Shown in pieces: positions 1 to 34,635 of a DNA stretch of 34,635 nucleotides. Below the pieces are notes generated by a model. That model saw nothing but the letters and a program-made list of their open reading frames with translations. It was not told the DNA's origin and searched no databases. A program made the position numbers and the translations under genes. The first letter of the stretch is position 1; every line of letters begins with the position of its first letter. Origin of the DNA: Akkermansia muciniphila (GTDB lineage: Bacteria; Verrucomicrobiota; Verrucomicrobiia; Chthoniobacterales; Chthoniobacteraceae); assembly GCA_945883955.1 (NCBI GenBank), contig CAMCYN010000011.1, forward strand, positions 1-34,635, written 5' to 3'.

Positions 1-48
1 GATGATAGTGCTCCTATAGGTTGCGCGAAAGTAGGACGTTGCCAGTAT
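1..48 (+). rRNA. rrf: 5S ribosomal RNA, 3' part
   Basis: The first ~48 bases match the conserved 3' half of bacterial 5S rRNA: GATGATAGTG, then GCGAAAGTAGG, then TTGCCAG, in the same order and spacing as the E. coli 3' half (GATGGTAGTG, GCGAGAGTAGG, CTGCCAG). The 5' part lies outside the window. An intrinsic terminator follows within a few bases, as expected at the end of an rRNA operon. The exact 3' end is estimated. Confidence 0.86.
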
Positions 49-50
49 CC

Positions 51-93
51 CCGCCCCGCCCAGGCTAACCGCCAGGGCGGGGCGGCTTTTTTT
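51..93 (+). terminator. Intrinsic terminator of the rRNA operon
   Basis: A perfect 11-bp GC-only stem (CCGCCCCGCCC at 51-61 pairing with GGGCGGGGCGG at 75-85) with a 13-base loop is followed by C and seven T residues (87-93). It lies directly after the 5S rRNA end and 83 bp before livK, so it should separate rRNA transcription from the liv operon. Confidence 0.92.
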
Positions 94-137
94 ATGCTTT
101 AAACTCGCGCCACCTTTCCATCTCTTCCCAACCAGCG

Positions 138-166
138 TTGCTTTTCTTCGACCCAACCAGTTAGAT
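138..166 (+). promoter_or_regulatory. Possible weak promoter for the liv operon
   Basis: TTGCTT (138-143) and TTAGAT (161-166) are separated by 17 bases, matching a sigma70-type layout but with only three of six consensus bases in each box. Transcription from it would begin almost at the livK ATG (176), giving a nearly leaderless mRNA, in keeping with the absence of a Shine-Dalgarno sequence. This is a pattern-based guess. Confidence 0.25.
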
Positions 167-175
167 TTCGTCCAA

Positions 176-1312
176 ATGAAGCTCCTGAATTTCGTCTGTT
201 TGGCGGCGGTCGTCCTAGCTTCGACTGCGTGTAAAAAGTCTGTATTAGTCGGTGAGGCCGCCGAAATTTCGATTGGCGAGTTTGCCTCTTTAAGCGGTGC
301 AACAGCAAGTTTTGGCCAGGCCTCACATAACGGAACGTTGATGGCCGTTGAGGAATTAAATGCTGCTGGCGGGATTCTTGGAAAAAGGATTCGTCTGACC
401 ACAGAAGATGATCAAAGTAGAGCTGGGGAAGCTGCTACCGTTGTGCGAAAGATGATTTCCCGAGAGAAAATTGTGGCTCTCCTCGGTGAAGTGGCCTCGT
501 CGCGATCATTAGAGGCGGCTCCCATTTGCCAACAGGCCAAGGTTCCGATGATTTCCCCGGCATCGACCAACCCGAAAGTCACGGAGGTCGGGGATTATAT
601 TTTTCGGATATGCTTTATTGATCCATTTCAGGGGACAGTCCTCGGTAAATATGCGCTCTTTAAGGGCTGGAAGAAAGTCGCTATTCTGACTGATGTTAAA
701 CAGGATTATAGCGTCGGTTTGTCCCAGTTCTTTAAGGCTTATTTCGGCCAGAATGGCGGTATTGTTGCGGTCGAGCAGAGTTACTCTTCTGGAGATAAAG
801 ATTTCAAGGCGCAGCTAACTGCAATTAAGGCTACCCAGCCCGATGCGATTCTTGCCTCTGGGTATTACACGGAATCCGGACTGATTGCTCGCCAGGCTAG
901 GGAGCTAGAGATATCTGTGCCTCTTCTTGGTGGCGATGGTTGGGACTCGCCGTCTTTGATTGAGGTGGCAGGGAAGGCCATGGAAGGTTGTGTATTTTCA
1001 AACCATTTCTCAGTGGAGGACACTTCCCCTGTAATTCAGGAGTTTTTAAAGAAATATCGGTCCCGATTTAAATCTGAACCGGATGCTATGTCCGCCCTCG
1101 GATACGATTCAGTAATGATCTTGGCGGACGCAATCAAGCGGGCGGGGACTACCGAAGGGCCGGCGCTTCGTGAGGCCCTCGCGGCCACAAAAGATTTTCC
1201 TGGAATTACTGGTATTACAACTTTAGACGCTGCCCGTAATGCGACGAAGTCCGCGGTTATCCTGAAGATCTCTGATGGAAAGTTCCGGTATCTTGAGACC
1301 GTGGCCCCCTAG
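176..1312 (+). CDS. livK: Branched-chain amino acid/amide ABC transporter, substrate-binding lipoprotein (LivK type)
   Basis: This 378-residue protein is the ligand-binding component of a hydrophobic amino acid/amide uptake ABC transporter (HAAT, type 1 periplasmic binding fold). Residues 1-19 form a lipoprotein signal with a STAC lipobox, so Cys19 should be lipidated and the protein membrane-anchored in the periplasm. The mature start has the typical 'G.fa.lSG..A.fG' segment followed by a 'NG..MAVEELNAAGGILG' type helix that lines the ligand cleft. The ligand cannot be read from the sequence; leucine/isoleucine/valine, other amides or urea-type ligands are all known for the family. It is first in a five-gene operon with both permeases and both ATPases, 39 bp before livH. 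No Shine-Dalgarno precedes the ATG. The operon uses more A/T-ending codons than the genes further right. Confidence 0.93.
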   Translation: MKLLNFVCLAAVVLASTACKKSVLVGEAAEISIGEFASLSGATASFGQASHNGTLMAVEELNAAGGILGKRIRLTTEDDQSRAGEAATVVRKMISREKIVALLGEVASSRSLEAAPICQQAKVPMISPASTNPKVTEVGDYIFRICFIDPFQGTVLGKYALFKGWKKVAILTDVKQDYSVGLSQFFKAYFGQNGGIVAVEQSYSSGDKDFKAQLTAIKATQPDAILASGYYTESGLIARQARELEISVPLLGGDGWDSPSLIEVAGKAMEGCVFSNHFSVEDTSPVIQEFLKKYRSRFKSEPDAMSALGYDSVMILADAIKRAGTTEGPALREALAATKDFPGITGITTLDAARNATKSAVILKISDGKFRYLETVAP

Positions 1313-1351
1313 TACTCCCTCTGTCTCGGTTGTGTTGCCTTTTCGACTATT

Positions 1352-2272
1352 GTGAATGAACTGTTTCAGCAGCTTGTTAATGGTCTTTCCTTAGGGGCTA
1401 TTTACGCTTTGATTGCGTTAGGATACACCATGGTCTATGGCGTCCTTCGATTCATCAACTTTGCTCACGGAGATTTGTTCATGGTGGGGGCGTTCGCCGG
1501 GCTCTATTTCCATAAGTGGCTGAAGCCCGCCGTAGCGGGATGGCCAGACTGGGGCGTAGCGTTGATTATTCTTTCGAGTGCAATGCTAATGGGCGCGGTT
1601 CTGGGTATCATCATCGAGCGTCTTGCGTATAAGCCTTTACGTGGGCGCCCTAAATTGACGGTGTTAATTACTGCTATAGGAGTGTCGCTTCTGTTGGAAT
1701 ACCTCGGTCAGTTAGGCTTCGGCGCGGCGCCGCGAGGGTTCCCCACCCTTCTTGAAGCTCGAACACTAAGTTTAGCTGGAGTAAGAATAAGTAGCATTCA
1801 GGTAACCGTGGTTGTGGCTACTCTACTACTGTTGGTTGGTCTTCGGTTTATTGTGATGAAAACCCGGATGGGATTGGCCATGCGTGCGCTTTCGTTAAAT
1901 CCCACTGCCGCTGCCCTGATGGGGGTTAATACTAGCGCGGTTATCTCCTTTACATTTGGTTTGGGGTCCGCTCTGGCTGCGGCAGCTGGGGTTTTTTATG
2001 CGTCGCTTTATCAGGCGATCGATCCATTCATGGGGGTTTTGCCTGGTATGAAGGCATTTGTGGCGGCCGTTTTAGGAGGGATTGGGATCCTTTCGGGGGC
2101 CGCTTTGGGTGGAATCTTATTAGGGATCGTGGAAACCCTAGTTGTGGGGTATTCCGGAGTCTTAGGTATTCCCCCGGGATACCGTGATGCTGTGGCGTTT
2201 GTCATCTTGATCCTTATTCTTCTATTTAAACCATCCGGTTTGCTCGGGAAGTCACAAAGGGAAAAGGTATGA
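1352..2272 (+). CDS. livH: Branched-chain amino acid ABC transporter permease (LivH type)
   Basis: A 306-residue integral membrane protein with about eight hydrophobic segments; it forms one half of the transmembrane channel with LivM. The N-terminus (NGLSLGAIYALIALGYTMVY, then GVLRFINFAHGD) is the characteristic LivH opening, and the C-terminal 'AFVAAVLGGIGILSGAALGG' type segment is the EAA-like loop that contacts the ATPases. The start is a GTG (1352-1354); no better in-frame ATG fits the conserved N-terminus. Its TGA stop overlaps the livM ATG (ATGA at 2269-2272), which indicates translational coupling. Length matches the family (about 290-310 residues). Confidence 0.95.
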   Translation: MNELFQQLVNGLSLGAIYALIALGYTMVYGVLRFINFAHGDLFMVGAFAGLYFHKWLKPAVAGWPDWGVALIILSSAMLMGAVLGIIIERLAYKPLRGRPKLTVLITAIGVSLLLEYLGQLGFGAAPRGFPTLLEARTLSLAGVRISSIQVTVVVATLLLLVGLRFIVMKTRMGLAMRALSLNPTAAALMGVNTSAVISFTFGLGSALAAAAGVFYASLYQAIDPFMGVLPGMKAFVAAVLGGIGILSGAALGGILLGIVETLVVGYSGVLGIPPGYRDAVAFVILILILLFKPSGLLGKSQREKV

Positions 2273-3258
2273 TTGGGCCGAAAGGTTTGTTTGTTTCTGC
2301 GGTGATTGCGGTAGGCGCGGTCTCCTACTTGTTTACCGGCCATCCAGAGATGAGTTGGACTCTTGCGCAGATCGATGATTACTTGCTAAATATTCTCATA
2401 TTGATGGGGATTAATGTTGTGCTTGCCGTCAGTCTAAATCTGGTAAATGGACACGCCGGTCAGTTTTCTTTAGGCCATGCGGGGTTTATGGCCGTTGGTG
2501 CTTATGGCTCCGCTGCATTAACTATGTTTCTGGGACAAGCCGGCCTCACCGTTCTGCAGCCAATTGGGGGACTGGCCGCGCCGCTTCTGTTTTGTATCGT
2601 ACTGATTTTCGGTGGTGTTTTGGCTGCAATGGTTGGCCTTCTTGTTGGTATACCCTCCCTTCGATTGAGGGGGGACTATCTTGCTATTGTGACTCTGGGT
2701 TTTGGAGAGATTATCCGTGTTGTCATTCAGAATGCCGACGGTTTAGGCGGGGCCAGAGGTCTGACGGGAATACCGGCCCACACTACTCTCGGGTGGACTT
2801 TTGCGGTGGCGGCTTCGTCTATTTATGTGGTGGGGTCGCTTGTGAATTCAACATATGGACGGGGGTTTATTGCCGTGCGGGATGATGAGATTGCTGCAGA
2901 GGCAATGGGGATAAATACCACAAAATATAAGGTAATTGCGTTCACTGTGGGTGCCTTTTTTGCCGGGCTTGCCGGAGCTTTATACGCTCACTTCATCGGG
3001 TACATCACGCCTGAGGGTTTTAATTTTCTGAAGTCCGTTGATGTGGTTGTAATGGTGATCCTTGGTGGAATGGGCTCCACGGCGGGAGTAACCGTCGCGG
3101 CTGTGGCGCTGACTGTCCTCAACGAATTGCTCAGACAAGCCGAGCAGTACCGGATGGTCGTGTTTGCCCTGTTGTTGATTATACTGATGATTCTGCGCCC
3201 GCAGGGACTCATTGGGAATTTGGGGAGCTGGCTCCCTAGGAAGAGGGGGCGCTCATGA
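2269..3258 (+). CDS. livM: Branched-chain amino acid ABC transporter permease (LivM type)
   Basis: A 329-residue polytopic membrane protein, the second permease of the HAAT transporter. Recognisable segments are 'NLVNGHAGQFSLGHAGFMAVGAY' in the second to third hydrophobic stretch, 'GIPSLRLRGDYLAIVTLGFGEI' in the middle, and 'VVVMVILGGMGSTAGV', the ATPase-contacting loop near the C-terminus. The ATG overlaps the livH stop by four bases, preceded by AAAGG as a modest ribosome binding site. Its own stop overlaps the livG start by four bases (ATGA at 3255-3258). Length and architecture are normal for LivM. Confidence 0.95.
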   Translation: MIGPKGLFVSAVIAVGAVSYLFTGHPEMSWTLAQIDDYLLNILILMGINVVLAVSLNLVNGHAGQFSLGHAGFMAVGAYGSAALTMFLGQAGLTVLQPIGGLAAPLLFCIVLIFGGVLAAMVGLLVGIPSLRLRGDYLAIVTLGFGEIIRVVIQNADGLGGARGLTGIPAHTTLGWTFAVAASSIYVVGSLVNSTYGRGFIAVRDDEIAAEAMGINTTKYKVIAFTVGAFFAGLAGALYAHFIGYITPEGFNFLKSVDVVVMVILGGMGSTAGVTVAAVALTVLNELLRQAEQYRMVVFALLLIILMILRPQGLIGNLGSWLPRKRGRS

Positions 3259-4037
3259 GTGCCGCGTTGCTTGATCTGCGGAATGTGACAATCCGCTTTG
3301 GAGGTTTAGTTGCGGTGAGTGACCTAGACTTTCATATCAACGCTGGAGAATTAGTGGGGCTGATTGGACCAAATGGTGCCGGGAAGACGACGATCTTTAA
3401 TTTGATAACGGGTGTCTATTCTCCGAGTGCGGGTGGAATCTGTTTCGATGGGGTTTCTGTGGAAGGACGTCGGGCCTATCAGATTACCGCGCGTGGGATT
3501 GCTCGTACCTTTCAAAACATCCGTCTATTTAGCTCTCTGAGTGTTCTCGATAACGTGCGCGCTGCTTTTAATCTCCATCTTGAGGGGGGATTTTTGGGAG
3601 CACTGTTCCGTGGAAAGCGGTTTGTTGCTGAGGAGGCAGAGGTGGAGAAAAAGGCCCTGGAGCTGCTTGAAATATTCGGGCTGGACTCTGTTTGCGATCT
3701 TCCGTGCCGAAGTCTTTCTTACGGGGATCAGCGGAGACTAGAGATTGTCCGCGCTCTTGCGACTCGACCGCGCCTGCTGCTTTTGGACGAGCCTGCCGCT
3801 GGAATGAATGCAACTGAAAAGGTGGAGCTTATGAAATTGATTCGCTTTACCCAAGAGCGGTTTGGTCTGGCGGTTTTGTTGGTCGAGCACGACATGAAGG
3901 TTGTGATGGGAATCTGTCAACGGATCGCGGTGGTGGAGTACGGCTGTAAGATTGCGGAAGGTACCCCTGAAGAGATTCAGCGCAATCCGAAGGTAATCGC
4001 GGCCTATCTTGGCGAGGAGGTTCCTGATCATGCTTGA
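3255..4037 (+). CDS. livG: Branched-chain amino acid ABC transporter ATPase (LivG type)
   Basis: A 260-residue cytoplasmic ATPase powering the LivHM channel. Visible motifs: Walker A GPNGAGKTT (residues 38-46), Q-loop region around FQNIRLF (86-92), signature LSYGDQ (154-159, a Y variant of the usual LSGGQ that is common in LivG), Walker B LLLLDE (174-179) and the switch histidine in VEHDM (H212). LivG proteins are longer than LivF because of an insertion before the signature, which is seen here around residues 105-150. The ATG overlaps the livM stop (ATGA) and follows a GAGGGGG Shine-Dalgarno sequence. The 3' end overlaps livF by eight bases. Confidence 0.95.
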   Translation: MSAALLDLRNVTIRFGGLVAVSDLDFHINAGELVGLIGPNGAGKTTIFNLITGVYSPSAGGICFDGVSVEGRRAYQITARGIARTFQNIRLFSSLSVLDNVRAAFNLHLEGGFLGALFRGKRFVAEEAEVEKKALELLEIFGLDSVCDLPCRSLSYGDQRRLEIVRALATRPRLLLLDEPAAGMNATEKVELMKLIRFTQERFGLAVLLVEHDMKVVMGICQRIAVVEYGCKIAEGTPEEIQRNPKVIAAYLGEEVPDHA

Positions 4038-4737
4038 AGTCAATGAGATGGAAGTTGGCTATGGTTCGATCACTGCTGTGCACGGGATTTCTCTTCATGT
4101 GAAACAGGGGAGTATTGTCACGTTGGTTGGGGCCAATGGCGCGGGGAAGTCTACCTCATTACGTGCCATTTCAGGTCTTATGCGTGTTCGGGGCGGGCGA
4201 ATTCGTTTCTGCGGAGATGATATTACTAACTTGCAACCTCATGAGATCGTTTCCCGCGGGCTTCTTCATGTGCCCGAGGGGCGCATGATTTTCTCCAATC
4301 TGACGGTTCTTGAAAATCTTCGCATGGGGGCTTATCTGCGCTCGGACCGGTCCGGGATATCACATGACCTTGGTTTTGTGCTGGATACATTTCCCCGTCT
4401 GCGCGAACGGGAGTCTCAACAGGCGGGAACCCTTTCTGGTGGCGAGCAACAGATGTTGGCGATTGCGCGAGCGTTGATGGGGCGTCCGAAGTTGCTGATG
4501 TTGGATGAGCCTTCTCTGGGAATCGCTCCGCTGCTTGTGAAGGCGATCTTTGCTAAAATAGCCGAGGTGAACCGTGAACTGGGCCTCACGGTGCTTTTAG
4601 TGGAACAGAATGCGCATCTCGCGCTCTCTGTTTCGGCTTATGGATATGTTCTGGAGACCGGGCGTATTCTCCTCTCGGACAACGCTGAAGCACTGCGCTC
4701 TAATCCGCAGGTTCAAGCGGCATACTTGGGTGCGTAG
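4030..4737 (+). CDS. livF: Branched-chain amino acid ABC transporter ATPase (LivF type)
   Basis: A 235-residue ATPase, the partner of LivG. Motifs: Walker A GANGAGKST (34-42), signature LSGGEQ (135-140), Walker B LLMLDE (155-160) and 'LLVEQN', where LivF proteins carry Q-N after the glutamate in place of the H-D found in LivG. I chose the ATG at 4030, not the in-frame TTG at 4009, because AGGAGG (4015-4020) lies nine bases upstream and the protein then begins with the family-typical 'MLEVNEMEVGYGSI'. The start lies inside the end of livG (8-bp overlap). It is the last gene of the liv operon. Confidence 0.94.
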   Translation: MLEVNEMEVGYGSITAVHGISLHVKQGSIVTLVGANGAGKSTSLRAISGLMRVRGGRIRFCGDDITNLQPHEIVSRGLLHVPEGRMIFSNLTVLENLRMGAYLRSDRSGISHDLGFVLDTFPRLRERESQQAGTLSGGEQQMLAIARALMGRPKLLMLDEPSLGIAPLLVKAIFAKIAEVNRELGLTVLLVEQNAHLALSVSAYGYVLETGRILLSDNAEALRSNPQVQAAYLGA

Positions 4738-4756
4738 GCTTTTTTTCAAAAAGCGC

Positions 4757-4785
4757 TTGTCACGGGTTGCTTGGAGTGGCAGTAT
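4757..4785 (+). promoter_or_regulatory. Candidate promoter for rplU-rpmA
   Basis: TTGTCA (4757-4762, five of six -35 bases) is followed after 17 bases by CAGTAT (4780-4785, a poor -10). It lies 30 bases before the rplU ATG, after the end of livF and a small AT-rich inverted repeat (GCTTTTT at 4738-4744, AAAAAGC at 4748-4754). The strong -35 and the position make it plausible, but the -10 is weak. Confidence 0.35.
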
Positions 4786-4814
4786 TCGCCCCCTTTTGTA
4801 ACTAAGGACTGCTT

Positions 4815-5126
4815 ATGTCTTACGCGATTTTTAAAACCGGTGGCAAACAATACCGGGTGGCTCAGGGTGACCTGGTTGATGTTGAGAAGCTTGAACATGC
4901 TGAAGGCGCCAAGGCGACTTTCTCCGATGTCATTCTCGTTTCCGAAAACGGCGCACTCAAGGTTGGTGCCGAGGCTTCCTCTGCAACTGTGATAGCCGAA
5001 GTGGTATCGCAGTTTAAGGGTGAGAAGGTATTGGCCTATCGCTACAAGCGCCGTAAAGGGCATCACCGTACAGTCGGTCATCGGCGTCAGTTGACCAGGT
5101 TGAAGATCACGGGTATCACCGCATAA
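4815..5126 (+). CDS. rplU: 50S ribosomal protein L21
   Basis: This 103-residue protein is the full-length L21 of the large ribosomal subunit, which binds 23S rRNA near the base of the L1 side. The N-terminus 'YAIFKTGGKQYRV' and the basic C-terminal stretch 'YKRRKGHHRTVGHRRQLTRLKI' are diagnostic. A Shine-Dalgarno AAGGA lies seven bases before the ATG, one of the few clear ones outside operon interiors in this window. rpmA follows after 18 bp, the conserved rplU-rpmA pairing. obgE, which often comes next in other bacteria, is absent here. Confidence 0.98.
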   Translation: MSYAIFKTGGKQYRVAQGDLVDVEKLEHAEGAKATFSDVILVSENGALKVGAEASSATVIAEVVSQFKGEKVLAYRYKRRKGHHRTVGHRRQLTRLKITGITA

Positions 5127-5144
5127 TTTAATTCCTTCCTCTAT

Positions 5145-5402
5145 ATGGCTCACAAGAAAGGTCAGGGATCCGTAAAAAACGGACGTGATAGCGTCAGTAA
5201 GCGCCTTGGCGTTAAGAAATTCGGCAGTGAAGTTGTCGTTGCTGGTAACATTATCATCCGTCAGCGTGGGACGAAGTTCCTTCCGGGGCGCGGTGTTGGT
5301 CTTGGTAAGGACTACACAATCTTCGCTCTGGTTGATGGACGTGTTCGTTTCGACCGTGATGGTCGTCGCGTAAATGTTGACGCTCCTGTAGCGGCGAACT
5401 AA
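5145..5402 (+). CDS. rpmA: 50S ribosomal protein L27
   Basis: An 85-residue L27, a large-subunit protein whose N-terminal tail reaches the peptidyl transferase centre. The N-terminus begins directly with '[16 protein letters not shown]', so it has no firmicute-type cleavable N-terminal extension. '[11 protein letters not shown]', '[15 protein letters not shown]' and '[15 protein letters not shown]' are the classical L27 blocks. The ATG is preceded by CCTTCCTCTAT, a pyrimidine-rich stretch with no Shine-Dalgarno. It is the last gene before a convergent terminator. Confidence 0.98.
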
Positions 5403-5420
5403 GAAAGACGTCAGCTCACA

Positions 5421-5454
5421 AAAAGGCCCCTCTCCGAAAGGAGTGGGGCCTTTT
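5421..5454 (+). terminator. Intrinsic terminator after rpmA, probably bidirectional
   Basis: AAAAGGCCCC (5421-5430) pairs with GGGGCCTTTT (5445-5454). The stem continues inward through a T-T mismatch into CTCC/GGAG closed by a GAAA tetraloop. A-tract and T-tract flanks on both sides make it suitable for stopping transcription from rpmA (plus) and from prfB (minus), which converge here. Confidence 0.92.
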
Positions 5455-5493
5455 GCGTTTCTCATGACAAAGTTCTAGATGGGAACCATTTCG

Positions 5494-5515
5494 TGCGCCT
5501 GAGCCATCAGGCGCA
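5494..5515 (-). terminator. Hairpin downstream of prfB
   Basis: A perfect 9-bp inverted repeat, TGCGCCTGA (5494-5502) and TCAGGCGCA (5507-5515), with a four-base loop lies 20 bp past the prfB stop. There is no T-run after it on either strand, so it may be an RNA 3'-end stabilising hairpin, not an intrinsic terminator on its own. The stronger hairpin at 5421-5454 lies just beyond. Confidence 0.4.
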
Positions 5516-5535
5516 TAATACCTGTTCCATTCCTG

Positions 5536-6673
5536 TTATTCGTCGATGTCGTCGTCTGATGCCCCCTTCTTGGCGGTCAATCCCCGAAGTTTACCCTCAA
5601 TGAATGCATCGATATCTCCATCCATAATATCCTGGATGTTACTGCTTTGAACTCCAGTTCGCAGGTCCTTGATCATTTGGTAGGGCTGAAAAACATAGGA
5701 TCGGATTTGTGAACCAAATGCGACCTCGGCCTTTTCGCCGTATTGGCGGTCTAGTTCCGCGCGTTTTTTGTCAGCCTCAAGTTGTTGTAATTTGGCCGCC
5801 AGCATTCGCATGGCTAGGTTCCTGTTCTGCGCCTGGGAGCGTTCGCTTTGGCAGGCCGCGATAAGACCTGTGGGGATGTGGCGTAAGCGAACCGCGGTCT
5901 CAACCTTGTTGACGTTTTGCCCGCCTTTTCCTCCCGCCCGATACGTGTCGAGTTCGATGTCCGCCTCATTAACTTCAATGGGCGCAGTTTCCGGGAGATC
6001 CGGCACTACGTCCACTCCCGCAAAAGAGGTGTGTCGCCTTTTATTCGAATCGAACGGTGAAATTCGAACCAGTCGGTGGACGCCACGTTCGGTGGACAGA
6101 TAACCGAATCCATATTCGCCCGTCACCCGGAGCGTTGCGGATTTAATCCCAACTTCATCTCCGGGCTGGATGTCGACTATGGAGGTTTGATATCCACGCC
6201 GCTCGCACCAGCGTTGGTACATCCGTAGAAGCATGTCGGCCCAATCGCATGCTTCGGTTCCGCCCGCACCCGATTGCACCGAGAGGAAGGCCGAGCAGCG
6301 GTCGCTGGGGCCTGACAGGAGCATCTTAAGCTCAAACTCCTCCAGGGCACGGGTAAATGTGCCGAGCTCCTTTTCTACTTCCCCTGCAGCCTGGGCTAAA
6401 TCGGTTTCCCCGAGGGCCAGTTCGGCCAGGGCTTCGAGGTCATCCATCTGACGCTGGAGGCCGCGCAGAGGATTGATTTTGGCGCGCAAGGAGGAGACTT
6501 CCTCCATCAGTTGTTGCGCTCTTTCCTTATGGTTCCAGAAATCTGGGTCGCTCATCGATACCTCGATGGTAGCGAGTCGGGATTGAAGGTCGGGCAAGTC
6601 AAAGATACCTCCGCAGCTCGCTAACGCGGGCTCGGAGGGGGGAGAGGTCGAGGTTTTTGAGGTCGATAGACAT
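5536..6673 (-). CDS. prfB: Peptide chain release factor 2 (programmed +1 frameshift)
   Basis: RF2 recognises UAA/UGA stop codons and triggers peptide release. The true start is the ATG at 6673. Its zero frame encodes 24 codons ending ...RRYL and then hits an in-frame TGA (6601-6599) inside the canonical slippery context CTT-TGA-C, preceded by a CGGAGG Shine-Dalgarno-like stimulator. Skipping one base gives GAC (Asp25) and a 378-residue protein; the coding span of 1138 bases is one more than a multiple of three, as required. In the joined protein SPF (stop-codon reading) falls at 205-207 and GGQ (peptide release) at 250-252, the same numbers as in E. coli RF2. A single-frame ORF reaches back to 6699, but its first ~33 residues are not RF2-like. 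The C-terminus is somewhat longer than in E. coli (378 versus 365). Confidence 0.96.
6598..6609 (-). promoter_or_regulatory. prfB programmed +1 frameshift site (autoregulatory)
   Basis: On the minus strand the sequence reads CGGAGGTATCTTTGAC: an internal Shine-Dalgarno-like GGAGG, a three-base spacer, the slippery CTT codon (Leu24), an in-frame TGA and a C after it. This is the element described for most bacterial prfB genes, in which low RF2 causes ribosomes to shift forward at CTT-T and make more RF2. Confidence 0.95.
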
Positions 6674-6675
6674 AG

Positions 6676-6716
6676 ATAAAATAAAACGGCGGGAGACACG
6701 AAGTCCCCCGCCGTTT
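6676..6716 (-). terminator. Intrinsic terminator between the ftsB-like gene and prfB
   Basis: On the minus strand a perfect 10-bp stem, AAACGGCGGG (6716-6707) and CCCGCCGTTT (6693-6684), encloses a 13-base loop and is followed by TATTTTAT. It follows the ftsB-like stop (6730) by 13 bases and should end the eno-ftsB transcript. Its tail runs to within two or three bases of the prfB ATG at 6673, so it also occupies the space where a prfB ribosome binding site would be. Confidence 0.85.
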
Positions 6717-6729
6717 GAAGCTTAGGATA

Positions 6730-7061
6730 TTAGCGTTTGGCCGCTTCGAAGCGGAAGAGCGTTTCGCCTTCTTGCATCAAATCCAAACGGTCTCTGGCGA
6801 TTAAGCTCAGATATTCAGGACTGGTGCGAAGGAGACGCTCCTGACGTTCGTGCTGCTGGAGAGTTGCTTTAATGCGCGCTGCTTTCGTCTCGAGATCAAG
6901 GATTTGTGCCTGCACCTCATTTCGGCGTGAAGTCTCTGGCAAGTAACGCACCGCGAGAGTGCCTACCACCAGAAGCACAATCATCCCAGCCACGAGACGG
7001 TTCAGGGAAGCCCAAACCGGACGTTGCGCAGGCTCTTGGTGCTCGAGGAAGCGATCGCTCA

Positions 7062-7062
<1 letters not shown>
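6730..7062 (-). CDS. ftsB: FtsB/DivIC-like septum formation protein
   Basis: A 110-residue small bitopic membrane protein of the septum formation initiator (FtsB/DivIC) family. A short cytoplasmic N-terminus (about 1-22) is followed by one transmembrane helix (about 23-43, 'LVAGMIVLLVVGTLAVRYL'), a charged coiled coil (about 47-80) and the family-typical end 'IARDRLDLMQEGETLFRFE', where 'GE..y.f' is conserved. In E. coli FtsB links FtsL and FtsQ in the divisome. The start is GTG; the eno stop TAG and this GTG share a base (position 7062), so translation is probably coupled. The eno-ftsB order is also that of E. coli and many other bacteria. Sequence similarity in this family is low, so the symbol rests on architecture plus context. 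Confidence 0.84.
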
Positions 7063-8405
<1,343 letters not shown>

Positions 8406-8422
8406 CTATTTCGGTGGCTGGA

Positions 8423-10258
8423 CTAGCCTTTATACCAGGCGGTGATGGACACAATTTCCGCAGTGCGGTTTTCCTGTTCCGTTGGAAGCGTTACAGTCGA
8501 TCCCACTGGTTTCCCGATAAGTACCTGTGCAATAGCCGCTTTGTAGGAGATGATGCTCTGTTCGGGATCCGTGTCCCAAGCACCGAGGATGTGGTAGAAC
8601 TCCTCTTTTTGGCTGTCCACCCAACGGATGGTGACCGTGGTGCCGATCGAGACGCTGGAGGTGTCCGGATTGGCGAAGTCTGTGCCCCGCGCAATGGTGA
8701 GATCGCGTTCGGTTTCAGCCTTGCGGCGCATCAGGACGCTTTGCATGTCCTTAGCCGCTTTGAATTCAAAGTTTTCGCGCAAATCCCCGTGATCTCTGGC
8801 GACTGAGATTTCCCGTGTGTTTTCGGGGATCTTTTTGGCGACGAGATCTTCGTACTCGGCCTGACGTTTCTGGAGGCTGTCCCACGAAACAATGAGGGAC
8901 TCCTGCCGCTCTTCGCGTTCGCCGGTGATGAGCGCTTCGAGCTCGGGATAGGAACGGACGAAGCGACCCAAAAGGGAGCGTTTGTTCAAGTCTTCAAACA
9001 CGGGGCTCAGAAGGAGTTTACGCATGACTTCGCGCAGTTCTTCCGCCTCGGAATCCGAGATGATATCGGGAAGAAGTGTCAGATCGTTCATGAGCAGATC
9101 GTGCAGTTTACGATCCCGATTTTCGTTAAACTGGTCGCGTTCGAGCGCCGACAGGATCGCGCTCATGACTCGAGGCTGGATCAAGTCACTGAAGTCGCCG
9201 GTTCTTTCCTTTTTGTCGCACAACCAGGTCAGAGCGGCCGAGCTAATGGAGTGATCCCGGATGGAGCGATCCAGGGTGGCTTTGAGGTCGGCTCCTTTGT
9301 TGTGTTCAATCAGAAGCCGTGCGGCTTCGGAAACGAGACGGGTCGTGCCGCGTGTGATCAAGGAGAGAGCCTTGGCGAGCCAATCTTCGCCGAAGGCTTC
9401 GGGGAAGGCGGCCAGCGTACGCTTCAATTTTGCGGCCGGAATTTGTTCGAGCAGGGTGTGGATTGCCCGTTGTTCCTCAATGAGGACGGACGCGATAAGT
9501 GGCGCGTTTTCACCAACCTTGAGCGTCTTTGAGCGTTCCACCAATTCGTCGCGAAGTACCAGCAGCGTGAGAGACTCGGCTGTAGCGAGTTTTGAGTTCT
9601 TGCGGGCGGACTCTTCGGTGGCCGCAATGAGGGGCTGGAGCTGGGTGGCGGGATCTTTGAATTCCTCCAGATCGCGTAAAATCCGTTCCAGCGCGCTGAT
9701 CTGGTCCTTCAGTTGGCGGGCTTCCGCGAAGGCCAGGAGATGTTCGTCCGAGCGCGATACCGCTTCGGAATGAAACAGGATAGGGTCGCTCTTCTTGGTA
9801 GGCAGAGAAAAGTGTCCGTCCTTTTTGAGGAGTTTCTTGGACGATTCCCACCACTTCTTGAACTCACCCTCTTTCAAGACTGCGGGAACAAGCACCTGAG
9901 TGAGTTGATCCTGAGTCATTCTGTTGTTGTAACAGCTCAACACATGACCGATCAGGCCGGTGGGATCGTTTGCGGCCCGCGTGCGGACTGCCGCGAGGTT
10001 CGAGGCGATCTGTGCCAGAATGTGACCCGACTCAATGGGCGTGAGCGACTCGGCCGCGTAGACGAGCTGCATGGGGTGGCTCTTCTTCGTGGTAAAATCG
10101 ATGGTGATCTGGTTCAGGGCGAAATCAGTGCCTGCGATCTGACCGAATCCCCAGCTTTTGTGGAGCACACAGGTGCCAACGGTTAGTTTATCGAGTGCGA
10201 TACCGTGAGCGGTGGAAAATTTGCCGGCTTCTACGGCTTTCAGTGTCTCGGGATTCAT
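8423..10258 (-). CDS. greA: Extended GreA-type transcript cleavage factor
   Basis: A 611-residue protein whose last ~160 residues are a GreA/GreB factor. A coiled coil (about 455-530) carries the tip motif 'ARDHGDLRENFEFKAAKD' (487-504); Asp492 and Glu495 match the catalytic Asp/Glu of GreA that hold the second Mg2+ in the RNA polymerase secondary channel. An FKBP-like C-terminal domain follows (532-611). The first ~60 residues ('VGTCVLHKSWGFGQIAGTD...ITIDF') look like a CarD/TRCF-type Tudor RNA polymerase-interaction domain, and residues about 60-450 are mostly alpha-helical with no family I recognise. Ordinary GreA has about 158 residues; chlamydiae also have a greatly extended GreA (about 700 residues), so this may be a PVC form. 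The role of the long region is unknown. It is monocistronic or first in a unit with eno (74 bp apart). Confidence 0.88.
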   Translation of the reverse strand: MNPETLKAVEAGKFSTAHGIALDKLTVGTCVLHKSWGFGQIAGTDFALNQITIDFTTKKSHPMQLVYAAESLTPIESGHILAQIASNLAAVRTRAANDPTGLIGHVLSCYNNRMTQDQLTQVLVPAVLKEGEFKKWWESSKKLLKKDGHFSLPTKKSDPILFHSEAVSRSDEHLLAFAEARQLKDQISALERILRDLEEFKDPATQLQPLIAATEESARKNSKLATAESLTLLVLRDELVERSKTLKVGENAPLIASVLIEEQRAIHTLLEQIPAAKLKRTLAAFPEAFGEDWLAKALSLITRGTTRLVSEAARLLIEHNKGADLKATLDRSIRDHSISSAALTWLCDKKERTGDFSDLIQPRVMSAILSALERDQFNENRDRKLHDLLMNDLTLLPDIISDSEAEELREVMRKLLLSPVFEDLNKRSLLGRFVRSYPELEALITGEREERQESLIVSWDSLQKRQAEYEDLVAKKIPENTREISVARDHGDLRENFEFKAAKDMQSVLMRRKAETERDLTIARGTDFANPDTSSVSIGTTVTIRWVDSQKEEFYHILGAWDTDPEQSIISYKAAIAQVLIGKPVGSTVTLPTEQENRTAEIVSITAWYKG

Positions 10259-10487
10259 AGGAGCTTTTAGAATAGATGCCGTTTGCGATCGGGGGAAGGG
10301 GGGAATAGGTAGATTACGTAACTCCTATTAAATGCTTTGTTTTTAGTGTAACCTGCCAGTGAGGAAATTGTTGTGGTGCGGCTTCTATATAAATGGCGGG
10401 AGCTTTTCAGAGTTTTTCTCCCGAAAACTTCAGGCAACCTTGTAAATTGGATTGTCGGTGCGCGTCGAAGCGCCCAGAGGAGGCTCT

Positions 10488-12710
10488 ATGAACTCGACGG
10501 AGGATTTGGCGGTGGAGTTAGAAATTGGAGGTATGCATTGCGCCGGTTGTGCGTCGCGACTGGAGGGGACTCTTCGAGCGGTTCCGGGGGTCGTATCAGC
10601 AACCGTCAATTTTGCCACGGGTACGGCTCGGATCCAAACCCGGGGGGGGGCCTCGTCTGTGGATGCGCTGTTGGCTGCGGTCTCCAACGCTGGATTTCAA
10701 GCGGCGATTTCCTCGCATGCGGCCGCAGCTTCTTCTCTGGCTGCGCAGCGTGCTGAGCTACAGCATGCCTACCTGCGGTGGTTGCTGGCGGCCGCGGGGT
10801 TTCTTCCACTCGCTGCGCTTTCGATGTCCGCTCATGCGGGTCTTTGGCGCGGATTGTCCCATGTCCAAGGGGCCTGGATCCTCGAAGCACTTGTTTCGGG
10901 GGCCGTCGTTTTTGCAGCTGGCGCGGGTATTATACGTTCGGCTGTCGCCTCAATCGGACGTCGGAGTGCGGATATGGACACACTCGTGGGCTTTGGCGCG
11001 GGGTTGGCCTGGGCGGGCAGCATTTTTGAATATCTCGCGGGCTGGGTCGGGCATCATGGAAGTTATTTCGAGGCCGCTGCCGGGATTGTGACCTTTGCGC
11101 TGTTGGGGCGCTGGCTTGAAGCGCGAGCCCGGTCTTCAGCCGGAGCGGCTATCCAGTCTTTGGCCGAGCTCCAGCCGGGGACGGCTCATGTCGAACGTGA
11201 CGGTAAGCGCGGTGAGATCCCGGTGAGTGCGGTTGTTCCGGGAATGGTGGTTCTTGTCGCCCCGGGAGAGCGGATCCCGGTCGACGGCGAACTTCTCGAA
11301 GGGCAATCCGGCATAGATGAAAGCTGGGTGACGGGCGAATCGGTTCCGGTGACTCGGAAGGCGGGAGATGCGGTAGTTGGCGGGACGATTAATGGAGATG
11401 GCGCGTTGCGAGTCCGGGTGACGGCGGCGGGGCGGACCGCATTTCTGGAGCAGGTGGTGGCGATTGTGCGGGAGGCGCAGGCCACGAAACCTCCAATTCA
11501 ACGTGCTGCCGATGCCGTTTCCAAACACTTCTCCGTCGGGGTGTTGGTGGCGGCTTTGGTGACGGTGTTTGCCTGGAGTTTCTTCGGTCCGCAGGAACAA
11601 GCCTGGAGGAATGCTTTCTGGCACGGCCTCTCTGTTTTGGTGGTGGCTTGTCCGTGTGCACTCGGATTAGCGACGCCGGTGGCCGTCCTGGTTGGAAGCG
11701 GTGCGGCGGCGAAGCGCGGGATTCTGTTCCGAAGTGGCGAGGCGCTGGAATTACTGTCGCGGGCGCGGGTGGCTATTTTTGACAAGACCGGCACGCTGAC
11801 AGCGGGCCGGCTGGAGATTGTGGAATGGTGGGAGCGGGAGTGTTTCCAAGGGCGGGTACTTGGTTGGGTTGCTGCGGCCGAGCAACATAGCGTCCATCCT
11901 GTGGCCCGGGCTGTGGTTGTGTCCGCGACTGCCGCTGGGGTAGAACTCTCAAAAGCGGTGCATGCCGTGGAGGCTATTCCAGGCCGTGGACTGCGGGCCC
12001 AGGTGGATGGCCACGCGTTGCTCATCGGGCACCTCGACTTGCTCCGTGAGTCTGGGGTTTTGTTTCCCGAGTCTGAGCAGGCACCTGATTCAGAGCGGAT
12101 CTGGGTGGCGGTGGACGGCGAATTTGCCGCGTGGTTTCGAGTCGCGGATCGTCTGCGTCCGGAAGCGCCCGAGACGATCCGGCTTCTTCAAAAAATGAAG
12201 ATCCGCCCCGTGTTGCTCACCGGCGACCACGCTGCCGTTGCTACGCGGATTGCCGCGGAGGCTGGCATTGACGAGGTACGTTCCGGAGTACGCCCGGACG
12301 GAAAACGGGACGCCGTGCTTGAACTTCAAAAAAGCGGCGACCTGGTGGTGATGGTCGGAGACGGGATTAACGATGCGCCTGCTCTGGCCCAGGCGGATGT
12401 CGGCGTCGCGATGGGTGGAGGCACAGCCGTGGCACGTCAGACGGCGGATATTACGCTGATGCGGGATGACTTAACCTCGCTCGTGGACGCCATCCTCCTC
12501 TCCCGGCGAACGCTTTCCGTCATTCGGCAGAATCTGGCATTTGCCTTCGGCTACAATCTGTTGGCAATCCCGCTCGCGGCCGGTGTCACCGAGAGCCTTG
12601 GCTGGTCGCCGGGGCCGGTGGTGGCGTCGGCCGCAATGGCGTTATCTTCGGTGAGTGTGGTGCTTAACGCTTTGCGGTTGCGCGGCCCGAACGGACGCCG
12701 CGTGCGCTGA
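10488..12710 (+). CDS. copA: Copper(I)-exporting P1B-type ATPase
   Basis: A 740-residue inner-membrane ATPase that pumps Cu(I) out of the cytoplasm. Domains in order: a heavy-metal-binding domain with GMHCAGC (Cys18, Cys21; about 9-75), transmembrane helices, the actuator domain ('DESWVTGESVPV'), the intramembrane CPC metal site (388-390), the phosphorylation motif DKTGTLT (432-438), the His-Pro of the nucleotide domain (H470-P471), GDGINDAP (624-631) and two final helices with 'GYNLLAIP' and 'MALSSVSVVLNALRL', the Tyr-Asn and Met-Ser signatures of Cu(I) pumps. The ATG at 10488 was preferred to an in-frame TTG at 10452 because AGAGGAGG ends four bases upstream. A TATATA (10386) occurs upstream but without a good -35. 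A nine-G run (10642-10650) lies within codons 52-54. The gene overlaps convergent prmA by 47 bp. Confidence 0.95.
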   Translation: MNSTEDLAVELEIGGMHCAGCASRLEGTLRAVPGVVSATVNFATGTARIQTRGGASSVDALLAAVSNAGFQAAISSHAAAASSLAAQRAELQHAYLRWLLAAAGFLPLAALSMSAHAGLWRGLSHVQGAWILEALVSGAVVFAAGAGIIRSAVASIGRRSADMDTLVGFGAGLAWAGSIFEYLAGWVGHHGSYFEAAAGIVTFALLGRWLEARARSSAGAAIQSLAELQPGTAHVERDGKRGEIPVSAVVPGMVVLVAPGERIPVDGELLEGQSGIDESWVTGESVPVTRKAGDAVVGGTINGDGALRVRVTAAGRTAFLEQVVAIVREAQATKPPIQRAADAVSKHFSVGVLVAALVTVFAWSFFGPQEQAWRNAFWHGLSVLVVACPCALGLATPVAVLVGSGAAAKRGILFRSGEALELLSRARVAIFDKTGTLTAGRLEIVEWWERECFQGRVLGWVAAAEQHSVHPVARAVVVSATAAGVELSKAVHAVEAIPGRGLRAQVDGHALLIGHLDLLRESGVLFPESEQAPDSERIWVAVDGEFAAWFRVADRLRPEAPETIRLLQKMKIRPVLLTGDHAAVATRIAAEAGIDEVRSGVRPDGKRDAVLELQKSGDLVVMVGDGINDAPALAQADVGVAMGGGTAVARQTADITLMRDDLTSLVDAILLSRRTLSVIRQNLAFAFGYNLLAIPLAAGVTESLGWSPGPVVASAAMALSSVSVVLNALRLRGPNGRRVR

Positions 12711-13545
12711 TCCATTTGCCTTTTCGGACGACCTTTTCAAAACGGACTCCCTGTTTTTCAAAGGCTTTGAGGACCTCGGCCTCCTGTTCGCGCAGTACGC
12801 CCGAGAGGATGAGATGCCCTTTTGGGGCAAGGGCCGAGGTGATCGTTTTTGCGGCTTCGATGAGCACGCCGCTAAAAAGGTTGGCTGCGACCACGGGCCA
12901 CGTCCGGTCGGGGGTCCACTTGAGGACATCCGAGTTGATTAATTTGATGCCTTTGAGGCCATTGTTGGCGACGTTCTCGCGGGCTGTGCGGAGAGCGTGT
13001 GCGTCAAAGTCGGTTGCGAGAACGGCGCCGGCGCCGAGGACTCGGGCGGCCATGGCCAGGATGGCCGAGCCGGTTCCCAGATCCAGGAATTCCCAGGCTT
13101 CGTTTTTTTCCTGTTTAAGGAGAGCGGCAACGTCGGCGAGCTGGCGTAGGCACATGGCTGTGGTGGCGTGTTCTCCGGTCCCGAAGGCCATCCCGGCGGG
13201 GATCCAGAGGGCCGGGGGTTCGCCTGTGTTTTGAGCCTCTTCCCGTTCACTTTGTGTGCTAACTACCGACAGCTTTCCCCGCACCTTGATCGGGGCGCGT
13301 TGAGGCGGATTCTCCGCAGTAAGCCAGCGGGCTTCGCGCATACTGCCGCCGAATTCTTTTTTTAGAGCCTCCGCCTCGCGTTCGGTGAGCCCGTGCGCCT
13401 GTACCTGTGCCGTGGACGAACCGGCATTTTCGGTAATCATGACCCGTTGCGGGCCGAGGTGGGCGAGCGTTTCAAACCATTCCTCGGACGTGGCTGCGGA
13501 GGTGCGTTTATTCCAGGAAAAGCGGTGAGGATCGAGGCGGGGCAT
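12664..13545 (-). CDS. prmA: Ribosomal protein L11 methyltransferase-like protein
   Basis: A 293-residue class I SAM-dependent methyltransferase of the PrmA type, which trimethylates ribosomal protein L11 in the cytoplasm. The diagnostic block 'IPAGMAFGTGEHATTAMCLRQL' precedes SAM motif I 'FLDLGTGSAILAMAA', followed by 'VLATDFD..ALRTARENVANN' and 'VVAANLFSGVLI', which replaces the family's 'ILANIL'. The C-terminal 'LILSGVLREQ' also fits. The N-terminal ~100 residues correspond to the substrate-binding region but are poorly conserved, so the L11 substrate is inferred. It is the last gene of the minus-strand run tamB-tamA-methyltransferase-prmA (42-bp gap) and overlaps the end of convergent copA. 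No Shine-Dalgarno; CCCTTCTTGAT precedes the ATG. Confidence 0.88.
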   Translation of the reverse strand: MPRLDPHRFSWNKRTSAATSEEWFETLAHLGPQRVMITENAGSSTAQVQAHGLTEREAEALKKEFGGSMREARWLTAENPPQRAPIKVRGKLSVVSTQSEREEAQNTGEPPALWIPAGMAFGTGEHATTAMCLRQLADVAALLKQEKNEAWEFLDLGTGSAILAMAARVLGAGAVLATDFDAHALRTARENVANNGLKGIKLINSDVLKWTPDRTWPVVAANLFSGVLIEAAKTITSALAPKGHLILSGVLREQEAEVLKAFEKQGVRFEKVVRKGKWISARGVRSGRATAKR

Positions 13546-13587
13546 ATCAAGAAGGGATGGGCGGATTAAGGGAGGGTCTTCGGCGAC

Positions 13588-14298
13588 TCAGGATTTCCGG
13601 AAGATCATGATGTGCTGTTGAGGCAGGACATCGATTGTTTTCTCCCAATGCAGTTCCGGGAAAACGGAGGCTTCTTTTTTGGCCTGCTCGACGGTCATTT
13701 TATGGAGCGTTTTGATGGGTACGCGTGGGTCTTCGCCCCGAAACTCCACCCATACAATTCTGCCGCCCTTTTTCAGGCTGCGGGCCATCGCGCCAAGCAT
13801 GGCAAAAGGTTCATCAAATTCATGATACACATCCACGAGAAGGATCGTGTCGACGCCTGCCTCGGGCAACTTCGGGTCGCTGGTTGTGCCCAAAATGGAC
13901 ACGACGTTGGACACCTGGCGACGAGCCATGTTGCGCTGCAGCAGATCGAGCATTTCCTGTTGGATTTCGACGGCGAGCACCTTGCCCTTGGGCTCGATGG
14001 CCTTGGCCATTCGCCACGAGAAATAGCCCGAGCCCGCGCCGATATCGGCCACGATTTCGCCAGGTTTTAACTCCATGGCGGCGATGAGCAGGTCGGTGCG
14101 TTCCTCTTGTTCGCGCTCGGAGCGTTCGAGCCAGTTGGCGGCCTGATGGCCCATGACGTGGGCGATTTCCCTGCCCATGTAAAACTTGCCGATCCCGTTG
14201 GGGTCATGTTCGGCTCGGATTTCGTAGAGGGGTTGGGGCGGAGCGGCGCAAAGCAACGCGGTGGGGAAGAGCGCCAGGAGCAGGAGGAGGGAACGCAT
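13588..14298 (-). CDS. Exported class I SAM-dependent methyltransferase
   Basis: A 236-residue protein with a clear N-terminal signal peptide (hydrophobic 3-17, probable cleavage near CAA-PP, about residue 19) followed by a complete methyltransferase fold: SAM motif I 'IVADIGAGSGYFSWRMA', motif II acidic 'VLAVEIQQEMLDLL', then 'VDTILLVDVYHEF' and 'MARSLKKGGRIVWVEFR'. Before the fold is 'GKFYMGREIAHVMGHQAANWLERSEREQEE', a segment seen in secreted or periplasmic methyltransferase homologues. Substrate is unknown. Export is odd because SAM is a cytoplasmic cofactor, so either the signal acts as an uncleaved anchor or SAM is supplied in the periplasm. It sits between tamA (44-bp gap) and prmA (42 bp), presumably in one operon. 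GAGG directly abuts the ATG. Confidence 0.82.
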   Translation of the reverse strand: MRSLLLLLALFPTALLCAAPPQPLYEIRAEHDPNGIGKFYMGREIAHVMGHQAANWLERSEREQEERTDLLIAAMELKPGEIVADIGAGSGYFSWRMAKAIEPKGKVLAVEIQQEMLDLLQRNMARRQVSNVVSILGTTSDPKLPEAGVDTILLVDVYHEFDEPFAMLGAMARSLKKGGRIVWVEFRGEDPRVPIKTLHKMTVEQAKKEASVFPELHWEKTIDVLPQQHIMIFRKS

Positions 14299-14342
14299 CC
14301 TCGGGTTGAAACGGAGCGTACGTGCCGCGTCGAGCGTGGAGT

Positions 14343-16424
14343 TTAAAATGCGAACCCGAAAGAAAGGTGAGCGGCACCCCAGCTTTCCGACGGCTTACGG
14401 TCGGGGTTGAGTCCGACGTCAAAACGGAGTGGCCCGACAGGTAGCGCATAACGGAGCCCGATCCCGACGGCGGTACGGAAGTTGGAAGTGGGGATTTGTG
14501 CTCCAGCGCTGGAGAGGCTGCCTGCATCGAAAAACAGGGCACCGCGCAGGTTTTGCCATAAGGGAAAATCGGTTTCTGCATTGGCCAGTGTGTAGGCGGC
14601 TCCACCGATGGGGAACTGGCGTGTGTCGTAGGGGCCAAGTTTGCGCTCCCGGAAACTGCGCACGGTGGTGGCACCACCCAGGAAGTAGCGCTCGTCGATG
14701 GGCGGGGTGTTTTGTTGAGAAATAATTCCAAGCCTGGCGCTTGCTGCAAAGCCAATGCCGGCCGGGAGCGGATAGTGCCAGCCCAGGCGGCCGGAGGTTC
14801 GAACAAACGAATCTCCCGTCTGGAGGACATTCGTGTCGATGATACCGGCGGCAACCCAGCCTCGGGTTGGGTGGAGTGCATTGTCGCGGCGGTCGAGGGT
14901 GGCCGACAGGCCGGCCGTCCCGACCTGGTAGGCGGTCTTGCCGAGGTCGTTCTGGGTGATCTCGGAGGTAGTAATTTCAACGGTCCGCGTCTGGCCAAAA
15001 GTGGCGATCTGGAGATTGGGAGTTAGTTTCCGGGAGAGTTCACCCCGGATTCCCGCCTCGCGTTTGTCGTAGCCGAGTTCAAGTCGGCTTCTGAGAAAAA
15101 CGCGGCTGATGAATTCCGTCTGGGTCTCAAAGAGCCACGGATTAGCGAAAGTGGCTTCGGTGCTGATGGTTCGCTGCGAGACGCCTAATTCAATCCCGCC
15201 TTGAAGTCCCCGGCCGAACAGGTTGCGGTCCGACGTCCTCAGTCCGAACATGACCCCTTCGTAACTGCCGTATCCGCCCGAGAACCCGAGTTCACGTGCC
15301 TTGGCTTCTTCGGCGGTGACCTGGAGGCGGAGGGTGCGATCGGACTGGGGAACCGGCGTGATACGGAGGGAAGAAAAGAGCCCGGAGGCCATGAGTCTTC
15401 GGGATTTTGCCTCGAGCCCGGCGGAGGTGTAGGGCTGGCCGTCAAGGCTTTGGAGTCGGGAGCGAACCCAGGCGGGTTTTATCCGGGAAAGGCCGGTGAT
15501 CTCCACGCCCTGGAATTTGTAGGTGGGGCCCGCATGTACCGAAATGAGCAGGGGGACGAGACCATCGGGGGTGATGCGGGTGAGGTCGGCCGTAACGTCC
15601 ACGGTGGAATCAAAGTGCGCGTGGGAAGTGTAGAATTGCGCGAGGGTGCTTTGGATGACCGACACCCGCGGGGCTGTGTAGGGCAGTTTGGTGAGGGGGG
15701 CGATGGCTTTAAGCAGTGCGGCGGTTTCGTAAACGGTGTGTCCCTGAAGTTTGATGTCCCCGAAGTAAAACCGTGTTCCTTCGGTGATGTGGATGGTCAC
15801 GTCCACCTGCTTGGAGTCTGCGGAATAGGTCACCTCGGGACTCGCCACGTCGGCATTCAAAAACCCCTCGGCTTGATACCAGTCGATGAGGCGGCTGGAT
15901 CCGCGCATGAAGTCATCGCGCACAAAAGGCAGGCGGCTGTCTGGGTTCTCGAACCGTTCAATGGTGGGACTTTTGAGCACGGCCAGGATCAGGTCGGTGG
16001 GCAGGGCGGAGTTTCCGGTGACCTGCAGGGAGCGAAGATAAGCGGGGATACCTTCCTGGATATTGAGAATCAACTGTTTGCCGCGGATCTCCCAGGTGAC
16101 TTCGACCGAGGAGTATCCGTTGTCCTGATAAAAGGCTGAGAGGTAATACGCCGCGTCATCGGCATTTGGGCGACTGAGGCCCTCGTTTCGAATCTGGGTG
16201 AGTTGTTCCTCAATGGCGCCACGGAGCTTTTTCTCCGGAAAGGCTTGGGCGCCGATAAAACGAATCAGGACATCGGCTCCTAGGACGGTGTTTTTTTTTA
16301 CCTTGTCGCTTTTCTGCCACGGGGCCCACCAGGCCGCGATGCTCTCAGAGCAATGGGCGGCGATACCAAGGCTTAAGGCCGTGACAAGAAGGCGGTGGAG
16401 AGTGTGGGGGTGGCGGTGCCACAT
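14343..16424 (-). CDS. tamA: TamA/BamA-family outer membrane protein (Omp85)
   Basis: A 693-residue outer membrane assembly protein. A signal-like hydrophobic N-terminus (about 10-30) is followed by POTRA domains (about 48-380; e.g. 'YLRSLQVTGNSALPTDLIL' and 'YKFQGVEITGLSRIKPAWVRSRL') and a 16-strand barrel (about 385-693) with 'ELGFSGGYGSYEG', 'GRGLQGGIELGVSQR', 'DRRDNALHPTRGW' and the C-terminal aromatic beta-signal '...LSFGFAF'. The loop-6 motif that is normally VRGF is VRSF here ('GGATTVRSFRERKLGP'). Because it lies two bases after tamB, it is assigned as the TamA partner and not BamA. A run of nine A (16299-16291, codons 42-45) lies just after the signal peptide. Confidence 0.88.
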   Translation of the reverse strand: MWHRHPHTLHRLLVTALSLGIAAHCSESIAAWWAPWQKSDKVKKNTVLGADVLIRFIGAQAFPEKKLRGAIEEQLTQIRNEGLSRPNADDAAYYLSAFYQDNGYSSVEVTWEIRGKQLILNIQEGIPAYLRSLQVTGNSALPTDLILAVLKSPTIERFENPDSRLPFVRDDFMRGSSRLIDWYQAEGFLNADVASPEVTYSADSKQVDVTIHITEGTRFYFGDIKLQGHTVYETAALLKAIAPLTKLPYTAPRVSVIQSTLAQFYTSHAHFDSTVDVTADLTRITPDGLVPLLISVHAGPTYKFQGVEITGLSRIKPAWVRSRLQSLDGQPYTSAGLEAKSRRLMASGLFSSLRITPVPQSDRTLRLQVTAEEAKARELGFSGGYGSYEGVMFGLRTSDRNLFGRGLQGGIELGVSQRTISTEATFANPWLFETQTEFISRVFLRSRLELGYDKREAGIRGELSRKLTPNLQIATFGQTRTVEITTSEITQNDLGKTAYQVGTAGLSATLDRRDNALHPTRGWVAAGIIDTNVLQTGDSFVRTSGRLGWHYPLPAGIGFAASARLGIISQQNTPPIDERYFLGGATTVRSFRERKLGPYDTRQFPIGGAAYTLANAETDFPLWQNLRGALFFDAGSLSSAGAQIPTSNFRTAVGIGLRYALPVGPLRFDVGLNPDRKPSESWGAAHLSFGFAF

Positions 16425-16426
16425 GG

Positions 16427-19400
16427 TCAGCGAAAGCGGAGCAAATACTTGATCTGGCCGCCGAAGTCACCGTTGGCGCCGAGTTCACCGATCATAAAAA
16501 AGTTGTCGTTCATCCGGTAGGTCAGTTTGGTTTCCTGATGTCCGGTGCGGCTGTTGAGGGCGCCGACATCCAATGAAAACCGACGCAAGGCCGAGAGACG
16601 GTCCTTGTTGTCCTTGGATTCGAAGACTTTGCCGGAAAGTTCCTGGAAAAGAACGGCGGCGGCGCGGCCGGCGAGCGCCTGGCCGTTTTCGGAGGTATCG
16701 CCGGGCAAAATGCCAGTGGTCAGCAGCGTGAGCAGATCGGTTTCATTCAAAGGTGGATCGCTGTTGAGATTGATCCGGGGAGTTTCCTGGGAGCCGGTGA
16801 GGTACATGCGGATCCGGTGGTTGCGAACCTCGGTTTCCGCAGTGAAGTCGAGGATCGGGATGAAGGGTTTGTTTGGGGAGTACCAGAAGTGGCCCCGGAA
16901 GATTTGGATCCGGGCGAAGGGCAAATAGGCCACAAGGTCGGTGGTTTTATAATTCCCCTCAAGGGTCGGAGCGGCGCCCGTGCCCTTGAGTTTAATGTCT
17001 GCCTGGGCGCTGCCGTGTAGTCGATTGCCCCGGATCAGAAACGGATCTTCGGGCGTGGTGCGGAGGGAGACGTCGAACTTCCATTCCGAAAATGGGGAGC
17101 GTTGGAAGGTAAACCATGGTTTGCCGGGACCGGAGGCCGAGACGGGGATGGCCATTGCGGATTTCTTTAAAACATTTACCGGCAGCAGATCTATGTCCCT
17201 AGTAACCCGGCTTTTGGTGGAGCTGGCTTTTCCGCTGATGGTTGCCTGATTCCAGGGGCCGCGTAGATGGACGTCGCCGTTCAGGCGCAGCAGCAGATCC
17301 CGGCTCCGGACAATGAGGATTTCATGGCCAACGGCGTGAAAGTCGAGGGTGGCATTGTCGTTTCCGTGCAAATGAGCCGAGCCGTTGACGGTGAGAGTGC
17401 CGCCGCCGAGATCGGCGCGCAGTTTGCGTAGACGCAGCTCATGTTCGTCAAAATCGATTGCTGCCTGGAGTTCGGTGATGGCCGGAAAGCGGTAGCTGAC
17501 GAAGTGAATGACGGGAGCGTCGAGGGTACAGGATCCACGCCAGGTGGGCTTTAGGAGAGTGCCTCCGATGTCAGCGTCCATGGAGAAAGAGCCGTCGACC
17601 TTTTTAAATCCCGGCCATAGCAGCGAGGGAAGTGACTTGAGGCTGGCCTTGTGAAGTTCCAGACGGGCTTGAACGGGAATTTGGCTCGGGTCGGTTTTTG
17701 CCAGTAACAGATCGCCGAGTGCAACGGGAATGCGAACATGGACTCGAGCTGGCGACTGAAGTGTCGAACGCAGGGTGACGTCGCTTACAAAGGCGCCTGA
17801 GCTGTAGTGTCCGCTGAGGTCGATTTCTCCGGAACCCAGATTGGGGTGGGACGGGGAGCGGAGTTCGCGTGCGGCAAGATTAAAAAGAGCGGTGGGCGCG
17901 GCCGGAGTGCCGCCAAGAGAGGCGGTGAATTTTACGGACCCGGCGACAGGCGTGGGTAATCCAGCGGCGGTAAACAGGGTCACCAGATCCAGCCGGTTGG
18001 CGGTGAGTTCGCCACTTAGGCTGCTGTTCTCATTCCAGTGGGCACCGTTTTTGGACCAGCCGATGGGCAACACGAGAAAACCGGACAAGGTGGGGTATCC
18101 CCATTGTTCGAGGGAGATTTGCTGCACTTTGAGCGTGTCGTCGCTCCACGCAATCTGGGTATCGAGTCGGGTGTGGGGAGTGGCGATGCGGATGGGGGCC
18201 GCCTTGAGTTGTCCGGGCGCATAGGTTCCCGAGCAGAGGACTTCCTTGAGATCGAGTGATTTGAAATGAGCATTCTTAATTGATAGATTCCAGCGCCCGG
18301 TGCCGCTCAGTGGTTGAATCGTGCCCTGCCCCGTCCAGTCTCCGGCAATTTGTCCGCGGATGGCGGTGTCGATCCCGCTTTGTCGAAACAGGGGTTCGAA
18401 TCGCTGGAGCGAGGCAACGTGTGCTTCGACTTTGAGCGCGTAGGTGTGAGGGGGCGCAATCTCGGTCGAGCCCGACATTTGCGCCCACTCGTCTTTATCC
18501 CACCGGAGCAGCAAATCTTCTACGGCAAGGGTGCCTTCCGAGAGCGAGATGTTGCTTTTGAATTCGCCCAAATCGAAGCCTCCCCAATTCAGAGGTCCAG
18601 CCGACAGCCTGGCCGACCCGCCGAGATGGCCGTTGGTGATTTGTGCGGAAACGGTGCCCTGGATTTCCCCGGCCACGGGATGTCCGCGGAGTGTCAGGCC
18701 GGTGGTTTCAAGCGACGGACAGGAGGCTTGGATCTCTAGTCGAAGCGGAGTTTGGCGAGAGGCAAACGGGATTTCGCCCGTGGCTATGATCCGGTTGGAG
18801 TTTTGGGTGAGGGTGAGTTTTTCAACCAGAACCCGACCGAGATCAATGGAGGCGGAAGCGGTAATTTTTTCAAAGGTGGCGCTGCCCTGGGGAGCGTAAA
18901 TGGAGGGAGCTTCTAGAGACAGTTCGAGGCGGCCGTGAAATTGTTTGGGGTCAAGAATGTTGGCGACATTGGCCCGGAGGGCGAGAAGCGCGGTGCCCTG
19001 GGTGAACTGAACTGGGGTCGAGCCGGGAGTTTCTGCGTTGCCTTGAAGGGAAAGCTGAGCAGTGCCGCCGCCAATAGCGAGCGTACCAGAGATATGTGCA
19101 GACCCGTTGAACGGGACGGGCTGCATGAGACTTCCCCAGTCGGCAAGATCCTCGACATCGGCCCGAACTTGCAGGTGTCCGGTGAGTTGGCTGAGCTCGG
19201 AAATGGAGGGTGGGAGTTTCACTTCACCCGTGGCGAAGGCGGTGGAAGTGCCCGAGTAAGCCTCCAGGTTTTCGAGATGAAATGCGCCGGATTGAAAGGC
19301 GGCGTGGATTTCCGTCACCAGGGGCTCGGTGGGGGTGGGGAGGGGCGTGATGGTGCGAATATCCGCCTGGCCTTTCCAGGAGGCTGGTTTTTTGGGTGTG

Positions 19401-20344
19401 CCGCGAAGATGCGCCTGGGCCCATTGAAACTTTGAAAATGGGAGTGCCTGCCAGCCTAGAAACTGGGTGATCTCCTCGATGGGAAAGTCTGCAGCGGAAA
19501 ATTCCAGTTTAACGTCCGAGTCTGATGTCCCCTTGGCTTTTTGGGAGAACACGCTGCCGCTGGCCCAGCCTCCGCGATACTGCAGCCGGAGTGCGATCCG
19601 GCTTTTACCGAGGGAGCGTTCCGAGGCGTCAAAGCTTAGGGAGGACAGTTCGAGGTCGGGGTGGAGTTTGAGTCCGGTGACGAGAAGGTTTCGTTGGTTG
19701 TAAGAGGTAGCGGCGTTCCAGTTTTGGAAAACGGCCCCATTGGCTAGTGCGATTGAGGTTATGGAGAGAGAGCCGGGGTGGTCGGGACGGGCTGAGAGGC
19801 TTGCGCCGAGGATGGAACGAAGTGTTTGGCTGCCTTCGATTTCCAGGTTGAGATTGGTAATGTGGACGGCATCGGCATAAAGGGCGGGTTGGGCCAGGAT
19901 GTCCTCGATTAGTTCGGCAAAGCTGCGGGTGCCGGTGCTTCTGGTGACGGAGGCTTTGAGCCGGAGGGTGGCACCGTCGATGGAATACGAGTTGATGCAT
20001 TCGCCCGGGCCCGACCAGAAAAGGCGGAGTAAATTGTACTGGATGGTCGCCTTTTGGACCTGGATGGCGGTGACGGTGGGGTGCGGCGAGGAGAGGGGCC
20101 GAAGGTCGACGGCTTCGAGCGAGAGATTGCTAAAGACGTTTCCTGAGAGGCGGATTTGAAGGGAGAGCCCGTCTTTTTTTGCGGCATGGCGCAGGGCCTG
20201 TTCAATGCCGGAGAGGAGAATGGGGCGGTGGAAAAGAAGGACGGCTAGAAAGAGAAGGGCTGAAATACGCCAAATGGGACGGCCCAGTCTTCGCCGCCGG
20301 AGGGGAGGCTTATGGGAGGGATGGGAGTCCGGGCCGGCAGGCAT
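16427..20344 (-). CDS. tamB: TamB-like translocation and assembly module protein
   Basis: A 1305-residue protein with a basic N-terminus, one transmembrane anchor (about 26-45, 'ISALLFLAVLLFHRPILL') and a very long beta-rich periplasmic body of AsmA/TamB type, ending in the TamB C-terminal domain (about the last 350 residues). That domain includes 'ILDFTAETEVRNHRIRMYLTGS', 'LNSDPPLNETDLLTLLTTG' and the final '...KLTYRMNDNFFMIGELGANGD' region that contacts TamA. TamB proteins bridge inner and outer membranes and are implicated in outer-membrane protein insertion and phospholipid transport. Its stop lies two bases before the tamA ATG. The ATG at 20344 has no Shine-Dalgarno. It diverges from argH across 128 bp. 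Confidence 0.9.
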   Translation of the reverse strand: MPAGPDSHPSHKPPLRRRRLGRPIWRISALLFLAVLLFHRPILLSGIEQALRHAAKKDGLSLQIRLSGNVFSNLSLEAVDLRPLSSPHPTVTAIQVQKATIQYNLLRLFWSGPGECINSYSIDGATLRLKASVTRSTGTRSFAELIEDILAQPALYADAVHITNLNLEIEGSQTLRSILGASLSARPDHPGSLSITSIALANGAVFQNWNAATSYNQRNLLVTGLKLHPDLELSSLSFDASERSLGKSRIALRLQYRGGWASGSVFSQKAKGTSDSDVKLEFSAADFPIEEITQFLGWQALPFSKFQWAQAHLRGTPKKPASWKGQADIRTITPLPTPTEPLVTEIHAAFQSGAFHLENLEAYSGTSTAFATGEVKLPPSISELSQLTGHLQVRADVEDLADWGSLMQPVPFNGSAHISGTLAIGGGTAQLSLQGNAETPGSTPVQFTQGTALLALRANVANILDPKQFHGRLELSLEAPSIYAPQGSATFEKITASASIDLGRVLVEKLTLTQNSNRIIATGEIPFASRQTPLRLEIQASCPSLETTGLTLRGHPVAGEIQGTVSAQITNGHLGGSARLSAGPLNWGGFDLGEFKSNISLSEGTLAVEDLLLRWDKDEWAQMSGSTEIAPPHTYALKVEAHVASLQRFEPLFRQSGIDTAIRGQIAGDWTGQGTIQPLSGTGRWNLSIKNAHFKSLDLKEVLCSGTYAPGQLKAAPIRIATPHTRLDTQIAWSDDTLKVQQISLEQWGYPTLSGFLVLPIGWSKNGAHWNENSSLSGELTANRLDLVTLFTAAGLPTPVAGSVKFTASLGGTPAAPTALFNLAARELRSPSHPNLGSGEIDLSGHYSSGAFVSDVTLRSTLQSPARVHVRIPVALGDLLLAKTDPSQIPVQARLELHKASLKSLPSLLWPGFKKVDGSFSMDADIGGTLLKPTWRGSCTLDAPVIHFVSYRFPAITELQAAIDFDEHELRLRKLRADLGGGTLTVNGSAHLHGNDNATLDFHAVGHEILIVRSRDLLLRLNGDVHLRGPWNQATISGKASSTKSRVTRDIDLLPVNVLKKSAMAIPVSASGPGKPWFTFQRSPFSEWKFDVSLRTTPEDPFLIRGNRLHGSAQADIKLKGTGAAPTLEGNYKTTDLVAYLPFARIQIFRGHFWYSPNKPFIPILDFTAETEVRNHRIRMYLTGSQETPRINLNSDPPLNETDLLTLLTTGILPGDTSENGQALAGRAAAVLFQELSGKVFESKDNKDRLSALRRFSLDVGALNSRTGHQETKLTYRMNDNFFMIGELGANGDFGGQIKYLLRFR

Positions 20345-20472
20345 GGTGGCTTCAAACTAAAGGCAGGTTTGGCTTGCGGCAAGAGGCAGAGAGCGGGAGG
20401 TCACAAGGCTTTTACCTTTCGGGCGCGGAGCTTTTGCCCTACTCACCGTGGCTCACCGATTATCTTCCGACT

Positions 20473-21837
20473 ATGTGGAAAGGCCGCTTTCAGCAACCAA
20501 CTGCAGAGCTTCTGCAAACTTACTCCGAATCGATTTCCTTTGATTGGCGCCTGTGGCCATTTGATATCGTGGGCTCGATTGCCCATACCGCAGCGCTGGA
20601 ACAGGCGGGGTTGATCACCGCCGAGGAGACCGAGCTCATTGGTTCGACTTTGCGGGAGATTGGCGCGGAGATCGAGGCTGGGCAGTTCGTGTTTAAGCGG
20701 GAGCTGGAAGATATTCACATGAATATCGAGGCGGAACTGACCCGGCGGATTGGGGATGCGGGAGCCAAGCTTCATACGGCCCGAAGCCGGAACGATCAGG
20801 TGGCGTTGGATATTCGGCTCTATCTGCGCGAGGAATGTGACCACGTGGAGGCGCAGATTCGGGAATTGCAAAAAGCGCTGGTGACTCTTGGGGAAAGATA
20901 CAGGGAAGTGATCATTCCGGGGTACACCCATCTGCAGCGAGCCCAGCCGGTTTATTTCGCCCATCATTTGCTCGCGTACGTGGAGATGTTCGAGCGCGAT
21001 TGTGCGCGGATTGAGGATTGTCGCAAACGGATCAATGTTTTCCCGTTAGGGTCGGGTGCGATTGCTGGATCGACCATTTTGCTTGATCGCGAGCTGGTGG
21101 CCAAGTTGCTGGATTTTCCTGCCATAACTCAAAACTCCATGGATGCCGTCAGTGACCGTGATTTTGCCATCGAGCTATTATCGGCCCTTTCCATTGTGGC
21201 CATGCATCTCTCCCGATTGAGTGAGGATGTGATTTTGTGGGCGTCGAGTGAGTTTCATTTTATCACGCTCTCGGATGCCTTTACGACGGGATCCTCGTTG
21301 ATGCCCCAGAAGAAAAATCCGGATGTTGCGGAGCTGACCCGCGGGAAAACTGGACGGGTTTACGGAAACCTGATGGCGCTTTTGACACTGATGAAAGGGT
21401 TGCCGATGACCTACAACCGGGACATGCAGGAGGACAAGGAAGCGATTTTCGATTCCCTCGATACGGTTCGGAACGCCCTGGGGGTATTTGCGCCAATGCT
21501 GCTGGAGGTGCGTGTTAACGAGGTGTCCTGTGCGGCGGCCGTGGCCGACCCCAATTTGCTGGCGACCGACTTGGCCGATTATCTGGTTTTGCACGGACTG
21601 CCTTTCCGGAGTGCCCATGAGGTTGTTGGCCGTGCTGTGGGATTGTGTTCGGAACGTGGGTGCCAGTTGCCGGAGCTGACGCTGGAGGATTATCAAAAGC
21701 TGTCGCCGTTGTTTGAGTCGGACGTGCATGAGGTTTTGCAGGTGAAGCGCTCTATGGCCGCACGGCGTGCGACGGGCGCGCCTGCGCCTCAGAATGTTGC
21801 CGCACAGTTGGCCCGGTGGCGGGCGGCGCTTGGGTAA
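20473..21837 (+). CDS. argH: Argininosuccinate lyase
   Basis: A 454-residue enzyme of the fumarase/aspartase superfamily that cleaves argininosuccinate to arginine and fumarate, the last step of arginine synthesis. It starts 'MWKGRFQQPTAELLQTYSESISFDWRLWPFDI', aligned with the family's 'W.GRF....'. 'HTARSRNDQV' (101-110), 'GYTHLQRAQP' (150-159, catalytic His153) and the lyase signature 'GSSLMPQKKNP' (273-283) are all present. The reading frame stays open upstream to 20179, but that extension is arginine/glycine-rich, lies opposite the tamB start and is not part of the family, so the ATG at 20473 was chosen. Length matches E. coli ArgH (457). No Shine-Dalgarno; CTTCCGACT precedes the ATG. Confidence 0.96.
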   Translation: MWKGRFQQPTAELLQTYSESISFDWRLWPFDIVGSIAHTAALEQAGLITAEETELIGSTLREIGAEIEAGQFVFKRELEDIHMNIEAELTRRIGDAGAKLHTARSRNDQVALDIRLYLREECDHVEAQIRELQKALVTLGERYREVIIPGYTHLQRAQPVYFAHHLLAYVEMFERDCARIEDCRKRINVFPLGSGAIAGSTILLDRELVAKLLDFPAITQNSMDAVSDRDFAIELLSALSIVAMHLSRLSEDVILWASSEFHFITLSDAFTTGSSLMPQKKNPDVAELTRGKTGRVYGNLMALLTLMKGLPMTYNRDMQEDKEAIFDSLDTVRNALGVFAPMLLEVRVNEVSCAAAVADPNLLATDLADYLVLHGLPFRSAHEVVGRAVGLCSERGCQLPELTLEDYQKLSPLFESDVHEVLQVKRSMAARRATGAPAPQNVAAQLARWRAALG

Positions 21838-21845
21838 TGTGAATT

Positions 21846-22445
21846 ATGCAATTTCATGAGTTTGTTCAGGATGGCCCGGGATGGGTGACTCACAATCGCG
21901 AGGTGGTGTTTGAGAACCCGTTTCTGGAAATTCAGAAGGTGAATCTCAGTTCGCCGGCTCGTCCTGAAGGGTTTGAGTGGACGGTTTGCCATCGCAAAGG
22001 GGGGGTGGCCGTGGCCGCGCAAACTCGCGAGGGTGGGTTTGTTTTGATCCGCCAGGAGCGGGTGCCGATTCGGGCCGAGCTTTGGGAGTTTCCGGCAGGC
22101 CAGATTGACGAGTCGCGAGGCCATGATCCGGAGGCGGTGCAGGCGGCTGGGCTTCGCGAATTGAAGGAAGAGTCGGGCTACGAAATGGGACCCGATGGCG
22201 AAGTGGTGCCGATGGGGTATTTTTTAAGCAGCCCAGGGTTCACGGACGAACACACGTACTTGCTGTGGGTGCGCGGGGTGGTACCCAGTGCGGAGGGGGC
22301 CAGTCATGATCCCGGAGAGGCGATCGTAGAAGTGCGGGTCTTTAGTGCCGTAGAGCTTCGCCAAATGGTGGCTCACGGCGAGATTCGGGATGCCAATACG
22401 TTGTGTTGTCTGGCGAAATTGAGCGTGTTTGCGGCACCGAATTGA
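21846..22445 (+). CDS. Nudix hydrolase, probably ADP-ribose pyrophosphatase type
   Basis: A 199-residue Nudix hydrolase that likely cleaves a nucleoside diphosphate linked to another moiety. The layout (an N-terminal beta extension 'ENPFLEIQKVNL', then 'GGVAVAAQTREGGFVLIRQERVPI', 'WEFPAGQID' and the Nudix helix 'RELKEESGY') is that of ADP-ribose/sugar pyrophosphatases. The Nudix box runs from Gly85 to Gly111: E96-x7-R104-E105-L-x-E108-E109-x-G111 is intact, but ten residues instead of five separate Gly85 from Glu96, a five-residue insertion in the loop. It starts only 8 bp after argH, so it may be co-transcribed. Its substrate cannot be fixed from the sequence. Confidence 0.87.
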   Translation: MQFHEFVQDGPGWVTHNREVVFENPFLEIQKVNLSSPARPEGFEWTVCHRKGGVAVAAQTREGGFVLIRQERVPIRAELWEFPAGQIDESRGHDPEAVQAAGLRELKEESGYEMGPDGEVVPMGYFLSSPGFTDEHTYLLWVRGVVPSAEGASHDPGEAIVEVRVFSAVELRQMVAHGEIRDANTLCCLAKLSVFAAPN

Positions 22446-22533
22446 GGTCGGAAAATGAGGATTTACTGTCTGACTTTCTCTAACATGGAGCTGTTCTCTC
22501 GCTTGAAGACTGCCATAATTGTGACCCCCTGAT

Positions 22534-23742
22534 ATGAAGGTTGTTCTCTGTCCTAACTCATCCGAAACCGAGGGCCTCATCCGCAAGGCCGTTGCGCCCC
22601 TTGGGTTGACTTTGGAGTGTAGTACAGACGTGCGGTACGTGACCGACATGATTGCGGCGGCGGATTGTCCTGTGCTTGCAATCCTGAGTATGAACATTTC
22701 AGGAATCTCAGGCATGAGTGTCTGCGAGGAGTTGACCGCCGCGGAAACGGCCCGGCCAATTTCGGTATTGCTTCTCGGGACTGATAATAATGTTAAGACG
22801 GTTGCTGGTGCGTATGCTTCTGGGGCGGACGATTATGTGGTATTGCCCTGCGATTTGGCGGTGCTTGCGGCTCACATCGGAGCGGCTGCCCGGCGGTTGG
22901 TTCGCTTTGAGCACATGCCGGGTTTTGATAAGAACAGCTCTTCAAACCGGCAGAAGACGGCAGCAGTCCCCATTCTGACGCGACCGACGGCACCGCCGCC
23001 CCAAGCGCCCGAGGCCAGTCCGAAGCGCTCTGCGGAAAATACGTTCGCCGATCAATTTCTTGCTATTCCGACGTTGCGGGATGCGAAAGCGCACACCCTG
23101 AACGGCTTTAAGGCCCTGCATGTCCCTGGTGTGGTGGAACTGGAGGCCGTTGCTTTCGTCGGGGCCGAACCGACCATGGGCGCGTGGTCCGCGCTTCTAC
23201 TTCCAAATCAAAATCTTTGGTTGGATGTGGTGGTGGAAACGGATCGACAGTCGGCTGATTTTCTTTACCGGCATCTTTCTGGCGTCAAGCCGGTCACTTC
23301 CGAGGATTCTGCCAGTGCGATGATTCAGCTGGTGAAGACCTTGAAGGAACAACTGCAGGTTTCTTTTCAGGCGGCGGGCGAAGAGGTGATTCTGCCGATT
23401 CTGCCCCGTCGGGTGCCCGCTTCGGAACTCGGCGGACTGAGCCGCTTTGTGGTAGACCGGATGCGTCTGGCGGTCGGTTCGCCGCAAATCCAAGTGTGCG
23501 TAAGCTATTTTGCGAGTGAACGGGCTTCGATTTATAAAAAGATCGAGCAGCTGCGTTCGCGTGAGATCACCGATGAGATGATTCCGTTGCCGGATTCCCA
23601 TCACCCTCTGCTCAATCGCGGGGTAATGCTCGATGAACGCAAGCTCAACTTGTTACGCAATCGCTTCCTCAACCACGAGTCTGATGTAGGGATTCGCGTG
23701 TTCGAGCCGTCGTCCGTTTCGTCGGTTATTCAATACGTGTAG
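22534..23742 (+). CDS. Degenerate response-regulator receiver protein with CheX-like domain
   Basis: A 402-residue cytoplasmic protein. Residues 1-123 follow the receiver (REC) fold ('VLAILSMNISGISGMSVCEEL', 'GAYASGADDYVVLPCDLAVLAAHIGAAARRL'), but the phosphorylation residues are gone: Ser52 replaces the phospho-acceptor Asp, Leu104 replaces the invariant Lys before Pro105, and the N-terminal acidic pair is missing. A Pro/Ala-rich linker (about 140-170) leads to a second domain (about 190-305) whose pattern ('VVELEAVAFVG...', then 'SAMIQLVKTLKEQLQVSFQAAGEEVILPILPRRV') resembles CheX/CheC phosphatases, but I do not see the catalytic E..N pair. The C-terminal ~95 residues are unassigned. It is likely a phosphorylation-independent regulator; the partner is unknown. 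The ATG follows CCCCCTGAT, with no Shine-Dalgarno, 88 bp after the Nudix gene. Confidence 0.68.
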   Translation: MKVVLCPNSSETEGLIRKAVAPLGLTLECSTDVRYVTDMIAAADCPVLAILSMNISGISGMSVCEELTAAETARPISVLLLGTDNNVKTVAGAYASGADDYVVLPCDLAVLAAHIGAAARRLVRFEHMPGFDKNSSSNRQKTAAVPILTRPTAPPPQAPEASPKRSAENTFADQFLAIPTLRDAKAHTLNGFKALHVPGVVELEAVAFVGAEPTMGAWSALLLPNQNLWLDVVVETDRQSADFLYRHLSGVKPVTSEDSASAMIQLVKTLKEQLQVSFQAAGEEVILPILPRRVPASELGGLSRFVVDRMRLAVGSPQIQVCVSYFASERASIYKKIEQLRSREITDEMIPLPDSHHPLLNRGVMLDERKLNLLRNRFLNHESDVGIRVFEPSSVSSVIQYV

Positions 23743-23816
23743 CGTGCGGCGGGGCGCTGGTCGGGGCTTCGTTTTGGAGCATCCTGAGTGTGGTCGGCTT
23801 GTTTGAAAAAGTGAGA

Positions 23817-23845
23817 TTGGCTTTCCCCTCTCGGCGGCCTTTAGT
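23817..23845 (+). promoter_or_regulatory. Possible promoter for the ThuA-domain gene
   Basis: TTGGCT (23817-23822) and TTTAGT (23840-23845) are separated by exactly 17 bases and lie about 18 bases before the ATG at 23863. A small GGGG-ACAT-CCCC hairpin (23849-23860) fills the space just before the start codon. Box matches are three and four of six, so this is tentative. Confidence 0.28.
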
Positions 23846-23862
23846 TTTGGGGACATCCCCTT

Positions 23863-24801
23863 ATGAGCTTTCGTATCATTCTTCTGTCGTCTCTTGCCAT
23901 AGCCCTGTCTGCTTCTGCGGCTGACGCGCCCAAGCGCAAGATCCTCTTTTTCTCCAAATCCAGCGGGTTCGAGCATGAGGTGATTTCCTGGAAAAAAGGT
24001 CAGCCCAGTGTCGCTGAGAAATCTCTGCTCGAGCTGGGGGAGGAAAACAACTGGGAGTTTATCTTCTCCAAGGACGGGTCGAAGTTCTCCACCGAATATC
24101 TCAACGGGTTTGATGCCGTAATGTTCTACACCACGGGCGACCTCTGTTCGGAGGGCACCGATAAACACCCGCCGATGACTCCGGCCGGAAAACAGGCTCT
24201 TTTTGACTATGTCCGGTCTGGCAAAGGGTTCATTGGAACCCATTCTGCAAGTGACACATTTCACACCGACAACGAGTCGCAGAAAGGCCCGGAGCGTTAC
24301 GTCAACCACTACGAAAAGGCCGATCCTTATGTGCGCTTTCTCGGAGCGGAATTTATCAAACACGGCGCGCAGCAGGTGGCTAAAAACACGGTCATCGATT
24401 CCAGATTCCCTGGCTTCGAGACCCTCGGCCCGGATTTCTCTTTCCAGGAGGAGTGGTATTCATTGAAGGATTTTTCGCCCGATATCCATGTGCTGACCGT
24501 TCTGGATGCGCCGGCAATGAAGGGAGTCGAATATGAGCGGCCTCCATTTCCGAATACCTGGGCGCGTATGGAAGGAAAGGGGCGTGTCTGGTACACGTCA
24601 ATGGGGCACCGCGAGGATGTCTGGACCAACCCTATTTTCCGCAAGGCTCTCAAGGGCGGAGTCCAGTGGGCCTGCGGCGATGTGAAGGCCGATGTAACAC
24701 CCAACATCAAAACGGCCGCGCCCGAGGCAAATATCAATCCTCCGTACGTCGCTCCCAAACCACCCGCCGTTAAACCGGCGCCTCCAGCGGCGGCAAATTA
24801 G
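23863..24801 (+). CDS. Secreted ThuA-domain protein
   Basis: A 312-residue exported protein with a signal peptide (about 1-19, cleavage after ASA) followed by a ThuA-like domain (about 25-270, class I glutamine amidotransferase-like fold): 'KILFFSKSSGFEHEVI', 'FDAVMFYTTGDL', 'GKGFIGTHSASDTFHT', 'YVRFLGAEFIKHGAQQ', 'EEWYSLKDFSP' and 'GRVWYTSMGHREDVW'. ThuA was named for trehalose utilisation in rhizobia; in PVC and Bacteroidetes genomes such secreted proteins accompany glycan and sugar degradation. The C-terminal 40 residues form a low-complexity Pro/Ala/Lys tail. The enzymatic reaction is not established. It is convergent with the PVC dehydrogenase gene, separated by a strong hairpin. Confidence 0.85.
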   Translation: MSFRIILLSSLAIALSASAADAPKRKILFFSKSSGFEHEVISWKKGQPSVAEKSLLELGEENNWEFIFSKDGSKFSTEYLNGFDAVMFYTTGDLCSEGTDKHPPMTPAGKQALFDYVRSGKGFIGTHSASDTFHTDNESQKGPERYVNHYEKADPYVRFLGAEFIKHGAQQVAKNTVIDSRFPGFETLGPDFSFQEEWYSLKDFSPDIHVLTVLDAPAMKGVEYERPPFPNTWARMEGKGRVWYTSMGHREDVWTNPIFRKALKGGVQWACGDVKADVTPNIKTAAPEANINPPYVAPKPPAVKPAPPAAAN

Positions 24802-24868
24802 TTTCTGCGGGTCCGCCTCGCGATCTGGCGGCATCTGAAGCGCGGGTCTGTACTGCGTTCGTAAAGCA

Positions 24869-24904
24869 AAAGGGCGAAAGTGCCGTGAGACACCTTCGCC
24901 CTTT
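24869..24904 (+). terminator. Bidirectional terminator hairpin between convergent genes
   Basis: Arms of 14 bases, AAAGGGCGAAAGTG (24869-24882) and CACCTTCGCCCTTT (24891-24904), pair with one A-C mismatch around an eight-base loop. A-rich and T-rich ends on both sides suit termination of the ThuA-domain gene (plus) and the PVC dehydrogenase gene (minus), whose ends flank it. Confidence 0.88.
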
Positions 24905-24924
24905 GTGTTGTTCTGGTGGCGCGA

Positions 24925-27924
24925 CTACTTCGCGGGGGCGAATGCCTTGTCCTGCGGGTTTCCTCCGCTGAACAGGTACGCAATCAGATCCAGGACCTCA
25001 TCTGGTCCGAGCATGTTGATCATGCCGGGAGGCATTGGCGAAATGCCGTATTCCTTCCGGGACGCAACATCCGCAACGGCCACCTGAACTGTGGCGTCCG
25101 GGGCGAACGGGTTCGTCATCACGAGGTACTTTCCATTTTCCTCGGCCAGTACGCGTCCGATGACCACCGAGCCGTCCTTCCTCTCGATCTCCTGGAAGGC
25201 ATACAGGTCGCTGATCACCTTGGACGGCTCCACGATGCTTTCGGCCAGGTCACGGATGCTGTAGCGGTTTCCGGCTCCAGTCAGATCCGGCCCGATGTTT
25301 CCTCCGTCATTGTTGAAGTGATGGCAGGTGGCGCATTGGGTCGTGGTGTACATGGCCTTCCCTGTTTCAAAGTTGCGGTCTTTGAGACCGCCTTTAGCCA
25401 GCTCGACGATGTCGTCGACGGAGTAGGCTTTTCCGGGGCCTTTTGGCATCACCAGATTGGCCATCTGGACGGCTGGTTTCTTGGAGAGCTCGTCCAAAGC
25501 GGCCCGTTCGGTGGCGTCGGTGACTTTCTCCAGAGCTTCGGTGCGAATGTTCTGGATGAATTTAGCGAAACTGTTGCCACCTTTCCATGGGGTCGTTTTT
25601 GGGAACCAGCTAAAGAACGACTTGTGGAGTTCCGGAGTCCAGCCAGAGGTCGCGTTTCGCAAGGTATACGCAAAGGCGATCTGTTGCTTGTTCGGGCGGC
25701 TGCCCGAGGTCGCTTTGAAAGCGGTGGCATATCCGTCATTTCTGGCGAGCAGTTCGGCGGAGGCGATGTCCTCGTGGTCGTCCCCGAGTGTCTGCATCAT
25801 TGCAACGGCTTTGGAGACCACCGTTGGTGAATCCAGGAAGACGAGCAACTGAAGCAGTTCGCGGTTTTCGTACGCGTCTTTCTGCGGAAAGAGCGGGTCG
25901 AGTTGTTTAGCCAGCTTGGCGCAGACTTCTGCGGAGGGTTTGCCCATGCGGGTGAAGGCCAGCTGCCAGGCTCGCAGGAGCGGTAAACGCAAAGAGACGT
26001 CGATCTTTTTGTAATCCAGACGACTCAGCGCTCCAATGAGCTTGGGTTGCAGGCTCGCATCGCCCACACGCGCCAGGGCGATGAGCGCTTCAATGGCGGC
26101 CTGCGGATTGGTTTCCGCGAGCGCCCTCTCGCTCCAGGATGCAGCGGGTTGTTTTTCGATGGCGACACGCGCCGCAAAACGCAGGAACCGGTCATTGCTC
26201 GAAAGATGCGGCCAGGCTTTGGCGACGGCCTCAGGCCCGGTTCCATCCACGTGGAGCGCTTCCATTTCCCTGCGCAATTTGGCTTCGGCCGGCAGGACGT
26301 CGGGCTGCGCGGGTGCCGTGGATTCAGATCCTGTATAAGTCAGCCGGTACAGGGCCGCCTGATTCCGGCGGCCGCCGATGGCAAAGTACATCGCGCCGTC
26401 CTGAGGACGGATGACAACATCGGTGAGGGAGAGCGGCTTTCCCGTAACGAACTCTTCCTTAACCGCTTTGTATCCAGCTCCATCAGGGGTCAAGTGGATG
26501 GCGTACATCGTGCCGTAGGTCCAGTCGTTTCCGAAGATGGCCTTTTGGTATTTAGCGGGGAACTTGGCTCCGATGCCGGAACTCACCCCCGTGGGGCTGC
26601 CTGGGCCGATGTCGATGGTCGCCGGGAGGCTGTCGGGATAATACGAAGGCCATTTGCCAGCACCGCTACGCCAACCGAAGTCGCCGCCGCTCGGAGCCTG
26701 GTTGAAACGCGTGGGGCGGTACCAGGGCGATCCGATGTCCCATTCCATGTCGGCATCGTAGGAGAAGATGTCTCCGTTGATGTTGAAGGTGAAATCGAAC
26801 TCGTTGCGGAATCCGGTGCAGAACATTTCCAGATTCTTGCCGTCGGGATCAATTTTCACGATGTACCCGCCCGGGGCCAGAATGCCTTTGGCATGGCCGT
26901 TGGCGTCCCACAGACGGGGCAGCAGATGGTCTTCTGACCAAGCTTGTGCACCACGCACATGGTCGATTCGGGCCGGAGGTTTGGTGTGGTTTCCGGCGCA
27001 GAAGAAGAGTGATTTGCCGTCGGGCGAAACCTGGAAGCTGTGCGGGCCGTGTTCGCCTGAACCGTCGAGCGGCACGATGAGTTCCGCTTTATCAAACTGG
27101 TCGTCGCCCTTGGTGTCGGTGAGCCGGAAGACACCTTTCTGCGGGCCTTCGCCCACCATGACGTAGAGGCTGTTGAATGCGTAGATTAGCCCGTGGATCC
27201 CTTTGACGTCGGTCTTGAGCGTCTCGACTTTGGTGGCGGCTTCGGCATCCGGAGCGTTGGCCGGAGCGGGCGTAATGCGGTAAATGCCGCCGTATTGATC
27301 GGCACCGAGCAGACGTCCTTTGGAGTCTACGGTTAATGCCACCCAGGAGCCCTGTTCGAGCTTGGGCACGCGGTAGAGCAGTTCGACTTTGAAGTCCTTT
27401 GGAACGTGGATGTCCCCGGGCTGGGTTACGACTGGGGGAAAGAGGCTCAGCACGTCGTTGCTGCTGTGGTATTTACCCGATTGCGCTGCGGATATGGGCG
27501 ATGAGGCGGCTTTGCCGGAACCGGTCACCTGCCAGTCGTCGCCGGTTTCCACCAGTTGCTTGGATCCGTCGGCGAGCTCGATGGTGAGTTGAGCTACGGC
27601 ACGTGGGTGACCGGCCTTGGCCTCTGTGGCGGAAATGACGAGTACGTTTTTGCCTGGTTTCAACTCGGCACCTACATCGAAGCGCGCCGGAGTAGCTCCG
27701 AGGATGTTGCCGTTGAGTGTGGCGGTTCCGTTTTTGGTGGCGGCTACCTTGAGCGTGGCCGATTTCACGGGACCGGTTACTTCGAATTCCCGGGTGAATG
27801 TGACGTTGTTGGCTTCCAACGTCTTGGGGGCTGTGACCCAGAAGAGTTCCGCTTTAAGGGACAGCGGAGCGAGCAGGCACAGAATGGAAGCGGACAGTGC
27901 GGAGTGTAGTATGGGGGGCTTCAT
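24925..27924 (-). CDS. PVC-type membrane-bound dehydrogenase/haem-binding protein
   Basis: A 999-residue exported protein. The start chosen at 27924 gives a signal peptide ('MKPPILHSALSASILCLLAP', cleavage near LKA-EL, about residue 25). An N-terminal beta-sandwich (about 25-155) precedes a sugar/sorbosone-dehydrogenase-like beta-propeller (about 165-550; 'FKVELLYRVPKLEQGSWVAL', 'HGPHSFQVSPDGKSLFF', 'GFRNEFDFTFNINGDIFSYDAD', 'DVVIRPQDGAMYFA'), then an alpha-helical HEAT-like region (about 570-840) and a C-terminal cytochrome c domain with CATCH (864-868) and 'GPDLTGAG'. A candidate axial Met is in 'SPMPPGMINML' (about 962-972). This matches the 'putative membrane-bound dehydrogenase' plus PVC haem-binding families, which are expanded in planctomycetes and verrucomicrobia and presumed to act in periplasmic sugar oxidation. 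The substrate is unknown. Confidence 0.88.
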   Translation of the reverse strand: MKPPILHSALSASILCLLAPLSLKAELFWVTAPKTLEANNVTFTREFEVTGPVKSATLKVAATKNGTATLNGNILGATPARFDVGAELKPGKNVLVISATEAKAGHPRAVAQLTIELADGSKQLVETGDDWQVTGSGKAASSPISAAQSGKYHSSNDVLSLFPPVVTQPGDIHVPKDFKVELLYRVPKLEQGSWVALTVDSKGRLLGADQYGGIYRITPAPANAPDAEAATKVETLKTDVKGIHGLIYAFNSLYVMVGEGPQKGVFRLTDTKGDDQFDKAELIVPLDGSGEHGPHSFQVSPDGKSLFFCAGNHTKPPARIDHVRGAQAWSEDHLLPRLWDANGHAKGILAPGGYIVKIDPDGKNLEMFCTGFRNEFDFTFNINGDIFSYDADMEWDIGSPWYRPTRFNQAPSGGDFGWRSGAGKWPSYYPDSLPATIDIGPGSPTGVSSGIGAKFPAKYQKAIFGNDWTYGTMYAIHLTPDGAGYKAVKEEFVTGKPLSLTDVVIRPQDGAMYFAIGGRRNQAALYRLTYTGSESTAPAQPDVLPAEAKLRREMEALHVDGTGPEAVAKAWPHLSSNDRFLRFAARVAIEKQPAASWSERALAETNPQAAIEALIALARVGDASLQPKLIGALSRLDYKKIDVSLRLPLLRAWQLAFTRMGKPSAEVCAKLAKQLDPLFPQKDAYENRELLQLLVFLDSPTVVSKAVAMMQTLGDDHEDIASAELLARNDGYATAFKATSGSRPNKQQIAFAYTLRNATSGWTPELHKSFFSWFPKTTPWKGGNSFAKFIQNIRTEALEKVTDATERAALDELSKKPAVQMANLVMPKGPGKAYSVDDIVELAKGGLKDRNFETGKAMYTTTQCATCHHFNNDGGNIGPDLTGAGNRYSIRDLAESIVEPSKVISDLYAFQEIERKDGSVVIGRVLAEENGKYLVMTNPFAPDATVQVAVADVASRKEYGISPMPPGMINMLGPDEVLDLIAYLFSGGNPQDKAFAPAK

Positions 27925-28034
27925 ATTGAGGGCAGCGAGATGACCTTTTGAGGAAACGGTTCTTAGGGCCAATTGGAAGGGCTTCTTTTGAAGGGTTTTG
28001 AATGCCCAAAATGAGCGTCCAGTCTTTCGACCAG

Positions 28035-28733
28035 TTAGGGAAGTAGCAGGATTGTGAGCCGTTTGGGGCCGTGGGCACCTAGCACCAAAATCCGTTCGAT
28101 GTCGCCAGTGCGACTGGGACCGGTGATGAATGAAATCATACTCGGGTAATCATCGCGGTATTTGGCGGCCAGCGTGGCGTAGGCCTCGGTCAGATCCGTC
28201 AAAATCTGGCTGCGGCGTGCGATGACGATGTGATGCGGGGGCAGCACACTCAGCACCCGGCCGCCAGAGCTGGGGCCGGTGACACATACCGAACCGGTCT
28301 GGGCGACAAGCAGTTCACATTCGGTCAGGCCAGCATCGGACGCTTCGAGTGCGTCTTTGTCGTAGCCCTCGTCGACAAAAAGGCGGGTTAATGCCGCCGG
28401 CAGCCGGGATTCGAGCGCCGAGGTGAGGCTGCCACGGTGCAGCCCGAGCGTCTTCCAGCCACCTTCCGTGGCGAGCGTCGTCAGGTGAGCCGCGGCGGCG
28501 TCCATGTCGGCACAAACGACGAGTTCGCTTTTAAGCGTTTCGCACAGACGGGAGAACAGGGCGAAACGTTCATCGAGGCTCGGGCCGACGGGGGGCAGCC
28601 ATTCGCGGAAATGAGCCGTGGTGGGCTCGCCTCCTGCCGAACGTTCTGCGGGATGTTTCAAGGGGGCGGGCACACGCAGTGCCTCACGGATCCGGCCTAA
28701 AACAGCTTCACGGTCACCGGTGGATGGGGTCAT
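28035..28733 (-). CDS. lutC: L-lactate oxidation subunit LutC (LUD domain)
   Basis: A 232-residue protein of the LUD/YkgG family, one of three subunits of the iron-sulfur L-lactate dehydrogenase LutABC. Family features are 'LGRIREAL' at the N-terminus, 'LTECELLVAQTGSVCVTGPSSGGRVLSVLPPHHIVI' in the middle and 'ISFITGPSRTGDIERILVLGAHGPKRLTILLLP' at the end ('GPS.T.DIE..lv.G.HGP' is diagnostic). The ATG at 28733 overlaps the lutB stop by four bases (ATGA); a longer in-frame ORF to 28949 would lie within lutB and was rejected. Third gene of lutABC. Confidence 0.92.
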   Translation of the reverse strand: MTPSTGDREAVLGRIREALRVPAPLKHPAERSAGGEPTTAHFREWLPPVGPSLDERFALFSRLCETLKSELVVCADMDAAAAHLTTLATEGGWKTLGLHRGSLTSALESRLPAALTRLFVDEGYDKDALEASDAGLTECELLVAQTGSVCVTGPSSGGRVLSVLPPHHIVIARRSQILTDLTEAYATLAAKYRDDYPSMISFITGPSRTGDIERILVLGAHGPKRLTILLLP

Positions 28734-30160
28734 TTGGAGCCTCCTGATTTTTGAGCCTGATGCTTCTGGAATTGGGAGCGGAAGGAACTCGGAGCCGCCG
28801 CCGGGAAATCTCGCGTGCTGGTCCATGCGATCATGGGATCCAGCGCCGTTCCCTCGACGAGCGGATGGAGCAGGGAGCCGAGCGGAGCGAACCTGGTGGC
28901 CAAGCGATACAGTGCCGGTCGGCGCATCAGGAAGGTAAATGCTTTCCACAATAGGCTTTCACCGGGCGCGGGTTTTTCTGCGGCTGCATTCCGGCGGTTG
29001 TGGAGTAGGTGGTGGTGAATATCGATGCCGACAGGACAGGTCTCCGTGCACGCGCCACAAAGCGAGGAAGCTCCGGAGAGATGTTTCCAATCCTGGAGTC
29101 CACGGAAGTGTGGGGTAATCACCGAGCCGATGGGGCCTTGATAGGTGGTGCCGTAGGTATGGCCGCCGATGTTTTTGAAGATTGGGCACACGTTCAGACA
29201 GGCGCCACACCGGATACAGTGCAGGGCGTCCCGCTGTTCGGGATCGGCCAGGAGTCGGGTGCGGTGATTGTCGAGCAACACGACGTGGAACTCGTCGGGT
29301 CCGTCGTTTTCGCCGGGTTGGCGTGGGCCGCCGTACATGGAGTTGTACCCGGTCAGGTGTTGCCCGGTGCCGGCCGTCGCGAGCATGGGCAAAAGCAGCG
29401 CCAGATCTCCCAGACGCGGCACGACCTTTTCAATGCCGACCAGAGCCACGTGGATCTTGGGGACCCCCACGGTGAGCCTCGCATTACCTTCATTCTCGGT
29501 GATGGAGATCATGCCCGTATCGGCCACGATGAAGTTGGCGCCTGAGATGCCCATGTCGGCTTCGACATAAGTGCGACGCAGCACCCGGCGGGCGATCATG
29601 GTGAGTTCCTCGGGGCTGTTGGTTTTGGCCGTACCGAGTTCCTTGTGGAAAAGATCGCTGATTTCGTCCCGCCGCAAGTGCATACACGGGAATACGAAAT
29701 GGTAGGGCGCCTCGCCTTTGAGCTGCTGGATGAATTCCCCCAGATCGCTCTCCACAACCCCGAACCCTTCGGCCACCAGCGCGTCGTTGAGGTGGATTTC
29801 CTCCCCTGTCATGGCCTTGGATTTAACAATGGCGCGGACGTTCTTGGCCTTGGCGAGCTGAATGATGTAATCCCGAGCCTGCTGGCTGTTACTGGCCCAA
29901 AACACCTTGCCGCCGCGGGCCGTGAACTTGCGTTCAAACTCTTCCAGGTACTGGTCGAGATGATTGACGGCCTCGTGTTTGATGGTGGAGGCGGCCGACC
30001 GGGCTGCTTTCCAGTCGGTGAAAGTCGCCCCGGTTCGGTCGCGGGCGCTTTGATAATTCTGGAGGGCGTTCCGGACCGCCGTGCGGCGCGGGGCGTCGCT
30101 TGTGGTCCGGTCAGCGTCCTCCTGGAACTGATTACGTGCGGGGGAAGTAAAGGAGCTCAT
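28730..30160 (-). CDS. lutB: L-lactate oxidation iron-sulfur subunit LutB
   Basis: A 476-residue LUD-domain protein with two cysteine clusters for [4Fe-4S] centres: CIRCGACLNVCP (Cys315, 318, 321, 325) and CGACTETCP (Cys368, 371, 375), each completed by further residues. The N-terminal LUD part includes 'KVFWASNSQQARDYI', 'VKSKAMTGEEIHLN', 'EADMGISGANFIVADTGMI' and 'ENEGNARLT', all typical of LutB. With LutA and LutC it oxidises L-lactate to pyruvate at the cytoplasmic side, feeding electrons to the respiratory chain. The ATG at 30160 overlaps the lutA stop (ATGA), so it was preferred over a start at 30193. Length fits the family (about 470-480). Confidence 0.94.
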   Translation of the reverse strand: MSSFTSPARNQFQEDADRTTSDAPRRTAVRNALQNYQSARDRTGATFTDWKAARSAASTIKHEAVNHLDQYLEEFERKFTARGGKVFWASNSQQARDYIIQLAKAKNVRAIVKSKAMTGEEIHLNDALVAEGFGVVESDLGEFIQQLKGEAPYHFVFPCMHLRRDEISDLFHKELGTAKTNSPEELTMIARRVLRRTYVEADMGISGANFIVADTGMISITENEGNARLTVGVPKIHVALVGIEKVVPRLGDLALLLPMLATAGTGQHLTGYNSMYGGPRQPGENDGPDEFHVVLLDNHRTRLLADPEQRDALHCIRCGACLNVCPIFKNIGGHTYGTTYQGPIGSVITPHFRGLQDWKHLSGASSLCGACTETCPVGIDIHHHLLHNRRNAAAEKPAPGESLLWKAFTFLMRRPALYRLATRFAPLGSLLHPLVEGTALDPMIAWTSTRDFPAAAPSSFRSQFQKHQAQKSGGSK

Positions 30161-30873
30161 TGCTGGACGAGAACTTCGGCGAGGTGGAGGCACTTGACGG
30201 TACCGACATTGCGATTAAGCCAGCCGCCAATTTGCATCAGGCAACTGGAGTCATTGCTGATGACGTAATCAGCCTTGGTTTCGCAGATGGAGTTACATTT
30301 CACCTCGGCCATAGCCGTGGAGATTTGGGGATATTTGACGGCGAAAGTGCCGCCAAAACCGCAGCAGGTTTCAGCCTCGGTCATCTCGACCAGTTCGAGC
30401 CCTTTTACGTGGCTGAGCAGTTCGCGCGGAGGCAGTTTGGTGCCCAGTTCACGCAAGCCGTGGCATCCGTCGTGGAAAGTGGCCCGGCCTTCGAAGCGCG
30501 CTCCGACATCCTTGACGCCCAGTTTGTTGACCAAAAATTCCGAGAACTCCCAGGTTTTAGCCGCGAGGTTTTTGGCTTCGGCCTCCTGTTCGTGGCCGTG
30601 GAAGAGTTCGGGATAAAACACCTTCATCATCGCTCCGCAGGAACCGGAGCCTGAAACGATGACGTCGGCGTCTTTGAAGGCTTTAAGCTGGTTGGTCGCC
30701 ACCGATCGGGCTTCATCCCAGTAACCGGAGTTGAAGGGCGGCTGGCCGCAGCAGGTCTGGCCTTCGGGAACGTCCACTGAGTGCCCTAGACGTTCGAGGA
30801 TGCGCACCATGGACATGCCGACGTTTGGATAAAGCGAGTCGATGAAACAGGGTATAAACAGTGAAACGCGCAT
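30157..30873 (-). CDS. lutA: L-lactate oxidation subunit LutA (CCG domain)
   Basis: A 238-residue protein with two cysteine-rich CCG domains: 'VPEGQTCCGQPPFNSGY' with the earlier 'FIPCFID', and 'FHDGCHGLRELG' with 'EAETCCGFGGTFAVKYP'. The same domain binds iron-sulfur clusters in heterodisulfide reductase and glycolate oxidase GlcF. The start at 30873 gives the family-typical 'MRVSLFIPCFIDSLYPNVG'. First gene of lutABC, with four-base overlaps throughout, so the three subunits are translationally coupled. No Shine-Dalgarno: the ATG follows CTAAGCCTCCC. A hairpin at 30912-30947 lies upstream. Confidence 0.94.
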   Translation of the reverse strand: MRVSLFIPCFIDSLYPNVGMSMVRILERLGHSVDVPEGQTCCGQPPFNSGYWDEARSVATNQLKAFKDADVIVSGSGSCGAMMKVFYPELFHGHEQEAEAKNLAAKTWEFSEFLVNKLGVKDVGARFEGRATFHDGCHGLRELGTKLPPRELLSHVKGLELVEMTEAETCCGFGGTFAVKYPQISTAMAEVKCNSICETKADYVISNDSSCLMQIGGWLNRNVGTVKCLHLAEVLVQQ

Positions 30874-30911
30874 GGGAGGCTTAGGGAGAAGAAGCGATTC
30901 TTGAAACATGA

Positions 30912-30947
30912 ACCGCCCTGCCGGGACTAGCAATCCCGTAGGGCGGT
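30912..30947 (-). terminator. Terminator-like hairpin between the DUF1553 gene and lutA
   Basis: ACCGCCCT (30912-30919) pairs with AGGGCGGT (30940-30947), and CGGGA (30922-30926) with TCCCG (30934-30938), separated by a small internal loop. On the minus strand it follows the DUF1549/DUF1553 stop by about 50 bases and is followed by TCATGTTT, a weak T-tail. It lies about 39 bases upstream of the lutA ATG, so it could also shape the lut leader. Confidence 0.55.
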
Positions 30948-30997
30948 CAAATGTGCCGGCGGAAACCAGGTCCGCTTCGGATTGTCGACGGGGCAGG

Positions 30998-33900
30998 TTA
31001 GTTCAAATAGGCCGCTTCGTTACAGAACATGAGTGCCTGGACCAACGTTTCCCACGGCGACAGGGTGGCCCGCTGCACGAGCTCCCCGTCGTTGACGACG
31101 GCTTTATTTTTACCGTCCCCATTCTGATCCCGTTTGAGTTGGGCCTCGGCTTGTTTCATGGCTTTGACAACTCCCTCGGAGGTCGCCGCGGCGACCCCTG
31201 CCTGCATTTTCGCCTCTTCCTGCAGGAAGTTCATGGCCATATCGAACTCCGCTTTGCTCGGAGTTCTTTGAAGCACGATCTGGAACACCGCCATGATCCC
31301 GGCCCGGGAGTTCTTCTGGTTTACAACCGCTTCGATCACCTCAGGACGTTTGACCACCTTTTGCGCAATCCCGACGGTGAAGGGGCTGTTCATCAGGAAG
31401 AGCGCCTGTTGGGGCACGATCGTGGAGGTACGTTTGGTGTTGGGCTCCAGAGGTGTGGCCATGTCGAACTGCAAGAGCAGATCCGGCACGTTGGCCCGGT
31501 CGACGTATCCGTAAACCGAGCGCCGGTACGAATACGGCTCGGTGACGAGGTTCACCGCGGGCCCGTACAGGGTCTTGTCCATCGTGCCGCCCATCGAAAG
31601 CAGAGAATCCCGGAAGGCCTCGAAATCGAGTCTGCGGACGTTTGACCGCCACAGCAGACTGTTGCTCGCGTCCTGATCCTTCTGACGGCTCATGTGCGGG
31701 CTGCGGCTGCTCTGTTGGTAAACATTGGAAAGCATGATGGCTTTATGCAGTCCTTTTACCGACCAACCGGGCTTGCTCTGTCCGTAGTCGTCCGTGAACC
31801 AGGAGGTCAGGAAGTCGAGTAACTCGGGGTGGCTGGGTTTACCCGCCTGATTCCCCAGGTCGTCCGGCGTGCGCACCAGGCCTTCGCCAAAGTGGTATAT
31901 CCAGACTCGGTTGACCATGACGCGGGCCGTGAGCGGGTTGCCTTTGTCCGCGATAGCCTTGGCCATCTCATAGCGTCCGCTCCCATCCTTATACGGTGTG
32001 GGGGTCTCTCCGCCCGATAACACTTCCAGAAAGCGGCGGGGGACTATGGTGATTTTGTCGTCCCCTTTGGGCTTGTTCCCACGAGGATAAATGGGCGAGT
32101 CGACCGGCTTGGGCAGATCTTCCAGAACCATGGCACGAACTGGGCCGCCTCGGGTGGTCAGCTTGAGTTCGTTGATTTTGTTCACCCCGGAACGTCTTTC
32201 GAGCTGTCCGCCCAGCACCAGGCCCCAGGTCCGGATTTGATCCTGCAGACGCGGCACATTGCTTATTTCCGCTCCCGAAACCAACCCTAAGGGAAAGGTC
32301 GCCAGTTCCATCAGGGGTTTGTCTGGCGCTTTGCTGAGATCGGTCTGTGGAGAGGCGATTTTTTTGAAAATGCCGCCCCGTTCCAGGTCGGTTCTCGGAT
32401 CCGCCCTGGGATCCACCTTGGCGCCGACCACCGGATCGATGGTGTCCCGGCAGAACTTCTCAAATAATACCGCCGCCATCCGAATGTCGTCCGGGAGGGT
32501 GCCTGCCTTGTTCAGGAAATCCAGGACCAGGGGATTGTATTTGTCCCCCTTGGACTTGCCCGAAAGCATGTCCTTGAGGCCCTGTTCGCGGTTCTCCTTA
32601 AGGGTGGCTAGCTTGATAAACGGCCCCCACACTGGGTCCCTCGGGTTGACGTGTCGCGAGAGATGGTCGCCGATGAAGCGGCCATCGAGTTTGTTGGCCG
32701 TCACAATGGCGTCTGCGCGTTTCTTCCCCTCCAGATCGTCTCTCTGGCGGAGGAAATAGGCGGACTCAAAATAAGCTGCGGCATTGGCGCGAAGTCGGGC
32801 CCCTTCTTCCCGCTGCATCTGGAAGACTGTCGCAAAAGCCTTCTTTTCCAAAGCCTCCAGCTTTTGGGTGAAATCCTGATACTCTTTCGAGTTCGGATCG
32901 CCGCCGATCACCGGACCTTCGCGGGGTTCCACCGTACTCGCGAACACCCCTTTCATCGCATAATAGTCCGACTGCTTGATAGGGTCGAACTTGTGGTCGT
33001 GACAGCGGGCACAAGCCAGGGTCAGCCCCAGAAAGCCACGACCGACCACGTCGATGCGGTCGTTAATGACATCGTCCTTGTCGTTGAAACGCTGGCCGAC
33101 GGTCAGGAATCCGAGCGCGGCGAGGTTTTCCTTGGGGTTGTCGGGGATTTTATCGGCGGCGAGCTGGTTAAGGATGAACTGGTCATAAGGCAGGTCCTCG
33201 TTAATGGAGGAAATGACCCAGTCGCGGTAGGCCCAGGCGTAGGCGTACCGGTAATCAAAACCCTGCATGTTCCCCACCGAACCAGTCGTGTCGGAGTAAC
33301 GGGCGGTGTCCAGCCAGTGACGCGCCCAGCGTTCGCCATAGGCCGGATCGGCCAGAAGCTGGTCGACTACTTTTTCAAAGGCGTTGGCCGACTGGTCATT
33401 GGTGAAATCCCGGATTTGCTTCGGACTGGGCGGGATCCCTATGAGATCGAAATATGCGCGGCGCAACAGCGCCTCCTTTTTCCGGCGACGTTCCTCATCG
33501 CTGCCGCTCTCGGGCGGATCCCCCGGCAGCATGTCTTTCTCCTCCAGCTTGGCCAAAACGAACTTGTCGATGGACGTTTTGCACCAGGCCGGATTTTTGA
33601 CCGCTGGAGTGGGCGGGCGGTTGACGGGCTGGAATGCCCAGTGATCTTTCTTGGTCACCTTCGGCCCCGTGGAGCCTTCGCGCGGATCTGGAGCGCCCAT
33701 GGTCACCCATTCCTTCAGGGCGGCGATCTGGTCGTCGCTGAGTTTCTTTTTGGGCGGCATCTGGGTGTCATCCACCCATTCCACAGCCTTGATCATGGCG
33801 CTGGCCTTGGCATCGCCCGCCTTCAGGATCACGCCGTTTTCGCCTCCTTTGAGCATGTCCTCCCTCGTATCCAAATTCAGCCCGCCTTTGACCTTGCCCT

Positions 33901-34075
33901 TCTCTGCGGAGTGACACTCCAAACAGTGATTGGCCAGGATAGGCCGGATTTTGTTCTCGAAAAAGTCGCGATGCTCCTGGGCTATTGGCGCTGGGGTGAC
34001 AGCTCCAAGGCTGACCGAGCCGGCTCCTGCAAGCATCACCGGGAAGGCTTGCAGGGAGAATTTGAAGGGATTCAT
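30998..34075 (-). CDS. Planctomycete-type cytochrome c / DUF1549 / DUF1553 protein
   Basis: A 1025-residue exported protein with the PSCyt1-DUF1549(PSCyt2)-DUF1553(PSD1) architecture. A signal peptide (about 1-25) precedes a cytochrome module with CLECH (Cys51, Cys54, His55) and 'MPPKKKLSDDQIAALKEWV' (axial Met). DUF1549 begins near 'SIDKFVLAKLE' and holds 'ARHWLDTARYSDT' and a second haem-type motif CARCH in 'TLACARCHDHKFDPI'. DUF1553 carries 'LTARVMVNRVWIYHFGEGLV', 'PSHPELLDFL' and 'QALFLMNS'. These proteins are hallmark multi-copy periplasmic proteins of PVC bacteria, usually beside a DUF1501 gene, as here. Their function is unproven; electron transfer coupled to polysaccharide breakdown is often suggested. 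The start was set at 34075 (MNPF...), preferred over 34096, to give a proper signal peptide. Confidence 0.92.
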   Translation of the reverse strand: MNPFKFSLQAFPVMLAGAGSVSLGAVTPAPIAQEHRDFFENKIRPILANHCLECHSAEKGKVKGGLNLDTREDMLKGGENGVILKAGDAKASAMIKAVEWVDDTQMPPKKKLSDDQIAALKEWVTMGAPDPREGSTGPKVTKKDHWAFQPVNRPPTPAVKNPAWCKTSIDKFVLAKLEEKDMLPGDPPESGSDEERRRKKEALLRRAYFDLIGIPPSPKQIRDFTNDQSANAFEKVVDQLLADPAYGERWARHWLDTARYSDTTGSVGNMQGFDYRYAYAWAYRDWVISSINEDLPYDQFILNQLAADKIPDNPKENLAALGFLTVGQRFNDKDDVINDRIDVVGRGFLGLTLACARCHDHKFDPIKQSDYYAMKGVFASTVEPREGPVIGGDPNSKEYQDFTQKLEALEKKAFATVFQMQREEGARLRANAAAYFESAYFLRQRDDLEGKKRADAIVTANKLDGRFIGDHLSRHVNPRDPVWGPFIKLATLKENREQGLKDMLSGKSKGDKYNPLVLDFLNKAGTLPDDIRMAAVLFEKFCRDTIDPVVGAKVDPRADPRTDLERGGIFKKIASPQTDLSKAPDKPLMELATFPLGLVSGAEISNVPRLQDQIRTWGLVLGGQLERRSGVNKINELKLTTRGGPVRAMVLEDLPKPVDSPIYPRGNKPKGDDKITIVPRRFLEVLSGGETPTPYKDGSGRYEMAKAIADKGNPLTARVMVNRVWIYHFGEGLVRTPDDLGNQAGKPSHPELLDFLTSWFTDDYGQSKPGWSVKGLHKAIMLSNVYQQSSRSPHMSRQKDQDASNSLLWRSNVRRLDFEAFRDSLLSMGGTMDKTLYGPAVNLVTEPYSYRRSVYGYVDRANVPDLLLQFDMATPLEPNTKRTSTIVPQQALFLMNSPFTVGIAQKVVKRPEVIEAVVNQKNSRAGIMAVFQIVLQRTPSKAEFDMAMNFLQEEAKMQAGVAAATSEGVVKAMKQAEAQLKRDQNGDGKNKAVVNDGELVQRATLSPWETLVQALMFCNEAAYLN

Positions 34076-34155
34076 GGGAGTTCTGGGGGGAACCAAGAGG
34101 GGGGAACCGGGGGATTTCTCCAGGAAAGAGTGAGAGGGGGGGCGCAGGGCCCCGC

Positions 34156-34635
34156 TTACGAGATCAGCTCTTTGACCACATTACCGAAGTTGTCCGTGAG
34201 ACGGAATTCGCGGCCGTTGTAGTTGTAGATGAGTTTGGTGTGATCAAAGCCCATCAGCGCCAGAATCGTCGCGTGTAGATCGTGGATGTGCATTTTGTTC
34301 TCCACCGCCCGGCCACCGAACTCGTCGGTGGCTCCGTAAGTCGTTCCACCCTTCACGCCGCCGCCTGCCATCCACGAACACATCGCACGTCCGTTGTGGT
34401 CGCGTCCGGGGGCTCCTGCTCCACCGCCGGCTGTCACCGTGCGCCCAAATTCCCCGCCCCAGATCACCAGCGTCGAGTCGAGCAGACCGCGCTGTTTGAG
34501 ATCCTGCAGAAGCGCTGCGGCTGGTCCATCAATGCCTTCGGCGGCCCGGCGCACCGAGTTGCCGATGTCGGCGTGCGTGTCCCAGCCGCCGGTGCTGACT
34601 TGCACAAAACGGACCCCGCGTTCGACCAGGCGGCG
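34156..34635 (-). CDS. DUF1501 family protein, C-terminal part (cut by window edge)
   Basis: The last 159 residues of a DUF1501 (sulfatase/alkaline-phosphatase-like fold) protein; the frame runs open off the right edge, so a start inside the window is not expected. Visible blocks: 'RGVRFVQVSTGGWDTHADI', 'LLQDLKQRGLLDSTLVIWGGEFGRT', 'GRDHNGRAMCSWMAGGGVKGG' and 'HDLHATILALMGFDHTKL', the last two being the metal-site-like histidine region. Members are normally about 450-490 residues and carry a Tat signal. It lies 80 bp upstream of the DUF1549/DUF1553 gene, the standard pairing in PVC genomes, probably co-transcribed. Confidence 0.92.
   Translation of the reverse strand, partial: RRLVERGVRFVQVSTGGWDTHADIGNSVRRAAEGIDGPAAALLQDLKQRGLLDSTLVIWGGEFGRTVTAGGGAGAPGRDHNGRAMCSWMAGGGVKGGTTYGATDEFGGRAVENKMHIHDLHATILALMGFDHTKLIYNYNGREFRLTDNFGNVVKELIS

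Follow-up and report, generated by a model that had tools for sequence, protein, structure and literature searches.

A verrucomicrobial receiver-CheX fusion protein with both active sites substituted, a probable phosphorylation-independent binding protein

What is left for a signaling protein to do when its receiver and its phosphatase domain both appear to have lost their active sites? The question is posed by an open reading frame in the window, the 34,635-nucleotide stretch of DNA that was analyzed. The encoded protein combines a receiver, a CheX-fold domain, and a C-terminal module (residues 331 to 402) in a single chain, and thus belongs to a verrucomicrobial REC-CheX family; receivers fused to CheC or CheX domains occur elsewhere. 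The original prediction, made from the DNA alone, was of a pseudo-receiver joined to a CheX-like domain without catalytic residues, with a binding-only role. Its core, a doubly inactive receiver and CheX fold, is retained here, but it missed an origin beside chemotaxis genes, the C-terminal module, and the wider family. The features are listed in the table.

Table. Coordinates of the REC-CheX gene, its parts, and its flanking genes in the window
Feature	Coordinates	Strand	Remark
Whole REC-CheX gene, product of 402 aa with substitutions in both active sites	22534..23742	+	open frame
Pseudo-receiver domain, residues 1-125	22534..22908	+	P7/N8, S52, G82, L104 at five catalytic positions
Linker, residues 126-172, low model confidence	22909..23049	+	
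CheX-fold domain, about residues 173-330	23050..23523	+	Q265, K268 in place of CheX E..N pair
Family-specific C-terminal module, residues 331-402, low model confidence	23524..23739	+	81% identical to orthologue
Nudix hydrolase, upstream neighbor	21846..22445	+	order same in sister genome
ThuA-family protein, downstream neighbor	23863..24801	+	order same in sister genome

The receiver half is recognizable at low scores. Pfam Response_reg (PF00072) matches the protein with an E value of 1.8e-5 and 25.3 bits, under its gathering score of 30.2, and many NCBIfam response-regulator models also match (best, 3.2e-10), all under cut-off. The AlphaFold2 model, made from five sequences (mean pLDDT, 72.1), has the full (beta-alpha)5 order of secondary structure in residues 1 to 126, and Foldseek and VIA both match it to receivers (VIA Z up to 18.1 over 119 residues). 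Alignment with relatives places Pro7 and Asn8 at the acidic pair, Ser52 at the phosphorylated Asp, Gly82 at the Thr/Ser, and Leu104 at the Lys, and all five catalytic residues are therefore absent from a domain that retains the fold. This agrees with the original prediction of a recognizable receiver that has lost its phospho-Asp, Lys, and acidic pocket, and it corresponds to a pseudo-receiver as defined in a 2025 review (PMC12632262), namely a domain computationally recognized as a receiver in which key phosphotransfer residues are missing. In a representative set of bacterial receivers, about 6% are pseudo-receivers (PMC12632262, section 4), so a dead receiver alone is ordinary.

Describing the second domain as a CheX relative is justified through che-linked relatives and the predicted fold, and not from the window clade (the window protein and its two closest relatives) alone. 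The CheX model PF13690 gives no match to the window protein at E values up to 5, and a direct profile match failed, since the three-sequence clade profile reaches a probability of 0.34 against canonical CheX, within the range of 100 column shuffles (up to 2.18). The clade does match che-linked relatives in a profile-profile comparison (probability, 99.94; E, 3.7e-37), and the profile of those relatives matches canonical CheX (probability, 91; E, 1.1e-6). The window protein is also homologous over residues 1 to 396 to the che-linked paralogue in the same genome (full length; E, 6.2e-51), whose second domain falls just under the PF13690 cut-off (1.6e-5; 25.3 bits against 27). Foldseek with the window model, the alignment for which included che-linked relatives, retrieves a CheX/CheC-like set (3h2d, 1squ, 3iic, 3hm4, 1xko, and 6vpw) at TM scores by target of 0.61 to 0.74, including 3h2d at an E value of 1.1e-6, 1squ (Thermotoga maritima CheX) at 2.3e-6 and TM 0.66, and 6vpw at TM 0.74; the VIA list is full of receivers and thus provides no test of this domain. 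When the domain alignment was used as a profile against the PDB, designed repeat proteins ranked first and CheX entries scored weakly (best, 0.01); the window domain alone returned no CheX entry. Aligned with relatives, Gln265 and Lys268 occupy the CheX Glu and Asn positions. The predicted CheX/CheC-like domain lacking its E..N pair is thus borne out by homology to relatives, fold, and residues, but not by a profile match of its own. Of the checks proposed with it, the HMM-HMM comparison connects the domain to CheX by way of the che-linked relatives and not directly, and structure prediction recovers both a receiver fold and a CheX-like second domain.

In the AlphaFold2 model, residues of about 126 to 168 are disordered, a CheX-like alpha/beta region follows, and confidence is low beyond about residue 340. 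A resemblance of the C-terminal module to an HD-GYP-associated segment was considered and rejected, as a search of seven genomes with a module profile gave only family members at strong E values, the best nonfamily match (0.0127) being in a frame with stops. Of the window open reading frames scanned, none matches a kinase, chemotaxis, or motility family, and a scan for promoters and terminators gave no more than shuffled sequences. The longest argH frame (window positions 20179 to 21837) begins upstream of its likely start, and the argH frame of a sister genome begins at an MWKGRFQ stretch, at about window position 20473.

An orthologue with 73% identity in the sister genome, G002, shares the reading frame and the start, and argH, Nudix, gene, and ThuA follow one another there in the same order. 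The orthologue has Pro, Asn, Ser, Gly, and Leu at the receiver positions and Gln and Lys at the CheX positions, and a second copy in the window's own genome (C232; 48% identity) has Pro, Asn, Gly, Gly, and Leu, with Gln and Asp. These three proteins, found in two genomes only, form one clade (support, 100/100) inside a group with che-linked relatives (100/99), and each of them has substitutions at the five receiver positions and the two CheX positions. Leu104 is kept in all three and Ser52 in two, with Gly in the third, and none has the intact Asp or Lys that the orthologue search proposed originally could have revealed. Because the losses are common to the orthologue and the more distant paralogue, they are not a recent decay. 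The genus has three full-length che-linked proteins, and these already have Leu, Leu, and Phe at position 104, so the receiver Lys was probably lost before the clade arose. Between window gene and orthologue, pN is 0.178 and pS 0.77 over 400 codons; synonymous sites are saturated, so the contrast is qualitative only and yields no usable ratio, although it shows strongly restrained protein change and argues against decay. Amino acid identity is 66% in the receiver, 82% in the CheX-like part, and 50% in the linker (48% over residues 123 to 172), with 82% for the neighboring argH. The helix that bears the E..N positions is 86% identical between window protein and orthologue and on average 11% identical to those of four che-linked proteins.

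The absence of kinase, chemotaxis, and motility genes noted in the original prediction is true locally, but the nearest relatives outside the clade, one of them in the same genome, directly adjoin cheA and retain both residues of the CheX E..N pair. The third full-length copy of the window's genome lies on contig C3, divergent from cheA, at a locus identified by Pfam as coding for CheA (Hpt, dimer, HATPase, and two CheW stretches), CheW, MCP, CheB, and CheR; in this copy the acidic pair, the Asp, and the Thr are present, the Lys is missing, and GE..N is intact. Genomes G011 and G006 have a similar cheA-side arrangement together with a separate single-domain CheY-like receiver, and since neither has a PF13690 match at an E value of 0.01 besides REC-CheX, the fusion may be their sole CheX-type phosphatase. 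The window's genome also codes for FliM, further CheW loci, and two canonical CheX proteins on contig C17; with its che-linked REC-CheX, cheA, cheW, cheB, cheR, and MCP genes, the catalytic roles are therefore covered elsewhere. The REC-CheX paralogue of the sister genome (C143) runs off the end of its contig, which leaves any cheA linkage out of view. In both genomes that carry it, the doubly substituted gene co-occurs with a paralogue of the che-linked type. Stand-alone relatives of the second domain with GE..N and without a receiver are present in both genomes (L033, 1056-1808, and L036, 768-1538), with no che genes adjoining among the open reading frames read. Two adjacent canonical CheX genes with differing GE..N contexts are frequent in the genus and family (L121, L122, and L124 to L130).

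Together these features are best explained by a phosphorylation-independent binding protein. A paralogue of the lineage's CheA-linked REC-CheX would have left the che cluster and lost both catalytic centers while retaining both folds and the C-terminal module; the dead receiver and dead CheX fold would present interaction surfaces, and activity would be set by amount or partners, not by phospho-aspartate chemistry. In CheX-type phosphatases, an inserted Asn positions water and an acidic residue meets the receiver Lys, and both matter for activity (PMC3035606). Because Lys and Gln occupy these positions, canonical catalysis appears unlikely in the window protein. The FrzS and WhiI pseudo-receivers act through protein contacts (PMC12632262, section 19), and with dead CheC/CheX folds serving structure in other systems (see below), a binding protein is favored. 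A binding-only role, as proposed originally, is accordingly rated as likely, and the whole explanation, including descent from a CheA-linked phosphatase, as reasonably probable. The partner is a guess from ancestry and co-occurrence with the active-type paralogue: the active REC-CheX of the same genome, CheY, or CheA might be bound, the protein then being a noncatalytic modulator (a mixed dimer or decoy) of CheY-P removal. This is put forward tentatively, at somewhat below even chances; the conserved neighbors argH, Nudix, and ThuA point to no partner, no che gene adjoins, and both facts count against the explanation, as do the failure of the clade profile to match CheX, the small size of the clade, the Gly at position 52 in its third member, and the saturated synonymous sites. 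If either the active paralogue or CheY is bound, chemotaxis would be tuned by a double pseudo-enzyme. The 2025 review (PMC12632262) describes the on-off control of bacterial pseudo-receivers as a mystery.

The strongest competing account is that the protein was neofunctionalized outside chemotaxis, as an adaptor or allosteric subunit of an unrelated system, with a new partner bound through the CheX fold and the C-terminal module. None of the three clade members is che-linked, the argH-Nudix-gene-ThuA linkage is common to two genomes, the divergence of the E..N helix from che-linked proteins and its conservation in the orthologue are as expected of a repurposed surface, and receivers with CheX folds lacking E..N are common away from cheA in the wider family. 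Yet the gene occurs only in genomes that also have the che-linked type of paralogue, and no co-occurring nonchemotaxis partner was found, so that this account is considered rather unlikely. A decaying relic without function would fit the loss of all seven catalytic positions and a receiver that is the less conserved folded half, but the frame is open in all three clade members, the CheX-like part is conserved like argH, nonsynonymous change is restrained, and the orthologue is kept at the same locus in two genomes; a relic is disfavored and very improbable. Residual or altered catalysis, with Gln265 (with Lys268 or Asp) providing a water-positioning amide, draws on the fixation of Gln265 in all three members and on the Gln amides that have this role in CheZ and the Rap phosphatase RapH (PMC3035606). 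The Gln is at the acidic position, however, the Asn position being Lys or Asp, and the same source requires the acidic residue for wild-type CheC/CheX activity, which makes this reading highly improbable.

The binding protein favored here has partial counterparts in known systems. It shares the CheX fold of T. maritima CheX (1squ/1xko; PF13690), as its che-linked relatives share the E..N pair and the Pfam match, but it fails the Pfam model, lacks Glu and Asn, is fused to a receiver, and has an extra C-terminal module. Like FrzS, NblR, and other pseudo-receivers (PMC12632262), it has a receiver fold without the five catalytic residues, and the FrzS receiver 2i6f is one of the Foldseek matches of the model; unlike them, its receiver is joined to a CheX-fold domain, and the terms CheX and CheC are absent from the main text of that review. 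FliY of Campylobacter and Helicobacter has a CheC/CheX-family fold without phosphatase sites, and the CheC-like middle domain of FliM serves as a structural belt of the C-ring (PMC6946799); an SPOA domain and a flagellar C-ring role belong to those proteins, whereas a receiver, and no SPOA match, is found in the window protein. CheA-CheC/CheX fusions of Leptospirae likewise join a CheX-fold domain to a chemotaxis signaling module, but the module is a kinase and not a receiver (PMC10782961). The REC-CheX family was not found described in literature on REC-CheX fusions, CheX output domains, and verrucomicrobial chemotaxis, a survey lying mostly outside subscription papers, nor were such fusions found in passages of PMC1183210, PMC5847659, PMC2577667, PMC9239204, and PMC12826062. 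What we have not found described is thus the combination of a dead receiver with a dead CheX fold, and a family with opposite single losses.

That family is diverse. The second-domain profile matches 5 of 213 genomes of the order and, with the own genome included, 4 of 387 from the phylum and 9 of 384 from the class, and searches re-centered on distant members match 13 of 252 and 10 of 293 genomes. The set of 35 full-length REC-CheX proteins is limited to frames that cover almost all of the family model, partial frames (e.g., L153 and L180 to L182) being left out; five further rows were dropped, namely two stand-alone CheX-like proteins, a contig-truncated paralogue, a protein without the first receiver positions, and a presumed duplicate truncated frame. 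A complete receiver with a lost E..N is found in 22 of the 35, an incomplete receiver with a kept E..N in 7, both complete in 1 (G1019), and neither in 5 (the three window-clade proteins, G287, and G708), so inactivation of one domain is, judged by residues, the norm. Context is available for 28 of the 35: cheA adjoins in 7 of 8 proteins with a kept E..N, including all 7 with an incomplete receiver, and none of the 20 stretches around proteins with a lost E..N contains cheA, the length of the stretches varying from about 5.5 kb up. Receiver completeness and E..N retention are lopsided in their counts (Fisher p, 0.0008), but on the tree the former changes once and the latter three times, and an independent-pairs test has a single pair; with so few evolutionary events, we do not claim that the two sites have traded off independently during evolution.

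These counts raise the possibility, which we hold with less than even confidence, that Verrucomicrobiota contain an undescribed REC-CheX family in which the CheX fold has turned into a general output or binding module. The cheA-side subfamily would combine a live phosphatase with a dead receiver, the subfamily away from cheA a live receiver with a dead CheX fold, and the window clade, derived from a kinase-linked enzyme, would be dead in both and purely structural; the near absence of doubly intact proteins (1 of 35) would be due to counterselection of phosphatases that cancel the signal of their own receiver. The family offers a natural series, with receiver alive, phosphatase alive, both, or neither, that separates binding from catalysis. 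The subfamily that combines a complete receiver with loss of the CheX Asn is large, has no cheA nearby in the stretches read (L090, L093, and L185 to L195), and often forms tandem pairs (G912, G808, G927, and G807); its CheX fold looks like a noncatalytic output domain. The G1019 protein with both sites intact is at about 7805-9094 of L184 (minus strand), with no cheA in the surrounding 12.3 kb stretch. Two very divergent REC-CheX-like proteins (L094, 7442-8686, and L095, 3377-4879, both minus strand) have no E..N and keep only the phospho-Asp among the receiver catalytic residues.
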